A stretch of DNA of 64,000 nt from positions 1-64,000 of the forward strand of contig CACZBW010000005.1 of NCBI GenBank assembly GCA_902779575.1. The letters are read 5' to 3'. How positions within the stretch are numbered: position 1 is the stretch's first letter; every line of letters begins with the position of its first letter. This DNA comes from an uncultured Lachnospiraceae bacterium (GTDB taxonomy: Bacteria > Bacillota > Clostridia > Lachnospirales > Lachnospiraceae). The translations under genes were made by a program, and so were the position numbers. This document shows positions 1 through 64,000 of this stretch, one piece after another. The notes under the pieces are model-generated. The model was not told the DNA's origin, did not search any database, and was given only the letters and a program-made list of their open reading frames with translations.

Positions 1-38
1 CGCCACGTGCCTTTTGCTTCATCTTTGTAAACTGCCAT
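1..38 (-). CDS. int: Tyrosine site-specific integrase, N-terminal fragment at the window edge
   Basis: Only the first 12 to 13 codons are inside the window, reading MAVYKDEAKGTWR from an ATG at 38-36. That start is typical of phage and conjugative-element tyrosine integrases that open with an AP2-like arm-binding domain. The ATG overlaps the stop codon of the upstream Xis-like gene in a TAATG junction, so the two are translationally coupled. The catalytic domain lies to the left and cannot be judged. The assignment rests on the N-terminal signature plus the xis-int arrangement. Confidence 0.6.
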   Translation of the reverse strand, partial: MAVYKDEAKGTW

Positions 39-235
39 TATTGCTGGTTCTCCTTCCCGCCGTGGTAACGGCATCTTTCATAAAAATAATCTGCGTTGAC
101 TCTGCCCTGAACTGTGATATAGCCCATGCCTGCAAGCTCTTCATTCAGCTGCCGGATGATCTTGTAAGCCTTCTGCCTGGAGATCTGCATCTCCTTCATC
201 ACCTGTTCTGCTCTTAAGAATCCTGATTCTCTCAA
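38..235 (-). CDS. Small excisionase-like winged-helix DNA-binding protein
   Basis: This 65-residue protein has a predicted helix-turn-helix around residues 10-35 (EQVMKEMQISRQKAYKIIRQ), the layout of small excisionase and recombination directionality proteins of integrative elements. It starts at a TTG codon (235-233), supported by a GGGAGG ribosome binding site about 8 nt upstream; no ATG fits. Its stop overlaps the integrase ATG. By family knowledge such proteins bend DNA at the attachment site and bias the integrase toward excision. A plain transcriptional regulator is the alternative. The gene is transcribed from a near-consensus promoter at 281-309. Confidence 0.6.
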   Translation of the reverse strand: MRESGFLRAEQVMKEMQISRQKAYKIIRQLNEELAGMGYITVQGRVNADYFYERCRYHGGKENQQ

Positions 236-280
236 GGTATCGCCTCCCTTCTGGGCTTAACTCTTTTTAGTTATGTTTGT

Positions 281-309
281 ATTATAATAACTCTATTCCG
301 TTAAGTCAA
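281..309 (-). promoter_or_regulatory. Sigma-70-type promoter for the xis-int pair
   Basis: Minus-strand reading gives TTGACT (309-304), a 17-nt spacer and TATAAT (286-281). This is one mismatch from the vegetative consensus. The -35 box overlaps a GTTAAG motif (300-305), a likely repressor site. Confidence 0.75.
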
Positions 310-343
310 CCCGATAAAATAACTTTTTTGCGTTAAGTTTCTA

Positions 344-372
344 TTGAACTTGCTTTTTCTCCGTGTTATACT
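344..372 (+). promoter_or_regulatory. Sigma-70-type promoter for the XRE regulator
   Basis: TTGAAC (344-349), a 17-nt spacer and TATACT (367-372) precede the regulator start at 410. The motif CTTAAC (376-381) falls just after the -10 box and GTTAAG (332-337) just before the -35 box, which suggests autoregulation. Confidence 0.7.
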
Positions 373-409
373 GTGCTTAACAAATTTATTTAAGTTTGGA
401 GGTCTTATC

Positions 410-934
410 ATGGCATGCAAACGGCTCCGGTTTTTCCGGACCCGCAAGGGGCTTACCCAGAAGCAGGTCGGTGAAGCTGCCGGCTTCAAAGGAAACACGT
501 CCGAAGTCCGCATGGCGCAATACGAAACAGAAGCCCGCACCCCCAAGGAGCCGCTGATCCAACAGCTCTCCGAAATGTATGGTGTATCTCCGAGGGCCAT
601 CAAGGTGCCGGATATCGACTCGGAACTCGGCCTGATGCATACGCTGTTCGCGCTGGAGGATATGTACGGCTTCCGGATCGCGAATATCGATGGCGCCCTC
701 TGCCTGCGTCCAGCGAATACCGGCAGCGTATCGATCACCATGTTCGACCTGTTCAGTAAGTGGTATGAGCAGGCAGAAAAGGTACATAAAGGCGAGATTA
801 CCAAAGAGGAATATGATTCCTGGCGCTACAACTTCTCCGAGGCAGACCTTCCGGGGATCCATGTGAAGGTCACACCCTCACAGGAACTGAGTGATGCACT
901 GATTCGTATGTCAAAGGAAAAAGGGGAAGATTAG
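410..934 (+). CDS. XRE-family helix-turn-helix regulator of an integrative element
   Basis: The 174-residue protein opens with a Cro/CI-type helix-turn-helix (residues about 3-60: RKGLTQKQVGEAAGF, then a recognition helix) followed by an uncharacterised C-terminal domain. The ATG at 410 is preferred because GGAGG at 398-402 precedes it; the frame is open 22 codons further upstream, but that extension would overlap the promoter. It is divergent from the xis-int pair and shares their operator-rich intergenic region. It probably represses excision genes and itself, the usual role of such regulators at the ends of integrative elements. It is followed by a terminator. Confidence 0.8.
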   Translation: MACKRLRFFRTRKGLTQKQVGEAAGFKGNTSEVRMAQYETEARTPKEPLIQQLSEMYGVSPRAIKVPDIDSELGLMHTLFALEDMYGFRIANIDGALCLRPANTGSVSITMFDLFSKWYEQAEKVHKGEITKEEYDSWRYNFSEADLPGIHVKVTPSQELSDALIRMSKEKGED

Positions 935-974
935 AACCCATCAGCAGATTTCAAAATCCACATCAAGGCAAAAG

Positions 975-1024
975 AAAAACCTTACCGATTCTCCAGTTTG
1001 ATTCTGAAGATCAGTAAGGTTTTT
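975..1024 (+). terminator. Rho-independent terminator after the XRE gene
   Basis: An 11-bp perfect stem (AAAAACCTTAC 975-985 with GTAAGGTTTTT 1014-1024) ends in a T-run on the plus strand, 40 nt after the regulator stop. Confidence 0.75.
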
Positions 1025-1069
1025 TAGATCGTATAAATGAGATATTACGCAGTGAATATCAAAGAAATG

Positions 1070-1145
1070 TTGCCAATCTGTTGCCAACACTTAACGGAAT
1101 TTGTTTGGAAACCGCATAAATACTGACTTCTTTTTGGGCATTTTC
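1070..1145. other. Candidate element/guaA junction (attachment-site region)
   Basis: Between the element terminator and the last codon of guaA lie TTGCCAA (1070-1076) and TTGCCAA (1081-1087), direct repeats one helical turn apart, and the inverted copy of the promoter-region operator at 1090-1100. The 3' end of guaA is a documented integration target for genomic islands, and an integrase gene is nearby. The other att copy would lie outside the window, so the core cannot be defined here. Confidence 0.4.
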
Positions 1146-2129
1146 TTATTCGTACTCGATCGTTGCCACCGGCTTCGGGGTAAGGTCATAAAGCACTCTG
1201 TTTACCCCCTTCACCTCGTGCACGATCCGGTCTGTAATATGGTTGAGAAGTTCATAGGGAATCTCTTCAATCGAAGCGGAGATGGCGTCTCTCGTGTTGA
1301 CGGCGCGGACGATAACCGGCCATTCAAAGCATCTCTCCCCGTCGCGGATGCCGGTTGACTTGAAATCCGGAACCACTGTGAAGTACTGCCATACTTTGCC
1401 CTGAAGTCCGTTCTTTTCAAACTCCTCTCTCAGGATCGCGTCGGATTCCCTCACTGCTTCCAAACGGTCACGGGTGATTGCGCCCGGGCATCTGACGCCA
1501 AGTCCCGGTCCCGGGAACGGCTGGCGGTAAACCATGTTGTCCGGAAGGCCAAGAGCGCTTCCTACCACTCGGACCTCGTCCTTGTACAGGAACTTCACAG
1601 GCTCGACGAGTTCAAAATTGAGCTCTTCCGGAAGGCCGCCGACATTATGATGCGCCTTTATGCCCTGCTCGCTCTCAAGGATATCCGGATAGATCGTACC
1701 CTGAGCGAGGAACTGAATCCCTTCCTGTTTCGCGGCTTCTTCCGCAAATACCTTGATGAATTCCCCGCCTATGATCTTCCGCTTTGTCTCAGGATCAGTC
1801 ACGCCTTCCAGAAGGCCAAGGAAACGGTCCGCCGCGTCTACGTATACCAGGTTCGCATTCATCTGATCCCTGAAAACACGGATCACCTGTTCCGGCTCAC
1901 CCTTGCGAAGAAGTCCGTGATTCACATGGACACAAACCAGCTGCTGTCCGATCGCTCTGATCAGCAAAGCCGCTACGACGGAAGAATCCACGCCGCCGGA
2001 AAGGGCCAGCAGGACTTTCTTATCCCCAACCTGTTCCTGAACCGCTTTCACCTGCTCATCGATAAAAGCCTGAGCAAGCTGGGCTGTCGTAATACGTTCC
2101 ATCGTCTCCGGTCTCTTATTGTCTGCCAT
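1146..2129 (-). CDS. guaA: GMP synthase, ATP-pyrophosphatase and dimerisation domains only
   Basis: The 327-residue enzyme should convert XMP to GMP by adenylation and amination. The P-loop-like motif SGGVDSS is near residue 45. The synthetase core follows, with motifs such as AQGTIYPD, the RQPFPGPGLGVR stretch and the C-terminal dimerisation domain ending in KPVATIEYE. The class I glutaminase domain that fills the first 190 or so residues of bacterial GuaA (about 510-525 aa) is absent. The start has its own ATG, a GAGGAG ribosome binding site at 2137-2142 and a promoter, so this is not a truncation. It resembles the separate GuaAb subunit of archaea and would need ammonia or a partner glutaminase. 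Its 3' end borders the integrative element. Confidence 0.9.
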   Translation of the reverse strand: MADNKRPETMERITTAQLAQAFIDEQVKAVQEQVGDKKVLLALSGGVDSSVVAALLIRAIGQQLVCVHVNHGLLRKGEPEQVIRVFRDQMNANLVYVDAADRFLGLLEGVTDPETKRKIIGGEFIKVFAEEAAKQEGIQFLAQGTIYPDILESEQGIKAHHNVGGLPEELNFELVEPVKFLYKDEVRVVGSALGLPDNMVYRQPFPGPGLGVRCPGAITRDRLEAVRESDAILREEFEKNGLQGKVWQYFTVVPDFKSTGIRDGERCFEWPVIVRAVNTRDAISASIEEIPYELLNHITDRIVHEVKGVNRVLYDLTPKPVATIEYE

Positions 2130-2230
2130 AGCAACGTCTCCTCTCTTAATGAGATCTTCTTACTCCTGATTATCCCGCAAAAAGCAGCAGGACTGTTCTG
2201 ATCACAGGCTCTGTTTTTGCTCTGACTAAC

Positions 2231-2259
2231 AATCTACCACTCGGAGAAGGCACAGGCAA
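2231..2259 (-). promoter_or_regulatory. Putative guaA promoter
   Basis: TTGCCT (2259-2254), 17 nt, TAGATT (2236-2231), about 100 nt upstream of the guaA start. I saw no purine riboswitch in the leader. Confidence 0.4.
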
Positions 2260-2385
2260 GAAAAAAAGTCCCTCCTTCAGGAAAAAATAAGCCCCGCTTC
2301 CTGCCAAAAATCGGGCAATCTGAACAGAAACCGGGATGTTCCGTCCGAAATCCGGATGATGAATTCTCTGTACCGGAGCGGGACC

Positions 2386-2414
2386 TTGCAAATCTGCCCG
2401 TTTTCTTTTATGAT
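2386..2414 (+). promoter_or_regulatory. Putative promoter for the lysophospholipase-like gene
   Basis: TTGCAA (2386-2391), 17-nt spacer, TATGAT (2409-2414), about 100 nt upstream of the hydrolase start at 2516. The guaA/hydrolase intergenic region 2130-2515 is otherwise unremarkable. Confidence 0.5.
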
Positions 2415-2515
2415 AAAAGAAGCGGTTTTTCTTCATGGAATAAGGAATACAATGCGGAAGCGCTGTGCTATGGAACGTCTCCGCGGCAGAAGAATGATTT
2501 CACAGGAGGCGCGTT

Positions 2516-3484
2516 ATGGTTCCCTTTGACGAGGTGAATTACCGTAAATATATGGATACTGTTGTCCGCTCCTGGCTGAGGGAGCATGTTGTCAGCAGCC
2601 ATTTCCCCGGATACCAGGGAAAACGCATTCATTACTATTCCGCGGTCCGGCCGGATGCAAAAGCCGTCATTGTGATGGTACATGGCTTCTGCGAGTTCTT
2701 CGCAAAGTTTCACGAGACCGCATATGATTTTTATGATCAGGGATACAGTATCTATTTTATTGAACAGCGGGGCCACGGCCGTTCCTGGCGCGCGGTTCCG
2801 GAACTGGACCGGGTCGATGTCACGGATTTCAGTGAATATGTGGAGGACCTGAAGGCGCTGCTCGACCAGATTGTCATGCCGCAGACAAAAGGCCTGAAGC
2901 ATTTTCTCTTCGCGCACTCGATGGGGGGTGCCGTCGGAACCCTCTTCCTGGAAAGATATTCGGAGTATTTCAACGCCGCGATTCTCTCCAGCCCCATGCT
3001 GAAGATGACCTTCGGGAACGTCCCGCAGTGGCAGGTGAAAGCGCTCTCCGGCGTTTCACAGCTTCTGCGCTGGAACAACCGTCAGATGCCGGGCGGACAG
3101 GATTTTGACGGGAAGCCTGATTTTGAAAACAGTGCCGCCCTCTCCAGGGCCAGATATGATTATCAGTTTGAACCCCGCATCGATCCCAGGAGCAAAAACC
3201 GCTATACCATGAATTCCGGAACCTTCCGCTGGGTCCGGGCTGCCATGAAAGCTACGGAGGAGATTCAAGCCCATGCGGCCGCGATTCAGATCCCGCTTCT
3301 GATCTGTCAGGCAGGACACGATGCCTTTGTTGATAATGAGGGGCAGAATCAGGTCGCTTCCGCTGCCGGAAACGCGCGCCTGGTCCTTTTCCCCGAGGCA
3401 AAGCACGAGATCTACAATTCTTTCGGACAGACCCTTGCAAACTATTACAGGACTCTGCTGACTTTCTATTCAGAGCAGCTGTAA
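2516..3484 (+). CDS. Alpha/beta hydrolase, lysophospholipase (PldB/monoglyceride lipase) type
   Basis: At 322 residues it has the serine aminopeptidase S33 fold. The oxyanion motif HGFCEF is near residue 55, the nucleophile elbow AHSMGG near 140, the acid in GHDAFVD near 278 and the catalytic histidine in AKHEIYNS near 303. Family members cleave acyl esters of lysophospholipids or monoglycerides; the substrate here is not determined. There is no signal peptide or membrane segment, so it is cytoplasmic. The start has a perfect ACAGGAGG. It is divergent from guaA and monocistronic. Confidence 0.85.
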   Translation: MVPFDEVNYRKYMDTVVRSWLREHVVSSHFPGYQGKRIHYYSAVRPDAKAVIVMVHGFCEFFAKFHETAYDFYDQGYSIYFIEQRGHGRSWRAVPELDRVDVTDFSEYVEDLKALLDQIVMPQTKGLKHFLFAHSMGGAVGTLFLERYSEYFNAAILSSPMLKMTFGNVPQWQVKALSGVSQLLRWNNRQMPGGQDFDGKPDFENSAALSRARYDYQFEPRIDPRSKNRYTMNSGTFRWVRAAMKATEEIQAHAAAIQIPLLICQAGHDAFVDNEGQNQVASAAGNARLVLFPEAKHEIYNSFGQTLANYYRTLLTFYSEQL

Positions 3485-3630
3485 AACTCTTCTCCTTTCT
3501 TCCTGAATCTGCGCCGGCGCTTCTTCCTGCGCCGTGTATCACCGGAAGACACCGGGAGAAAATGCTGCAATGCGGTGGTTCAGCTTCCGGCTCCCGTCGG
3601 GGAACAGAACTCTGAATCCCGAAAAATAAT

Positions 3631-3649
3631 AGCCCGGAACGGGTTTTCT
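3631..3649 (+). terminator. Short terminator-like hairpin after the hydrolase
   Basis: A GCCCG/CGGG(T) stem with a GAA loop is followed by TTTTCTT. The stem is short, so this is weak. The remainder of 3485-3782 shows no gene. Confidence 0.35.
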
Positions 3650-3782
3650 TCGTATCAAATGTATAGATAGGTTACTGCCTTCCGGCCTGGGATATCTCTA
3701 TCTCCGCCGGAGAAAGCAGCAGCTCTGCAGAAGAAGACGGAACCCGGCAGCTGCTGAGAGACGGGAAGAAAGGAAGAACAAC

Positions 3783-4052
3783 ATGGCAACACTGAAAGAT
3801 TTATTTGATTATCAGAAATTCGCAGATAACGCCCGAATGGGGAATCTGATCCGCGATACAGAAAGCCGTTACGGCATGAAAGAAGAGGACGGCGGATCGG
3901 ACACGGATCCCCGGACGAGGGAAGCCTTCTCCCGCCAGTCTCTGAGCAGCAGTGATCTGAATTATATTAACGCCGCGGGAATTCCGGAAATCTGGCAGGC
4001 GAATTCTGCACCGGATCCTGACAAAAAGGATATGCTATGGAACAAGCCCTGA
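3783..4052 (+). CDS. Small hydrophilic protein overlapping the ECF sigma factor gene
   Basis: This 89-residue protein is not one I recognise. It is polar and acidic, with no cysteine and no membrane segment: a short N-terminal helical part (MATLKDLFDYQKFADNARM) is followed by a low-complexity Asp/Glu/Ser-rich middle. It has a good AAGGAAG ribosome binding site and its last 16 nt overlap the start of the sigma gene in another frame. The coupling suggests co-expression in fixed ratio and a role in sigma control. No canonical zinc-binding anti-sigma gene follows, so it could be a cytoplasmic partner of the sigma factor. That is inference from position. Confidence 0.7.
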   Translation: MATLKDLFDYQKFADNARMGNLIRDTESRYGMKEEDGGSDTDPRTREAFSRQSLSSSDLNYINAAGIPEIWQANSAPDPDKKDMLWNKP

Positions 4053-4528
4053 CATATGATGAGGTCTACGAGAATTACAGCGATAAGGTGATGCACTATA
4101 TTCTCAGCAAGATCAGCAGCCGTTCTGATGCAGAGGATCTTTTCTCCACCGTCTTTTTGAAAGTATTTGAGAAATTTCCCTCTTTTGACCAGAGCAAGGC
4201 ATCTGTATCGACCTGGGTGTATACGATTGCGCGGAATACGCTGATCGATTATTTCCGGGTCCGCAAAGTGCACGAGGAGTTGGGCGAGGAAGACGCAGTG
4301 ACGGAGGATGCTTTCGCGGGAATCCTTGAGGAAGAAACCCTGGAGGAACTGGCCTCTGCGCTGGAGAAGCTTCCGGAGCGTGAGCGGGACCTGATTGTTT
4401 TACATTATTATCATAATATGCAGCTGAAAGAAATCGCGCAGATCATGGGCATGTCCTACAGCAACTGTAAACTCATCCACAGCAAAGCGCTTGCGCGGCT
4501 GCGGCAGTATATGACCTTTGATTCATGA
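4037..4528 (+). CDS. RNA polymerase sigma factor, ECF (sigma-70) family
   Basis: The 163-residue protein has the two-domain ECF plan. Region 2 covers about residues 10-85 (DAEDLFSTVFLKVFEKF and the STWVYTIARNTLIDYFR core). Region 4 covers about 108-158 (LEKLPERERDLIVLHYYHNMQLKEIAQIMG and its helix-turn-helix). The ATG at 4037 has AAAAGGA six nt upstream, inside the preceding gene. No membrane anti-sigma gene lies downstream, where a strong terminator follows within 20 nt, so the regulator must be the small upstream protein or encoded elsewhere. Confidence 0.92.
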   Translation: MEQALTYDEVYENYSDKVMHYILSKISSRSDAEDLFSTVFLKVFEKFPSFDQSKASVSTWVYTIARNTLIDYFRVRKVHEELGEEDAVTEDAFAGILEEETLEELASALEKLPERERDLIVLHYYHNMQLKEIAQIMGMSYSNCKLIHSKALARLRQYMTFDS

Positions 4529-4543
4529 TCTGCATAAACACTT

Positions 4544-4577
4544 AAGGCGTCCGGAAATATCTTCCGGGACGCCTTTT
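4544..4577 (+). terminator. Rho-independent terminator of the sigma-factor operon
   Basis: A 13-bp stem (AAGGCGTCCGGAA with TTCCGGGACGCCTT, one mismatch) and a run of six or more T starts 16 nt after the sigma stop. Confidence 0.9.
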
Positions 4578-4661
4578 TTATGCGATATCTTTTCAATTCC
4601 CGCAGCTGCCTGGCTGCATCCTCATCCTGCCGCTGCAGCCGCCGCCTGCACGGCAGTCTCA

Positions 4662-5594
4662 TTACGGATTCTCTGTTCCTTCGTCCTGCATTCCGAGATA
4701 CCTGCGGATTGCCGGAATCCGCTTCTCCGTATTGACCATTCCCATCCGGTAGAGGCGGTACAGCTTTTCAGGATTCTTTTCCAGCCTGGAAACATCCGGC
4801 GCTTCACTGGGGGCGATCACAAAGATCCTTCTGCTTTTTTCCAGCTCGTCAATATGATCCATGAGCCTGTTATAATACTGGGCCGCATGCATCATATAGT
4901 CGCACAGGGCAGGATAGTTATGATAGAGGCGGAGCTCGGCTTTCAGCTGGGTTTCAGACTCTTCCAGATCCCGGTATCCCCTCTCTCTCGTTTTTACGAC
5001 TATTATTTTTTCATATCTCTGCCGGAGAGCCCAGTCCACCGGAACAAAAACCGAATTGCCTCCGTCCAGATAGGGAATTCCGTCCAGATAAACCATCCTC
5101 GACAGAACCTGCATGCTGGCGGACGCTTTGACAGCCTGAAAGATATCGGAGCAGTTGGTCTTCTCCAGATAAGAAGCCTGGCCTGTCAGACAGTTCGTCG
5201 CGACAGCGACCAGTCTTCGCGACGGATCCATGACTCTCAGGATGTTCTCATGGTCTTCTGTCTTGAATTCATCAAATACAATATTAAAGCCGATTACGCC
5301 GCGGTTCTTCCAGTAAGCTCTCAGACCGGCGTAATAGGGGTCTCTGCAGTGACTGATATTGAAACGGCTCGGCCAGCCGATTCTTCCCGCGGTATAACAG
5401 AGACCGTACAGGGCTCCCGCGGATACTCCGACCACTGTTTTTATGTTGATTCCGTTCTGCATCAGGGCATCCACAACCCCGCCGGTATACAGGCCGCGAA
5501 AGGCTCCGCCCTCCAGCACGAGGCAGCCGTCGACCAGTTCCCTTCCGGCCCGGCCGTCCGGAATGCGTTCCAGGATTGTCTCAATATGTCTCAT
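4662..5594 (-). CDS. Patatin-like phospholipase
   Basis: The 310-residue serine hydrolase has the oxyanion GGAFRG motif near residue 29, the nucleophile GVSAG near 57 and the catalytic aspartate in YLDGG near 177, a DGG in place of the usual DG[AG]. It resembles the YjjU/RssA group, which hydrolyse acyl esters of lipids. No signal sequence is visible. The ATG at 5594 follows GAGGAAG. It is divergent from nudC across 313 bp in which I see no clear promoter. Substrate is unknown. Confidence 0.88.
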   Translation of the reverse strand: MRHIETILERIPDGRAGRELVDGCLVLEGGAFRGLYTGGVVDALMQNGINIKTVVGVSAGALYGLCYTAGRIGWPSRFNISHCRDPYYAGLRAYWKNRGVIGFNIVFDEFKTEDHENILRVMDPSRRLVAVATNCLTGQASYLEKTNCSDIFQAVKASASMQVLSRMVYLDGIPYLDGGNSVFVPVDWALRQRYEKIIVVKTRERGYRDLEESETQLKAELRLYHNYPALCDYMMHAAQYYNRLMDHIDELEKSRRIFVIAPSEAPDVSRLEKNPEKLYRLYRMGMVNTEKRIPAIRRYLGMQDEGTENP

Positions 5595-5907
5595 CTGTCT
5601 TCCTCACAGAGCCTGGCTCCCATTTTGTGGTTACCATTTTTTCCCGCCGTATCCTGTCTCCGGCGGCTTTCACTGCCGTTCTGCCTGATCCGGAAATGAC
5701 GGCTTTTCACAGGCCGCCGTCCTATGCTATCATAACTGCATACAACAAAGCAGGAACCGTTCGGCTTTCCGCTTTTCCTGCTCCGTAATTTTCCGGGAAA
5801 CACCGAGCCAAAGGCTTTCATCGCCCGAAAGCGGTTTACCTGCGTTTCCCCTGGTCACGGCAAATGATATCTTAACAGATCTGTATTCAGAAAAAAAGAG
5901 GTTGCTT

Positions 5908-6753
5908 ATGTTTCAGGATATCGCTCCGCATGTTTTTCACAATGAATTCGGCAGACGTCCGCCTGTGCCGTCCGATTATCTGGTTATTCTGGACGGCAGG
6001 AAGATTCTTCTCAGCGAAGACGGTAAGCTTCCGTCTGTCGGTGATTTCGGGAAGATCTGTCCGCAGGCTGTCAGCGATGCTTTTTATCTGTTCTCGATCG
6101 ACGAGGCAGGTTTTTTCTTCACCCATACCCCTTTCCCGGAAAAAGAAGGGGTGCCCTACCGCTATCAGAATATCATGGTCCTGCGGGATATGGAAAACAG
6201 CTATCTTGCATTCGGAGCAGCGGTTGCCTCCCAGCTCGGCGAATGGTATACCCTTCACCGTTACTGCGGCAGCTGCGGCGTCCCGACTGTCCACTCAGAC
6301 GAGGAACGCGCGATCCGCTGTCCCAAATGCGGCCACCTCTATTATCCGAGGATTTCACCGGTCGTAATTATCGCCATCGTGGATGGCGACCGCCTGCTCC
6401 TGACCCGTTACAACCGGAGCGGCTACCGGCGGCACGCCCTCGTCGCAGGCTTTGTGGAAGTCGGGGAAACCCTGGAGGAAGCTGTCCGAAGGGAAACGAT
6501 GGAAGAAGTCGGATTAAAGGTCAAAAATATCCGCTACTGTGAGTCACAGCCATGGCCTTTTTCCTCATCTCTGATTGCGGGATTCTTCGCGGACGTCGAC
6601 GGAGATCCTTCCGTCCATCTGAATACAGACGGAAAAGACGAACTCTCCGAGGGAATCTGGGTAAAACGGGAGGATCTCGAAATTGAGGACAATTCCGTAT
6701 CCCTGACCTGGGATATGATCCGCAAATTCAGGGACGGACTCATGCCGCGCTGA
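5908..6753 (+). CDS. nudC: NAD+ diphosphatase, NudC-type Nudix hydrolase
   Basis: The 281-residue protein has an N-terminal NudC-like domain, a four-cysteine zinc ribbon (YCGSCG ... CPKCG, about residues 118-140) and a Nudix box (GFVEVGETLEEAVRRETMEEVG, about 178-200) followed by the SQPWPFSSSLIAGF stretch diagnostic of NudC. Such enzymes hydrolyse NAD(H) to NMN(H) and AMP and can remove NAD caps from RNA. The ATG at 5908 is preferred over an in-frame TTG at 5902 because AGAGG at 5897-5901 sits correctly only for the ATG. Confidence 0.93.
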   Translation: MFQDIAPHVFHNEFGRRPPVPSDYLVILDGRKILLSEDGKLPSVGDFGKICPQAVSDAFYLFSIDEAGFFFTHTPFPEKEGVPYRYQNIMVLRDMENSYLAFGAAVASQLGEWYTLHRYCGSCGVPTVHSDEERAIRCPKCGHLYYPRISPVVIIAIVDGDRLLLTRYNRSGYRRHALVAGFVEVGETLEEAVRRETMEEVGLKVKNIRYCESQPWPFSSSLIAGFFADVDGDPSVHLNTDGKDELSEGIWVKREDLEIEDNSVSLTWDMIRKFRDGLMPR

Positions 6754-6919
6754 TGAAAAACGGAATACAGCCGCTTTATTTCCGAAAAACCTCTTTTTTC
6801 CGGCATTGTTTACAAAGATGCCTTTTTCTCTTCGCCTGATTTGTTCAAAAACCTGTTTGCACAAATTCCGGAAACCCTGTATGATGGAACTGGGTTCTCT
6901 GGTAGCAAAACTGTATAAT

Positions 6920-6997
6920 AGCCCACAGGATTTCGTTCCGTATCCGTTATCTCTTCCCCGAGAGATGACGATACATTCCGGACGGATCCTGTGGGCT
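6920..6997. repeat. Long interrupted hairpin, 12-bp perfect outer arms
   Basis: AGCCCACAGGAT (6920-6931) pairs with ATCCTGTGGGCT (6986-6997). Inside, GTATC/GATAC and then GTTATCTCT/AGAGATGAC (with one bulged C) form a second stem capped by a TCCCCG loop. A TATAAT at 6914-6919 directly precedes the left arm, but no good -35 box is present. This could be a small structured RNA or a palindromic mobile repeat. Confidence 0.4.
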
Positions 6998-7033
6998 GCT
7001 TAATGTCCTGCAGCACTGCGATCCGCCGGAGGC

Positions 7034-7110
7034 ACTAAGGAAACTCTGATATAATCAGTGTTTCCTTAGTATAAAAATGCCTGGCGGGAGCTTGCCGCTC
7101 CTCGCCAGGC
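7034..7110. repeat. Two adjacent stable hairpins
   Basis: The first (7034-7070) pairs ACTAAGGAAAC with GTTTCCTTAGT and continues with CTGAT/ATCAG after one T-T mismatch. The second (7079-7110) pairs GCCTGGCG with CGCCAGGC and GGAGC with GCTCC around a 5-nt loop. No T-run follows. Confidence 0.4.
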
Positions 7111-7544
7111 AGGTGGAATTCGTATTATTTGCTGCACCCCTACACCAAACCATATGTTGTGCAGACAATCCCCAAATCTATCTCACTGCCACACCCGCTC
7201 CATCCTTCCCCCGGTTCTCACCTGGGGAATTCTTTCAGCAAAGGCATAAGTTTCAGAATATCTCTCCCTTACTCCTGATCCAGCATCCCACCCGTACATC
7301 AGACCGTCTTTATCGAAAACCCACAACGATAATCCTCAGGCGGCTGCGGCATGTTCTGCTGACCGCAAATAAAATCTCCTGCCGCTGATAAGACGGCAAT
7401 GCACATAAAACCTCTTTTTACGATGTTCCACGCTCACTGAGAAAGCCTGCGCAACAACATATAATCCCACCCAGATCTATTATAGCAAGCCGCCCGGAAA
7501 ATGCAATTATACTTTTTCAAAAAAGCAGAAACGCAGGGATGCAT

Positions 7545-9674
7545 TTACAGCTCAAGCACAAGCGGTTCTTTGCCGGTAAGTTCCACGCTGCGGCTGTCCG
7601 GGCCGCTGACGCCCACATAGAGAAGAATCTTTCCTTCAGCGGGAATTGTTCTTCCCTCTTCATCCACAACCTTGTCCAGTTCCGGGTCAAGGCTTACGAC
7701 ACATGTCCCGCTCTCTCCGGCAGCTGCCTCAATCTTGCAAAAGCCCGCCAGTCTCGGATTCGGCGTGCGAAAGGGAGAATCCACCGGATCTACGTATACT
7801 TCTATCACTTCTTTTGTGGAAACCTGTCCCCTGTTGCAGAAGCTTACAGACAGTTTTCTGCAGGACTTTTCTGCCTTCTGGCCGGACTCCGCCTGCTCCC
7901 CGGCAAGGAGCCCCGCGTCTGTCACGACCACATCGCCGTAAGTAAGCCCGTAGCCGAAGGGATACTGGGCCGGCGCATCCATATAACGGTAAGTACGTCT
8001 TTTCATGGAATAATCCGTAAACTCCGGCAGCGGATACTCCGGATCATAAAACGTAACGCAGAGTTTTCCGGACGGCGATACGTCGCCAAACAGAATCCGC
8101 GCAGCCGCAAGTCCGCCCTGCGCGCCGGGATACCAGAGCATCAGCACCGCGTCAAAATTCTCCGCCGCGTAAGACAGATCCAGATCGCTCCCGGCCATCA
8201 GACAGAGAACGGTCTTTTTTCCCTCCTCCTTCGCCGTCTGGGCGACAGCGTGAAGCAGTGCCTGCTGGGACTGAGGAAGAGACAGATCCAGTTTGTCTCC
8301 GGAAGCATAGCTGTTTCCCGCATCTCCTTCCTCTCCTTCCAGGTTCTCATTCAGGCCGACTGCCACAATCACGACATCGCTGTTCTGCGTCACAATCATC
8401 GCCTCGCTGAGGCGGTCATTCTCATAGGCCAGGTTCTCAACCTTGTTATCTCTGAGCGCGCATCCTTCAGAGTAATGGATCCTCATTGTCTCCGGGGCAG
8501 TTCTCCGGATTCCTTCCAGAAGGGTAATGTATTCAGGAGCAGTACCGTGATAATTTCCGATCAGGGCTTTCCTGTCATCCGCGTTCGGACCGACAACGCC
8601 CAGAGACCCGATTTCACGGCTGAGCGGAAGTACGCCGTCATTTTTCAGAAGAACAATTCCTTCCTCCGCGCATCTTAAGGCAAGCGCAAGATGCTCCGGA
8701 CAGCAGACTGCCGTATAGGGAATCCGGTCATACTCCGTCTCGTCAAATAAACCGAGGAGGAACCTTGTGGTGAACAGTCTGACCGCCGATTCCGTAATGG
8801 TTTCCTCCGAGATCAGCCCCTTCTTAAAGGCATCGGGAAGTACCTGATAGGTGGAGCCGCAGTTCAGGTCGCAGCCTGCATTGATCGCCATCGCGGCACT
8901 GTGCTCCGCGTCTTCCGTCACATGATGGTTCGCGTGGAAATCCTGTATCGCCCAGCAGTCGGAGACTACGTGTCCCTGGAATTTCCAGCTTCCGCGCAGA
9001 ATCTCCTGAAGAAGCGTCCTGCTGCCGCAGGCGGGTTCCCCGTTGACGCGGTTATAGCAGCCCATGACAGATTCAACGTCCGCATCCTGCACCAGCCTGC
9101 GGAAGGCAGGGAGGTATGTTTCTGCCATATCTTTCTTCGACGCGATCGCGTCAAAGGAATGCCGGACCGCCTCCGGTCCGGAATGAACCGCGAAATGCTT
9201 GGCGCAGGCAGCTGCCTTCATGAATTCTCCGTCTCCCTGCAGTCCGCGCACAAAAGCACAGCCCAGAGTCCCGGTCAGGTAGGGATCCTCCCCGTAGGTT
9301 TCCTGCCCGCGGCCCCATCTGGGATCACGGAAAATATTGATGTTCGGGGACCAGAAGGTCAGGCCTTTATAGATATCTCTGTCTCCCTGAGCGGAATAGG
9401 CATTGTATTTGGCCCGGCCTTCGGTGGCGATCACATCGCCGATCTGCTGCATCAGATCTTCATCAAATGCCGCCGCCATGCCGACCGCCTGCGGGAAGCT
9501 TGTCGCCGTTCCTGCCCGCGCAACACCGTGCAAAGCTTCATTCCACCAGTTGTATGCGGGAATTCCCAGCCTGGCAATCTCCGGAGAATCATAGCGGAGC
9601 TGAGACATCTTCTCAGCCGGCGTCATCCTTGATACCAGTTCCACCGCACGCTCATACGCTTCCTGTCTGTTCAT
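7545..9674 (-). CDS. Glycoside hydrolase family 3, beta-xylosidase-like
   Basis: The 709-residue enzyme has the usual GH3 order. The N-terminal barrel carries YNWWNEALHGVAR (about residues 41-53), a xylosidase-type signature, FRDPRWGRGQETYGEDP, KHFAVHSGPE and the nucleophile D239 in HVVSDCW. The alpha/beta C-domain (about 330-560, GIVLLKNDGVLPL) and a fibronectin-like domain follow. No signal peptide is present, so it acts on imported oligosaccharides, releasing xylose or another non-reducing sugar. Exact specificity is uncertain. The AraC regulator on the opposite strand probably controls it. Confidence 0.9.
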   Translation of the reverse strand: MNRQEAYERAVELVSRMTPAEKMSQLRYDSPEIARLGIPAYNWWNEALHGVARAGTATSFPQAVGMAAAFDEDLMQQIGDVIATEGRAKYNAYSAQGDRDIYKGLTFWSPNINIFRDPRWGRGQETYGEDPYLTGTLGCAFVRGLQGDGEFMKAAACAKHFAVHSGPEAVRHSFDAIASKKDMAETYLPAFRRLVQDADVESVMGCYNRVNGEPACGSRTLLQEILRGSWKFQGHVVSDCWAIQDFHANHHVTEDAEHSAAMAINAGCDLNCGSTYQVLPDAFKKGLISEETITESAVRLFTTRFLLGLFDETEYDRIPYTAVCCPEHLALALRCAEEGIVLLKNDGVLPLSREIGSLGVVGPNADDRKALIGNYHGTAPEYITLLEGIRRTAPETMRIHYSEGCALRDNKVENLAYENDRLSEAMIVTQNSDVVIVAVGLNENLEGEEGDAGNSYASGDKLDLSLPQSQQALLHAVAQTAKEEGKKTVLCLMAGSDLDLSYAAENFDAVLMLWYPGAQGGLAAARILFGDVSPSGKLCVTFYDPEYPLPEFTDYSMKRRTYRYMDAPAQYPFGYGLTYGDVVVTDAGLLAGEQAESGQKAEKSCRKLSVSFCNRGQVSTKEVIEVYVDPVDSPFRTPNPRLAGFCKIEAAAGESGTCVVSLDPELDKVVDEEGRTIPAEGKILLYVGVSGPDSRSVELTGKEPLVLEL

Positions 9675-9951
9675 ACTGCCCTCCCTTTCTTTGCTCCTGT
9701 CTCACTGCCCGGACGGGCTGCGGGCTTCCTTTTTATTTATTTTCACTCTATCACCGGATACCTGCTTTATCTCTTAAATTCTTGCTTCTCTTTTCAGAAT
9801 TGTTGCGGTAATCATTTTTTCAGAATCGACATATTGCATAATAATCCCGGGAATGATTTCCGTTTTTTGTGTTTCATATGAGGTAACTGCGGAAAATCGC
9901 AGACAAGGCAGAAGCTTTTGACCAGTCAGCCGCAGGATTTCCTGATTTTTA

Positions 9952-9980
9952 TTGACACAAAATCGCAATTATTCTATTCT
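9952..9980 (+). promoter_or_regulatory. Consensus promoter for the AraC regulator
   Basis: TTGACA (9952-9957), 17-nt spacer and TATTCT (9975-9980), about 95 nt before the regulator start. The region 9675-10075 otherwise holds only the 5' leaders of the two divergent genes. Confidence 0.7.
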
Positions 9981-10075
9981 GATTTCAGATGATAATGCTT
10001 TTATTTCAGTCTGTTTCTGCTGACAGGAGCCGGGCGTAAGCGGCTGAATATATGCAGGGAGAGAGGGATAAAGAT

Positions 10076-10930
10076 ATGATCGAGAATCTGAACGGAACTC
10101 ACGAAACGGTAAATTACCGGGAGAATACGAACCTCAGAATCTATGACAATGTAGAGTATGAAGAATACCCGCTTCACTGGCATTCCCCGATTGAAATCCT
10201 GATGCCGGTGCGGTCTGAATATGTGTTTGAATACAACGATGCCCTGTGCACCCTTCGGGAGGGAGATATTGCCATAATCTGTCCTGCCGTCCTGCACCAT
10301 CTGTTTCCGTCCGAAGGCGAGCGCTATATCATCCAGGCGGAGATGACCTCGGTTCTCAATCTGCGCGAGATCAGTTCCATTCTGTCCATGATCTATCCGG
10401 CGGCAGTCATCACTCCGGAGCAGTATCCCGACATCTATCCCCGTGTTTCTCAGCAGGTCCGTGAGATCATGAGGGATTATCAGACCGGGGATTCCTTCTT
10501 CGAATCGTCCATCTACTCCCGCCTGATCGAAATCTTTGTCCTGCTTGGCAGGAATTTTGCCTCTTCATCCCGGCGTTTTGCTGATGATGACTCGCGGCAG
10601 AAGAAATATGTGGAGAAATTCATTGACGTCTGCAGTTATATAGAAGACCACTGCACGGAAAACCTGAGCCTTGAAGACGCCGCGCGCTTTTCCGGCTTCT
10701 CCAAGTACCATTTTACCCGCCTGTTTAAGCAGTTTACGGGTACAACCTACTACCGCTATCTGAACCAGAAGCGGATTGCCCGGGCGGAGCAAGCGCTTGC
10801 CGACCCCGCGCTGTCCATTACGGACGTGGCCATGGAGAGCGGTTTCCCGAGCATGTCCGCGTTCATCCGTATGTTCCACATCACAAAGGGGTGTACACCT
10901 TCCCAGTTCAGAAAGATGTATCACCCCTGA
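10076..10930 (+). CDS. AraC-family regulator with cupin sensor domain
   Basis: Of 284 residues, the N-terminal half is a cupin-like ligand domain (HWHSPIEILMPV, then REGDIAIICPAVLHH) and the last 100 residues carry two helix-turn-helix motifs (LSLEDAARFSGFSKYHFTRLFKQFTG and ITDVAMESGFPSMSAFIRMF). The ATG at 10076 is preferred to the one at 10052 because GAGAGG lies about 10 nt upstream of it. It is divergent from the xylosidase gene and probably activates it in response to a sugar. It ends convergently with the AAA+ ATPase gene. Confidence 0.9.
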   Translation: MIENLNGTHETVNYRENTNLRIYDNVEYEEYPLHWHSPIEILMPVRSEYVFEYNDALCTLREGDIAIICPAVLHHLFPSEGERYIIQAEMTSVLNLREISSILSMIYPAAVITPEQYPDIYPRVSQQVREIMRDYQTGDSFFESSIYSRLIEIFVLLGRNFASSSRRFADDDSRQKKYVEKFIDVCSYIEDHCTENLSLEDAARFSGFSKYHFTRLFKQFTGTTYYRYLNQKRIARAEQALADPALSITDVAMESGFPSMSAFIRMFHITKGCTPSQFRKMYHP

Positions 10931-10969
10931 TGTCTGACGGAAGCGGAAACTGTGGATCATAAACATCCG

Positions 10970-12766
10970 TCAGCCGCGCAGCAGAGCCTGCGTGCGGGCC
11001 GCGTCAAATTCCACTTCAGTCCTGTTTTCTGTCTCAATCTCATACAGGGCGTTTCCGGCCAGATGCTCCGCGGCCTGTTCCAGGTCTCTGCAGCCCGGGC
11101 GGTCCCTGTATAGCTCTATGATCGCGTCCACCGCTTCCGGCAGAATGCGGCACTCCTCTTTCTTCATTCCCATCCTGCGTAGAACCTTGGGCAGGGAATA
11201 ATCCCGGAAAATGATCTTTTTTTCTTCCGGCGTGTAATCCGGTATGTCGATCACCGCAAAACGGGAAATCAGAGGCTCTGAAATGCGGTCTTTGTCGTTG
11301 GCTGTGGCGATCGGATAAACGCCCCCGGTCGGAATCTGGCACTCCATATAGTTGTCGGTGAAGCCCAGATTGTCCAGCAGCGTCAGCAGCGTATCCGCCG
11401 GATTTCCGTTCTGCCCCTCATTGTCCGCCTTGTCCAGCTCATTGATCACGAAGACAACATTGGAACTTCCCGTCATGGAGAAAGCTTCCATAATCCGGCC
11501 CGGCCTGGCATTTGAATAGATGCGGGGCGTTCCGGTCAGTGCTTCCGGATCCCTTACGGTACTCATGTCAAATATCGCCGAAGGGATCTTCAGGATCCTG
11601 GCTACCGCGTAGGCAATCTGCGACTTTCCCGTTCCGGCGGGTCCCGCCAGAAGAAGGCCGTAGCTTGGAAGCGTATGCGTCCGGTTGATCTGTATGATCG
11701 TCTCGATTACCCTCTGTTTGACTTTCTCCAGCCCGTACAGTTCCTCATCGAGAATTCTCCTGGCTTCCACCGGATCTATGGGATCAAAATAGGAACTCTT
11801 CCATTTCACCTGCAGCATCATGGAGAGGGCGCGCCGCGCATGCCGCTTCTCATCCTGGTTTCCGCTGTCCCCTCCTGCCAGCACGATATTTTTCCGCGCC
11901 CACTGACGGATATTTCCCGGCAGGGTATCCGAGCAGCAGTCCATAAAGCTGACAATATCCGACAGATCGCTCAGCGTCATCTGCTCCGGCACTTCCTCCT
12001 CCGGCGCCTGCAGGATGGAGGTCCGGATCCGCTCGATCATATACTGGAGAAAGTTGTCTTCCATGGCCGTGAAGGAACTGCCGTCCCTCGGCGGATCCAC
12101 CGCCTTCAGGCGGTAGACATAGAAGCGGCCGTTCTCCTGGGATCCGGAAAGGCGCACACAGATATGGTGCATTCCGAGCCAGGAAAAAATCTTTCTGAAA
12201 CGGATATCCGCCCCGTTTATGGAAAGCCGCGACATATGGTTTCTTTCGCCGCCGTCATAGTATTCGAAATCCAGCGCCCGCTCGGGGTTCGTAAACGCGC
12301 CGGTGATCCGGTGCGGGATCTCAGTTCCTTCCGGAACGTCCAGAATCAGAATGATCTTGTGAGGGAGATCCGTCTTATTCTGGCTGGGAAAAATCCGGTA
12401 GACCGTATCCGGATCCGGACGCCGCTCTTCCTGTTTCTTCCCTTCCAGGGATTTCTCCTGCATCTCCCTTTCCCGGGCCTGGTCGTCCCGGGCGATCCTG
12501 CGCATCTTCGCCGCTTCCGGATCCGGAACGCGGTGGGCGTGCTTCTTCTTCTCCCGTTCAATCTGCTCCTTATGGACAGGAATCACCAGCCCCATATTCT
12601 TAAGGACATCCAGGTATTCGTCGACCTGGGCGTCTGTCACGTCTCCCCCGCTCTCAATACAGGCGTCATTCCAGATCCCTTCCAGCTCCGCCATATAGTG
12701 GGGTTCCATATTGGGGGAGAATGCAAGGGCATTCTCCTCAAGAATCTGCTCGATTGTTTTTACCAT
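10970..12766 (-). CDS. Lon-like AAA+ ATPase without a protease domain
   Basis: The 598-residue protein has an acidic N-terminal half (about 1-330) that I cannot assign, including a Lys/Glu/Arg-rich helical segment near 68-115. A Lon-type AAA+ module follows: the linker LDEELYGLEKVKQRVIETI, Walker A GPAGTGKS near 380, Walker B VVFVINELDKAD near 435, sensor 1 YPIATAND near 480, and a Lon-like alpha domain (GCRDLEQAAEHLAG). The Ser-Lys protease domain of Lon is missing; the protein ends right after the alpha domain. It follows the permuted GH3 gene by 19 nt on the same strand. An ATP-driven unfoldase or remodeller is the likely activity; its client is unknown. Confidence 0.8.
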   Translation of the reverse strand: MVKTIEQILEENALAFSPNMEPHYMAELEGIWNDACIESGGDVTDAQVDEYLDVLKNMGLVIPVHKEQIEREKKKHAHRVPDPEAAKMRRIARDDQAREREMQEKSLEGKKQEERRPDPDTVYRIFPSQNKTDLPHKIILILDVPEGTEIPHRITGAFTNPERALDFEYYDGGERNHMSRLSINGADIRFRKIFSWLGMHHICVRLSGSQENGRFYVYRLKAVDPPRDGSSFTAMEDNFLQYMIERIRTSILQAPEEEVPEQMTLSDLSDIVSFMDCCSDTLPGNIRQWARKNIVLAGGDSGNQDEKRHARRALSMMLQVKWKSSYFDPIDPVEARRILDEELYGLEKVKQRVIETIIQINRTHTLPSYGLLLAGPAGTGKSQIAYAVARILKIPSAIFDMSTVRDPEALTGTPRIYSNARPGRIMEAFSMTGSSNVVFVINELDKADNEGQNGNPADTLLTLLDNLGFTDNYMECQIPTGGVYPIATANDKDRISEPLISRFAVIDIPDYTPEEKKIIFRDYSLPKVLRRMGMKKEECRILPEAVDAIIELYRDRPGCRDLEQAAEHLAGNALYEIETENRTEVEFDAARTQALLRG

Positions 12767-12785
12767 TTTCTTTTCCCGTACTGTA

Positions 12786-15212
12786 TCAGGCCAGTCTCAG
12801 GATCATCCTGAGAATCCTTCCGGCACATGCGCGGACTTCTTCTCCGGTCAGAATCCCTGCCTCCACTGCTTCCTTCACTCTTTCCGGATAGCCGGCGGCC
12901 ATCTTGACATCATTTCCCGCGCCGGTCTCCAGCGGATGGTCTCCGTGCGTCCACCAGTCTGTGGTAACAATTCCCTCAAATCCCCATTCTTCCCGGAGGA
13001 TCCCGGTCAGGAGATCTCTGTTTTCCGAAGTATGAACCCCGTTCAGGAGATTGTAGGAAGACATGACCGTAAGAGGCTGTTCATTTTTAACGATCAGTTC
13101 GAAGGCTCTCAGGTAAATCTCCCTGAGTGCCCGCTCTGACACTCTTGAATCGCTGTCCTTACGGTTCGTCTCTTTATTATTGGCGCAGAAATGCTTGACG
13201 CTTACTCCGACCTTCTGCGACTGTACCCCGTGCACCAGGGCGCCTGCGCACAATCCGGCCACCAGCGGATCCTCCGAATAATACTCGAAGTTTCTTCCGC
13301 AGAGAGGGCTTCTGTGAATATTGACCGCAGGCGCCAGCCAGATCCCGATATTATTCTCCTTCACTTCCATGGCCGCTGCTTCGCCGACATGTTCGATCAG
13401 ATCCCTGTCCCAGGTGCAGGCAAGAGCGGTTGCGCAGGGCCAGGCCGTAGTCGTAACGCCGCATTCAGGCCGGATCCGGAGACCTGCGGGGCCGTCCGCG
13501 GTCATCACATTGGGCACGCCGTACGCAGGCAGATTGCCCATGCCGAAGGTGTTGGCGACGCCGGTGTTCGGCTGGCCGCCAAGAAGAGCGATCATATCTT
13601 CCAGCGGCAGCTGGTCCAGAAATTCATCCAGACTGTTCCTTCCTTCCGCGACATCCTCCAGAAGGATGCGTCCGCCCGCAGACTCCCTGTCCGCGAAGCA
13701 GACTCCTTCCGGGAAGGAGGCAACAGGCCTCTTCCCTTCCCCTGCGGCAAAGTCCGGGGCTTCCGGCAGGCAGGGACGGTCCTCGGGGCCGGAGACAGGC
13801 AGCTTTTCAAAACTGCCGTCCGCGAGCATCCTCTTTTCCAGCAGATGGGGCCCGGCCTTCCCGGAAAGCTGCTCGACTGTCACCGTCTCATCGATCTGCA
13901 GCGTGAAAGGTACTTCCTGGAGGCTGCGGATATGATTGCCCACATAGAAGCGGTACTCGCCCGTTTCCAGAATCCAGGCCGACCTGCGCACTTTGCCCAG
14001 GTCATCATAGGACGCAAGGTTCCTGAGCGGGAAATTAAGATTCAGTACCTGGCTTACCCCCGGCCCAAGGAAGCCTGTTTTTGCAAAGGAAACCAGGGTC
14101 AGCGCGGGTTTTCCGAGTTTTCCCTGAGGCAGCGCCGCATAGACCTGCACGACCTCCTTACCGGGAATCATGGATAGATTGGTCACTTTTACGGACAATA
14201 TAATCTCATCCTTTAAGCGCTGGCAGAAGACCGGCATCATAAGAAATTCCGAATAGGACAGTCCGAATCCGAACGGATAGCAGACTTTTTCCTTCGCACC
14301 CGGAATGGTTTCAAAATACCGGTATCCCACATAGATATCTTCCGTATAATCCACATGATCGGCACTCTCATGAAAGCTTTCCGTCGAAGGATAGTCCTCC
14401 AGGCTCCGCGCAAATGTATCCGTCAGATGTCCGCATGGATTGACGTCCCCGGTCAGTACGTCAGCGGCTGCCAGTCCACCCTCGATCCCTCCCTGCCAGG
14501 CAAGAAGGGCGCCCTGAATCCGGTCATTGTCCTTAAACCATGAAGTATCCACCATGCCGCCCACATTCAGGACGACAATTACTTTTGGAAATGCCGCGCA
14601 GAGCTTTTCAGCCAGTTTTCGTTCCGCCTCCGTCAGGCAGAAATCCCCGTTTTCAAACAGGGATGCGGACAGATCAAACATCCTCTGCTCTCCCGGGTCC
14701 AGCTTATAGGAATCCGTAACCACCGTCTTCCTGTCCCAGCCTTCCCCCGAAAAGCGGGAAACTGTAAATACAGCCGTATCCGCGAACTGAACGGCTTCCT
14801 CAAAAAGGCCTTCGGGAAGCTCCGGTTCCCTGGTCATCCCGGGTTCGGCTCCCCCCGCATACTGCGCGGCGACATTGCCTTCATAGAATTCAGCGAGCTT
14901 ATGGAAGACTTCCACTTTGCCTTCCTGCTCCTTGATCTTCATTCCCTCGTAGATATTACGGGTATAAGCGACTGTTACATCGCCGCTTCCGCCGCCGCCC
15001 TTCACATAGTCTGCGGTACCTTTCCCGAAGAGGGCGATCTTTGTCCCCTGCTTCAGCGGCAGAATACCTCCTTCATTCTTCAGAAGAACCATCCCCTCCG
15101 AGGCGGCTGCCCGGGACAGCTCAATGTGTTCCTTTGATCCGGTTATCCTTATGCCGTCTTCGCCCAGAGGCAGACAGGGCTGATACAAAAATCTCGCCCA
15201 TCCGCTTTTCAT
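12786..15212 (-). CDS. Glycoside hydrolase family 3 with reversed domain order
   Basis: The 808-residue protein begins with the alpha/beta GH3 C-domain (GMVLLKNEGGILPLK, residues about 40-54, then AWQGGIEGGLAAADVLTG near 250), continues with a fibronectin-like domain (about 340-420) and a linker, and ends with the catalytic barrel (about 530-808: GLRI, KHFCANNKETNR, nucleophile D752 in VTTDWW). This order is known in some rumen-type beta-glucosidases, for example from Butyrivibrio and Ruminococcus. No signal peptide is visible. GGAGG precedes the ATG. Likely a cytoplasmic beta-glucosidase; the substrate is inferred. It forms an operon with the AAA+ ATPase. Confidence 0.9.
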   Translation of the reverse strand: MKSGWARFLYQPCLPLGEDGIRITGSKEHIELSRAAASEGMVLLKNEGGILPLKQGTKIALFGKGTADYVKGGGGSGDVTVAYTRNIYEGMKIKEQEGKVEVFHKLAEFYEGNVAAQYAGGAEPGMTREPELPEGLFEEAVQFADTAVFTVSRFSGEGWDRKTVVTDSYKLDPGEQRMFDLSASLFENGDFCLTEAERKLAEKLCAAFPKVIVVLNVGGMVDTSWFKDNDRIQGALLAWQGGIEGGLAAADVLTGDVNPCGHLTDTFARSLEDYPSTESFHESADHVDYTEDIYVGYRYFETIPGAKEKVCYPFGFGLSYSEFLMMPVFCQRLKDEIILSVKVTNLSMIPGKEVVQVYAALPQGKLGKPALTLVSFAKTGFLGPGVSQVLNLNFPLRNLASYDDLGKVRRSAWILETGEYRFYVGNHIRSLQEVPFTLQIDETVTVEQLSGKAGPHLLEKRMLADGSFEKLPVSGPEDRPCLPEAPDFAAGEGKRPVASFPEGVCFADRESAGGRILLEDVAEGRNSLDEFLDQLPLEDMIALLGGQPNTGVANTFGMGNLPAYGVPNVMTADGPAGLRIRPECGVTTTAWPCATALACTWDRDLIEHVGEAAAMEVKENNIGIWLAPAVNIHRSPLCGRNFEYYSEDPLVAGLCAGALVHGVQSQKVGVSVKHFCANNKETNRKDSDSRVSERALREIYLRAFELIVKNEQPLTVMSSYNLLNGVHTSENRDLLTGILREEWGFEGIVTTDWWTHGDHPLETGAGNDVKMAAGYPERVKEAVEAGILTGEEVRACAGRILRMILRLA

Positions 15213-15334
15213 CTTTTTCTTCCTCCGTAACGTCCAAATGAGAAGCCATTTTCAAACTTTTATCAGACTGCTGCTACCTGTTCACAGCCTTCCGCGCGGC
15301 GGATCAAATGCCGGAAACAGCAGCCTTATTCCGC

Positions 15335-15378
15335 AAAACAGGGTATGCACGGCAGATGGCGCTGCCGGACATACCCTG
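15335..15378 (-). terminator. Terminator after the DUF1292 gene
   Basis: CAGGGTATG (15339-15347) pairs with CATACCCTG (15370-15378), with an inner GGCAG/CTGCC stem, and TTTTGCGG follows on the minus strand. It lies about 210 nt after the DUF1292 stop. No gene is seen in 15213-15585. Confidence 0.6.
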
Positions 15379-15585
15379 CAATAAACATCTGCGAAGTCAG
15401 TCCGTATCCGCAGTCCCTGCATGCCGCAGACGGCAGTGCGTCACGCCCCGTCAAAACGTTCCGCCCAGGGATGCTTCCGGCAACTGAACAACTCTTCGCA
15501 GAAAGAATTATACTACACATCCCTGCAGTTATCAACAGCGCGGCCGACCGCTCCTGTCCCTGTCACCGGGCAGGGCCTGCCGCTT

Positions 15586-15954
15586 TTACTCTGTATCGGA
15601 CGACATTCGTTCCTGGAAGATCTGGAATACTCCTTCGAGTACCTTCCGGCTTGTGACCGGCTCCACAGAATATTCCGGTTCGAAATCCTTATTGACCTTC
15701 ACCTCGTTCAGGCGGACAATGGTCACTTCGAAGTTTGTGTTTTCATCGCCGACGGTGATATCCTCATCCGCAAGCAGAACCATATACTGTTTCCCTTTAT
15801 ACTCAACGGTATCCATCAGATGGAAGGATTGATAAGACCCGTCCTCCATGGGAAGCACAATCGTCTCGCCTTCGATCTCCACACCGCTGTCCTCAGGCTC
15901 ATTAAAGCCCGGGATGATTACTTTCTTATCGTCTTTGTTTTTGAAAAATCCCAT
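15586..15954 (-). CDS. DUF1292-like small protein
   Basis: The 122-residue protein contains a stretch resembling DUF1292 (IVLPMEDGSYQSFHLMDTVEYKGKQYMVLL, about 33-62), a small beta-rich domain common in Firmicutes and of unknown function. The ATG at 15954 follows AGGAGG; the frame is open 14 codons further but without a ribosome binding site. It is monocistronic between a promoter at 16083-16111 and a terminator at 15335-15378. Confidence 0.75.
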   Translation of the reverse strand: MGFFKNKDDKKVIIPGFNEPEDSGVEIEGETIVLPMEDGSYQSFHLMDTVEYKGKQYMVLLADEDITVGDENTNFEVTIVRLNEVKVNKDFEPEYSVEPVTSRKVLEGVFQIFQERMSSDTE

Positions 15955-16082
15955 ATTTTCCTCCTGATTGAAAAACACACCGGCCTTCCTGCCCACGCAC
16001 GGGCAGGGACATATTTCACTGTACTTTACAGCGCCGCCGCTTCACCGTATCCGGATGATCTGCTTTCTCTCACATATTCAAC

Positions 16083-16111
16083 ATCATCGCAATACTTGGC
16101 AGTCTTGTCAA
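16083..16111 (-). promoter_or_regulatory. Putative promoter of the DUF1292 gene
   Basis: TTGACA (16111-16106), 17-nt spacer and GATGAT (16088-16083). The -35 box is perfect; the -10 box is weak. Confidence 0.45.
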
Positions 16112-16196
16112 GAAGGATCTTTTGGGAACGCCGTCCGCTTCCGGGCACAGCGCCGTTCTCTCCGGCATGGCAGCCGCTGATCTTTTCCTTGTAACG

Positions 16197-16225
16197 GAAA
16201 AGGACAGGCGCGGCGCGCCTGTCCT
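16197..16225 (-). terminator. Terminator of the sugar ABC transporter operon
   Basis: A 10 to 12-bp GC-rich stem (AGGACAGGCGCG with GCGCGCCTGTCCT) is followed on the minus strand by TTTTCC, 21 nt after the permease stop. Confidence 0.8.
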
Positions 16226-16245
16226 CCCGGAACAGTAAGGTCCTT

Positions 16246-17103
16246 TTATTCTTTTACACCGCCCGCGGTTACTCCGCCCACGATATTCTTGGACAGAATC
16301 AGATAGACAATGATGACAGGGAAGATGGAGAATGCGATCATTGCATAGACCTGCCCCATATCAAACTTCAGCCAGTCCGCGGCACGAAGCTGCGCGATCA
16401 GGATGGGAAGCGTCTTCTTGTTGTCGCTGGAAAGAACCAGTGAAGGAATAAAGTAATTGTTCCAGCTGGATACGAAGGTGAAGATCGCCTGTACGGCAAT
16501 CGCCGGACGCATCAGCGGGGTAGCGATCGAGTTGAAGGTTCTCAGCTCGCCGGCGCCGTCGATTCTGGCCGCCTCGATCAGAGCGCTCGGAAGGTTCGCT
16601 TCCATATACTGCTTCATATAGAAGAATGTAACCGGAGCCGCGATTGTAGGTACAATCAGAGGAATAAAGCTGTTCAGGAGCTTCATGTTGCGGACCAGCT
16701 GTACGAAACCGAGAGCGGTAACCTGCGTCGGAATCATCATGATCGCAAGAATGAAGGTGAAAAGGAATTTTTTCAGCTTAAAATCATATACCTGGATCGC
16801 GTAAGCCGTCATCGTTGAGAAATAGGTAGACAGCAGCGCGCTGAGGCTGGCGATGATCAGGGAGTTCAGCATACCGCGGAGCACCGGGAGAGACCCGTGG
16901 AACAGATTGTTCAGATTCTCAAAAAGGTGCGTACTCGGGATTGCGGTAAATCCGCGGCTCAGCTCACCATTGGATCTTGTCGCGTTGATAAACAGTACAT
17001 AAAACCAGAACAGGCAGAGGAAGGAGATAATCGTGAGCACTGTATAAGCCACTGCTCTTCTGGCATGAACCGAATTTCTTTCTTTTCTTTCTCTTTCAGT
17101 CAT
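16246..17103 (-). CDS. Carbohydrate ABC transporter permease, MalG/CUT1 type
   Basis: The 285-residue membrane protein has six predicted transmembrane segments and the EAA loop that contacts the ATPase (EAARIDGAGELRTFNSIATPL, about 183-203). GAGGTGA precedes the ATG. It is the last gene of a binding protein-permease-permease operon. No ATPase gene is present, which is usual for Gram-positive CUT1 systems that share a common MsmK-type ATPase. Confidence 0.93.
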   Translation of the reverse strand: MTERERKERNSVHARRAVAYTVLTIISFLCLFWFYVLFINATRSNGELSRGFTAIPSTHLFENLNNLFHGSLPVLRGMLNSLIIASLSALLSTYFSTMTAYAIQVYDFKLKKFLFTFILAIMMIPTQVTALGFVQLVRNMKLLNSFIPLIVPTIAAPVTFFYMKQYMEANLPSALIEAARIDGAGELRTFNSIATPLMRPAIAVQAIFTFVSSWNNYFIPSLVLSSDNKKTLPILIAQLRAADWLKFDMGQVYAMIAFSIFPVIIVYLILSKNIVGGVTAGGVKE

Positions 17104-17114
17104 GTCCGTTCACC

Positions 17115-18029
17115 TCACTTCAATTCATCTTTCGCAGTTGTGCGGAAGACAATCAGACTCAGGATACCTGTCAGGATCAGGAGCAGTACAGACAAAGCTC
17201 CGGCGAGACCATAGTTCTTGCTGTAAAGATGTTTGTTCAGATACATGATCAGGGTCATCGATGTACGCATCGGATCACCTGTACCGTTTGTCAGAATCTG
17301 CGGCACATCGAACATCTGGAGGCCGCCGATCAGGGAAGTGACAACCACATAGATAAAAATCGGCTTCAGCAGAGGCAGCGTAATCCGGAAAAAGATCTGT
17401 GTCGGAGTAGCTCCGTCCACCTCCGCGGCTTCATACAGGGAATCAGAAATACCCATCATGCCGGCCATCAGGAGGATCGTCGTATTACCGAACCACATCA
17501 GGCAGTTCATCATCGCAACCAGGCCCCTTACGGTACCTGCATGGGACATAAACTGATAGGGTTCCTTGAAAATACCGATATTTACCAGAATGGAATTGAC
17601 CGGTCCGGTGTTCGCAAACAGAGTAAAGAACAGCATGGAAAATGCGGACGCCATAATCAGGTTCGGAAGATAGATTACGGTTTTAAAGAAACGCTGTCCT
17701 TTCAGTTTCAGGGACGGATTGGTAAACCATGCTCCCAGAAGCAGAGACAGAAGAATCTGCGGAATGAAACCAGCGATCCACATAATCATGGTATTCTTAA
17801 AATACTTCAGGAGATCACCCTGGGTCAGGAGCTGGACGTAATTCTTCAGTCCTATAAAATTCGGTCCTACCTGCTTCAGGCCGGACATATAGTTTTCAAA
17901 AAAACTGTTATAGATTGTCGTCACAAGCGGAATCAGCTGGAAAACAACGAAAACAACCATGAAGGGGATCAGGAAAATATAACCCCATTTATTGTAGCTT
18001 GTGATCCTGCTTTTTTTATTACTCGTCAT
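17115..18029 (-). CDS. Carbohydrate ABC transporter permease, MalF/CUT1 type
   Basis: At 304 residues it has six predicted membrane segments and the EAA motif (EAAEVDGATPTQIFFRITLPL, about 205-225). The ATG at 18029 is chosen because GGTGGGAG lies just upstream; an in-frame GTG at 18044 falls inside that site. It is 11 nt upstream of the second permease and pairs with it to form the channel. Confidence 0.93.
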   Translation of the reverse strand: MTSNKKSRITSYNKWGYIFLIPFMVVFVVFQLIPLVTTIYNSFFENYMSGLKQVGPNFIGLKNYVQLLTQGDLLKYFKNTMIMWIAGFIPQILLSLLLGAWFTNPSLKLKGQRFFKTVIYLPNLIMASAFSMLFFTLFANTGPVNSILVNIGIFKEPYQFMSHAGTVRGLVAMMNCLMWFGNTTILLMAGMMGISDSLYEAAEVDGATPTQIFFRITLPLLKPIFIYVVVTSLIGGLQMFDVPQILTNGTGDPMRTSMTLIMYLNKHLYSKNYGLAGALSVLLLILTGILSLIVFRTTAKDELK

Positions 18030-18067
18030 AGCGGAATCTCCCACCTTCTGCGTGCTTCAGGGACAAA

Positions 18068-18101
18068 CAGGGCCCGCCCGCCATAGAGCGGGCAGGCCCT
18101 G
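18068..18101 (-). terminator. Intercistronic hairpin between binding protein and permease
   Basis: CAGGGCC/GGCCCTG continues into GCCCGC/GCGGGC after one mismatch, with a 6-nt loop. On the minus strand TTTGTCCC follows, a weak T-tract. It probably acts as a partial terminator or 3' stabiliser that sets more binding protein than permease. Confidence 0.6.
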
Positions 18102-18109
18102 ATCAAGTT

Positions 18110-18169
18110 CTGTCAGACTGTCGGTCTGTTAGTTCTGATATTCAGATAATCTGTCAGACTGCCGGTCTG
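18110..18169. repeat. Two 19-bp direct repeats, each a small hairpin
   Basis: CTGTCAGACTGTCGGTCTG (18110-18128) recurs at 18151-18169 with one change (T to C), 41 nt apart. Each can fold as CAGAC/GTCTG. They lie just after the binding-protein stop. Confidence 0.6.
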
Positions 18170-18189
18170 CTGCTTACCGGTTATCCGGA

Positions 18190-19512
18190 TCAGTCAGTTG
18201 TAAGCTCCGGATACTTCTCAACGATCGCGCTCTTGAACTGTCCAAGGGCTGCGTCATAATCAGCGTTGCCGTCGAAGTAGTTCTTCATAGCGCCCTGGAA
18301 CTCTTCGTTGCATCCCTGGTCATAGGGGCTGATGTTGCTCATGTCAACGTTCTCAGCGCCTGCTGCAAGCATCTCATAAGGATTCTGGCCGCCAAGCAGT
18401 GCCAGGTTTCCGGAATCATCAGCAGAAAGCTCGGCAAGAACTTCTGTGTTGTTGACGCAGTCAGCATCAACCTGAGCGATTTCCTTCATAACAGCGTTGT
18501 CGGTGGTCATGGTAAGGATGATATCCTTAACCAGCTCCGGATTGTCGGTTCCCTGTGCTGCGCAGATCCAGGTGCCGCCCCAGTAGAAGCTCTGCGGTCC
18601 GGTTACAAATCCCCATCCGCCGTCATAAGCTACAGAACCTTCCTCATCCGCATGCAGGCAGAAGTTGAAGAACCATGCCGGCCCAAAGTAGCAGAATACT
18701 TTACCTTCCGGGAAGAAGCCCTTTGCCCAGTCATCGCTCCACAGCTCAGCAGTGGTGGTCTGTCCTGCGTCAACAGCTGCCTTGGAATCATCGACCCATG
18801 CCTTGATGTTGTCATCCAGAACTACCTTGCCGTCCTGTACCCACGGACCTGCAACGTTGTTGGAATATACACGATAGGTATCATTGACTGTTGCAGCCAT
18901 CTTGTAGCCGGCCTCAGCCATCTTCGCTGCTGTCTCGGTATAGGTTGCCCAGTCCTTGACTGCTTCCTGAACCTCAGCGGGATCGTCGGTGCCAAGAACT
19001 TCCTTGGCGATCTCGCGGTTGTAGATCAGGCCTGCGGAGCATGCCTGCCAGGAAGATCCGCGCAGAACTCCGTTCGCGTCTGTTACGATATCCTTGGTGT
19101 ACTGATACTGTTTTCCAAGATCATCAGCGGTGATGCCCAGCTCTTCGAGCGGCATAGCTACGTTTGCATCCGCATCGACATACTTGAGAGCATAGTCTGC
19201 TTCCACCAGGAAGATATCAACCTTCTCATCCGCTGCGGCATCAACATTGCCCGGCAGTACGGAGTCCAGATTGTTCTGATAAGCGTTGTCATCGGACGGG
19301 GTGATGATCCAGTTGACGGTCACATCGCCGATCTTGCCGGTCGTTGCATCAACTTCTTCATATCCCGGATAGTGATCTGTGATGCGGCTCTTGAATTCCT
19401 CATTCCAGACCTCAACGTTCAGGACGCTGCCTTCTTCTGCGAATGCTGCTCCCGGAATGACCATTGCTCCAAGAAGTGCCAGGCTGAGCAGACTGATAGT
19501 ACGTTTCTTCAT
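18190..19512 (-). CDS. Extracellular sugar-binding protein of an ABC transporter
   Basis: The 440-residue protein has a 25-residue signal peptide (charged MKKR, hydrophobic core, AFA-EE cleavage site) and a mature domain of the family 1 solute-binding type (for example the GLIYNREIAKEVLG and PQSFYWGGTWICA stretches). It should capture an oligosaccharide and deliver it to the two permeases downstream. The signal region has no lipobox cysteine, so unlike most Gram-positive binding proteins it cannot be lipid-anchored by the usual route. A consensus promoter and a palindrome lie upstream. Confidence 0.9.
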   Translation of the reverse strand: MKKRTISLLSLALLGAMVIPGAAFAEEGSVLNVEVWNEEFKSRITDHYPGYEEVDATTGKIGDVTVNWIITPSDDNAYQNNLDSVLPGNVDAAADEKVDIFLVEADYALKYVDADANVAMPLEELGITADDLGKQYQYTKDIVTDANGVLRGSSWQACSAGLIYNREIAKEVLGTDDPAEVQEAVKDWATYTETAAKMAEAGYKMAATVNDTYRVYSNNVAGPWVQDGKVVLDDNIKAWVDDSKAAVDAGQTTTAELWSDDWAKGFFPEGKVFCYFGPAWFFNFCLHADEEGSVAYDGGWGFVTGPQSFYWGGTWICAAQGTDNPELVKDIILTMTTDNAVMKEIAQVDADCVNNTEVLAELSADDSGNLALLGGQNPYEMLAAGAENVDMSNISPYDQGCNEEFQGAMKNYFDGNADYDAALGQFKSAIVEKYPELTTD

Positions 19513-19603
19513 AGTTCTTGCCTCCCTGAGATTAATTGTGTGTTTTGCTCCGGAGTTTTCTTCGCTCTCCGTTGCGTAACCACTAAATCGTTTTCGTAAC
19601 TAA

Positions 19604-19632
19604 ATAATAAGGCACAACAACGAAACTGTCAA
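19604..19632 (-). promoter_or_regulatory. Promoter of the sugar ABC transporter operon
   Basis: TTGACA (19632-19627), 17-nt spacer and TATTAT (19609-19604). Two CGTAAC motifs, 20 nt apart (19575-19580 and 19595-19600), lie downstream and may be repressor half-sites. Confidence 0.75.
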
Positions 19633-19644
19633 TCAGAATGTTTT

Positions 19645-19670
19645 CACAAAAACAAAGGCATGTTTTTGTG
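19645..19670. promoter_or_regulatory. Perfect inverted repeat upstream of the ABC operon promoter
   Basis: CACAAAAACA (19645-19654) and TGTTTTTGTG (19661-19670), separated by 6 bp, end 12 bp upstream of the -35 box. Position and symmetry suggest an activator-type regulator site. Confidence 0.5.
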
Positions 19671-19821
19671 TACTTTGTATAGTTGAGGGCGGATCTCTTT
19701 TTTTATGGAGTGCAATTTTCAGAGTCGGGGATGCCTGTCTTTCCGTCGTTTTTCGGTCAGCCGAAAACGTATTCGCATACTTTCGGCTCGGAAAATCCCT
19801 TTCCTGACCGCTGCCGGCCGT

Positions 19822-19867
19822 AAAAAAGAAGTTCCGAAAACTCCCGCGGCGCAGGGTTTCGGAACTT
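19822..19867 (-). terminator. Terminator of the suf operon
   Basis: AAGTTCCGAAA (19829-19839) pairs with TTTCGGAACTT (19857-19867); CTTTTTT follows on the minus strand, 13 nt after the sufU stop. Confidence 0.8.
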
Positions 19868-19879
19868 TTTCCTGTCTGT

Positions 19880-20311
19880 CTATACAGTCTTCTCCGGATG
19901 CCTGAGAATCTCGTCCAGCGTGTGCCAGCCCAGGACCGCGCACTTTACTCTGGAAGGCATATGGGAAATATCCTGCAGGGCCCCGGCTTCTTCGAGGCGT
20001 TCCGCCTCCTCGCCGCTGATGCTTCCTGTAATCATACGCACGAAGATTTCCGAAAGTTCTTCAGCCTCCTGTACGCTTTTCCCGATTACAAGATCCAGCA
20101 TGATATCCGCGGAAGCCTGGGAGATGGCACAGCCGTCTCCTGTATAGGCTCCGTCTTTCACCATTCCGTCCTCCACCCGCAGCTTCAGGATGATATCATC
20201 CCCGCAGCTTGGATTCACCCCTTCGAGAATATAGTTTGCATCCGGCAGGTCATGCTTGTTTCCGGGGTGCAGATTATGGTCCGTAAGAATCTCATTATAA
20301 AAAGTATTCAT
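19880..20311 (-). CDS. sufU: SufU-type Fe-S cluster assembly protein
   Basis: The 143-residue IscU-fold protein has the three conserved cysteines in NPSCGD (C36), GDGCAIS (C61) and VKCAVLGW (about C123). In Firmicutes SufU is a zinc-dependent sulfurtransferase that accepts persulfide sulfur from SufS. It is the last gene of sufCBDSU, 2 nt after sufS. Confidence 0.93.
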   Translation of the reverse strand: MNTFYNEILTDHNLHPGNKHDLPDANYILEGVNPSCGDDIILKLRVEDGMVKDGAYTGDGCAISQASADIMLDLVIGKSVQEAEELSEIFVRMITGSISGEEAERLEEAGALQDISHMPSRVKCAVLGWHTLDEILRHPEKTV

Positions 20312-20313
20312 TG

Positions 20314-21579
20314 TCAGTCCTCATACCCCATACGCCGCCTCAGGCTGCCGAGGCAGACAAGGAAGCGGTCAATTTCTTCTTTCGTATTGTAAAAAGCGAA
20401 GCTTGCCCTGGCGGAAGAGGATACCCCCAGGAAATTCATCAGGGGCTGCGCGCAGTGATGGCCGGCCCTGACGCAGATATGGTCCTCGTCCATGATCGCG
20501 GCAATGTCGTGCGGGTGTACGCCTTCCACCGTAAAGGTCACGATTGCGTTATGCCGTTCCGGATCCGGAGATCCGAGGATCTTCACAAATGGGATTTTTT
20601 TCATTCCCTCTATGGCATAACGGGTCAGCTCCCGTTCCGCCTCCGTGATCCTGTCCCAGCCAAGTTTCTCATAATAGCGGATTGCCGCGTGAAGTCCGGC
20701 GGCGCCGGCGGCATTGACGGTCCCGGCTTCGAATTTGGCGGGCAGCTGCGCCCAGCTGGCGCCGTCCAGCGACACGGAACGGATCATCTCTCCGCCTCTC
20801 AGGAAAGGATCCATCTCTTCAAGGAGCGCCTTTTTTCCATACAGGACGCCGATCCCCATGGGCCCCAGCATTTTATGTCCGGAAAATGCAAGGAAGTCCA
20901 CGTCCAGCTCACGGACATCCACCTTCATGTGCGGTACGCTCTGGGCGCCGTCACAGACAAATACGGCGCCTGCTTCATGAGCGATCTCCGCGAACAGACG
21001 GATATCATTCTCTGCTCCGAGAACATTGCTGACCTGCGTGACGGCGGCCAGTTTCGTTCCGGGTTTCAAAGCGGCCCGGAATGCTTCCCCGCTGATCCGT
21101 CCTTCTCTGTCCGGTTCAAGATAGTACAGGGAGGCTCCTGTCTTTTTTGCGGCCATCTGCCAGGGAAGCAGGTTGGAATGATGCTCTTCCACGCTGGTCA
21201 GAATCCCGTCGCCCGGTCCCAGGTTGTTCAGCGCCCAGCTGTATGCAATCAGATTCAGGCTCTCGGTCGTATTGCGGGTAAATATAATCTCTTCCGGGAA
21301 AGAAGCCCCGATGAAGCCCTGTACCGCCTCGCGGGCATCTTCATACTCCTGCGTTGCTGCCGCGGACAGTTCATAGAGTCCTCTGAGCGGGTTCGCGTTT
21401 TCTTCCTCATAAAAACGTTTTACGGCTTCGATTACGCAGCGGGGTTTCTGTGTGGTGGCAGCATTGTCAAGATATGCTGTCCGCTCCGTCAGGATCGGGA
21501 AATCCTTCCGGACCGCCTCAGCCGGGCAGGAGCCCCCGCGCTGCATCTGCTTTTCCGTGTTCCTGCAATTCTCAGTCAT
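20314..21579 (-). CDS. sufS: Cysteine desulfurase SufS
   Basis: The 421-residue PLP enzyme releases sulfur from cysteine for Fe-S assembly. The PLP lysine is in SGHKMLGPMG and the catalytic cysteine in RAGHHCAQPLM, characteristic of group II (SufS) desulfurases. I place the start at the ATG at 21579, which has AAGGAG 10 nt upstream; an upstream ATG at 21600 has no such site. The chosen start overlaps the sufD stop by 8 nt. Confidence 0.93.
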   Translation of the reverse strand: MTENCRNTEKQMQRGGSCPAEAVRKDFPILTERTAYLDNAATTQKPRCVIEAVKRFYEEENANPLRGLYELSAAATQEYEDAREAVQGFIGASFPEEIIFTRNTTESLNLIAYSWALNNLGPGDGILTSVEEHHSNLLPWQMAAKKTGASLYYLEPDREGRISGEAFRAALKPGTKLAAVTQVSNVLGAENDIRLFAEIAHEAGAVFVCDGAQSVPHMKVDVRELDVDFLAFSGHKMLGPMGIGVLYGKKALLEEMDPFLRGGEMIRSVSLDGASWAQLPAKFEAGTVNAAGAAGLHAAIRYYEKLGWDRITEAERELTRYAIEGMKKIPFVKILGSPDPERHNAIVTFTVEGVHPHDIAAIMDEDHICVRAGHHCAQPLMNFLGVSSSARASFAFYNTKEEIDRFLVCLGSLRRRMGYED

Positions 21580-22738
21580 TCTCCCGGTCTCCTTCCGCAT
21601 CTGTCCCGGATCCGCCGAGCAGGCACCTGGCCTCCCTCTGTATACCGGAAACGGGAATCCGCTCTATTACCGCATTCAGCTTTGCCTGCGCCATCATTTC
21701 ATAGACGCTTTCCCGGTCCATCCCCCGGGACTGGAGATAGAAAAGGACATCTTCATCCAGCCGGCCGATTGTTGCGCCATGGCTGCCCGCTACATCCTCT
21801 TCCGAGCACAGGATCACCGGAATCGTCCGGTTCCGGACCTGTTCGTCAATCAGCAGAACGTCCTCCTTTTCATGTCCGGATGCCCCGGAAGATCCTTTCT
21901 TAAAATCGATTGTCCCCGCGAACAGTTTTTCAGACCGGTCCCTTAGAACGCCCGCGGCATTGATCCCGCATTCCGTCTTCTTCCCTCTGTGACTGACCGC
22001 GTAGCTGATATTCAGTTTCTCTTCGCCGCGCAGCTGATAGCCGAGCTCCGCACAGAAGGAGGCTCTGGCTCCGTCCAGGTCAATCCGTGTCTCCTGGGCT
22101 GTCGTTCCGCCTCCGAGAAAGAGCTGGACAAGCTCTATCCTCGCAGAAGGCCCGGCACTGCCGGTCAGTTCATTTACAAAGGAGAAGCGGCTGCCGGTCT
22201 TCTGGATCTGGATCAGTCTCAGCACGGCCCCCTTTCCCAGGCGGAAAGAAGTTCTGACTCCGGCCATATTCTCCGCGCTTTCCGCGGTGAGAAAATCTTC
22301 CAGTACCGTCAGGCTGCTGCCATCCTCCAGATTCAGCTGTATATCATTCAGAACAAGTCCTGAGCCGGCGCAGCGGAAAGTCAGGGCCAGGGGATCTGCT
22401 GTCCGGCAGCCCGCCTTTAAGCTAAAGCGTTTTGTTGGAATACCGGCTTCTTCTATCAGTTTTCCGAGACCGTCCTTGCTGCCGGGATCTTCTTTCCCTG
22501 CTGTCTCTCCGAAAAAAAGAACCCTGTCTTCTCTGTTCTCTCCCCCGCAGGCCGGATCCGTCCGCTGTCCGCCCGCCGCATCTTCCATGGTGACCTCTTC
22601 CGGCAGGGACAGCCTGATTTCCCCTGAGACAGGAGCCGCGCTGCTCTTCATCTTTACGTCATTCATTCCCAGCCAGTACCAGGTCAGCGCCGGAAGGCGG
22701 TTCACCGTGATCTGCTTCTCTCCGCTCTTCTCCTTCAT
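21572..22738 (-). CDS. sufD: SufD subunit of the Fe-S scaffold complex
   Basis: The 388-residue SufB/SufD-family protein has a variable N-terminal part and the right-handed beta-helix core. The C-terminal SHGATIGRLDEDVLFYLQSRG carries the histidine equivalent to the essential SufD histidine. It pairs with SufB and SufC. Its ATG overlaps the sufB stop as ATGA. Confidence 0.9.
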   Translation of the reverse strand: MKEKSGEKQITVNRLPALTWYWLGMNDVKMKSSAAPVSGEIRLSLPEEVTMEDAAGGQRTDPACGGENREDRVLFFGETAGKEDPGSKDGLGKLIEEAGIPTKRFSLKAGCRTADPLALTFRCAGSGLVLNDIQLNLEDGSSLTVLEDFLTAESAENMAGVRTSFRLGKGAVLRLIQIQKTGSRFSFVNELTGSAGPSARIELVQLFLGGGTTAQETRIDLDGARASFCAELGYQLRGEEKLNISYAVSHRGKKTECGINAAGVLRDRSEKLFAGTIDFKKGSSGASGHEKEDVLLIDEQVRNRTIPVILCSEEDVAGSHGATIGRLDEDVLFYLQSRGMDRESVYEMMAQAKLNAVIERIPVSGIQREARCLLGGSGTDAEGDREND

Positions 22739-24141
22739 CCCACTGTTCCTTTCATCTCAAGCCGGATCAGATTGTTCATTTCCACCGCGTATTCCAGCGG
22801 CAGTTCCTTCCCGACATTGTCCGCAAAGCCGGACACAATCAGCGCTCTCGCCTCATCCTCCGGCAGCCCCCGGCTCATCAGGTAAAAAACCGCGTCATCC
22901 GAAATACGGCCGATTTTTGCCTCGTGGCCGATATCCGCCTGCCGGGTCCGTATGTCCATGGCCGGGATTGTATCCGAACGTGACTCGGAATCCAGCATCA
23001 GCGATTCGCAGGAAACCGAGGACCTGCTGTTCTTTGCCTTCTCCTGCACGACTACTGCGGAGCGGAAGGTGGATATTCCGCCGCCTTTGCTGATCGACCG
23101 GGTATTCACATAGGAAGAGGTATCCGGCGCTGCATGGACGACTTTACATCCCGTATCCAGATTCTGGCCTGCCCCTGCAAAAGTAACCCCGGTAAATTCC
23201 GAGCGGGCTCCGCGTCCGTGCAGGACGCTCATCGGATAAAGATAGGAAACATGGGATCCGAAAGAACCGGATACCCATTCGATCCTGCCGCCCTCCTCCA
23301 CCAGCGCCCGCTTCGTATTGAGGTTGTACATATTCTTCGACCAGTTTTCGATGGTCGAATAGCGAAGGGAAGCATTCGCGCCGACAAAGAGTTCCACACA
23401 TCCTGCATGAAGATTCGCAACATTATATTTGGGAGCGGAACATCCTTCAATAAAATGGAGGGAGGAACCTTTTCCCAGAATAATCAGTGTATGTTCAAAC
23501 TGCCCGGCGCCTTTGGCGTTCAGGCGGAAATAGGACTGAAGCGGAATATCCAGCTTTACCCCGTCCGGTACATAAACAAAAGATCCCCCTGACCATACCG
23601 CCCCGTGAAGCGCCGCGAATTTATGGTCCGACGGAGGAACCAGTTTCATGAAATGGTCCCTGATCATCTCTCCGTACTCCCCGTGCAGGGCGCTCTCGAT
23701 ATCCGTATAGACGACTCCCTGCTTCACGGCAAAATCCTGCACATTATGGTATACCAGTTCAGAGTCATACTGGGCTCCCACCCCGGCAAGGGATTTGCGC
23801 TCCGCTTCCGGTATGCCCAGCCGTTCAAAGGTTTCCTTGATATCATCCGGAACAGCGTCCCAGTTGTCTGCCATTTTCGCATTCGGGCGGACATAGGTCG
23901 CGATGTGCTCCATATCCAGGCCTTCTATGGAAGGGCCCCAGTCCTTCATGGGGATAGAATTATATATTTCCAGTGACTTCAGGCGGAAATCCCGCATCCA
24001 GTCCGGATCGTTCTTCTCCTCCGAGATCTGCTCCACGATCTCCGGCGACAGACCTGCATCGATTCTCCAGGCGTCCTTCTCCTCAAACCGGAAATCATAC
24101 ATGCTCCGGTCGATATCTTCTACATAAGTCTTCTCAGCCAT
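22735..24141 (-). CDS. sufB: SufB scaffold subunit
   Basis: The 468-residue protein is well conserved. VSCESLMLDSESRSDTIP contains the core cysteine, and GHEAKIGRISDDAVFYLMSRG closes the beta-helix with the conserved acidic and His residues. With SufC and SufD it assembles [4Fe-4S] clusters. A 147-bp gap separates it from sufC, in which I see no gene. Confidence 0.95.
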   Translation of the reverse strand: MAEKTYVEDIDRSMYDFRFEEKDAWRIDAGLSPEIVEQISEEKNDPDWMRDFRLKSLEIYNSIPMKDWGPSIEGLDMEHIATYVRPNAKMADNWDAVPDDIKETFERLGIPEAERKSLAGVGAQYDSELVYHNVQDFAVKQGVVYTDIESALHGEYGEMIRDHFMKLVPPSDHKFAALHGAVWSGGSFVYVPDGVKLDIPLQSYFRLNAKGAGQFEHTLIILGKGSSLHFIEGCSAPKYNVANLHAGCVELFVGANASLRYSTIENWSKNMYNLNTKRALVEEGGRIEWVSGSFGSHVSYLYPMSVLHGRGARSEFTGVTFAGAGQNLDTGCKVVHAAPDTSSYVNTRSISKGGGISTFRSAVVVQEKAKNSRSSVSCESLMLDSESRSDTIPAMDIRTRQADIGHEAKIGRISDDAVFYLMSRGLPEDEARALIVSGFADNVGKELPLEYAVEMNNLIRLEMKGTVG

Positions 24142-24288
24142 ATCTGTATCCTGCTCTGTTTACGCTCCTGTCCGCGCCATGCTTCGTTTCCGCCGCAGAG
24201 ATCCCTGCGTGCTTTCTTTATTCCATCTCCCGCAGCTGCAGCTGCCGGACAGATCTCCTGCAGACCTCCCCGCGTGCGCCGCGCTCTG

Positions 24289-25053
24289 TCAGCCCTCTTC
24301 TGCCGCTTTCTGTGTCAGAAAACGTTCGAAGCCGTTCTCATTTATCTCACTGATCAGCCCGGCATCCCCGTTCTCCACGATCCGGCCTTCCACGAGAACA
24401 TGGACCGCGTCAACATGCAGGGCTTCCAGAATCCTAGTGGAATGTGTAATGATCAGGAGGGTTCCCTTTTTATCCTTCTGGTACTCCTCCACTCCCCGGG
24501 AAACCGTCCGCACGGCGTCGACGTCAAGTCCGGAATCGGTCTCGTCCAGAATAGCGAAAACAGGCTTCAGCATCAGCAGCTGCAGAATCTCCGCCTTCTT
24601 CTTCTCGCCTCCGGAAAAGCCGACATTCAGATCCCTGTCCGCATAGGAAGAATCCATGTTCAGGACTTCCAGGCTCTCATGGATTTTTTTCCTGAACTCC
24701 CACATCCGGATCCGCTCTCCGCTCCTCATCTCCAGAGCGCTGCGGATAAAATTCGACAGCGATACGCCCGGTACTTCGACAGGATTCTGAAAAGAGAGGA
24801 AAAGTCCGGCTTTGGCTCTCTCATCCACATTCTGCGAAAGAAGATCTCTGCCGGCAAATTCGATGCTGCCGCCCGTCACCCGGTACTGCGGATTTCCCAT
24901 CAGGACATTCCCCAGAGTAGACTTTCCGGCGCCGTTCGGCCCCATCAGCACATGTGTTTCTCCCCGGCCGATCGTCAGACTGACTCCGTGCAGAATCTGA
25001 TTCTCCTCCGCCCGGACATCCAGTTCCCTGATTTTCAGCAATTCCTCTCCCAT
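24289..25053 (-). CDS. sufC: SufC ATPase of the Fe-S scaffold complex
   Basis: The 254-residue ABC-type ATPase has Walker A GPNGAGKST (about 38-46), signature FSGGEKKKAEILQL (about 148) and Walker B FAILDETDSGLD with the SufC-typical D-x-D context. First gene of the operon; AGGAGG precedes the ATG. Confidence 0.95.
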   Translation of the reverse strand: MGEELLKIRELDVRAEENQILHGVSLTIGRGETHVLMGPNGAGKSTLGNVLMGNPQYRVTGGSIEFAGRDLLSQNVDERAKAGLFLSFQNPVEVPGVSLSNFIRSALEMRSGERIRMWEFRKKIHESLEVLNMDSSYADRDLNVGFSGGEKKKAEILQLLMLKPVFAILDETDSGLDVDAVRTVSRGVEEYQKDKKGTLLIITHSTRILEALHVDAVHVLVEGRIVENGDAGLISEINENGFERFLTQKAAEEG

Positions 25054-25129
25054 ATATCCTCCTTCCGGACTGCAGATCCGCTGCCATGACCTGTCCGGAC
25101 GCTGCCGGAACGATGCTCTGCAAGCAGGT

Positions 25130-25231
25130 CGTTTAATTCCAAGTAATTTACTATGATTTCAACTAAGGGGATTATAGGACATGAGAAATGAAATAGCAAG
25201 TATTTCCGATAAAAATACTTGGAATTAAACG
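25130..25231 (-). promoter_or_regulatory. suf promoter enclosed by a 16-bp perfect inverted repeat
   Basis: The promoter reads TTGCTA (25199-25194), 17 nt, TATAAT (25176-25171). Outside it, CGTTTAATTCCAAGTA (25130-25145) and its exact reverse complement (25216-25231) lie about 20 nt downstream of the start point and about 50 nt upstream of it. Paired identical sites around a promoter suggest a looping repressor sensing iron or Fe-S status. A smaller hairpin (AAGTATTT/AAAATACTT) overlaps the upstream arm. Confidence 0.7.
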
Positions 25232-25262
25232 GGCCAGGATCCGCACCACAGCGCCGACAACG

Positions 25263-25507
25263 CAAAAGACCCATCCACATGACACATGCAGCCGCATGTG
25301 TGTCCGTGGATGGGTCTGACGCGCGCGCGAGCACTTCGCGCTGAAAGCCTCCCACCCTTGTAGCCCTGCGAAAGCAGCCAGGCAAAAACCCGACTGCCTC
25401 CGCAGAAGCAGTGGGTGGGAGAATAAAGTGGGGGCAGCCAGTACTGCCCCCAGTATATACCGTACATAAAACAGTCTCTGCTGAGAGCTTAACCCTTTGA
25501 TTCCCGT
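25263..25507 (-). ncRNA. Candidate structured non-coding RNA with own promoter and terminator
   Basis: On the minus strand a promoter (25514-25542) is followed by four stem domains. H1 is GGGGGCAG/CTGCCCCC (25430-25451). H2 is CTCCCACCC/GGGTGGGAG (25349-25357 with 25413-25421), enclosing two smaller hairpins as a three-way junction. H3 is GCGCGA/TCGCGC (25325-25341). H4 is a 12-bp stem AGACCCATCCAC/GTGGATGGGTCT (25267-25317) with an inner GACACATGC stem, followed by TTTTGCG. An 80-codon ORF inside has no ribosome binding site. I do not recognise the family. The GAAA loop in H2 reads as a GNRA tetraloop only on the plus strand, so strand is not certain. Confidence 0.45.
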
Positions 25508-25513
25508 GCCTAC

Positions 25514-25542
25514 AGTATAGCCCTGTTATTTATGAAATTCAA
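25514..25542 (-). promoter_or_regulatory. Promoter for the candidate RNA
   Basis: TTGAAT (25542-25537), 17-nt spacer, TATACT (25519-25514). No protein gene begins downstream on this strand before the sufC start. Confidence 0.6.
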
Positions 25543-25673
25543 GAGTTTCCGGGCAAAATGTCGTTAATCTTTTTGGAATTCACTGCTCTTTTAAACAAAT
25601 TTGCCATAATATCGGAGTGTTCCGACGCCAGCAAAAAGATACCGTATCTGTATATCAATTCCGGCCGGCCTGA

Positions 25674-25702
25674 TTGCCCGGCCGCCGCGGCTGTGATACA
25701 AT
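25674..25702 (+). promoter_or_regulatory. Promoter of the MATE exporter
   Basis: TTGCCC (25674-25679), 17-nt spacer and TACAAT (25697-25702) with an extended -10 TG. It implies a leader of about 230 nt before the start codon. Confidence 0.5.
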
Positions 25703-25768
25703 GATGCCCGGCAGGCCGCTTTCCCGGCACGGGCCCTGCGGTAATCCGCCGGGGCGAAACGAAAACCC

Positions 25769-25795
25769 GCGGGCATACAGATAAAGTCTGCCCGC
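25769..25795 (+). promoter_or_regulatory. Leader hairpin in the MATE mRNA
   Basis: GCGGGCA (25769-25775) pairs with TGCCCGC (25789-25795), followed by CTTTGTAG, which gives an attenuator-like shape. I could not match it to a known riboswitch class. Confidence 0.3.
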
Positions 25796-25937
25796 CTTTG
25801 TAGTCACCTGATGATGACTGAATAACCCCCGGCTGCACACAGATGAAATATGGCCGCTCAGGCTGACAAATGCCGGGCGCAGATCTGACAGGGCGGAATT
25901 GAACCTGCAGAAACAGATATCTGAACGGAGCGGAAAG

Positions 25938-27305
25938 ATGGGACAGGTTGATTTCAAAAACGGAGGAATTCTCCGCTGCATACTTCAGAGCGCGCTTCCC
26001 ATGCTGGCGGCCCAGATCCTGAATCTGCTCTATAACATTGTAGACAGAATCTATATCGCACGCATTCCGGAAGTCGGGACCGCCGCCATCGGAGCGGTAG
26101 GACTCTGTTTTCCGGTCATTATCATGATAACAGCCTTCACCAACCTTTACGGAACCGGCGGGGCTCCCCTGTTCTCCATTGCCTCGGGCCGGGGCGATTC
26201 CGCAAGGGCTGAACGGCTGATGAATACTTCTTTCCGTCTGGAGCTGACGACTGCCGTCATCCTGTTCGCTGCCGGGCAGCTTTTCTGCAGGCCTTTGCTG
26301 ATTCTTTTCGGAGCCTCTGAACAGGCGCTTTCTTTTGCGATTCCGTATCTCCGCATTTATCTGGCCGGAAATATCTTCTCCATGGTCGCTGCCGGCATGA
26401 ATCCATTTATCAACGCGCAGGGATTCCCTCTTGTCGGCATGACAACCGTCACCCTGGGCGCCGCGGCTAATATAGCTCTGGATCCGCTCTTTATCTTCAG
26501 TTTCGGGCTGGGGATCCGCGGAGCAGCCATCGCCACCGTACTGTCCCAGGCCCTCTCCGCCGTATTCGTTATGCGCTTTCTTACCGGAAAAAGGGCTGTA
26601 TACCGCCTGGTCCGCTATCCGTTCCGTGAATTTCTGCATGAAAGAAGGATGATACTTGACATTGTCGGTCTGGGGATCTCCTCTTTTGTCATGCAGTTTA
26701 CCAACAGCCTGGTCTCGATCGCCTGCAACGGGGTTCTGTCAGACGTGGGCGGAGACACTTATATCTCTGTGATGACAATCATCTCATCCGTCCGGCAGAT
26801 TATGGATACCCCGGTCATGTCCCTCACAGAAGGGGCTTCGCCTTTTCTGAGCTATAACTATGGTGCCCGCAGCCCCCGCCGTGTAAAGAAAGCCATCGCG
26901 ATCATGACCGTCATGGCTTTTTCCTACACCCTGCTTGCCTGGATTTTCATCGTCTGCCGTCCCGAAATGATCATTTCCGTCTTCACCTCGGACCGGACCC
27001 TTTTCAAAGACGCGGTTCCGGCGCTGCACCTGTACTTTTTCGCCTTTGTCTTTCAGAGTTTTCAGTACGCGGGCCAGACAGCCTTCAAAGCGCTGGGCAA
27101 AAAGAAGCACAATGTTTTCTTTTCTCTGCTGCGCAAGGTCGTGATCGTAATCCCGCTCACTTATATTCTTCCATATGTCTTCCATCTGGGAACGGACGGA
27201 GTCTTCATGGCCGAGCCGGTCTCCAACGTGATCGGAGGCCTTGCCTGTTTCATCACCATGCTTCTGACTGTGCTTCCGGAACTGAAGCGGATGGAGGAAA
27301 TTTAA
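25938..27305 (+). CDS. MATE-family multidrug/sodium antiporter
   Basis: The 455-residue protein has about 12 membrane segments in two repeats and is typical of the MATE family (QSALPMLAAQILNLLYNIVDRIYIA near the start). These proteins export cationic drugs or metabolites in exchange for Na+ or H+. The ATG at 25938 with GGAG upstream is chosen over an in-frame TTG at 25899. A long structured leader suggests post-initiation control. Confidence 0.9.
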   Translation: MGQVDFKNGGILRCILQSALPMLAAQILNLLYNIVDRIYIARIPEVGTAAIGAVGLCFPVIIMITAFTNLYGTGGAPLFSIASGRGDSARAERLMNTSFRLELTTAVILFAAGQLFCRPLLILFGASEQALSFAIPYLRIYLAGNIFSMVAAGMNPFINAQGFPLVGMTTVTLGAAANIALDPLFIFSFGLGIRGAAIATVLSQALSAVFVMRFLTGKRAVYRLVRYPFREFLHERRMILDIVGLGISSFVMQFTNSLVSIACNGVLSDVGGDTYISVMTIISSVRQIMDTPVMSLTEGASPFLSYNYGARSPRRVKKAIAIMTVMAFSYTLLAWIFIVCRPEMIISVFTSDRTLFKDAVPALHLYFFAFVFQSFQYAGQTAFKALGKKKHNVFFSLLRKVVIVIPLTYILPYVFHLGTDGVFMAEPVSNVIGGLACFITMLLTVLPELKRMEEI

Positions 27306-27307
27306 GA

Positions 27308-27332
27308 AGACGCACGGCCGGGCCGTGCGTCT
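27308..27332. terminator. Bidirectional hairpin between convergent genes
   Basis: AGACGCACGGCC and GGCCGTGCGTCT form a near-perfect stem between the MATE and symporter stops. T-richness is weak on both sides. Confidence 0.5.
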
Positions 27333-27376
27333 ACGGGAAAACAATCAGTCTTTATTCTTTTCTCTGCAGAGCGGAA

Positions 27377-28921
27377 TCAATTCTGCTCTTCTTCATCCTC
27401 TACGAGACTGTAGCGCTTCTTAATCGTGATCGTCTCATCATATCCTGCGAACATATCATCGACCATTCTCTTTTCCAGCTTCGGCGTAATCAGGCTGACC
27501 ACCGGAACAATGACGAGGCCAGCCAGCATCGTGAAGGCGCCTGCATTGATCGGGCTCTTAATATAATGCAGGAACATATTGCTGAGCGTAATGCCCACGC
27601 CTGCTATAAAGCTTGCCCACACAGCCAGCGGAGTTGTCTTCTTCCAGTAAAGTCCCCAGAGGAAGGGAGCGAGGAAGGATCCGGCCAGCGCGCCCCAGGA
27701 ATATCCCATCAGCTGCGCGATGAAGGTCGGCGGGTTCAGCGCAATGACAACAGACAGAATGATAAAGAAGACAAGAAGAACTCTCATCGTCAGAAGCTTT
27801 CTCTTCTCATCCATACTGCGGTTAAAATGCGCGATCAGGTCCAGGGTCACGGAAGAACTCGACGTGAGCACCAGGGAAGACAGGGTGGACATGGAAGCCG
27901 ACAGAACCAGCACCACTACAATTCCGATCAGCAGATCCGGAAGGGAAGACAGCATCGCCGGTATGATCGCGTCATAGGCCACAGAGCCGTTCGCAGCATA
28001 GATGGATTCATTTGCGCTGTAAAGACGTCCGAACCCGCCCAGGAAATAGGAGCCTCCGGCGACAACAATCGCGAAAACGGTAGAAATAATCGTTCCTGCC
28101 TTAATGGATTTCTCATCCTTGATGGCGTAGAATTTGCCGACCATCTGGGGCAGGCCCCAGGTTCCGAGGGATGTCAGCACGACTACGCCCAGAAGATTCA
28201 GAGGATCCGGTCCGAAGAAAGAAGTAAAAGCGCCTTTCATTCCCTGCGTTACGGCAAGATCGCTCTCATACTCGGAAAGAGTTGTCAGAGCCTGGATAAA
28301 ACCGCCGTTGTTATTGATAACCGCCACGATGACGGCCGAGATGCCGAACAGCATGATGATGCCCTGTACGAAGTCGTTGACCACCGTCGCCATGTAACCG
28401 CCGAGAAGGACGTAGACACAGGTCAGCGCAGCCATGACGATGACGCATACCGAATACGGGATATTGAAAGCCATGCGGAACAGGCGGGACAGGCCGTTAT
28501 AGACCGAGGACGTATACGGAATCAGGAAAACAAAGGAAATAAGCGCGGCCGCTACCTTCAGCGAGTCGGAATTGTATCTCTTTCCGAAGAAATCCGGCAT
28601 GGTCCTGGAATCCAGGTGCTTGGTCATGACGCGGGTTCTGCGTCCGAGAACGATCCAGGCCAGAAGGGAGCCGAGGACTGCGTTGCCGATACCTGCCCAG
28701 GTTGCGGAGATACCATACTTAAAGCCGAACTGGCCGGCATATCCGACAAATACAACTGCTGAAAAATAGGAAGTACCGTAACCGAACGCCGTCAGCCATG
28801 GGCCGGCACTGCGTCCGCCAAGTACAAATCCGTCAACACTCGCCGCTTTTCTTCTGGTCATCCACCCGATCAGAATCATGACCGCAAAGAAGATGATCAG
28901 AAAAAAAATCTTAATTCCCAT
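27377..28921 (-). CDS. Sodium:solute symporter (SSS family)
   Basis: The 514-residue protein has about 13 membrane segments and the SSS pattern: GWLTAFGYGTSYFSAV-type first helices, a GGYMATVVNDFVQG loop (about 185-198) and SSLVLTSSSSVTLDL. It belongs with PutP/PanF-type carriers; the substrate is not predictable. GGAGAGG precedes the ATG, and a promoter with a palindromic operator lies upstream. Confidence 0.9.
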   Translation of the reverse strand: MGIKIFFLIIFFAVMILIGWMTRRKAASVDGFVLGGRSAGPWLTAFGYGTSYFSAVVFVGYAGQFGFKYGISATWAGIGNAVLGSLLAWIVLGRRTRVMTKHLDSRTMPDFFGKRYNSDSLKVAAALISFVFLIPYTSSVYNGLSRLFRMAFNIPYSVCVIVMAALTCVYVLLGGYMATVVNDFVQGIIMLFGISAVIVAVINNNGGFIQALTTLSEYESDLAVTQGMKGAFTSFFGPDPLNLLGVVVLTSLGTWGLPQMVGKFYAIKDEKSIKAGTIISTVFAIVVAGGSYFLGGFGRLYSANESIYAANGSVAYDAIIPAMLSSLPDLLIGIVVVLVLSASMSTLSSLVLTSSSSVTLDLIAHFNRSMDEKRKLLTMRVLLVFFIILSVVIALNPPTFIAQLMGYSWGALAGSFLAPFLWGLYWKKTTPLAVWASFIAGVGITLSNMFLHYIKSPINAGAFTMLAGLVIVPVVSLITPKLEKRMVDDMFAGYDETITIKKRYSLVEDEEEQN

Positions 28922-29015
28922 AGCTAATTACCTCTCCTGAAATGATACAGAACTTACGCGTTTAAGGATTGAGCTACTGATACATCTGCGCATTTATGCA
29001 TCAATACATTAATTA

Positions 29016-29069
29016 TTAAACGCTTTAAACCACTGAAGTATATAATAGCACAATCCTGCAGGAAATCAA
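29016..29069 (-). promoter_or_regulatory. Promoter and palindromic operator of the symporter gene
   Basis: TTGATT (29069-29064), 16 nt, TATTAT (29047-29042). TTAAA-CGC-TTTAA at 29016-29028 lies just past the start point, suggesting a repressor site. Confidence 0.5.
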
Positions 29070-29162
29070 GCTTTTTTTCATGGACATCTACCGGCAGCTG
29101 CTTTCGCTGTTACTGTTCACAGCCCCGTACCCATCAGACCTCAAATTCTGCACGCAAAAAGC

Positions 29163-29188
29163 GGCTGTGACCTCAGAGTGTCACAGCC
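29163..29188 (-). terminator. Terminator containing the stop codon of the HAD gene
   Basis: GGCTGTGAC (29163-29171) pairs with GTCACAGCC (29180-29188) and the minus strand continues GCTTTTTGC. The HAD stop codon (29175-29173) is in the loop. Confidence 0.8.
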
Positions 29189-29934
29189 GGTTTCAGAATA
29201 CGGAAAAGAGCCTGAAGAAGCTCCTCCTCCGTATCCACTGTTTCATCAGCGATCGTTCCGGTTCCGGCAGCCGAAGCATGGTGCCGGTTGAACCAGACCG
29301 TGTTCCAGCCCATGGCGGAAGCCGGAATGATATCGTTTTTCAGGGAATCCCCGATAAGAAGCAGCTCTTTAGCCGGAACCCCGCTCCGCTCCTGCGCCAG
29401 GAGAAAGATCTCTTTCTCCGGCTTGTCAGTCCCCAGTTCTCCGGAGATCAGGACAAGATCCTCTGTCAGAAAAGGAGCGATCCCGAGGCTTGCGATCTTG
29501 CCCCGCTGTTTGCCGGAGGGCCCGTTTGTCAGGATTCCCGTTTTCTCAGCCCTTTCAGAGCTGAGACGCAGAGCTGAGCGCATCGTCTCCGTACAGGAGA
29601 TCTGTTTCTGCTGCTCTTCATAGATATTCTGGAAAAGCAGGGCTTCCTCAGGGCTGATCAGGATCCCCGCGTCCGCAAAGCCTTTGCAGTAGCGGTAGAC
29701 ATACATCTCCTCCATCGAAATCTCTCCGGTCTGAGATGCCTTGAATACTTCATCTCCGCGTTTGTTACAGAAACGGTAGATGCTTCTGCCGTCCGGAGGA
29801 GGAAAATGCGCCTCATCCCCGGCCGATGCCGCGCGCTTCTTCATGGCCGGCGTATTCAGAAATCTGTCGCAGGCAGAAGAAAACGCGTCGCAGCGGTCGT
29901 ATATCGTATCATCTATATCCCAGAAGACAATCAT
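29173..29934 (-). CDS. HAD-superfamily phosphatase, YjjG/GEP-like
   Basis: At 253 residues it shows motif I DIDDT (residues 6-10), motif II LTNGP, motif III lysine in GTDKPEKEIF and motif IV GDSLKNDI. A helical cap follows motif I. Such enzymes dephosphorylate small phosphometabolites such as nucleotides. It is the last gene of the YerC-led operon, 12 nt after the synthetase. Confidence 0.88.
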   Translation of the reverse strand: MIVFWDIDDTIYDRCDAFSSACDRFLNTPAMKKRAASAGDEAHFPPPDGRSIYRFCNKRGDEVFKASQTGEISMEEMYVYRYCKGFADAGILISPEEALLFQNIYEEQQKQISCTETMRSALRLSSERAEKTGILTNGPSGKQRGKIASLGIAPFLTEDLVLISGELGTDKPEKEIFLLAQERSGVPAKELLLIGDSLKNDIIPASAMGWNTVWFNRHHASAAGTGTIADETVDTEEELLQALFRILKPAVTL

Positions 29935-29946
29935 GCCGGAGCTTCC

Positions 29947-31581
29947 TCAGGATTTATACTCTTTCTCGACCAGGTTCTCCACGCCGTAGCGCTTCCTGAG
30001 AGCCGGTTTCTCAATCTTGCCGGTTGCGTTGCGCGGAACGTCCGCGAAAATAATCACGCGGGGACGCTTATAGCGCGGAAGCTGTGTGCAGAAGCGGTTG
30101 ATTTCCTCCTCCGTGCATTCCATTCCATCCTTGACGGCGATCACCGCGCCGGTAACTTCGCCGAGGCGCTTGTCGGGAAGACCGATGACAGCCACATCCT
30201 TTACCTTGTAGTACTCCTCCAGGAAATTCTCTATCTCAACCGGATAGATATTCTCACCGCCGGATACGATAACGTCCTTCTTGCGGTCAACCAAATAGTA
30301 GAAGCCTTCCTCATCCTGTCTTGCCATGTCCCCTGTAAAGAGCCAGCCGTCCCTGAGAACTTCCTTCGTGGCTTCCGGGTTTTTGTAGTACTCCGTCATG
30401 ACGCCGGGACCCTTGACGCAGAGTTCCCCGACTTCGCCCTGCTTCACCGTGACGCCGTTCTCATCCACGATCTTGCACTCCCAACGATAGCCCGGGACGC
30501 CGATCGCCCCGACTTTCCCGATATTTTCCAGCCCAAGATGCACGCAGCCGGGGCCGGTAGATTCGGAGAGGCCGTAGTTTGTGTCGTACTGATGCTCCGG
30601 GAAATAATCCTTCCAGTGCCTGATCAGGGAGGGCGGAACCGGCTGGGCGCCGATATGCATCAGCCTCCACTGATCCAGTTTATAGTCGGAAATCTTCAGC
30701 TCGCCCCGGTCGAGGGCATCCAGGATATCCTGCGCCCACGGAACCAGCAGCCACACGATCGTGCACTGCTCATCGGAGACTGCTTTCAGGATGACATCAG
30801 GCTTTGTCCCTTTCAGGAGCACAGCCTTGCTGCAGGTCCACAGAGAACCCATCCAGTGGAACTTCGCTCCGGTGTGATAGAGCGGCGGAATGCAGAGGAA
30901 GCAGTCGCCTCTCCCTGTGTGGTGATGAACCGCCTCCATCTCAGCCGCCTGATACAGACTCAGATGTTTGTGCAGAATTGCCTTGGGAAATCCGGTGGTC
31001 CCGGACGAAAAATAGATCGCGCCGAAATCATCATTCGTCAGCTCGATTCCGGGTTCGGAACTTGGATAATCCGCGACCAGCTGATAATAGCTCTGGGCGA
31101 ATTCCGGACAGTTGTCCCCGACATAGATCAGTGTTCTGCCAAGAATCAGTTCATCCAGATTCACCTGGAGACGGGTGACAAATTCAGGGCCGAAAAAGAG
31201 CGCCGAAACATCCGCGAGGTCCGCGCAGTAAGAGATCTCATTAGAGGTATAGCGGAAATTGAAAGGAACCGCGATCGCTCCGGTTTTCAGAATACCGAAA
31301 TAGATCGGGAGCCATTCCAGGCAGTTGAACATCAGAATCGCGACACGGTCACCCTTCTCGATCCCGCCGGCGATCAGCATGTTCGCGACGCGGTTTGCCT
31401 TCTCATTAAAAACCTGCCAGGTAATCTCGTGGCGGAAGGGATGAGGCTGCGTCTGCTGGACCAGCTCAAATTCCTTAAAGGATACCTTTCTGGGATCCTG
31501 CATGCCCGGGTTCAGCTCCACCAGGGCAACTTCATCTCCGTGTTCTCTTGCGTTGCGAATCAGTAAATCAGTTACAGGCAT
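29947..31581 (-). CDS. AMP-forming acyl-CoA synthetase/ligase
   Basis: The 544-residue ANL enzyme has the P-loop motif YFSSGTTGFPKA (about 183), YGLSESTGP (about 320), GWLFTGD (about 408) and the C-terminal catalytic lysine in NATGKIEKPALRKR. It adenylates a carboxylic acid and transfers it to CoA. The acid is unknown; the operon with an amidohydrolase and an aminotransferase suggests a keto acid or aromatic acid. Its first 14 nt overlap the amidohydrolase gene. Confidence 0.92.
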   Translation of the reverse strand: MPVTDLLIRNAREHGDEVALVELNPGMQDPRKVSFKEFELVQQTQPHPFRHEITWQVFNEKANRVANMLIAGGIEKGDRVAILMFNCLEWLPIYFGILKTGAIAVPFNFRYTSNEISYCADLADVSALFFGPEFVTRLQVNLDELILGRTLIYVGDNCPEFAQSYYQLVADYPSSEPGIELTNDDFGAIYFSSGTTGFPKAILHKHLSLYQAAEMEAVHHHTGRGDCFLCIPPLYHTGAKFHWMGSLWTCSKAVLLKGTKPDVILKAVSDEQCTIVWLLVPWAQDILDALDRGELKISDYKLDQWRLMHIGAQPVPPSLIRHWKDYFPEHQYDTNYGLSESTGPGCVHLGLENIGKVGAIGVPGYRWECKIVDENGVTVKQGEVGELCVKGPGVMTEYYKNPEATKEVLRDGWLFTGDMARQDEEGFYYLVDRKKDVIVSGGENIYPVEIENFLEEYYKVKDVAVIGLPDKRLGEVTGAVIAVKDGMECTEEEINRFCTQLPRYKRPRVIIFADVPRNATGKIEKPALRKRYGVENLVEKEYKS

Positions 31582-32443
31582 CTGTTTTTCCTTCCTCTCT
31601 CATGTTCATTAGTTTATATGCATTCCCGCCGAGAATCGCGCTTCGCTCATCTGCGGAAAACGACATATTCATAAATCTCTGTACATAGTCGCTCTGGTCG
31701 GCCCAGGGAGAATCCGTCGCAAATAAAATCCGGTCTGTCCCGTGCTTCCGGCAGAGACGGACAAAATCCTCCTCATTCAGATTCAGACTGCGCAGAGGTC
31801 TGTCCCCTTCCCGGAAGGGGTCGATCTCACCGACGGAAAAGGCTGTATCCAGCCAGACCGGCGCCCCGGCGATGTATTTCTCCACATCGTCCCATCCATC
31901 CCAGCCGCCCATGTGGGCAAGAACAAATTTCGGCGGCCGCAGGGTATCGATCACATGCAGAAGCATGCCGGTATCCGCGTAATTATGCCCCGGTATACCG
32001 ATGTCAAGTCCGGCATGCGTGATGACAATCAGATCCAGATCGCTGGCCGCCTCTATGATCCGCAGCATCTTCGGATCATCGATATCCGTCTCCTGATAGG
32101 CCGGGTGCAGCTTGATCCCTTTCACGCCGCCTTCTTTGAGTTCTTTCAGTTTCCCGCGGATATTTTCGTATTCCGGATGCATCCCGCCAAAAGTCAGGAT
32201 CCCCTTCTCTTCCAGCGCAGGCATCGCCCTGAGCAGACTGTCATTTACCCTGTCCGCCTGCTGCGGAGCTGTCATAACCGGAAGATTGACACTGTAGTCA
32301 ATCCCTGCCTTCTTCATGGAGACAGCCAGGCTTTCAGTGGTTCCGTCCGTATAGTAGCGGCTCTGAGATTTCCCGGCAAGATGGTCCAGCGTCCGCAGGG
32401 CAATCTTTTCAGGGAAAGTATGGGTATGAAAATCGATAATCAT
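31568..32443 (-). CDS. Amidohydrolase-family (TIM-barrel) metalloenzyme
   Basis: The 291-residue amidohydrolase-2 protein has the metal motif DFHTHTF at residues 4-10, KLHPAYQ, ITHAGLD, LAHMGGWDGW and the catalytic aspartate in LFATDSPW. The family includes ACMSD-like decarboxylases and lactonases. The ATG at 32443 shares ATGA with the aminotransferase stop; a 31-codon upstream extension lies inside that gene and is rejected. Function is probably hydrolysis or decarboxylation of a small acid. Confidence 0.88.
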   Translation of the reverse strand: MIIDFHTHTFPEKIALRTLDHLAGKSQSRYYTDGTTESLAVSMKKAGIDYSVNLPVMTAPQQADRVNDSLLRAMPALEEKGILTFGGMHPEYENIRGKLKELKEGGVKGIKLHPAYQETDIDDPKMLRIIEAASDLDLIVITHAGLDIGIPGHNYADTGMLLHVIDTLRPPKFVLAHMGGWDGWDDVEKYIAGAPVWLDTAFSVGEIDPFREGDRPLRSLNLNEEDFVRLCRKHGTDRILFATDSPWADQSDYVQRFMNMSFSADERSAILGGNAYKLMNMREEGKTDACN

Positions 32444-33636
32444 CGATAAGCCGCCGCCAGCTTCGCGAACGCCTCCAGGGATCTCTCCGCCCGTTCCGTC
32501 GGCACACAGTAGGAAATGCGGGCGTGCCCCGGGCATCCGAACCCGGTTCCCGGAACGATCAGCAGATTAAAGTCCTTCGCCTTCTCGCAGAAAGCGATAT
32601 CGTCGGGAATCAGCGTCCGCGGGAACATATAGAAGGTTCCCTGAGGCTCCACGCAGAAAAAGCCCAGGTCGCGAAGTCCCCTGACAAGGATTTCCTTGTT
32701 TTTCTCATAGACGGAAATATCACTCGTGTCATCCGCGCACTCCGCGCAGACTCTCTGGAAAAGGCTGGGAGCGCTGACATAGCCGAGCGAACGGCCGGCT
32801 CCGGCGATCGCGGCATATACAAGGTCATGCTCTTCCATCTGATCCGATACCAGCACATAACCCATACGTTCCCCGGGAACAGACAGAGCCTTGGACCAGG
32901 AATAGCAGACCAGAGTGTTTTTATAATATTTCGGCACATAGGGAACCGTTACGCCGTTGAAAGCGATGGCGCGGTAGGGTTCATCCGTAATCAGGTAGAT
33001 TGCATGCCCGTACTGTGCCGATTTCTCTTCCAGGACAGCCGCCAGTCTGCGGATCGTCGCCTCTGAATATACGGCTCCGGAAGGATTATTCGGAGAATTG
33101 ATCAGGACCGCCTTGGTCTTCTCATTGAGTGTCTCTTCAAAGCGGTCAAAATCTATCTGAAATTCCTCGATGTCGGCGGGAATCAGGCGGAAAACGCCGC
33201 CGGCGGCTTCGATAAAGACCTGATATTCCGGGAAATAAGGGGCAAATACGATAAACTCATCCCCTGCCCCCGGGACATTCAGGGCATTCAGGCAGCAGCA
33301 CAGTGCCGAAGCGGCCCCGTAAGTCATATAAAGACTGTCCGGACTGACCTCAAAATCAAAATTCCTGCGGATCGAGTCCGCCACTTTCTTCCGTACCAGG
33401 GGATCCCCCTGCGCGCTGGTATATCCGTGAAGAACGACAGAGTCCATCTCCCGGGTCATCCGCATTACTGTCTCATTTACAGAATCCGGGGCCGGAACAG
33501 AAGGGTTTCCGATCGAAAAATCAAACACATTCTCCGGACCGACTTCCGCCATCCGTTTCTTTCCGAACTCAAAAAGCTCACGGATCACCGATCTCTGGGT
33601 TCCAAGTCCCACCATTTTCTGATTCAAAGCTGCCAT
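32440..33636 (-). CDS. Class I/II PLP-dependent aminotransferase
   Basis: The 398-residue fold-type I enzyme has the PLP lysine in CYSWSKALSVPGERMGY, the NSPNNPSG loop and the C-terminal arginine in HARISYC. These residues fit an aspartate/aromatic-type transaminase. Second gene of the operon, 15 nt after yerC. Its amino donor is not predictable. Confidence 0.92.
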   Translation of the reverse strand: MAALNQKMVGLGTQRSVIRELFEFGKKRMAEVGPENVFDFSIGNPSVPAPDSVNETVMRMTREMDSVVLHGYTSAQGDPLVRKKVADSIRRNFDFEVSPDSLYMTYGAASALCCCLNALNVPGAGDEFIVFAPYFPEYQVFIEAAGGVFRLIPADIEEFQIDFDRFEETLNEKTKAVLINSPNNPSGAVYSEATIRRLAAVLEEKSAQYGHAIYLITDEPYRAIAFNGVTVPYVPKYYKNTLVCYSWSKALSVPGERMGYVLVSDQMEEHDLVYAAIAGAGRSLGYVSAPSLFQRVCAECADDTSDISVYEKNKEILVRGLRDLGFFCVEPQGTFYMFPRTLIPDDIAFCEKAKDFNLLIVPGTGFGCPGHARISYCVPTERAERSLEAFAKLAAAYR

Positions 33637-33651
33637 AATTCTCCTTCCCGC

Positions 33652-33951
33652 TCAGTCCGTTTTCCCGTTTCCATCCAGTTTCGTTATCATGGAACCCAGT
33701 ACTCCGGTGCCGTCCGCAAGCATCCGCTTCACCCGGCTGATCGTCGCCGAACTTGCGCGTGTCTTCTGCATGATATCCATATAGACTTTGTTTTTCTGCA
33801 GCATCCTTGCCACCTCAAAGCGCTGCTCCATGGATTCCAGCTCCTTCTTTGTACACAGATCATCGAAAAACGCCGTGCACTGTTCATAAGAATCAAGCTG
33901 AAGAATGGCCTCATAGAGAGCTCTCCTGCGTTCTGAACCCTGTCTGTTCAT
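33652..33951 (-). CDS. YerC/YecD-type TrpR-like regulator
   Basis: The 99-residue protein from the ATG at 33951 matches the YerC family, which has the TrpR fold: LYEAILQLDSYEQCTAFFDDLCTKKELESMEQRFEVARML, then the reading head KTRASSATISRVKRML. The frame is open for 53 more codons, but that part is unlike the family and lacks a good start, so it is excluded. It heads the operon and probably controls it through the palindrome at 34103-34132. Confidence 0.88.
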   Translation of the reverse strand: MNRQGSERRRALYEAILQLDSYEQCTAFFDDLCTKKELESMEQRFEVARMLQKNKVYMDIMQKTRASSATISRVKRMLADGTGVLGSMITKLDGNGKTD

Positions 33952-34102
33952 TCCTTTCCCTGCCTTTTCTGTTGCTGGTACTGCCCGGTTCCCATTTCCA
34001 CTTCCTGTATTACAAAAATCTTTGAATCTTTTCTCCTTCCGGGCCACAGCTGAACGCGGCTCCGGAACATACCTGCTTATCATAGCACTTTTTTCCAGAA
34101 TA

Positions 34103-34132
34103 GTAAACACTTTAAACTTCTAAAGTGTTTAC
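34103..34132. promoter_or_regulatory. Perfect 12-bp palindrome, likely operator of the YerC operon
   Basis: GTAAACACTTTA (34103-34114) and TAAAGTGTTTAC (34121-34132) are separated by AACTTC. A minus-strand -10 candidate TATTCT and a weak TTTAGA -35 overlap it. TrpR-fold dimers bind such symmetrical sites. Confidence 0.65.
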
Positions 34133-34139
34133 AAAAAGT

Positions 34140-34240
34140 TACTATTCACAGCCCCACAGCCTCTGACAGGAGCATCGAAGATGCGGCATACGTGCAAAGC
34201 ACGGATGGTCAGAGGTCTGGGGGGCCGGCTGTGAATAGTA
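34140..34240. repeat. 101-bp palindromic element folding as a three-way junction
   Basis: A 14-bp perfect terminal inverted repeat (TACTATTCACAGCC 34140-34153 with 34227-34240) leads to a second stem CAGCCTCTGAC/GTCAGAGGTCTG. It is capped by two 5-bp hairpins, GCATC-GAA-GATGC (34172-34184) and CGTGC-AAA-GCACG (34191-34203). A related end, TTACTGTTCACAGCCCC, appears at about 29110. No transposase is encoded and I see no clear target duplication. Candidate MITE or structured RNA. Confidence 0.55.
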
Positions 34241-34255
34241 CTGACTGAATAAATC

Positions 34256-34285
34256 GAAAAACCGGAACAGCAATGCTGCTCCGGC
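34256..34285 (-). terminator. Terminator of the SMS-like operon
   Basis: CCGGAGCAGCA/TGCTGTTCCGG, then TTTTTCG on the minus strand, 31 nt after the smsB-like stop. Confidence 0.75.
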
Positions 34286-34315
34286 CTCCGTTTTCTGTAT
34301 TCTCCTGTTATTCCT

Positions 34316-35242
34316 TTATTTCAGGAATCCGTTGATAATCTGCTCCTCAGCCTCCGCCTCGGTCAGTCCCAGCGTCATCAGCTTGGTAAGCTGTTCCCCT
34401 GCAATCTTCCCGATCGCTGCCTCATGCACCAGCATGGCGTCCACACTGTTTGCCTCAAGAGAGGGGACTGCCAGGATCTTTCCCTGATCCATAATGATCG
34501 AGTCGCATTCCGTGTGGCCGCTGCAGGCAGCGTCGCCGGTAATCTTCAGATCAAGTCTCTGATAGGAACTGCCGCGCGCGACGCCTCTGGAGACGATGTC
34601 CGCGCTGGAACCGTCCCCTTCCAGGGTTACATGGTAGGTGCTCAGAGCCTTCTGCACGCCGTGGGTCATCAGTCTCTCACGAACGACCAGGTGCGCGTCC
34701 GCGGCAAGCTTCGCTGTAGTGGCACGGTCCGTGGAATCAACGCCCTTGATCTGGACCATCTCCATCTCCATGCTGCTTCCTTCTTCCATATAGACTTCGG
34801 TCTGCGGATTCAGGATTCTCTGCCCGAGTCCGTCCCCGGAGCCATAATGTTTCTCCACATATTTGATATGGGAATTCTTTCCGATCCAGAAACGGTGGAT
34901 CCCGTCATGTTCGGAATTCTGTGCTCCGCAGTTGTCGATGCCGCAGCCGGCGACAATCAGAACGTCGCAGTTTTCCCCCACATGGAAATCGTTATAGACT
35001 TTCTCCGTCAGGCCGCTGGCGCTGATGACGACAGGGATATGGACGCTCTGCTTTTTTGTTCCGTCTTTGATCGTAATATCCAGTCCGGAGCCGTCCGCCT
35101 TTGACTGGATATCGATGTCCGCCGTCGAATTGCGTCCGACTGATTTACCGTTCGCCCTCAGGTTATAAGCCCCGATCGGGACATCATGGAGGTCGGCCAC
35201 CTCTTCCAGTATTCTCTTCTGAATCTGATCCATCTCAAGCAT
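34316..35242 (-). CDS. SufB/SufD-family scaffold protein, SmsB-like
   Basis: The 308-residue protein is a short SufBD-family member without the N-terminal extensions of SufB or SufD. Conserved features are GCGIDNCG (about 104-111), CSGHTECDSIIMD (about 236-248) and HEAAIGKIAGEQL near 275. With the SufC-like ATPase it matches the minimal two-component SMS Fe-S assembly pair described in anaerobes. It is separated from SmsC by 12 nt. It probably builds or repairs clusters, independent of SufS/SufU. The symbol is left out because assignment rests on length and pairing. Confidence 0.85.
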   Translation of the reverse strand: MLEMDQIQKRILEEVADLHDVPIGAYNLRANGKSVGRNSTADIDIQSKADGSGLDITIKDGTKKQSVHIPVVISASGLTEKVYNDFHVGENCDVLIVAGCGIDNCGAQNSEHDGIHRFWIGKNSHIKYVEKHYGSGDGLGQRILNPQTEVYMEEGSSMEMEMVQIKGVDSTDRATTAKLAADAHLVVRERLMTHGVQKALSTYHVTLEGDGSSADIVSRGVARGSSYQRLDLKITGDAACSGHTECDSIIMDQGKILAVPSLEANSVDAMLVHEAAIGKIAGEQLTKLMTLGLTEAEAEEQIINGFLK

Positions 35243-35254
35243 CTGACCGCCCCC

Positions 35255-35986
35255 TTATCTCAGCCTGGTACATGTGTCCACAGCCGCTTCTGTGCCGATA
35301 ACCTTCGGCAGAATCTCATCCGCCGGGCCCTGCTGGTCCACTCTTCCGTCCTTCAGGACAATGATCTCATCCGCGATCCGCAGAATCCTCTCCTGATGGG
35401 AAATGATTACGATCGAACTGTCATGGATCTCTCTGCGCATCTTCTCAAAGATCCGGATCAGGTTCTGGAAACTCCACAGGTCAATCCCTGCTTCCGGCTC
35501 ATCAAAAACCGACAGCCTGGTTTTGCGGGCAAGCACGGTCGCAATCTCTATGCGCTTCAGTTCTCCGCCGGACAGGGAAGCGTTCACCTCCCGCCCGATA
35601 TAATCCTTCGCGCAGAGGCCTACCTCCGACAGATAATCGCAGGCTTCCTGCACGGAAAAATCCTTGCCGGAAGCGATGCGGAGCAGGTCGATCACCTGGA
35701 GTCCCTTAAAGCGGACCGGCTGCTGGAAGGCAAAACCGATGCCGAGCCTGGCCCGTTCCGTGATTCCCAGGTCTGTAATATCCTGCCCGTCAAAAAGAAT
35801 CCGGCCCTCCTGCGGTTTTTCAATTCCGGCAATCAGCTTGGCCATAGTCGACTTTCCGCCGCCGTTCGGGCCGGTGATAACCACGAATTTTTTGTCTTCC
35901 ACTTTCAGGCTGACGTCCCTGAGAATCTCCTTCTCATCTCCGCCGTCGTCGTCTACCGTAAATGAAACATTCTTCAGTTCCAGCAT
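35255..35986 (-). CDS. SufC-like ABC ATPase, SmsC-like
   Basis: The 243-residue ATPase has Walker A GPNGGGKST (about 39-47), signature LSGGELKRIEIATVL and Walker B LSVFDEPEAGIDLWSF. It differs from the SUF-operon SufC in the D-E-P-E motif and is encoded with the SmsB-like gene. The pair should form a SufC2-(SufBD)2-type complex. Confidence 0.9.
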   Translation of the reverse strand: MLELKNVSFTVDDDGGDEKEILRDVSLKVEDKKFVVITGPNGGGKSTMAKLIAGIEKPQEGRILFDGQDITDLGITERARLGIGFAFQQPVRFKGLQVIDLLRIASGKDFSVQEACDYLSEVGLCAKDYIGREVNASLSGGELKRIEIATVLARKTRLSVFDEPEAGIDLWSFQNLIRIFEKMRREIHDSSIVIISHQERILRIADEIIVLKDGRVDQQGPADEILPKVIGTEAAVDTCTRLR

Positions 35987-35998
35987 GTACGGTCCCCC

Positions 35999-37357
35999 TT
36001 AATCCTTTCTCTGCTCTGTGTCATCAGCGGTTTTCTCCGCGCATTCCGTTTCCCCGTTCTTTTCAGAAGCGGAGGGATCCTGCCCGGAGTCAGCGCTGCC
36101 CTCTGCCTGTTCCCGGCCCTCCCGGGCAGAGCCTGCTTCAGCCGGAAGGCGGAGACCTTTCTGATCCATGGCTTCCAGGAACATCGGCTCCGGCATGCCC
36201 AGTTTTCTTGCCGCAATCTCAGGGGAATAGAGTCCCTCCGCAACATCCGCGCAGCGGTCGCTGAGCCTTGCGGAAGCGACGGCCCTGGCGACGGTCGCAG
36301 TCAGCTCTTTCGCAATCTCGCTGGCCTTCCCGCTGATATCGGCTTCCATATCCTCCAGATTCTTCAGTTCATAGCGGGTAAATACATCGAGCCCGGAACT
36401 GTCCTGCGCCGCTGCTCTCTGCCCGCTGCCGTATCCGGCTCCCGCCGCCCGGGCGGGGCTGCCGGCTTCTCCCGGCCGTCGGATCCCTCCGGTCCGGCTG
36501 CCTTCCTCCGCCTGCCCGAGTCCGTCTGCGCCGCCGCGGTTCTCATCCGCCCGGCTGCCTGTAGCTGAGGGGCCACTGTCTATGGCTGCAGCGCTGTCCT
36601 CACGGGCTCCGGAACGATCCGAAGAACTGTCTTCCCCGGTCTGCGTACTGCTGCCGCCAAACATCTTCTCCCGTTTCCGGACCGCATGCAGCGAAAGCGA
36701 CTGTGCTAGAGCGCCCGTTCCCGCGCATATACCGATCAGAATTATACGAAACAGCCGCTGATTCATAGCCGGTATATTCGACAGGAAGGAAATACGCTCC
36801 AGCGGGATCACCCCTGCCAGGATCGTGCCCAGCAGCGTTCCTCCGATCAAGCCGTGCAGCGCGCCGCCCAGTTTTACCGCAAAGATTCCCGCCAGAATCC
36901 CGCCCGCAGCCGCGAGCAGAGCCAGCAGAATCCTTCCATTGCGGCTGCCCTGTTCCAGCGCGGGGAAAAACCTTCCCGCCGCGGCGGCCGCCGTGCATCC
37001 GAGGATCACCCCGCCCGCAGCCAGATACAGCCGCGGAAGCAGGCAGTAGACAAGGGCGCAGGCCGCGCCGGCGGCCAGAACCCAGATCAGCACCTTCCGG
37101 TCTTCTGTTCCGACCGTCAGGGCCGCAATCAGAAAAGCGACGTTCACGCCGGATCCCAGTCCCGCGAAAAAGCGGGCGCCCGCGTTCATCTTATATCCCC
37201 ACCAGCATTCCATCAGGCTCATTCCGAGAGTCAGAACCAGGAGAAAGACCGCAATTGCTTTCATCCAGGCGGGGAGCATGGCAAAAGCCTCTCTCCAGAC
37301 CCCGGCGGCCGCCGATGTCATCAGGTTAGAAAAATGTTCCAATATATTCCAGATCAT
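35999..37357 (-). CDS. Multi-spanning membrane protein with long hydrophilic tail, unknown
   Basis: The 452-residue protein has about seven or eight membrane segments in the first 230 residues. A low-complexity Gly/Ala/Ser/Glu linker (about 235-315), a helical cytoplasmic part (LDVFTRYELKNLEDMEADI, about 320-400) and an acidic C-terminus follow. I cannot assign a family. It is first in an operon with the SmsC- and SmsB-like genes (12-nt spacing), behind an extended -10 promoter at 37404-37412. A link to Fe-S metabolism is possible but unproven. Confidence 0.75.
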   Translation of the reverse strand: MIWNILEHFSNLMTSAAAGVWREAFAMLPAWMKAIAVFLLVLTLGMSLMECWWGYKMNAGARFFAGLGSGVNVAFLIAALTVGTEDRKVLIWVLAAGAACALVYCLLPRLYLAAGGVILGCTAAAAAGRFFPALEQGSRNGRILLALLAAAGGILAGIFAVKLGGALHGLIGGTLLGTILAGVIPLERISFLSNIPAMNQRLFRIILIGICAGTGALAQSLSLHAVRKREKMFGGSSTQTGEDSSSDRSGAREDSAAAIDSGPSATGSRADENRGGADGLGQAEEGSRTGGIRRPGEAGSPARAAGAGYGSGQRAAAQDSSGLDVFTRYELKNLEDMEADISGKASEIAKELTATVARAVASARLSDRCADVAEGLYSPEIAARKLGMPEPMFLEAMDQKGLRLPAEAGSAREGREQAEGSADSGQDPSASEKNGETECAEKTADDTEQRKD

Positions 37358-37403
37358 ATTCTGTCTCCGAATTCCTTTTTTACTGCCGCTGGCAGTTCAG
37401 GCC

Positions 37404-37412
37404 ATTATACCA
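37404..37412 (-). promoter_or_regulatory. Extended -10 promoter of the SMS-like operon
   Basis: TGG-TATAAT on the minus strand, 47 nt upstream of the start; no recognisable -35 box. Confidence 0.45.
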
Positions 37413-37475
37413 CTTCTTCGGTATCTGTACAGTCATACCCGGCAGCAGCGCCTGCAGAAAACGAAATCTCCCTCC

Positions 37476-39215
37476 CTATACCCCGTCAGGGGTTTCCACA
37501 CGGAAAAGCTCCTGTGTCCGGTAAAGCTTCGCGTACTCTCCGTCCGCCTTCAGAAGCTGTTTATGCGTGCCTTCCTCCACGATCCTGCCCTCTTCAATCA
37601 CGACGATCCGGTCCGCTCCGCGTACGGTGGACAGACGGTGCGCGATCACGAAGGAAGTTCTCCCCTTCATAAGTTCATCAAAACTGTGCTGGATCCGCTG
37701 TTCCGTAATCGTATCCAGGGCGCTGGTCGCTTCATCCAGAATCAGGATCGCCGGGTTTTTCAGGAAAATGCGGGCGATGGAGATTCTCTGTCTCTGCCCG
37801 CCGGACAGCTTCGTGCCGCGCTCTCCAACGTAAGTCTGGAATTCATCCTGCATTTCCAGGATATCATCATAGATCTCCGCTTTCCTGGCCGCCTCAAAAA
37901 CTTCTTCATCCGAAGCGTCCGGCCTCCCGTAGCGGATATTCTCCATGATCGTATCCGCGAAAATGAAAACCTCCTGCTGCACAATTCCCACACTGCTGCG
38001 GAGAGATTCTTTGGTCACATCCCGGATATCCGTCCCGTCAATCCGGATCGCACCTCCGGTCACGTCGTAAAAACGGGGAATCAGCTGGCACAGGGTCGTC
38101 TTGCCGCCTCCCGAAGCGCCGACAACGGCAATCATCTCCCCGGGAGCCGCATGCAGATCCACGTCATGCAGCACTTCCGACCTGCCCTCATAAGAGAAGG
38201 ATATATGATCGATATCGATTCTTCCCTCCGTAACGAGGAGTAGTTCTGCATCCGGCTTCTCTCTGACGCTCGGTTCGATCGCCATAATCTCTTCCACTCT
38301 GCGCAGTCCGGCCATCCCGCTGGCAAATGTCTCCGCGAACTGGGCCATCTTCCGGATCGGGGTCACAAAAGTGCTGACAAAAAGCATGAAGGTGATCAGA
38401 TCAATATAATTCAGTCTTCCCTTCATGATCAGATAACCGCCGAAGCTGATAACCGAAACCGGGATGATTCCCATAAAAAATTCCTGGGTGGCATGGAATT
38501 GTCCCATCGCCCGGTAGAATTCCTTTTTGGCCCCCCTGTAGTTCCAGTTTGCCCGGTCGAAACGCTCGCAGTCGACAAGCTCATTGGCGAATGCCTTGGA
38601 TGTCTTCATGCCCGAAAGGCTGGATTCAATATCAGTGTTGATATCTGCCAGCCGGACTTTCACATTCCTGGACGCCTGTGACATTCCCCTGCGCTGCAGG
38701 ATCGTAATCGTAAGAAATATAGGGATCAGGAGCGCCACTACCAGGGCAAGCCTCCACTGAATCCTGAACATCATAAACAGCGCGCCGCATATCGTCAGAA
38801 GGGAAATCAGCAGGTCCTCCGGTCCGTGATGGGCCAGTTCCGTAAGCTCAAACAGATCCCCCGTCAGGCGGCTCATCAGGGAGCCTGTCCTTGTCCGGTC
38901 GTAAAAATCAAAATCCAGTGTCTGAAGATGCCGGAACAGATCCGCCCGGATATCTGTCTCCACCCTGATGCCGAAGGTATGCCCCCAGTATGCCATTACA
39001 TAGTAACAGACAGAGCGCAGCACATACGATAATGCCACAATCCCCATTACAACAAAGAAAACCCGGTATTTTTCATCCGGAAGCAGTTCATACATGGCGC
39101 GCCGGGAAACAGCCGGAAACGCCAGATCCACGGCAGCTACCGTGCAGGCGCAGAAAAGATCCAGCAGAAACAGCTTTATATGCGGACGAAAATACCGTAA
39201 CAGCGTTTTTAACAT
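37476..39215 (-). CDS. ABC exporter, fused membrane and ATPase domains (MsbA/LmrA type)
   Basis: The 579-residue half-transporter has six membrane helices (1-310) and an ATPase with Walker A GASGGGKTT (about 370), signature LSGGQRQRISIARI and Walker B ILILDEATSALD. It works as a homodimer, or a heterodimer with a partner not in view. Family members export lipids, drugs or peptides. Confidence 0.93.
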   Translation of the reverse strand: MLKTLLRYFRPHIKLFLLDLFCACTVAAVDLAFPAVSRRAMYELLPDEKYRVFFVVMGIVALSYVLRSVCYYVMAYWGHTFGIRVETDIRADLFRHLQTLDFDFYDRTRTGSLMSRLTGDLFELTELAHHGPEDLLISLLTICGALFMMFRIQWRLALVVALLIPIFLTITILQRRGMSQASRNVKVRLADINTDIESSLSGMKTSKAFANELVDCERFDRANWNYRGAKKEFYRAMGQFHATQEFFMGIIPVSVISFGGYLIMKGRLNYIDLITFMLFVSTFVTPIRKMAQFAETFASGMAGLRRVEEIMAIEPSVREKPDAELLLVTEGRIDIDHISFSYEGRSEVLHDVDLHAAPGEMIAVVGASGGGKTTLCQLIPRFYDVTGGAIRIDGTDIRDVTKESLRSSVGIVQQEVFIFADTIMENIRYGRPDASDEEVFEAARKAEIYDDILEMQDEFQTYVGERGTKLSGGQRQRISIARIFLKNPAILILDEATSALDTITEQRIQHSFDELMKGRTSFVIAHRLSTVRGADRIVVIEEGRIVEEGTHKQLLKADGEYAKLYRTQELFRVETPDGV

Positions 39216-39305
39216 TTCCTAAAACCTTTCCGCCCGGCGCAGAAAAACTTCCAAAAACATGGCTGCCGCTCTGGCAGATGCGGCAGCCGGATGATTCTGT
39301 CCGGA

Positions 39306-39701
39306 TTACTGATTAATAAGCGTTCTCAGCTTTACCTGCAGTTTTCTCATCTCCTGTCCGGCCTCGGCAAGCGCCCGGATCTCCTCCTCTGAAAGCCGCA
39401 GATCCTCTTTTGCAATGTCAATAAGCTGCTGATCCAGCTCCGTAATGATATCATTCGAATACAGGACTGTGTACACGCCAAAGAAAACAATTCTGCGCAC
39501 CTGGGGAGTCCGTTCCCCGAAATAGCTGAGCAGTTCCTGGAATGTCCCTGTATTCCCGATGCTTGAAACGCCGCACTGTCTGCGGAATTCCGCAAGATCA
39601 ACCATTTCTTCTTCTGACAGGCTTCTGTCTGCATAAGCTGCTTTATAGGCAAGCTCAACAAATTTTTCCTTATCCGTCTGATTCAGATTATCGAGCCACA
39701 T
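39306..39701 (-). CDS. Small TerB-like helical protein
   Basis: The 131-residue all-alpha protein resembles the TerB/DUF533-like fold (YKAAYADRSLSEEEMVDLAEFRRQCG and DIAKEDLRLSEEEIRALAEAGQEM look like paired helix repeats). The ATG at 39701 is chosen over an in-frame GTG at 39710, which touches the ribosome binding site. Function unknown; the TerB link is a fold-level guess. Confidence 0.6.
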   Translation of the reverse strand: MWLDNLNQTDKEKFVELAYKAAYADRSLSEEEMVDLAEFRRQCGVSSIGNTGTFQELLSYFGERTPQVRRIVFFGVYTVLYSNDIITELDQQLIDIAKEDLRLSEEEIRALAEAGQEMRKLQVKLRTLINQ

Positions 39702-39877
39702 ATTATCCACCTTTCCTGTATCTTCCTTACAACCTGCCTGCAGTGAACCTGAAAAGAGTATAGCATATATGCAGGCTTATCTCCAGTGATAAAGTCGCAG
39801 ACACGCCGCTGCCGGGCAGCGGATCACTGCCCCGCCTCTCCGCTCCTCAGTCAGGCTGTGCACACGAAGAATCCTGT

Positions 39878-40810
39878 TCACAGCCCCAGCTTCAGGAATG
39901 CTTCATGATCAAGCAGCGCTCCGGGACAGCCGACAACTGCCGCAGAAACCCGGTTTGCCTTTCTGACCGCTTCGATCAGATCCGTTCCCAGATGGCGCAG
40001 GGCGATAAAGCTTCCGATATGGCTGTCCCCCGCCCCGACCGTGTCGGCGACATTCGATACCGAAACGCCGGGAACCCGCTCATTTACGAGGCTCCCGTCA
40101 TCCTTCCTTCCGATTACCCTGCAGCCGTCCGCTCCCAGCGTGACCAGAACCGTATTCCGCGTACGTTCGAACAGCGTCAGCGCGGCTTCCTCTTCCCGCC
40201 CGCAGCCGGTATAAGCGCGCGCCTCCTCCAGGTTCAGATGAAGAACCGGAGACAAATCCAGGACTCTGTCCATCTTTCCGGGATCAATCATGCAGATCCT
40301 GGAACTCGGCGCAAAATAAACCAGATACTCCGGATGCCGCTCCAGAAATTCGATGATATGAATCCCGGTGGATTCCTCAATCTCCAGGCCGCAGATATAG
40401 ACACTGTCAATCTCCCTGCCCAGGCCCGAATCCTCGATTTCCCGGAACCACTCCGGCCGGAAAAAATACTCTGCGCCGTGATAGCAGATGAAGGTGCGTT
40501 CCCCGTCCGGTTCCACAAAGCAGTAACAGCAGCCATTGTCACCGGAAGTATCCGGGGCCCAGGTCCGGATCCCTCTCTTTTTAAATTCCGAGCGGACAAA
40601 ATCCCCGTAAACACCCCCGCCGACCGGCAGAAAAGGAATGCAGGGCACGCCGAAATGCCGGATACTGTCACAGACATTAAAGGCACAGCCGCCCAGGGAC
40701 AGATGCTGTTCATAGACATTTATATCTTCGCTTCGGACCGGAATATGGCTGACCGGAATCAGGACGTCTGTCGTTGCCGAACCGATCACAAGTATTTTCC
40801 CTCTTCCCAT
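39878..40810 (-). CDS. PfkB-family carbohydrate/nucleoside kinase
   Basis: The 310-residue kinase has the N-terminal GSATTDVLIPVSHIP motif with the GG signature (LGGCAFNVC near 35) and the C-terminal catalytic DTVGAGDSHIGSFIAL (aspartate near 258). The family phosphorylates sugars or nucleosides; no neighbouring catabolic gene fixes the substrate. Confidence 0.9.
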   Translation of the reverse strand: MGRGKILVIGSATTDVLIPVSHIPVRSEDINVYEQHLSLGGCAFNVCDSIRHFGVPCIPFLPVGGGVYGDFVRSEFKKRGIRTWAPDTSGDNGCCYCFVEPDGERTFICYHGAEYFFRPEWFREIEDSGLGREIDSVYICGLEIEESTGIHIIEFLERHPEYLVYFAPSSRICMIDPGKMDRVLDLSPVLHLNLEEARAYTGCGREEEAALTLFERTRNTVLVTLGADGCRVIGRKDDGSLVNERVPGVSVSNVADTVGAGDSHIGSFIALRHLGTDLIEAVRKANRVSAAVVGCPGALLDHEAFLKLGL

Positions 40811-40849
40811 ATCGGTAATCCTCGATTTCAGCGCTCTGCACGCGGCAAA

Positions 40850-41926
40850 TCAACCTGTAACCGGCTCCAGCAGAATCCGCATCTCCCCTCCGCAGACCAT
40901 TCTGTCCCGGTCGTCGGGACCTGCCAGCATGATTTCGTGTATCATCTCCGGACGGACCTCCCGGCGCGCAAGCAGATCAAGGGCCGCCTGAATCGCTCTG
41001 GCTTCCCCGCTTCCGCCGCCGATCGTTCCCGCGATCGTTCCATCCGGAAAAACCGCCATCTTTGTCCCGGCTTTTCTTGGGGCCGATCCCTGCCGGTCCG
41101 CGATCGTAGCCAGAACCGCGAGAACGGAAGGCGCAGCCTTGTTTTCCCCTTCATCCGGCAGCCGCTTCGCGGCAGAAGCCCTTTCCAGCAGAGCGCGCAG
41201 GATCTCTTTTGTAAAGCCTTCTTCCGATCCGGAAGAATTCTTTACGGCAATAATCTCAGCCATAATCGCGACGGCAATCTCCGAAGGAGTCTGCGCGCCG
41301 ATGCTCAGGCCGATGGGCGTATGAAGCTCATCGAGAAGCCCGGGAGCCATACCTCCTGCGGCAAGGCTCTCTTTCACGATCTGTCCGTGGCGCCTGCTGC
41401 CGATCATGCCGACATAGGCATGCTTCTTTTCCAGAGCTGCCTGCACGCAGTCCCGGTCACAGCGATGTCCGTGCGTAAGAACCACAAAATAGCTGTCATC
41501 ACTGCCCCTGACCTGCTTCATGCAGTCTGTATAGCTCCCGCACAGAACCTTCTGCGCGCCTGCTTCCCGGGCCTTTCCGGCGAATTCCTCCCTGTCTTCG
41601 AGGACTGTCACTTCCATCTCCAGCATGCGCCCGATCCGGATCACCTGCTGGCCGACATGGCCCGCCCCGCAGACAACCAGCTTCTTTTCAAAGGAAACCC
41701 TCTCACACAGGACCTGCTTTCCCTCCAGCGGACAGATTCCGTTCCGCGTCAGCGCTGCGGCTTCCGCCAGATGTTCCGCAAAAAAACCGCCCTGTTCCGA
41801 TTCCCAAAGCAGCTTTCCGTCTGCCAGCAGACATTTTTCCCCTGTAAGCTCCGGACCGACCACCGTCAGAACCATATTCAGGCTGTCCCGTTCCAGGCCT
41901 TCCAGAATCTGAATCAACTCTTTCAT
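40850..41926 (-). CDS. XdhC/CoxI-like protein with Rossmann domain before the XdhC domain
   Basis: The 358-residue protein carries the Rossmann part (VVCGAGHVGQQVIRIG near 91, then LTHGHRCDRDCVQAAL and YVGMIGSRRH) in the middle. A second region (GSAPRKAGTKMAV, then GTIAGTIGGGSGEARAI) at the C-terminus corresponds to the XdhC/CoxI domain, which normally comes first. XdhC proteins sulfurate and insert molybdenum cofactor into hydroxylases. No molybdenum enzyme is in the window. The ATG at 41926 follows GGAG; a 39-codon extension upstream lacks support. Confidence 0.8.
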   Translation of the reverse strand: MKELIQILEGLERDSLNMVLTVVGPELTGEKCLLADGKLLWESEQGGFFAEHLAEAAALTRNGICPLEGKQVLCERVSFEKKLVVCGAGHVGQQVIRIGRMLEMEVTVLEDREEFAGKAREAGAQKVLCGSYTDCMKQVRGSDDSYFVVLTHGHRCDRDCVQAALEKKHAYVGMIGSRRHGQIVKESLAAGGMAPGLLDELHTPIGLSIGAQTPSEIAVAIMAEIIAVKNSSGSEEGFTKEILRALLERASAAKRLPDEGENKAAPSVLAVLATIADRQGSAPRKAGTKMAVFPDGTIAGTIGGGSGEARAIQAALDLLARREVRPEMIHEIMLAGPDDRDRMVCGGEMRILLEPVTG

Positions 41927-42060
41927 AATTATCTCCGTAGCCTGCCTCCTGACTGCAGACATCCCCCTGCGCGGTAAGCAGATACAAGTCATTATCCTTC
42001 CAGTATCATACAGGAAACACAGCAGAATTACAAGAATACACACCGGGACAGGCAGATGCC

Positions 42061-42260
42061 GCCGTTTCCTTACAACGAAGAAGAAAGATCTGCAGCATCG
42101 GCAAGGCTGTGATCATCGCCGCTGTTTCCTTAGAGTGCGGAAGAAAGTTCTGCAGCATCGGCAAGGCTGTGATCATCGTCGCTGTTTCCTTAGAGTGCGG
42201 AAGAAAGTTCTGCAGCATCGGCAAGGCTGTGATCATCGCCGCTGTTTCCTTACAGCACGG
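42061..42260. repeat. 60-bp tandem repeat, three full copies and a partial fourth
   Basis: Units at 42061-42120, 42121-42180 and 42181-42240 and a partial at 42241-42260 repeat with an exact 60-bp period. Units 2 and 3 differ at one base. Because 60 is divisible by three, several frames stay open on both strands (for example a 91-codon minus ORF with a 20-residue repeat), but none has a ribosome binding site. It lies between the XdhC-like gene and the hydA terminator. Confidence 0.9.
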
Positions 42261-42304
42261 AATATACTGCCGGCATTTCATCTGTTCATTAGGGAAACGG
42301 AAGA

Positions 42305-42340
42305 CGAAAAAAGCCGGGATCGGACAAATCCGATCCCGGC
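42305..42340 (-). terminator. Terminator of the hyd operon
   Basis: A perfect 12-bp stem (GCCGGGATCGGA/TCCGATCCCGGC) with a 4-nt loop, followed by TTTTTT on the minus strand. Confidence 0.9.
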
Positions 42341-42411
42341 CCGGGCCGAGTCTGAAACAGCTCAGCCATTCTTAACTTTTATCTGATCAGTTCCGCATTC
42401 CGCTTCCTGTG

Positions 42412-44181
42412 TCAGTCCGCAAAACGCTCGCGGCCCGCATAGGAGGTGTGCAGAAGCTCATGTGACAGATGAGAGTTCGGCTCTCCGAGGAACTTGTCAT
42501 AGAGCTCGATGATCTGCGGATTGTTGTGGGACTGACGCACAGTCTGGCGCTCATCCTCTGAATAGAGGGCTTTCGCTCTCTTTTCCTTGTAGGTATCGAT
42601 GATATCGTCATCCTCGTTCGGCAGAAGGGACGGACGGACATAAGGCTGGCCGCCGCCGTTGATGCAGCCGCCCGGGCAGCCCATGATCTCGATGAACTGA
42701 TACTTCGACTTGCCCTCGCGGATCTCATCCAGAAGGACGGAAGCCGAACGCATACCGGATGCGATCGCTACGCTGACCGGAGTGCCGTTGATATCGATCG
42801 TCGCCTCACGGATTCCCGCTTCATGGCCGCGGACTGCTTCCAGTTCGATCGGCTCATGCTCTTTGCCAGTGAGTTTGTAATAAACAGTACGAAGGGCTGC
42901 TTCCATAACACCGCCCGTGACGCCGAAGATGACGCCGGCACCGGAGTAATCGCCCATGATATCCGCATCCCAGTCCTCCTCCGGAAGTCTCTGGAACAGC
43001 ATGCCGCTTCTGCGGATCATGCGGGCAAGCTCGCGGGTTGTGATGACAGCATCCACATCCGGAATACCGTTGACCTTCTCCTGCTCGCGCTCCTTCTCAT
43101 ACTTCTTGGCAACGCAGGGCATGACGGAAACAACAAAGATATCCTTCGGATCAATGCCGTTCTGCTGCGCCCACCAAGACTTGATGATCGCGCCCTGCAT
43201 CTGATGCGGGGACTTGCAGCTGGACAGATGGTCGAGCAGATCCGGATAATTCAACTCCGCGTAATTGACCCAGCCCGGTGAGCAGGATGTGATCATCGGG
43301 AGAACGCCGCCTTCTGTCAGACGGTGAAGAAGCTCCGTACCCTCTTCCATAATGGTAAGGTCGGCGCCGAAGTTGACGTCATAAACACGCTCGAAACCGA
43401 GACGGCGCATGGCAGCTGCCATCTTGCCGGTAACCGGCGTTCCGATCGGATAACCGAATTCTTCGCCGAGCGCAGCGCGGACTGCCGGAGCAGCCTGGGC
43501 GATCACATGCTTGCCGGCGCGGAATGCAGCGTCGATCTTGTCGATCTCGGAATGTTCCATCAGAGCGCCTGTCGGGCAGACGTTCACGCACTGACCGCAC
43601 TGGATACAGGGCGATTTTGCAAAACTTCTGTTCTCGGCCGGAGATACGATCGTGCGGAAACCGCGGTTCTCAAAGCCGAGGATTCCGAGGCCGTGCGCAT
43701 TTTTGCATCTCTCGACGCAGCGGCCGCAGAGGATGCACTTGGAAGTATCGCGAACCAGTGCCGGTGCGAGCTGATCAAGGAAAGTCTCGGAGTGGATGCC
43801 GGCATAAGCGTCGTCTCTGGCTCCGGTCAGGGTCGCAACATGCAGAAGTTCGCAGTTTCCGTTCTTGTCGCACTGCTGGCAGTTCTTATTATGGTTGGAA
43901 AGAAGAAGCTCCACACTGCGGCGGCGTGCTTCTGTGGCTGCCGGCGAGCCGATCTTGATCTCCATGCCTTCCGCGACAGGATATACGCAGCTGGCTACTA
44001 GGCCTCTCGCTCCGGTCGCCTCTACAAGACATACTCTGCAGGAGCCGACATTACATTCCCCATGATTAAAGGTACAAAGAGAAGGGATCTCATATCCGCA
44101 GGCCTTGGCGGCCTCCATGATCGTCAGACCCGCCTCGACCTGATAGGGAATGCCTTCGATTTTAATATTGATCTTTGCCAT
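42412..44181 (-). CDS. hydA: [FeFe] hydrogenase catalytic subunit HydA (bifurcating type)
   Basis: The 589-residue protein has an N-terminal [2Fe-2S] ferredoxin domain (C-x-n-CRVC near 45-50), the His-Cys cluster motif (NHNKNCQQCDKNGNC near 97), two [4Fe-4S] clusters (CILCGRCVERC and CIQCGQCVNVC) and the H-cluster loops TSCSPGW, MPCVAKK and GCPGGCINGGG. The small-subunit helix follows at the C-terminus. With HydB and HydC it is the electron-bifurcating enzyme that couples NADH and reduced ferredoxin to H2. Last gene of hydCBA. Confidence 0.95.
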   Translation of the reverse strand: MAKINIKIEGIPYQVEAGLTIMEAAKACGYEIPSLCTFNHGECNVGSCRVCLVEATGARGLVASCVYPVAEGMEIKIGSPAATEARRRSVELLLSNHNKNCQQCDKNGNCELLHVATLTGARDDAYAGIHSETFLDQLAPALVRDTSKCILCGRCVERCKNAHGLGILGFENRGFRTIVSPAENRSFAKSPCIQCGQCVNVCPTGALMEHSEIDKIDAAFRAGKHVIAQAAPAVRAALGEEFGYPIGTPVTGKMAAAMRRLGFERVYDVNFGADLTIMEEGTELLHRLTEGGVLPMITSCSPGWVNYAELNYPDLLDHLSSCKSPHQMQGAIIKSWWAQQNGIDPKDIFVVSVMPCVAKKYEKEREQEKVNGIPDVDAVITTRELARMIRRSGMLFQRLPEEDWDADIMGDYSGAGVIFGVTGGVMEAALRTVYYKLTGKEHEPIELEAVRGHEAGIREATIDINGTPVSVAIASGMRSASVLLDEIREGKSKYQFIEIMGCPGGCINGGGQPYVRPSLLPNEDDDIIDTYKEKRAKALYSEDERQTVRQSHNNPQIIELYDKFLGEPNSHLSHELLHTSYAGRERFAD

Positions 44182-44198
44182 TGTTCATTCTCCTATCT

Positions 44199-46082
44199 TT
44201 ATCTTTTCTCAATCGCGCCGAAACGGCATGCACTCTCGCAGGCGCCGCACTTGAGGCACTTCATCGGATCGATCTTCATAGAAGCAAGCTTATGACCGGG
44301 TGCCGTGTAATCCGTACGCTCGATGCAGTTCGCCGGGCAGCCCTTGGCGCACTTGCCGCAGCCGATACACTTATCCGGATCAATATGATACTGCATCAGC
44401 TTCTTGCAGACATGCGCCGGGCACTTCTTGTCCACGATATGAGCGATATACTCATCGCGGAAATGGCTGAGGGTGGAATTGATCGGGTTCGCCGCCGTCT
44501 GGCCCAGAGCGCAGAGGGAATTGGCCTTGACCGTCTGGCTCAGTTCTTCCAGAGCCTGCAGGTCTTCCATGGTTCCTTTGCCTTCCGTGATCTTTGTCAG
44601 GATCTCCAGCATCCGCTTTGTACCGATACGGCAGGGCGTACATTTTCCGCAGGACTCATCACAGATGAATTCCATGTAGAACTTGGCGACGTCGACCATG
44701 CAGTTGTCTTCGTCCATGACAATGGCTCCGCCGGAACCCATCATGGATCCCTTGGCTACCAGGTTGTCGAAATCGATCGGCTCATCCAGGAACTCTTCGG
44801 TCAGGCATCCGCCGGAAGGTCCGCCGGTCTGGATCGCCTTGAATTTCTTTCCGTTCGGGATGCCGCCGCCGATATCATAGATCAGCTCGCGAAGCGTGGT
44901 TCCCATGGGAACTTCCACAAGACCTACGTTATTGACTTTGCCGCCGAGTGCGAATACCTTGGTGCCCTTGGAGCGCTCTGTTCCAACGCTTGCGAACTTC
45001 TCGGCGCCTTCTCTCAGAATATACGGCACGCAGGCCAGGGTCTCAACATTGTTGATAATCGTCGGCTTGTCCCACAGACCCTTAACTGCCGGGAAAGGCG
45101 GTCTGGGTCTCGGCATGCCGCGTTTGCCCATGATGGAATTCAGCAGAGCCGTCTCCTCGCCGCAGACAAAAGCGCCCGCGCCAAGTCTTAAATGGCAGTC
45201 AAAGCTGAAATCGGTTCCAAGGATGTTCTTTCCGAGAAGACCTGCTTCTCTTGCCTGGGCAATCGCCTTCTTCAGACGTCCCACCGCGATCGGATACTCC
45301 GCGCGGACATAGAAATAACCGTTCTGGGCGCCGATCGCGTAACCGGCAATCATCATGCCTTCGATAACGCCAAGCGGATTTCCTTCCAGAATACTGCGGT
45401 CCATGAATGCGCCCGGGTCACCTTCGTCACCGTTGCAGACCACGTATTTCTCATCATTCTCGGAATTCAGGGCGAACTGCCATTTTCTTCCGGTCGGGAA
45501 ACCGGCGCCGCCGCGTCCGCGGATTCCGGAAGCGAGCACTTCATCGACGACTTCCTGACGGCTCATGCCGAGCGCTCTCCTCAGGCCCTGGAACGCGCCC
45601 ATGCCGAGGGCTTCATTGATATCCTCGGGATTGATGACGCCGCAGCCGTACAGAGCAACACGGCGCTGTTTCTTATAGAAGTTGATATCATCCTGCCTGG
45701 AAACCTTTTCTCCGGTCGAGGGTTCGACATAAAGCAGGCGGTCAACTACTGTGCCGTTGATAATATCAGATTCAACGATCTCCTCGACATCCTCCAGCTT
45801 AACCAGGCGATAGAGGGTATCTTCCGGATAGATCTTAACGAACGGACCCTGAGAGCAGAATCCGAAGCATCCGACCATATTGACCGTGACACGGTCCGCG
45901 CAGCCTTTCTCCGCAAGTACCTGTTCGAACTTTTCCGTAATCTCGCGGGAATGGTTGGAAAGACATCCGGTTCCGCCGCACAGCACGATATGCCGTTTTC
46001 CATCCGCTCCGGTGATCTTATCCCCAAGGTCACGGGAACATGCGGCAATACGCTCATTGAGCTTATCCACTGTATTAATCAT
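44199..46082 (-). CDS. hydB: HydB, NADH-binding flavoprotein subunit (NuoF-like)
   Basis: Of 627 residues, an N-terminal thioredoxin-like [2Fe-2S] domain (about 30-120) precedes the NuoF core with the FMN/NADH motif GRGGAGFPTG, the SLBB domain and a C-terminal ferredoxin with two [4Fe-4S] motifs (CIGCGKCAKGCP and CLKCGACESAC). It takes electrons from NADH and passes them to HydA. The ATG at 46082 is chosen; an in-frame GTG at 46094 abuts AAAGGAG. Confidence 0.95.
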   Translation of the reverse strand: MINTVDKLNERIAACSRDLGDKITGADGKRHIVLCGGTGCLSNHSREITEKFEQVLAEKGCADRVTVNMVGCFGFCSQGPFVKIYPEDTLYRLVKLEDVEEIVESDIINGTVVDRLLYVEPSTGEKVSRQDDINFYKKQRRVALYGCGVINPEDINEALGMGAFQGLRRALGMSRQEVVDEVLASGIRGRGGAGFPTGRKWQFALNSENDEKYVVCNGDEGDPGAFMDRSILEGNPLGVIEGMMIAGYAIGAQNGYFYVRAEYPIAVGRLKKAIAQAREAGLLGKNILGTDFSFDCHLRLGAGAFVCGEETALLNSIMGKRGMPRPRPPFPAVKGLWDKPTIINNVETLACVPYILREGAEKFASVGTERSKGTKVFALGGKVNNVGLVEVPMGTTLRELIYDIGGGIPNGKKFKAIQTGGPSGGCLTEEFLDEPIDFDNLVAKGSMMGSGGAIVMDEDNCMVDVAKFYMEFICDESCGKCTPCRIGTKRMLEILTKITEGKGTMEDLQALEELSQTVKANSLCALGQTAANPINSTLSHFRDEYIAHIVDKKCPAHVCKKLMQYHIDPDKCIGCGKCAKGCPANCIERTDYTAPGHKLASMKIDPMKCLKCGACESACRFGAIEKR

Positions 46083-46103
46083 GCTTTCACACACTCCTTT
46101 GCC

Positions 46104-46583
46104 TTATTCTGCAGCCTTATACTTGTCGATGATCTCAGGAACCTGAGATGTAGTCACCTTCGGGTAGACAGTGCCGTTAATGCTGACCGCCGGAGCGATT
46201 CCGCAGGCACCGATGCAGCGGAGCGCATCCAGTGTAAAGAGGCCGTCCTCCGTTGTCTCACCCGGCTTGATCTTAAGAATCTCTGAAAACTTGTCAATAA
46301 CGTTCTGCGCGCCTTTGACATAGCAGGCCGTACCAAGGCAGCAGCCAATGACATACTTTCCTTTCGGAGTCAGTGAGAAAAATGAATAGAATGTTACAAC
46401 GCCGTAGATCTCCGCAACTGAGATACCCGTATTGCGGGAAACGACTTCCTGAACCTCCAGCGGGATGTAACCGTATTCGTTCTGGATGTCGCTCAGTATC
46501 ATCATCAGCGGTGTCTTCTCATCCTTGTAGCGGCCGCAGATCTCTTCGATCTGTTTTACTGCAGCAGCATTTAAGCCACTCAT
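46104..46583 (-). CDS. hydC: HydC, NuoE-like [2Fe-2S] subunit
   Basis: The 159-residue thioredoxin-fold ferredoxin has four cluster cysteines in GCCLGTAC and CIGACGIAP. It completes the HydABC complex. AGGAGG precedes the ATG; first gene of the operon. Confidence 0.95.
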   Translation of the reverse strand: MSGLNAAAVKQIEEICGRYKDEKTPLMMILSDIQNEYGYIPLEVQEVVSRNTGISVAEIYGVVTFYSFFSLTPKGKYVIGCCLGTACYVKGAQNVIDKFSEILKIKPGETTEDGLFTLDALRCIGACGIAPAVSINGTVYPKVTTSQVPEIIDKYKAAE

Positions 46584-46822
46584 ACTATGAACCCTCCTTT
46601 ACCTGATGTAAACAACTGTCAGAAATGGATCTGATTATACGAATTAAAGCACTTCCTTGATGATCAATCTCCGTTTCCGAGCCCAAAAGTCGGAAAATTT
46701 GGATGGTTTGTCTTAACTAACCCCAAAAATCCCATCTTTCATGTTCAATTTATACCATAAATGCAAGTCCGTGAAAACCCGAGAAATGGAATTTCGTTAT
46801 TTTTTTAATGAAAGATAATAGA
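46584..46822 (-). promoter_or_regulatory. Upstream region of the hyd operon
   Basis: A -10-like TATAAT (46639-46634) lies 50 nt before hydC, but no good -35 is evident. TTTCCGA and TCGGAAA (about 46672-46695) form a 7-bp inverted repeat with a 9-nt spacer. TTGTCTTAACTAA at about 46709 is only loosely like a Rex half-site. No gene is seen here. Confidence 0.3.
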
Positions 46823-46853
46823 CCCGCCCTGCAGCTTTCTTCTGCAGGGCGGG
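46823..46853. terminator. 12-bp GC-rich hairpin downstream of the ABC transporter gene
   Basis: CCCGCCCTGCAG (46823-46834) pairs with CTGCAGGGCGGG (46842-46853). The T-run (CTTTTG) is on the plus strand, whereas the gene it follows is on the minus strand, so polarity is unusual. Confidence 0.55.
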
Positions 46854-46871
46854 CTTTTGAAATGCTGTCTG

Positions 46872-49800
46872 TTATTCACTTCTGAGAGCCGTCACGGGAT
46901 CCTGCTTTGCTGCCTTTCGCGCCGGAATAAATCCTCCGATCAGGTTCAGGACCACGCACAGGGCGATCAGAATTCCGGCCGCTCCCGGGGGAAGAAAGGC
47001 GGATACCGGTTCATCCGTATAGGAGTGGATCGCGGCGTTGATCGGAATCAGCAGAAGCAGAGTCAAAGCAATGCCGAATATTCCGGCAAGACTTCCGATG
47101 ATGAAGGTTTCCGCATTGAAAACCTGGGAAACATTGTGCCTGGAAGCGCCCATCGCCCGGAGAATGCCGATCTCCTTGCGCCTTTCCAGTACGGAGATAT
47201 AGGTGATGATTCCGATCATGATGGAGGATACCACCAGCGATACCGCGACAAAGGCGATCAGCACATAAGTGATCACATCGATGATCGTCGTTACGGAAGA
47301 CATCAGGGATCCCACATAGTCAGTGTATGTGATCACCTTGTCCTCCTGCCCTTCCTTCTCCATGGCACGGTTGTAGGATTCCAGGATCTCAATGACCCGG
47401 TCCTTGCTCTCAAAATCTTTCGGGTAGATGGTAATCATACCCGGTGATTCCGGATCCGCGTAACCGAAGCGCGTCAGATTGCCCTTCAGGCTGCTCTCTC
47501 CTGCGGAGGCACGGGCCGCATACATTTCCTGCATGCGCGCTTCGTCCATCTCAAAAGATATCAGCTCGCCGATTTTGTCCTCATCAATCTCAAACAGACT
47601 CATAAGAGCAGGGATCAGCTCCTCCACAGCTTCCTTCAGGGTGGGGGATTCCCCGGTGCGCCTGAGTTCTCTCAGAACCCGGACGGTCTCCTGCGCGCTC
47701 AGCCGTCCGTATTTATCCAGCACCTCCGGCAGGCGGTCCAGGTCAACGGACACTGCATCCGGCATATTCTCGGGATGAATCTCGATCATGTCCGCCATTC
47801 CCCCGAAGGGATCGTCCGTATTCTCCCCGAAAGGACTTCCGGTCAGTACGTCAGTCTCCGGATCCGCAAGCTGCGCCTGCACGACCGGGCTCTTTTCCGC
47901 TTCCGCAATCAGCTCTTCCATCGCTTCCGGCAGGAAATCAATCCCGATCTGGACGATTCCAAGCGCCTTCTCATCATCCGGCATCACCACGCCGGCAATC
48001 ACCAGATCCTTCGCGTCATCCAGAAGATCGTTCAGTACAGCCTCGTTGTCTCCCCGGTCCAGCCAGACTCCGAGCTTTTTATCATAACGGAAGCGTCTGC
48101 TGGCGGGAAGCAGTTTAAAGGAGATGCCGAGAAATTCCTGCGGATCATAGACGCCGTTGCTGCTGATTGAGGTATCCACCGCTTCACCGGTCATGACGCC
48201 CGTAATCATATCGTTCAGCTCTTCCGCATCCTTCAGGCCCATGGAATAAAGCAGATAGTCGGGCACCCTTCCGCCCGGCAGGAGTACCAGAACGCATTCC
48301 GATGCGTTCTGCGGCCAGTGCCCGGCCAGTACCTTGTAGGAATCCTGATAAAGCTCTTCCCTGGCCGGAAGCATGCAGAAGGCATCGTTGCTGCTCCACA
48401 GGGACATCATGCCGGACAGATTGTCGTCCACGGAGATTCCTATGGTGCTCATCGTCTGGTCCGGATTCACCTGCCGGTAGCCAGTTTCCTCTTTCAGGTA
48501 GACCAGAGGGCTGATCCCGTAGCTGTAACTTACCGAACGGGTCACGTCCTCGATCCCGCTGTAACCGCTGTCAAACCAGTTTTTCAGCGACTTCAGGTCA
48601 TTCGTGCTGGTTCCGGACAGCATGCTTCCGAGAATCTGCTGCTCCCGGACTCCTTCCCCGTCTTCCGCTTCCCGGGTCTGCGACCGGAGCTGGGCGACGG
48701 CCTGCATGGACGCGTCCATGGAAAAGGACGACGATGTAATCTGAAGCGGATACTCGCTCAGTGCCTCCTCCTCCATCCGGCTGATATAAGTGTGGGCGCC
48801 GGTGGAGAGAGACAGGATCAGGGCGATACCGGTGATGCCGATCGAAGCGGCAAACGCCACAAGGATCGTCCGGGCTTTCTTGGACAGCAGGTTGGAAACC
48901 GACAGAGACAAGGCTGTTAAGAAAGACATGGAAGGCTTGCGGATACGCTTTGCGGGAGCCGGATAAGCTGATCCGGCCGGCAGGCTTACTGCCGGCGCAG
49001 GCGCCGCTGACGTTTCGATCCGGGCTTCCGGCGCGGTCTCCTCTCCTGCCGGCGCATTCTCCGCCTCTTCTGCAGATACCTGCTTATCTGCTGTCTCTGC
49101 CCGTGCTGCAGGCGAAAGTTCTGACGCTTCTTCCTGCCCCGGCATCAGGCTTTCAGCAGGTAACTCCGTCTCTTCTGACGGTACTGCTTCCGCTGACTCT
49201 TTCTGCACCTGCGGTGCAGCCGGATCAAAGGGATTGCTGTCGCTGACAACTTTCCCGTCCCTGAGCTTTATAATCCGGTTTGCATAGCGCCCGGCCAGAT
49301 CCGGATTATGGGTAACCATGACAACCAGGTGATCCCGGGCCACCTCCTTCAGAAGCTGCATGACCTGTTCACCGGTATCGCTGTCCAGGGCTCCGGTTGG
49401 CTCATCCGCCAGGACGATCGTCGGATGGTTCACCAGGGCACGCGCAATCGCCACCCTCTGCATCTGCCCTCCGGACAGCTGCGCGGGTTTCTTCCGCATC
49501 TGTTCCTTCAGACCGACCCGGTCAAGCTCCTCCTCCGCCCTGATCCTGCGCTCCTTCGCCGGAACGCCGGAAAGAATCAGGGCAAGTTCCACATTCCTGA
49601 GCAGGGTCTGGTGAGGAATCAGGTTATAGCTCTGAAAAATGAAGCCGACCGAGTGGTTGCGGTAAGCATCCCAGTCGCGGCTTTTGTATCTGGCGGTCGG
49701 CACGCCGTCGATCATCAGCTCCCCGCTGTCACAGTGATCCAGCCCGCCGATAATATTGAGCAGAGTAGTCTTCCCGGAACCGCTGGGTCCCAGGATCGCC

Positions 49801-49901
49801 ACGAATTCATTTTCCCGAAAAGACAATGATACGCCGTCCAAAGCTTTCTGGACAAGCGTACCGGTCCGGTATTCCTTGTAAATATCTTTAATCTGGAGCA
49901 T
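46872..49901 (-). CDS. Fused ABC ATPase-permease, MacB-like, 1009 residues
   Basis: An N-terminal LolD/MacB-type ATPase (Walker A GPSGSGKTT near 38, signature LSGGQMQRVAIARAL near 142, Walker B VLADEPTGALD) is joined by a Pro/Ala/Glu-rich linker (about 235-325) to a permease. The permease has one membrane helix near 345, a large extracytoplasmic region (about 370-830) and three C-terminal FtsX-type helices. MacB-like proteins work by mechanotransmission, exporting or extracting substrates. No outer partner exists in a Gram-positive, so the role is unknown. Confidence 0.9.
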   Translation of the reverse strand: MLQIKDIYKEYRTGTLVQKALDGVSLSFRENEFVAILGPSGSGKTTLLNIIGGLDHCDSGELMIDGVPTARYKSRDWDAYRNHSVGFIFQSYNLIPHQTLLRNVELALILSGVPAKERRIRAEEELDRVGLKEQMRKKPAQLSGGQMQRVAIARALVNHPTIVLADEPTGALDSDTGEQVMQLLKEVARDHLVVMVTHNPDLAGRYANRIIKLRDGKVVSDSNPFDPAAPQVQKESAEAVPSEETELPAESLMPGQEEASELSPAARAETADKQVSAEEAENAPAGEETAPEARIETSAAPAPAVSLPAGSAYPAPAKRIRKPSMSFLTALSLSVSNLLSKKARTILVAFAASIGITGIALILSLSTGAHTYISRMEEEALSEYPLQITSSSFSMDASMQAVAQLRSQTREAEDGEGVREQQILGSMLSGTSTNDLKSLKNWFDSGYSGIEDVTRSVSYSYGISPLVYLKEETGYRQVNPDQTMSTIGISVDDNLSGMMSLWSSNDAFCMLPAREELYQDSYKVLAGHWPQNASECVLVLLPGGRVPDYLLYSMGLKDAEELNDMITGVMTGEAVDTSISSNGVYDPQEFLGISFKLLPASRRFRYDKKLGVWLDRGDNEAVLNDLLDDAKDLVIAGVVMPDDEKALGIVQIGIDFLPEAMEELIAEAEKSPVVQAQLADPETDVLTGSPFGENTDDPFGGMADMIEIHPENMPDAVSVDLDRLPEVLDKYGRLSAQETVRVLRELRRTGESPTLKEAVEELIPALMSLFEIDEDKIGELISFEMDEARMQEMYAARASAGESSLKGNLTRFGYADPESPGMITIYPKDFESKDRVIEILESYNRAMEKEGQEDKVITYTDYVGSLMSSVTTIIDVITYVLIAFVAVSLVVSSIMIGIITYISVLERRKEIGILRAMGASRHNVSQVFNAETFIIGSLAGIFGIALTLLLLIPINAAIHSYTDEPVSAFLPPGAAGILIALCVVLNLIGGFIPARKAAKQDPVTALRSE

Positions 49902-50046
49902 ATATCCCTATTCTTCCGAGAAAAACCGATTGGACAGAGAAAGTGCCGTCTTCCCGTCCGTTTCCGCGCTGCGACAGGCACCATGATCAATTCCGCCCTG
50001 CCGGAAATGTATCTGCGTATGGCAGCTCAGGTGCCGGATTTGAAAC

Positions 50047-50087
50047 AAAATGCCTGCCCTCCAGCAGCTTCCGCTCTGGAAGGCAGG
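50047..50087 (-). terminator. Terminator after the small coiled-coil gene
   Basis: CCTGCC...CCAG (50053-50064) pairs with CTGG...GGCAGG (50076-50087), followed on the minus strand by CATTTTGTTT, 13 nt after the stop. Confidence 0.7.
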
Positions 50088-50099
50088 TGTTCATCCGCG

Positions 50100-50468
50100 T
50101 TATCCGGCCAGCTCTGTCTCCGTCTCTTCCATCGTTTCGGGAACGGTCTCCGCTTCTGTCTCATCCGTTCCGAAATGAGCGTCGATATCGGCGGCAGTAT
50201 TGTCAATAATCTCTTCCACGTCATTGACAAACTCTTCTGCCCTCTTATACTCGTCACTGGCCTTCCACTCTGACTCGGCGGCTTCTCTTCTTTCCCTGGC
50301 CGCTTCCGTTACATCGTCCACGATGCCTGCCGCTTCGTCCACGATTACATCCATATGCTCCTGGACCTTCTGCTCCAGCTCCGTATCCGGTTCATACTCT
50401 CTTCCCACTTTGGCGCCTGCCCCGAAGGACAGCAACATTGACAGGAACCACAGAAAAAGGGTCTTCAT
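50100..50468 (-). CDS. Small membrane-anchored acidic coiled-coil protein
   Basis: The 122-residue protein has one hydrophobic N-terminal segment (LFLWFLSMLLSFGAGA) with a charged coiled-coil region after it (about 25-90), ending in a Glu/Thr-rich tail. I do not recognise it. GGGAGG precedes the ATG. It might be a YtxH-type surface or stress protein, but that is a guess. Confidence 0.65.
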   Translation of the reverse strand: MKTLFLWFLSMLLSFGAGAKVGREYEPDTELEQKVQEHMDVIVDEAAGIVDDVTEAARERREAAESEWKASDEYKRAEEFVNDVEEIIDNTAADIDAHFGTDETEAETVPETMEETETELAG

Positions 50469-50654
50469 AGCAAACCTCCCATTTCAGAAAATACAGCCAT
50501 ACAATCCGGCTTCCAATATATTATTTTTTATTATAGCGCTTCTGTTTTTTTCTGTCACTACACCTGCGTTCGAAAATATACAGATAAATAAAACGGGCAT
50601 AACCTGTATGGCTCTGCCCGCAGTATTTCTTCTGTTTCCCTGCAGCCTGCTTTC

Positions 50655-51191
50655 TCAGCCCGCTTCCGTGCGGTTGATCACCCGGATCTGGCAGACTTCC
50701 ATGGCGTTCAGCGCATTTTCATGGGACTGGACGGTCACTCCCGCACAGCATGCCGCATCCACGATAATGGGAACCTCCGGCAGAAATGCCTTTACCAGAA
50801 GCGCATTCGAGATCACACAGATATCCGTGCACAGTCCGACCAGCGTAATGCTCCCGATCTCCTCCTCCTCATTCATGCTCAGAAGCTGCTCTCCCAGATC
50901 TACGGATCCGAACGTGTCCTTATCGACCGCATCCGTCCTGCGGAGTTCATCCAGCTCCGGGCGGATCTGCCATCCCTCCGTTCCCCTGATACAGTGAGGC
51001 ACCGGCAGATTCCTGCCTTCCTGCGTCTCAGAATACCAGGTCTCATGAGTATCTCTGGTAAAGAGTACGGGACCGCAGAAGTTCCGGATCTTCTCCTTTA
51101 CTTTCGGTACGATCGAGACCGCTTCCGCCGTTCCGAGCGCACCGTCTATGAAATCGTTCTGCATGTCGATCACAAGTAAAATATCCTGCAT
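50655..51191 (-). CDS. Isochorismatase-family cysteine hydrolase
   Basis: The 178-residue protein has the triad pattern of this family: aspartate in VIDMQNDF (residue 9), lysine in DAVDKDTFG, and cysteine in GLCTDICV (near 121). Nicotinamidases and related amidases belong here, but the specificity is not resolved. It is monocistronic. Confidence 0.88.
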   Translation of the reverse strand: MQDILLVIDMQNDFIDGALGTAEAVSIVPKVKEKIRNFCGPVLFTRDTHETWYSETQEGRNLPVPHCIRGTEGWQIRPELDELRRTDAVDKDTFGSVDLGEQLLSMNEEEEIGSITLVGLCTDICVISNALLVKAFLPEVPIIVDAACCAGVTVQSHENALNAMEVCQIRVINRTEAG

Positions 51192-51530
51192 GATAGCTCC
51201 TTTCCCTTTTCTGAAAACCTGCCGGTCTGCTTCTTCCCAAAAGAATGACGGCGCAGCGCTTCAGGCTGTCACTCATCTCGTTGCCGCAGATTGTATACCC
51301 ATGGCGATCCCGTACCTGCCATTCCGAAAGCTGTACCTTCTTCATTCAGGCTGTATCTCTTTGCGGTTAGCGTATCCCACTGGCCCGAATCATCCGCATC
51401 TGCAAAAGTGAGCAGCGTCCCGACTCCAATGGAAGTCCTTTCTGACAGACCGCGTTCGCGGGCATCATCTCTTAGTCCCCTGGCCTTTTGATTACTTTTG
51501 AAGTTTTTACTTTTGAAGTTTTTTCATATT
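51192..51530. other. Intergenic region with a possible gene remnant
   Basis: On the minus strand an open frame (about 51269-51522, 84 codons) has coding-like composition but no ATG, GTG or TTG in its first half. It starts after a direct repeat of TACTTTTGAAGTTTT near 51495-51525. It may be the 3' end of a lost gene. Nothing else is seen here. Confidence 0.25.
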
Positions 51531-52217
51531 TCAGTTGATATATTTCTCAAGGTCCAGTGATTTACAGGAGCTGATGCTGCATTTTCCTTTCACATTTCTG
51601 TATATATCCACCACAAACAGATCCTTGCCTGCAGGCCCTGCTCCATAGCATAAAAATCTGTAATTCTGGCCTGCTACAACCTGTGTGCCGAGAAGTGAAA
51701 TCGGGCGAAGTTCATATCCTGCATATTTCTTTATACCCTTAGAGAAAATCTTAAGTACGCTTTTCGACAATGCTTCAGGCTTGTTTTCGAAAGCGATAAT
51801 TTCAAGACCGCCGTCTACAGTACCCTGATGCAGATTCTTATTTACCTCTACACTGCTGATCTCTATCTTCTTTACCGAAAGAAGTGAAACTTTATTCTTC
51901 AAGTCTTCATTTACATTCAGTATATACCATGCTATCTCAGGCTTTTTCGTAACTGTGGTCCCCTGGCACAAAAACACATAATTCGTACCGGCTACAGTCT
52001 GCTTTGCAAGAAGAGCTGCCGGTTTGTAAGAAACGCCCATCAATCCCTTAACCGCTTTATTGAAAATCTTTTCCTCACCGGGAGTCAGGAAAGAACATCT
52101 GGCCTTGCTCACGGTCCATCCCCCGGTCGTTGAAGCAAAAACCGGTACTGCGGTAGTAAGAACAACCATCAGAAAAAGGATTCCCATTGCAGCTGAGAAT
52201 CTGTTTGTTTTCCTCAT
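51531..52217 (-). CDS. Secreted protein with two cystatin-like repeats
   Basis: The 228-residue protein has a signal peptide (about 1-29, VFAS). Two repeats follow. Repeat 1 (about 45-115) carries AKQTVAGTNYVFLCQG and repeat 2 (about 150-225) carries GTQVVAGQNYRFLCYG, each after a helix with an AVK/GIK turn. The Q-x-V-x-G loop and flanking helix match the eukaryotic cystatin inhibitory motif, which blocks papain-type cysteine proteases. Inhibitory function is inferred. The DNA here looks more AT-rich than its surroundings. Confidence 0.7.
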   Translation of the reverse strand: MRKTNRFSAAMGILFLMVVLTTAVPVFASTTGGWTVSKARCSFLTPGEEKIFNKAVKGLMGVSYKPAALLAKQTVAGTNYVFLCQGTTVTKKPEIAWYILNVNEDLKNKVSLLSVKKIEISSVEVNKNLHQGTVDGGLEIIAFENKPEALSKSVLKIFSKGIKKYAGYELRPISLLGTQVVAGQNYRFLCYGAGPAGKDLFVVDIYRNVKGKCSISSCKSLDLEKYIN

Positions 52218-52323
52218 TAATATAATCCTCCTGCCTGAACTGAAATTAGTACATTTTGATAACTATTATACTCATGCCGTATAATCCCGGGAAAGCTTTG
52301 AAATGATACGATTCACGCTGTTT

Positions 52324-53148
52324 TTAAAGACGGCTTGCAAACATGTCGTAAACGCGCTTCATGTCTTCCTTAAGATCCATATTCTGCATGGGAACGAACT
52401 CTATCGCAAGAGTATCATTATATCCATGTTTTCTGAGCGCTTCGAACAAAGCGTCAAAATCAACGATACCTGTTCCGTGCGGCGCGTTAAGGTAGAATCT
52501 GTTATCTGCGCCGGGATTTGCATACTGCTCAGGTTTTGTTTCTGTCACTGCCATATCTTTTAAGTGAATATGTGCCGTTCTGTCTGCAAAATACTCATAG
52601 TATGGAACCACTTCATCACCGGAAGGGAGCATGTTAGCAGAATCATATACCAGGCGGAGCCCGGGGACTGCATTCAGGATTGCTTCCACTTCCGTCCGTG
52701 TTCCGCAGGGCACCTTGATATCTGGATCATCTTCACATACACAGACGATACCCTTTTGGGAGGCGAGGTCAACAATCTTTGAGTAATTCTTAACCATAAG
52801 GGCAAAGAGTGCCCTTTTATTCTCAATGGGCGCCCCCGGCACAAGCATGATTTTTCTGCAGTTCAGATATTCACAGGCATCGACTAAACCGTCAGCGCCA
52901 TCAATGTCTCCGGCAACGTCCATACAGATAACACAGCTGAGCTTTAATCCGTTTTCCTCCAGCATACGTTTAATCTCTTCTCTTCCGACAAGACGAATCG
53001 TCTGCCAGATCAAATCGATATTCCTGTATCCGGTCTCTGAAGTAAGCCTGATAAAAGATTCGATTTTCCTTGCTTTTTCCTCCTGTGTTCCAGGGTCAAA
53101 AAATAATACAGGAAATTCCAGCATGAAGGTCATCATACTTAATTCCAT
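52324..53148 (-). CDS. Sugar phosphate isomerase/epimerase-like TIM barrel
   Basis: The 274-residue xylose-isomerase-like barrel has metal-site residues in VCEDDPD (about 137-143), VYDSANM and the HIHLKD histidine (about 202), and a C-terminal AIEFVPM. This is the IolE/tagatose-epimerase group. Paired with a second such gene 23 nt upstream on the same strand. Substrate unknown. Confidence 0.85.
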   Translation of the reverse strand: MELSMMTFMLEFPVLFFDPGTQEEKARKIESFIRLTSETGYRNIDLIWQTIRLVGREEIKRMLEENGLKLSCVICMDVAGDIDGADGLVDACEYLNCRKIMLVPGAPIENKRALFALMVKNYSKIVDLASQKGIVCVCEDDPDIKVPCGTRTEVEAILNAVPGLRLVYDSANMLPSGDEVVPYYEYFADRTAHIHLKDMAVTETKPEQYANPGADNRFYLNAPHGTGIVDFDALFEALRKHGYNDTLAIEFVPMQNMDLKEDMKRVYDMFASRL

Positions 53149-53171
53149 GTTTTCCTCCCTATAAGCTTACA

Positions 53172-54041
53172 TTATAAACTTCTCAAGAAATTGTAATCAA
53201 ACTCTGCCGCACTGATCGCAGTTCCGTCAGAACCATCAAAGTGATAGTATTCACGTTCGCTGATAAATGCATCACATCCCTGCGCGTTTGCCAGGTCTGT
53301 CAGCCGCTTCCAGTCAATGATTCCCTGTCCAAGGCCTTTGTTCCAGCTTCTGGTCTCGTAAAGCTGAGCCTTGATCTCATCTGTAAAGATGGGCGCTCCA
53401 TGCTCATCTCTCCTGATCTGTTTTACGATTTCCGGCGGAAAATGTTCAAACTCCGCCGGATCCTTTGCAGCGTGATCACATTCTTTTACATGAATGAGCG
53501 GAAAACGTCCCGGATTCTTTTCAATATAATCACATACGTCAGCGCCGGCAAGAGCCGCCCAGCCTACATCAAGCTGAAAACCTACCAGTTCGGGATCTGT
53601 TTCGGAAAGCAGCAGATCGTAAACTCTGGTTTTGCCTTCTTCTCCCTCTACCCAAAGGAATTCGTCCGCATGATTGTGAATGGCAAGCTTCATTCCGAGA
53701 TCTTTGATCCGGCGTCCTTTTTCGTTAAGCTCGTTACAGACCTTAAGAACTGTCTCACGTTTGTAATCTTCAAATTTCGCGTCAAACGCCAGATATTTGA
53801 TTCCACACGCTTTTGCCATATTGATCTCATCATCCGTACCCCATCCATGGATAGCGATCACGTCAAGATTCAGCTCCTTAAGAAGCGCATTAAATTCCTC
53901 AAGAGACAGTCCGCCTGAGTTATCAGATACGATCTCTACCCCGTCGTAACCGATCCTTGAAAATTCTCGTAAGGCCTCAATAAGACCTTCCCGCTCAACT
54001 CTGATCAGTGAGTATACCTGTGCATATACTTTGCCTTCCAT
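53172..54041 (-). CDS. Sugar phosphate isomerase/epimerase-like TIM barrel
   Basis: The 289-residue barrel shows LAIHNHADEF (about 126), QLDVGWAALAG (about 165), HVKECDH and a terminal SEREYYHFDG motif, all characteristic of this superfamily. The ATG at 54041 follows AGGAGG; 21 further upstream codons lack support. It is immediately upstream of its paralogue. Confidence 0.85.
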   Translation of the reverse strand: MEGKVYAQVYSLIRVEREGLIEALREFSRIGYDGVEIVSDNSGGLSLEEFNALLKELNLDVIAIHGWGTDDEINMAKACGIKYLAFDAKFEDYKRETVLKVCNELNEKGRRIKDLGMKLAIHNHADEFLWVEGEEGKTRVYDLLLSETDPELVGFQLDVGWAALAGADVCDYIEKNPGRFPLIHVKECDHAAKDPAEFEHFPPEIVKQIRRDEHGAPIFTDEIKAQLYETRSWNKGLGQGIIDWKRLTDLANAQGCDAFISEREYYHFDGSDGTAISAAEFDYNFLRSL

Positions 54042-54202
54042 TTCGTTTTCCTCCTTCTTGAGTTTTTCGTAAATGATTATAATACATTTTGCCGGAGATG
54101 CCATCGTCCTTCGCTTGCGAAAAAGCAGCTCGTATCAGCATTCTGCGCTCATCACCGGTTTCAAAAATCTCAACAATCATTATTCCAAATCCTTCTCACT
54201 TT

Positions 54203-54571
54203 TTATTTCTGCGTTTCATCCGGGTAATCCCAGAATCCGCCTGTATGGAAGTTCTCGTTCCCCAATGGTTTTGCAGTCAGTTTGAAGATCACACATCCGT
54301 CCGGGCACACAACTGTTTTGGAGTATTCCCCATCCCCTCCGACTTTGGTTAAATCACCGCCGCTTCTTACTGCTTCCATCAAGGGATACAACATCATCAT
54401 TGTCTTTGAGCAGATTCCGTAACCATCCGCATTAACAGGACATCCATAGGTGCATTTATAAACATCACCGATCTCTTCACCGTTACGGCAATACCTTTCT
54501 GTATGATCCCCATGTAAAAAACCTGTTACCTCTACCGTAAATTCATACTCTTCGTCATACCACTTTTTCAT
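54203..54571 (-). CDS. TIGR04076-like small cysteine-containing protein
   Basis: The 122-residue protein has cysteines in YKCTYGCP, GICSKTMM and VVCPDGCV, matching the TIGR04076 pattern of small cysteine-rich proteins of unknown function. GGGGAG precedes the ATG. The match is by pattern only. Confidence 0.65.
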   Translation of the reverse strand: MKKWYDEEYEFTVEVTGFLHGDHTERYCRNGEEIGDVYKCTYGCPVNADGYGICSKTMMMLYPLMEAVRSGGDLTKVGGDGEYSKTVVCPDGCVIFKLTAKPLGNENFHTGGFWDYPDETQK

Positions 54572-54690
54572 ATCTCTCCCCTGTCTGTTTTATTCAGTCA
54601 TCTGTTTTCAGCAAACTCTTCTGCTGTTAATTCATCATGTTTTATTATGAACTCACCCATATAATTCTTCCCTGTTCACACCATTTCTGC

Positions 54691-55146
54691 TTATCTTTCA
54701 GCAAGAAATCGGGCAAGTTCTACATTGCCGTCTTTTTCAGTTGATGTAATATGAAATCCACATTTTTCAGTATAAAATTTCACGTTCTGTTTCTTGTCTA
54801 AGGGTGTTACTAATGTTAGTTTCTCCCAATCTTCAAGGAGTGTCTTCAAAAACTGAATTGCCTGAGTTCCTATTCCTTTGCCTTGAAATTCAGGAACGAT
54901 ACACAAACAGGCAAGCTCATATTCTCCCATACCCAGCTTTGTATAGGAAACACAGCCAATGGGCTCATCATCACAAAGTATGATATGTTTTGGGTGCCGT
55001 TTGATTGACTCTTCCATCATTTCTATTGTGTTTCCATATCCTGGGCACGAACCATATCGCAAATAATCGTCATAAAAAGAAGTATTATAAATATTTATCA
55101 GTAGTTCTGCATCTTCCAAAGCAGCCTGCCTGTATTCTATTGTCAT
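54691..55146 (-). CDS. GNAT-family N-acetyltransferase
   Basis: The 151-residue acetyltransferase has the CoA-binding motif A CIVPEFQGKGIGTQAIQFL (about 87-105) and a C-terminal FYTEKCGF. The substrate cannot be predicted. Confidence 0.9.
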   Translation of the reverse strand: MTIEYRQAALEDAELLINIYNTSFYDDYLRYGSCPGYGNTIEMMEESIKRHPKHIILCDDEPIGCVSYTKLGMGEYELACLCIVPEFQGKGIGTQAIQFLKTLLEDWEKLTLVTPLDKKQNVKFYTEKCGFHITSTEKDGNVELARFLAER

Positions 55147-55546
55147 AACAGTCTGTCATCTCCTATACTGTTCCATTCCTGATATCAGTACATTCATTGA
55201 TATTTCAAAGCTTTCATCTATAGAAACCGGATTAGCAAAACTGCTCTGCAATTACCGATTCTTATCTTAGAATAGTATAGCCGGGAGTCGGTCTGACTTC
55301 AACATTCTTCGATAACACCGGCCCTGATCAGCGGAAGATGACTATTACAATCCAATAAAAAAGGGACAGCTATATCACTGTCCCATAATGTCTGGATCTG
55401 CCCCAGTTGCTGCTCCATTTACCCTATTTTTTACTCCATTTGGATATCAAAATGTAACAGGCAGCATCTGATTATAATAAGTTGCAGATTGCCATTATTC
55501 CGCGTATTTACGCCATTTTCCAAATTAAATCAAGGCCAGAACATGC
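55147..55546. other. 400-bp AT-rich intergenic region
   Basis: The only clear structure is the terminator at 55358-55384. The rest is AT-rich and holds no gene I can support. Confidence 0.4.
55358..55384 (-). terminator. Terminator after the RlmI-type gene
   Basis: GGGACAG (55363-55369) pairs with CTGTCCC (55378-55384), followed on the minus strand by TTTTTTATTGG. It is about 160 nt after the stop. Confidence 0.7.
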
Positions 55547-56860
55547 TTACAATTCCTCAATGACCTGGAAAATGTAAAATTTGAGGTAGTAGGATTCGTC
55601 ATCTCCCCACAGGATCGGATGATCCGGCCCCTGCGTCCGGAATTCGACCTGCCGCAGCCGCCGGCGTGCTCCGCGGGCAGCTTCCTGCAGCGTCTTCGCA
55701 AAAAGGTCTTCCGTCATAAAATGAGAGCAGGAACAGGTCGCCAGAAAGCCGCCGTTTTTCACCAGCCGCATTCCGCGCAGATTAATCTCCCGGTATCCTT
55801 TTACCGCGTTTTTCGTAGCGGAACGGGATTTGGTAAAGGCGGGGGGATCCAGGATGACCAGATCATATCTCTCCCCTGCTTTTTCAAGCTGCGGGAGCAG
55901 CTCAAAGACATCCGCGGCCTGATAACGGACGCGGTCCTGCAGGGCGTTCCTCACCGCATTTTCACGCGCCTGCTCAATGGCAGGTTCTGAGGCGTCCACC
56001 GACAGCACGGAAGATGCCCCTGCCGCCGCTGCGTTCAGTCCGAAAGAACCGGTATGGGTAAAACAGTCCAGGACACGGACCTCTCCGGAGGACAGTCTCC
56101 TGACAAGCCGCGCCACAGCGGCCCGGTTTTCCTTTTGATCCAGAAAAAAACCTGTCTTCTGGCCTTCTTTTACATCCACGATGTAACGGATTCCGTTCTC
56201 GGTTATCGGAACAAGGGGATCAAATTCAGGTCCGATAAAGCCCTTTGTTCTGGGAAGACCTTCCAGCTCCCGTACTTTCGCGTCGCTTCTTTCGAAAATG
56301 CCGCGGACGGTGATTCCGTCCGCCGCAAGTATTTCAACCAGCTCCTTCAGGATCAGAAGCTTCAGCCGGTCTGTCCCGAGCGCCAGGGATTCCACAACCA
56401 GGATATCCTCAAATTTGTCTATGGTAAGACCCGGCAGAAAATCCGCTTCACCGAAGACAAGGCGGCAGCTGGACGTATCGGTTACAGCTTTCCTGTAATT
56501 CCATGCCTCCTGCAGCCTCCGCCGCAGGAAAGCCGGAGTGATACTGCTTTTCTCATATCTGGACAGCATGCGGATCCGGATTTTGGAACGGGGATTATAA
56601 AAACCGATCCCCAGATGATATCCGTCAAAATCCTTAACCTGGACGATATCTCCCGCCTCCGGGCAGGATTCCCCTGCTGCCCGTTCATCCTGCCCCTCTC
56701 CCGGGCCTGTGATCCGGTCAATCTCATTGTCAAAAAGCCACTGGCCGCCGGCCTTCAGCAAGCGGGCGCCGCCTTTTTTCACAAAGACAGTCCGGTCCGA
56801 AAGCAGATTACTGTCCTCCGCCGGATACTCCTGCGCGGCCAGCCAGTCAAATAATGTCAT
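55547..56860 (-). CDS. Class I SAM-dependent rRNA methyltransferase, RlmI/YwbD type
   Basis: The 437-residue protein has an N-terminal PUA-like domain (about 25-110), then a fold with motif I VLDCFTHTGSFGLNAA (about 265), a DASEPAIEQA acidic loop, the catalytic DPPAFTKSRS and a YREIN stretch. It methylates cytosine C5 of 23S rRNA in homologues. AAGGGGATC precedes the ATG. Confidence 0.88.
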   Translation of the reverse strand: MTLFDWLAAQEYPAEDSNLLSDRTVFVKKGGARLLKAGGQWLFDNEIDRITGPGEGQDERAAGESCPEAGDIVQVKDFDGYHLGIGFYNPRSKIRIRMLSRYEKSSITPAFLRRRLQEAWNYRKAVTDTSSCRLVFGEADFLPGLTIDKFEDILVVESLALGTDRLKLLILKELVEILAADGITVRGIFERSDAKVRELEGLPRTKGFIGPEFDPLVPITENGIRYIVDVKEGQKTGFFLDQKENRAAVARLVRRLSSGEVRVLDCFTHTGSFGLNAAAAGASSVLSVDASEPAIEQARENAVRNALQDRVRYQAADVFELLPQLEKAGERYDLVILDPPAFTKSRSATKNAVKGYREINLRGMRLVKNGGFLATCSCSHFMTEDLFAKTLQEAARGARRRLRQVEFRTQGPDHPILWGDDESYYLKFYIFQVIEEL

Positions 56861-56897
56861 CTGATCCCCTTTCCGGGAACATCTCTGTACCCGTATT

Positions 56898-56990
56898 CTC
56901 TGTCATCCTGGCAGTGCCGGGCAGTTTCAATCGTTTCAATCCCGATCAGCTGCAGGCTGAGCGTTACCTCTGTCATCCTGGCAGTGCCGG
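56898..56990. repeat. 23-bp direct repeat, 70 bp apart
   Basis: An identical 23-bp sequence occurs at 56898-56920 and 56968-56990, beginning CTCTGTCATCCTGG. A following CCCGATCA motif also recurs, so a duplicated 65 to 70-bp unit has diverged. It lies just upstream of the methyltransferase gene (minus strand). Confidence 0.7.
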
Positions 56991-57051
56991 TCTGCCGCAG
57001 GCCCGATCATCTGCCTGCTGAAGAACACCGGAGTGATTCAGCCGGAACCGG

Positions 57052-58365
57052 TCAGTTTCCCGCCCCTGCCGCTTCCTGCTGCTTTTCCTTCAGAAGCTTC
57101 TGGGCTGCCGCAAGTTTTGTTGCCAGCGCGAGCAGCCTCGCAGCCGTTTTCAGATCTTCAAGCGGCGGGAAAGAGGGCGCAATCCGGATGTTGGAGTCGT
57201 GCGGGTCATGTCCTCCTGGATAAGTGGCGCCTGCCGGCGTCATGATTACGCCTGCTTTCGCACATTTGCGGACCACTTCCTTCGCACAGCCGTCCATGGT
57301 ATCGAAGGAGATAAAATAGCCTCCCTTCGGCTTTGTCCATCTGGCGATGCCCAGTCCGCCGAGCTCCTCTTCCAGGATTTCCTCGACAGCCTCGAACTTC
57401 GGACGCAGGATATCCGCGTGCCTTCGCATATGCTCCACCATGCCGTGGATATTTCCAAAGAAGCGGACGTGCCGCAGCTGATTTACCTTATCATGTCCGA
57501 TCGTCTGAACCTGCAGCTGGCGGCGGATATCCTCCAGATTGTTGAGGGAAGACGCGAGGGCAGCCAGGCCGGAGCCCGGGAAAGAAACCTTGGACGTGGA
57601 CGCGAACTTATAGACCAGGTCCGGATTTCCCGCGCGTTTGCACTCTGCCAGAATCTCAATCAGATGATCCTGGGCATGATCATACAGATGATGAATCGTA
57701 TAGGCGTTGTCCCAGTAAATCCGGAAATCCTTGGCCGCAGGCTCCAGCCTTGCAAAACGGCGTACCGTCTCATCCGAATAGCTGTTTCCCGTCGGATTCG
57801 AATATTTCGGAGTGCACCAGATTCCCTTGATCGACTCATCCTCCGAAACAAGCTTCTCGATCATATCCATATCCGGACCGGTTTCCAGCATCGGCACGCA
57901 GACATTTTCAATTCCGAAGTATTCCGTGATCCGGAAATGCCTGTCATAACCCGGGACAATGCAGATAAATTTAACCTTATCCAGCTTGCACCAGGGAGTA
58001 TTCCCCATAACGCCGTGGGAGTAGGATCTGGAAATCTGATCGTACATGACATTCAGAGAAGAATTCCCGTAGATAATCAGGTGGTCATACTGAACTTCCA
58101 TCATATCGCCGATCAGTTCAAGCGCTTCCGGAATACCGTCCAGGACGCCATAGTTCCGGCAGTCTGTACCGTCCTCGCACAGAAGATCCATCTCCGAGCT
58201 CAGAACGTCCATCATTCCCATGGACAGGTCCAGCTGTTCGGTACAGGGCTTGCCTCTGCTCATGTTCAGTTCCAGTCCTCTGGCCTGAATCTTTTTATAT
58301 TCAGCCCTCAGTTCCTTTTCAAGCCCTTCAAGCTCTTCCATTGTCATCTCAGCATAAGGTTTCAT
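57052..58365 (-). CDS. PLP aminotransferase, aspartate aminotransferase-like (group Ic)
   Basis: The 437-residue protein has the MSRGKP start of this family (near 34-39), NYGVLDGIPEA, the PLP lysine in YKFASTSKVSFPGSG and the GGYFISFD stretch. The ATG at 58365 has GGAGAG upstream; the frame is open much further, but the extension is not family-like. Probably an aspartate transaminase; an alternative amino acid specificity is possible. Confidence 0.88.
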   Translation of the reverse strand: MKPYAEMTMEELEGLEKELRAEYKKIQARGLELNMSRGKPCTEQLDLSMGMMDVLSSEMDLLCEDGTDCRNYGVLDGIPEALELIGDMMEVQYDHLIIYGNSSLNVMYDQISRSYSHGVMGNTPWCKLDKVKFICIVPGYDRHFRITEYFGIENVCVPMLETGPDMDMIEKLVSEDESIKGIWCTPKYSNPTGNSYSDETVRRFARLEPAAKDFRIYWDNAYTIHHLYDHAQDHLIEILAECKRAGNPDLVYKFASTSKVSFPGSGLAALASSLNNLEDIRRQLQVQTIGHDKVNQLRHVRFFGNIHGMVEHMRRHADILRPKFEAVEEILEEELGGLGIARWTKPKGGYFISFDTMDGCAKEVVRKCAKAGVIMTPAGATYPGGHDPHDSNIRIAPSFPPLEDLKTAARLLALATKLAAAQKLLKEKQQEAAGAGN

Positions 58366-58607
58366 CTGAATCTCTCCATTCCCTTCATTCCCGGCCTGAA
58401 CCTGCCGCCGGCCGGCTGCCGGACTGTAACCGGCGCCATTCCGGCTCTCCCGGCCTGCGCTGTCTGCGCTGTCTGCGTTTGTTTTGTTGATTATCATAAA
58501 AGTTAGCAGCACTTTTGTAAAGCGGAAACAGGCGGCAGCATGCTGCTTCTCCCTGCGCTTCCTGTTCCTCCGGCATCCTGCCGGCGCATTTTTAATACGG
58601 CGTTTTT

Positions 58608-59513
58608 TCAGGATCCCGCATAGCTGTAGGACCAGGCTGCTGTAATCTCTGTGCTGAGATCCCCCCAGCTCCATGTTTTTGAACTGTTTTCCAGGTTATT
58701 GGGATCATTCAGGATAAATGTTCCATCCTCCGCGACCCCTGCCAGGACCATAAAATGACCCACCGCGGAAAATTTGCCGATCCCTACATTGATCAGGACC
58801 GGATGTCCCTGGCTGAGCTCGTAGGCAACGGCGTCCTGCGTCACGCTGATCTGCGTACAGTAAATCGGATGCTTCGGAAAGGCGTTTGTCACAATGCTCC
58901 AGCTGGTTCCCTGGCCGCTCACCCAGAAACCGCTCGCAGCGGAATATTCATACATCGACCGCGGATTGATGGACTCGTCTCCGGTCAGGCCGAAGCCGAT
59001 CATCGCCATACAGGTCGGCGCGCAGGCTGTCAGTCCTGCCGGCCCGCCTCCGTAGGTCGGGAATCCCCAGCGGTAATCCCACTGCATCAGCAGCGGGATG
59101 GCGGCTTCCCTCTCCTCATCCGTGTACTCAAAGGTGTCCGGAGACTGGGTGTGCTGCCCCCACATATACAGGAAATGGATTACATTCGGATTCCCTTCCG
59201 CATGCTCAATTACATAGGGCATGAATTCCGAAGCGATGTTATCCTTGATCCACTGATATTCCGCGGCGACGCCCTCATTGGTGAGAGGACTGTGGGCGCC
59301 CAAAACTGTTTCATCGTAATAGCCCGGACTGTTCACATCCGCACTGTTTCCCTGCGCAGGGAAAGACGGGTTCTGCTGTCCACCCTCCGTCACGGCGGCG
59401 GGAGCCGCCCCCGGACCGACCAGAACCGTCTCCACTTCCGCACGGCTCTGTACGGAAAGAATCAGCACAGCCGCGCACAGGCTGCAGATCCATATATTTT
59501 TCTTTCTTTTCAT
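58608..59513 (-). CDS. Secreted C39-family-like cysteine peptidase
   Basis: The 301-residue protein has a signal peptide (about 1-25) and a papain-like domain: catalytic cysteine in TACAPTCMAM (near 165), histidine in VGHFMVLAGV (near 254) and aspartate in FILNDPNN (near 270). This is the C39_2 type. A linker rich in Pro and Gly precedes it. Its target is unknown. It is the kind of enzyme the cystatin-like protein (51531-52217) could in principle inhibit. Confidence 0.85.
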   Translation of the reverse strand: MKRKKNIWICSLCAAVLILSVQSRAEVETVLVGPGAAPAAVTEGGQQNPSFPAQGNSADVNSPGYYDETVLGAHSPLTNEGVAAEYQWIKDNIASEFMPYVIEHAEGNPNVIHFLYMWGQHTQSPDTFEYTDEEREAAIPLLMQWDYRWGFPTYGGGPAGLTACAPTCMAMIGFGLTGDESINPRSMYEYSAASGFWVSGQGTSWSIVTNAFPKHPIYCTQISVTQDAVAYELSQGHPVLINVGIGKFSAVGHFMVLAGVAEDGTFILNDPNNLENSSKTWSWGDLSTEITAAWSYSYAGS

Positions 59514-59734
59514 TTTTTCCTCTGTATATCACATCTTCCGCACCGGATAATAAATATGAAAGCCGGACGTTCCCCTTTCCGGTCTGCCCTGCTGCGGCTT
59601 TAATCCTGCTTTCCTGATATCCGGAGCATTATATCATACTTTTCCGCATCCAAAAAGGTGCAGAAACAGATCAGCCCGACATTTTCCATTTATGTTCCGG
59701 AAAAAACGAGGGGATTTTCCGCGCTTCTCTAATT

Positions 59735-59763
59735 TTGATGAAAGGGACTGAAAAAGGTATTAT
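59735..59763 (+). promoter_or_regulatory. Promoter for the SDR-NagA genes
   Basis: TTGATG (59735-59740), 17-nt spacer and TATTAT (59758-59763). No gene is seen between it and the peptidase start. Confidence 0.55.
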
Positions 59764-59889
59764 AATAAATCTGCATCGGCAGAATAACGGAAGCCGGGCC
59801 GGGAAGAACCGGCATTTACGGCTTCGCTGTGCGGACTCCCGGGTCTTTATTCGCGGGCGGAGCGCATAATCATAACGCAGGGGATTAAT

Positions 59890-60699
59890 ATGGGCCAGAC
59901 TGTTCTGATCACCGGCGCTTCCGGAGGCCTGGGAGCGGAGTTTGCCGGCATTTTCGCAGCGGAAGGATTTGACCTTGTGCTGACCGCCCGACAGACAGAT
60001 AAGATGGAGAAGCTTGCTTCCCGGCTTCATGAGAAATATCCTGTTAAGATCACAGTCCTCTTTTCGGACCTCTCCAGGCCGGACGGGGCAAAGATCCTGT
60101 ATGAGGAAATTTCGGAAAGAGGGATCCTCATCGACCAGCTCGTCAACAATGCCGGAGCCGGAAAAGCGGGCCGTACCATTGATATAAGCCCTGAGATCCT
60201 GAATGATCTGATCAACCTGAACATGGTCTCCGTAACCATGCTCTGCCGGCTGATCGGAGCGGATATGGAGCGGCAGGGATACGGGAAAATCCTGAATATC
60301 TCTTCCTCCGCCGCCCTTTTCCCGGATCCCTGGTTTAATGTCTACGGGCCTTCCAAATCCTTTGTTCTTGCGCTGACAGAAGCCATGAGAGGCGAACTTG
60401 CAGGAAGCGGCGTTACAGTTACCGCCCTGTGCCCCGGGCCCATCCGTACGGGCTGGGCGGAAAATGCAGGAAAAGCTTACCCGGTCATAGCTGCGGATCC
60501 CAGGAAAATCGCCCGGATCGGCTACCGGGCCATGCAGCGCGGCGCCCTCAAAGTGCTTCCCACCTTCTCCACAAAGGCAGGCATCTTCTTTCTTTCTCTG
60601 CTTCCGGATCCTTTGAAAGTAGCGGTCGGCAGCTGCTGGCAGAGGGCTATGATCAGGAAAGAGAAAAAGAATGCTCCGGCTCAGGGCAACGAGCGCTGA
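59890..60699 (+). CDS. Short-chain dehydrogenase/reductase
   Basis: The 269-residue classical SDR has the cofactor motif TGASGGLGAE (residues 8-17), NNAGAG, the catalytic serine in NISSSAA and YxxxK in VYGPSKSF. The substrate is unknown. It is upstream of nagA on the same strand with a 93-nt gap. Confidence 0.92.
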   Translation: MGQTVLITGASGGLGAEFAGIFAAEGFDLVLTARQTDKMEKLASRLHEKYPVKITVLFSDLSRPDGAKILYEEISERGILIDQLVNNAGAGKAGRTIDISPEILNDLINLNMVSVTMLCRLIGADMERQGYGKILNISSSAALFPDPWFNVYGPSKSFVLALTEAMRGELAGSGVTVTALCPGPIRTGWAENAGKAYPVIAADPRKIARIGYRAMQRGALKVLPTFSTKAGIFFLSLLPDPLKVAVGSCWQRAMIRKEKKNAPAQGNER

Positions 60700-60792
60700 C
60701 CCGAACAGGTCGGCAAACAGCAGCTGATCATATAAACAGCTGAATTCCTGTTCTGATAATACGGCGGGAAACAGCAGCAAAAGGAGAAAGCT

Positions 60793-61896
60793 ATGCGGAT
60801 TTCCGGTTCCCGGATCTTCACAGACGGAAGATTCATCAGCGGCTCGATAGAGTTTGATCAGAAAATCAGAAGTATTCTGCCCGGAAAAGATGAGAAGGCG
60901 GATGGCGCCTATATCATTCCGGGATTAATCGATATTCACACGCACGCCGCCATGGGAGCGGACGCCAGCGACGGGGATCCGGAGGGAATGCTTGCCATGA
61001 GCCGCTACTACGCGGCGGGCGGGGTGACCTCCTGGTGCCCGACCACGATGACCCTGAAAGAGCCCGAGCTGACGAAAGCAATGCAGGTGATCAGGGATTT
61101 CAGGAGGCCGGAAGACGGCGCGAAAGCTGCGGGCGTCAACCTGGAAGGTCCTTTTGTCTCCTATGAGAAAAGAGGCGCCCAGAATCCGGACAACATAGCG
61201 CTCCCGGATATCGGCATGCTGGAAAGGCTCAATGAAGCATCCGGCGGTCTGGTGCGCCTGATTACGCTGGCGCCGGAACTGGATGGCGCCATGGACTTTA
61301 TCCGGCAGGCTGCCCGGATCTGCACGGTCTCGCTTGGGCACTCGGCGGCAGACTATGAGACTGCCGTGAAAGCATACGGAGCCGGAGCCTCCCATACCAC
61401 CCACCTGTTTAACGCGATGCCCTCCCTGCATCACCGGAATCCCGGACTGATCGCGGCAGCCTTTGACTGCAGCGCTTCGGCGGAGCTCATCTGCGACGGA
61501 TTTCATGTTCATCCCGCCATGGTCCGCATGGCCTGGCAGATCTTCGGAGAACGCATCGTCTTGATCTCGGATTCTCTTCGCTGCGCAGGCATGCCGGACG
61601 GAGAATACAGTCTCGGCGGACAGCCTGTCAGCATGAAAGACGGAAAAGCCACGCTCAGCGGGACAGACACTCTGGCGGGTTCCTCGATCCATCTCATGGA
61701 AGGGCTCCGACGGGCGGTAAAATTCGGCATCCCGCTCAGGGATGCGGTCCGGGCTGCGACAGAAAGGCCGGCCAAAGTGATCGGAATAGAGCATGAAACC
61801 GGCTCCATAGCACCGGGCAAAGCAGCTGACCTGCTTTTTCTGGATGAACAGCTGAACGTGCTTGCCGTCTATGTCGACGGGAAAAGGGTCCGGTAG
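60793..61896 (+). CDS. nagA: N-acetylglucosamine-6-phosphate deacetylase
   Basis: The 367-residue amidohydrolase has HTHAAMG (metal), the LEGPF motif, the GHSAADY stretch, THLFNAMPSLHHRNPG and DGFHVHP, all NagA features. It deacetylates GlcNAc-6-P on the route to fructose-6-P. AAGGAG precedes the ATG. No nagB is in the window. Confidence 0.92.
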   Translation: MRISGSRIFTDGRFISGSIEFDQKIRSILPGKDEKADGAYIIPGLIDIHTHAAMGADASDGDPEGMLAMSRYYAAGGVTSWCPTTMTLKEPELTKAMQVIRDFRRPEDGAKAAGVNLEGPFVSYEKRGAQNPDNIALPDIGMLERLNEASGGLVRLITLAPELDGAMDFIRQAARICTVSLGHSAADYETAVKAYGAGASHTTHLFNAMPSLHHRNPGLIAAAFDCSASAELICDGFHVHPAMVRMAWQIFGERIVLISDSLRCAGMPDGEYSLGGQPVSMKDGKATLSGTDTLAGSSIHLMEGLRRAVKFGIPLRDAVRAATERPAKVIGIEHETGSIAPGKAADLLFLDEQLNVLAVYVDGKRVR

Positions 61897-62002
61897 GGCC
61901 GTACAAAGAGCGGCTTCGCAGGGAAAGCCTGTATAAAAAGAACGGTTGGGTAAAGCAAAAAAGCCTGTACAGAAAAACTGCAGGCCAGAGAAGGCTGCCA
62001 GA

Positions 62003-62034
62003 AAAAAGAACCGGGCAGACAGGTCTGCCCGGTT
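62003..62034 (-). terminator. Terminator of the rpiB-transketolase operon
   Basis: AACCGGGCAGAC pairs with GTCTGCCCGGTT, followed on the minus strand by CTTTTTTC, 34 nt after the rpiB stop. Confidence 0.9.
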
Positions 62035-62068
62035 CGTATTTGCTTTTAGTCAGAAGGATTCGTACAGA

Positions 62069-62509
62069 TTATTCTTCTTCCGGAGTGTCGATCAGAGCGA
62101 TCCTTCTCTTATGCCGTTCATCTTCCGAGAACGGGGTATTCAGGAAGGTATCCACAATCATCAGCGCCAGGCCGGGACCGACAACCCTTCCGCCCATCGC
62201 CAGGATATTGGCGTCATTGTGCTGACGGGTCGCTTCCGCGGAGAAGCAGTCATGGCAGACAGCCGCGCGGATCCCCTTATAACGGTTTGCTGTTATGGAG
62301 ATGCCGAGTCCGGTCCCGCAGATCAGAATTCCCTTCTCGCTCTCTCCGCTCAGGATGCTCTTCACAACTTTTCTTGCATAGATGGGATAGTCTGTCGACT
62401 TCGTATCGAAAGTCCCGAAATTCTTATATTCGATTCCTTTCTCATCCAGGTGGGCAATAACCTCCTGCATGAGATCAAATCCGCCGTGGTCACAGCCCAA
62501 AGCGATCAT
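62069..62509 (-). CDS. rpiB: Ribose-5-phosphate isomerase B
   Basis: The 146-residue RpiB/LacA-family protein has DHGG at residues 7-10, CGTGLGISITANR (about 66-78), and the HNDANILAMGGRVVG motif. It interconverts ribulose- and ribose-5-phosphate. Third gene after the split transketolase, consistent with pentose-phosphate function. Confidence 0.92.
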   Translation of the reverse strand: MIALGCDHGGFDLMQEVIAHLDEKGIEYKNFGTFDTKSTDYPIYARKVVKSILSGESEKGILICGTGLGISITANRYKGIRAAVCHDCFSAEATRQHNDANILAMGGRVVGPGLALMIVDTFLNTPFSEDERHKRRIALIDTPEEE

Positions 62510-62538
62510 ATCAGGTCTCCTTCCCGCAGATGTCTCTC

Positions 62539-63477
62539 TTAAACAAATGCCTTAACCTGCTCGTATACGCCGTCCCCATCCAGCTTATACTTCTTCAGAA
62601 GATCTGCTGCAGAGCCGGACTCACCGAATACGTCGTGGATACCGATCCGGCACATCTTTGTGGGCTGCTTCTCGGAAAGAAGCTCGGCAACTGCACCGCC
62701 GAGACCGCCGATCACGGAAGCTTCCTCCACGGTGACGACCTTTCCTGTCTTCGCAGCGCTGCAGAGGATCAGCTCCTCATCGAGCGGCTTGATGGTATGG
62801 ATGTTGATGACTTCCGCGCTGACGCCCTCTTCCGCAAGCTTCTCAGCCGCGACAAGGGCCGAATTCACGCAGAGGCCTGTGGCTACGATCGTTACGTCCG
62901 TTCCTTCTCTCAGAAGAACGCCTTTTCCGATCTCGAACTTATAGTCCGGTCTGTCATTGATTACCGGAACCGCATAGCGGCCGAATCTGAGATATACCGG
63001 GCCGACATATTCATAAGCTGCCTTCACCGCGGCTCTCGCCTCGATGTCATCCGCAGGATTGATGATAACCATCCCCGGGATGGTTCTCATAAGCGCAATA
63101 TCCTCATTGCACTGATGCGTCGCACCGTCCTCACCGACGGAGATACCGGCATGCGTTGCGCCGATCTTGACGTTCAAATGCGGATAGCCGATAGAATTGC
63201 GGACCTGCTCAAATGCGCGGCCTGCCGCAAACATCGCGAATGTGGACGCGAAGGGAATCTTTCCGGTCGTAGCGATGCCGGCTGCGATGCCCATCATATT
63301 GGACTCTGCGATTCCGCAGTCAATATGACGCTCCGGAAACGCCTTCTTGAAAAGATCCGTTTTGGTCGCGCCTGCAAGGTCTGCATCCAGAACCACGAGA
63401 TCCTCATGTTCTTTTCCCAGCTCTACGAGAGCTTCACCATAACTCTGTCTGGTAGCGACTTTCTTTACTTCTGGCAT
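62539..63477 (-). CDS. Transketolase, C-terminal subunit
   Basis: The 312-residue protein holds the pyrimidine-binding domain (ATHQCNEDIALMRTIPGM, E-x-n-GIAAGIATTGKIPF) and the C-terminal domain. It pairs with the N-terminal subunit. Its ATG at 63477 overlaps the preceding gene by 13 nt. Confidence 0.93.
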   Translation of the reverse strand: MPEVKKVATRQSYGEALVELGKEHEDLVVLDADLAGATKTDLFKKAFPERHIDCGIAESNMMGIAAGIATTGKIPFASTFAMFAAGRAFEQVRNSIGYPHLNVKIGATHAGISVGEDGATHQCNEDIALMRTIPGMVIINPADDIEARAAVKAAYEYVGPVYLRFGRYAVPVINDRPDYKFEIGKGVLLREGTDVTIVATGLCVNSALVAAEKLAEEGVSAEVINIHTIKPLDEELILCSAAKTGKVVTVEEASVIGGLGGAVAELLSEKQPTKMCRIGIHDVFGESGSAADLLKKYKLDGDGVYEQVKAFV

Positions 63478-64000
63478 AATGCTTCCCCCACTTTCTTCAG
63501 ATCTTCCATGGCAACCGCGTACTGTTCATCATTCGGAGCCTTGCCGTGCCAGCCAACATTGTTCTCCATAAAGGAGACGCCCTTGCCCTTAACTGTCTTC
63601 ATAATGATCGCTGTGGGCATGCCTTTGGTCTCGCGGGCTTCTTTGAAAGCTTCCCTCAGCTGATCCATGTCATTCCCGTCTGCGACATTGATTACATGGA
63701 AATTGAATGCTTCAAACTTCTTATCGATGGGATACGGAGAGCAGACTTCGCTGATCGCGCCGTCGATCTGCAGGTTGTTGTTGTCAACGATCACGCACAG
63801 GTTGTCCAGTTTGTGGAATCCTGCGAACATGGAAGCTTCCCAGACCTGGCCTTCTTCGATCTCACCGTCTCCGAGGAGTGTATACACTCTCCATTTCTCG
63901 TCAGAAAGCTTTGCGGAAAGCGCCATTCCGACCGCCGCGCTGATGCCCTGTCCCAGAGATCCCGAACTCATATCCGTACCCGGAACTTCCTGCATACACG
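63465..64000 (-). CDS. Transketolase, N-terminal subunit (partial, cut by the window)
   Basis: The visible 178 codons contain the thiamine diphosphate-binding motif GDGEIEEGQVWEA ... NNNLQIDG and MSSGSLGQGIS. The start lies beyond position 64000; a methionine at 63995 is internal. Split transketolases like this are common in Clostridia. Confidence 0.92.
   Translation of the reverse strand, partial: CMQEVPGTDMSSGSLGQGISAAVGMALSAKLSDEKWRVYTLLGDGEIEEGQVWEASMFAGFHKLDNLCVIVDNNNLQIDGAISEVCSPYPIDKKFEAFNFHVINVADGNDMDQLREAFKEARETKGMPTAIIMKTVKGKGVSFMENNVGWHGKAPNDEQYAVAMEDLKKVGEALCQK

Follow-up and report, generated by a model that had tools for sequence, protein, structure and literature searches.

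Results and Discussion

An intergenic unit on the minus strand, at approximately positions 25260–25542 of the window (the whole stretch of 64,000 nucleotides that was analysed, from the genome of an uncultured gut bacterium), most probably constitutes an independent structured noncoding RNA gene, with a probability of about 0.9. The RNA would be approximately 245 nt long in the species of the window, with greater lengths in species that have an extended leader. It apparently represents a structured RNA family undescribed so far and restricted to one genus of the family Lachnospiraceae. An independent structured RNA had been proposed in a first-pass annotation of the same DNA, and the proposal is now supported by covariation, by the conservation of both promoter and locus, by the presence of a single copy and by the lack of a conserved reading frame across the first hairpin (H1). 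Comparison of the homologous sequences shows that the predicted fold is under selection and that some bases are constrained beyond the needs of pairing.

Promoter and 5' End

The sigma-A-type promoter noted in the first-pass annotation, TTGAAT-N17-TATACT, is present on the minus strand at positions 25514–25542. Within the window such a match is ordinary (three were found in 3 kb, against a shuffled mean of 1.9), and the promoter is considered convincing because it is kept at all 12 loci of the family, not on account of the match in the window alone. The pattern TTGAA[A/C/T]-N17-TATA[C/A]T, with its spacer of 17 bases, was located upstream of H1 in each of them; in dinucleotide shuffles of the same stretches this pattern, which was composed after the loci had been inspected, was found in a mean of 0.003 of the 12 loci and in one at most (300 rounds).

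We infer that transcription starts near position 25507. This position is overlapped by the motif GCACGGGAA (25501–25509, minus strand), recognized by eye; GUACGGGAA or a close variant is present at 10 other loci, so that 11 of the 12 are motif-like by eye, and the motif is degenerate in locus L011. The leader that follows (25453–25500, minus strand) varies among species, the distance from the putative start to H1 being 56 nt here and 37–181 nt across the 12 loci. A stem GAAAG/CUUUC, tentatively regarded as closing the leader, was obtained in the predicted folds of five of the 12 loci (L003, L004, L005, L008, and L009).

Predicted Fold

After the promoter, the minus strand carries in order H1, a long hairpin P2 with the inner stem P2b, hairpin H3 and hairpin H4, down to approximately position 25264. 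The predicted fold had an energy of -146.8 kcal/mol, compared with a shuffled mean of -103.1 (sd 4.9, z -8.9), and none of 200 shuffles was as low. This energy is not taken as proof, because long near-perfect hairpins drive the z value; it is the comparison of homologues that indicates a fold beyond chance.

Hairpin H1 was confirmed at positions 25452–25429, with a stem formed by GGGGGCAG and CUGCCCCC in which eight of 10 pairs are invariant in 11 sequences. It is followed by the linker CUUUAUU (25422–25428), the final five bases of which, UUAUU, are identical in the 11 sequences. Hairpin P2 (25349–25421) consists of an outer stem, CUCCCACCC at 25421–25413 with GGGUGGGAG at 25357–25349, and of the inner stem P2b, 25407–25394 with 25377–25364. 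The outer stem is the 9-bp GC-rich helix that had been described as closing a three-way junction; the helix is present, but both the predicted fold and the homologue consensus show one long hairpin with internal loops (P2 and P2b) in place of the junction. The small GC hairpin H3 (25320–25341), GCGCGA/UCGCGC, was also found as proposed and includes the CGCGCGCGCG block (25329–25320), identical in the 10 aligned sequences.

The 3' hairpin H4 (25264–25317) pairs 25317–25306 with 25278–25267, has an additional inner stem and ends in a short U-rich tail. As regards the terminator-like stem with a U-tract that had been reported here, the strong hairpin was verified and the U-tract proved to be short (UCUUUUG). 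H4 is a probable intrinsic terminator, with a strong and covarying stem and a poor U-tract. A terminator scan restricted to loops of 3–8 bases did not list H4 and listed H1 and part of P2b as terminator-like, so that transcription may end elsewhere.

Carrier Genomes and Covariation

When 61 genomes were searched by BLAST with 271 bases, 12 of them had strong matches (E of 4.3e-12 or lower), and all 12 belong to the genus of the window; the other matches listed were pieces of the same 12 loci or at chance level. The same 12 of the 19 genomes of the genus were recovered with R1, a covariance model built from 11 core sequences, including G014, where the element is cut by the contig end. Weak R1 matches in G003 (19.0 bits) and G004 (18.7 bits) were discarded after reading the sequences. 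Every carrier has one convincing copy, at the same locus, and no scattered near-identical copies were found. In L011, the copy of genome G007, promoter, H1 and P2 are kept and the region of H3 and H4 is absent; it is possibly a decaying copy.

The comparison of related genomes that had been suggested as a check revealed compensatory changes in P2b and H4. Pairing is kept in 98.1% of the cells of the core alignment (11 sequences), compared with 44.8–57.8% when partners are slid by 1–3 columns. Five pairs change on both sides, all of them in P2b (five of its 14 pairs), a number reached by five of 500 shuffles; when compensatory changes are counted as cells there are 13, reached by none of 500, although these shuffles, like those for the 3' part, ignore relatedness and their counts are guides and not probabilities. 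In the 3' part (10 sequences) 95.7% of cells pair, against 29.3–47.3% when slid, and 11 pairs change on both sides, which no shuffle of 500 reached; the outer stem of H4 has compensatory changes in eight of its 12 pairs. The further pair types of the 3' part, 20 in total, did not exceed the shuffles (323 of 500).

H1 and the outer stem of P2 are near-invariant and show no compensatory change, so the comparison neither supports nor contradicts their pairing, which rests on prediction. Mismatches or changes in P2 are confined to L003, L004, and L005.

Sequence Constraint

Hardly any variation was observed in the (CG)5 block, H1 and the arms of P2. Mean pairwise identity was 91.7% for H1 and its 5' flank, 94.0% for the linker and the 5' arm of P2, and 100% for the CG block, with lower values in the P2b region (61.2%) and in H4 (56.3%).

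SufB was unsuitable as a species marker and rpoB was chosen, because only seven of the 19 genomes of the genus hold a SufB. The rpoB set comprised 15 of the 19 genomes (G001, fragmentary, was omitted; G012, G013, and G016 had no match; the sequences of G002 and G007 were partial). The rpoB DNA of nine carriers had a mean identity of 82.0% (77.1–90.4). In the eight carriers compared at both loci, the H1-linker-P2 module has 36 invariant columns out of 40, and 12 of 3855 rpoB windows of 40 columns are as invariant. The module is constrained like the best-kept parts of rpoB, at about the level of the most conserved 0.3% of windows, and is non-protein-coding. That it is more conserved than every stretch of rpoB was also considered and is wrong, as those 12 windows match or exceed it.

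Coding Potential

It is very improbable that the unit is not an RNA gene and represents instead a palindromic repeat, an array of terminators separating operons or the gene of a small protein. Such readings could draw on the strong inverted repeats, on the terminator-like appearance of H1 in the scan, and on an 80-aa ORF (25225–25467) that spans the unit; two of the frames across H1 have some upstream start in eight of the 12 loci each. Those starts, however, lie at differing places, the third frame has none in any of the 12 loci, and for no frame across H1 was an upstream start codon found in all 12. The ORF begins after CTCAGCAGAGACTGTTTT, where no Shine-Dalgarno sequence is recognizable by eye, in agreement with the first-pass annotation, which had described it as the only ORF inside and as lacking a ribosome binding site. 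Indels between H1 and P2 and around P2 shift the reading frame, and the bases that vary within H1 do not occupy third codon positions in the frame of the ORF. The occurrence of one copy per genome at one locus and the conservation of the promoter likewise argue against a repeat or a terminator array and for an RNA gene.

Comparison with Known RNA Families

None of 4227 Rfam families matched the unit in the window at gathering scores. With relaxed limits the matches were far below those scores and mostly to microRNA hairpin models, the lowest E being 0.13 for the window and 0.095 for the relatives. No match to RF00013 (6S RNA) was listed at the unit at either limit. The search recommended in the first-pass annotation has therefore assigned the unit to no known family.

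That the unit could be a divergent 6S RNA, or belong to some other known family that the Rfam models fail to detect, is suggested by its similar size, its own transcription unit and its housekeeping-type promoter; like 6S RNA, it would be independent, GC-rich, highly structured and of roughly 200 nt. Identity with 6S is disfavoured because a 6S RNA gene is located elsewhere in the same genome; 37 of the 41 genomes searched, this one included, have one, 35 of them above the cut-off. 6S RNA is formed by one long helix with a central bubble, whereas the unit is built of several distinct hairpins and has an invariant H1/P2 module, a layout that we take to be unlike 6S. Together with the absence of any match at gathering score, this leaves only a slim chance for a known family, and the unit is regarded here as a family of its own.

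Standalone structured bacterial noncoding RNA candidates have been obtained by comparative genomics, for example those of PMC2864571 and PMC11109978. The unit resembles those candidates in its conserved intergenic fold, covariation, lack of a protein gene and open function, and differs in being confined to one genus and in having no match at gathering score among the 4227 Rfam families. No description of this RNA was apparent among the papers listed.

Gene Neighbourhood

Upstream of the unit and on its strand, in the window as well as in the 11 neighbourhoods fetched, is a sodium/solute symporter gene, and in five of the 12 loci a MATE exporter gene, on the opposite strand, is situated between the symporter gene and the unit. 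Downstream of the unit there is an ABC transporter operon in seven loci, a SUF operon in two and a glycoside hydrolase family 3 gene in one; the remaining two end at a contig end.

The unit could be read as a cis-acting leader, a riboswitch or attenuator of the downstream operon, since such leaders likewise have a promoter, a folded domain and a terminator-like hairpin before a gene on the same strand; the orientation agrees with that of the following gene in 10 of 10 loci with a visible gene. The downstream genes of the unit differ, however, and most of them have promoter-like sites of their own: TTGACA-N17-TATA[T/G]T between H4 and the gene in all seven ABC loci and TTG[C/A][T/A]A-N17-TATAAT in both SUF loci, that is, in nine of the 10 loci with a visible gene. 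The exception, in favour of a leader, is the glycoside hydrolase locus L031, where the patterns of the ABC and SUF sites revealed no separate promoter. Because of these sites most of the downstream operons need not depend on the transcript of the unit, and the cis-leader reading is disfavoured. No antiterminator is visible either: in only two of 10 loci does the upstream pairing of the 5' arm of H4 exceed the shuffled mean, and then by 0.6 sd at most, in a test of simple pairing with single-base shuffles that left out L008 and L011. A leader is thus considered quite improbable, and transcription of the unit as a separate gene is preferred.

Several additional features were observed in this region. 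The SUF promoter of the window, TTGCTA-N17-TATAAT (25199–25171), lies between the arms of a 20-nt inverted repeat (25130–25149 and 25212–25231; 62 nt apart, 95% complementary), which may act as an operator of the SUF operon or form a leader fold for it. In seven loci (L022, L024, L025, L026, L028, L029, and L030) a conserved block like ACGAAAACG[G/A/T]TTTAG[T/C]GAT lies just 3' of TTGACA-N17-TATA[T/G]T, upstream of the gene for the ABC substrate-binding protein, and presumably resembles a LacI-family operator. The product of positions 18190–19512 of the window (minus strand), likely a substrate-binding protein beside two ABC permease genes, had no Pfam or NCBIfam match at E 0.001. A SufB like that of the window (E up to 1e-100) was not found in G002, G005, G007–G009, and G012–G018; the SUF operon is patchy in the genus, and part of this pattern may be due to genome incompleteness.

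Distribution and History

Seven of the 19 genomes of the genus showed no convincing match by BLAST or R1, so that the RNA would not be needed in every species. The absence is uncertain for three of them: G015 and G016 are 70% and 72% complete, and in G017 the contig ends after the symporter gene. In G010 the symporter, MATE, and glycoside hydrolase genes are kept with no element between them. In the midpoint-rooted rpoB tree (15 of the 19 genomes) carriers are placed on both sides of the root, with two nodes having a support of only 0.64; the non-carriers are G003, G004, and G006, grouped with G017, and also G010 and G015. The common ancestor of the genus probably had the RNA, with several losses afterwards; horizontal transfer may be an alternative.

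Searches outside the genus were performed at several levels. R1 gave one extra match in 299 genomes of the family under strict filters with 13 candidates scored per genome, that of G279, where the matching sequence is a hairpin resembling a terminator, GGGGACAG..CUGUCCCC. A more sensitive mode, applied to 40 genomes of the family, retrieved G022 (31.7 bits, E 3.6e-4) and two weaker matches, G079 and G081. The G022 match (L119, 1524–1605), from another genus of the family, is a long perfect hairpin with P2-like arms CUUCCCACCCC/GGGGUGGGAAG and without H1, flanked by two genes that by eye are apparently convergent; it is probably a bidirectional terminator and may be homologous to the unit. The three matches were provisionally judged to be chance or analogous. 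R1 found only the genome of the window among 39 genomes of the order. Among 397 genomes of the family, mostly one per genus, the exact pattern of the P2 stem occurred only in the genus members G000 and G018; the exact core pattern was absent from viral contigs, and blastn at E 0.01 returned nothing from phages and plasmids. Within the limited reach of these searches the family appears to be restricted to the genus, and a diverged homologue may exist elsewhere.

Proposed Mode of Action

The RNA would be transcribed from its own housekeeping-type promoter, most likely ending at H4, and would act in trans. H1, the UUAUU linker and the outer stem of P2, together with the CG block of H3, would form a recognition surface for a protein or ribonucleoprotein; P2b, H4 and the leader would serve as a scaffold, free to change in sequence while pairing is kept. 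This proposal as a whole, an independent RNA gene acting in trans through a protein-recognized module, is given about even odds. Recognition by a protein, as the specific mechanism of the near-invariant module, is put forward tentatively and with somewhat less confidence.

An alternative is a trans-acting antisense RNA, in which the C-rich UUAUUCUCCCACCC and other invariant bases would pair with the G-rich ribosome binding sites of mRNAs. Small RNAs of Gram-positive bacteria often use C-rich seeds against Shine-Dalgarno sequences, and UUAUUCUCCCACCC, which a 2-base indel immediately precedes, is identical in all 11 sequences. This reading is given less weight, since the C-rich part lies inside a GC stem, where its partner is conserved; moreover, the BLAST matches listed for the unit in its own genome were the locus itself, including its palindromic H4 read on the opposite strand, and matches at chance level. 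An antisense role is doubtful, though it deserves to be kept in view, and recognition of the module by a protein or ribonucleoprotein remains the preferred reading.

A bolder and unlikely extension is that the unit represents a new class of RNA in which the H1-linker-P2 module is a dedicated site for binding a central protein such as RNA polymerase, an RNA chaperone or a factor that associates with ribosomes, and the unit would then be a genus-specific global regulator. Its role, if this were true, would be comparable to that of 6S or CsrB-type RNAs.

The interest of the finding is limited by the narrow range of the family and its open function. It indicates that reading raw sequence for a promoter, a fold and a terminator can reveal a real RNA gene. 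The uncultured Lachnospiraceae gain from it an RNA gene family with comparatively good support and no match in Rfam, and, with the bases under sequence constraint now mapped, its binding partners can be sought directly.
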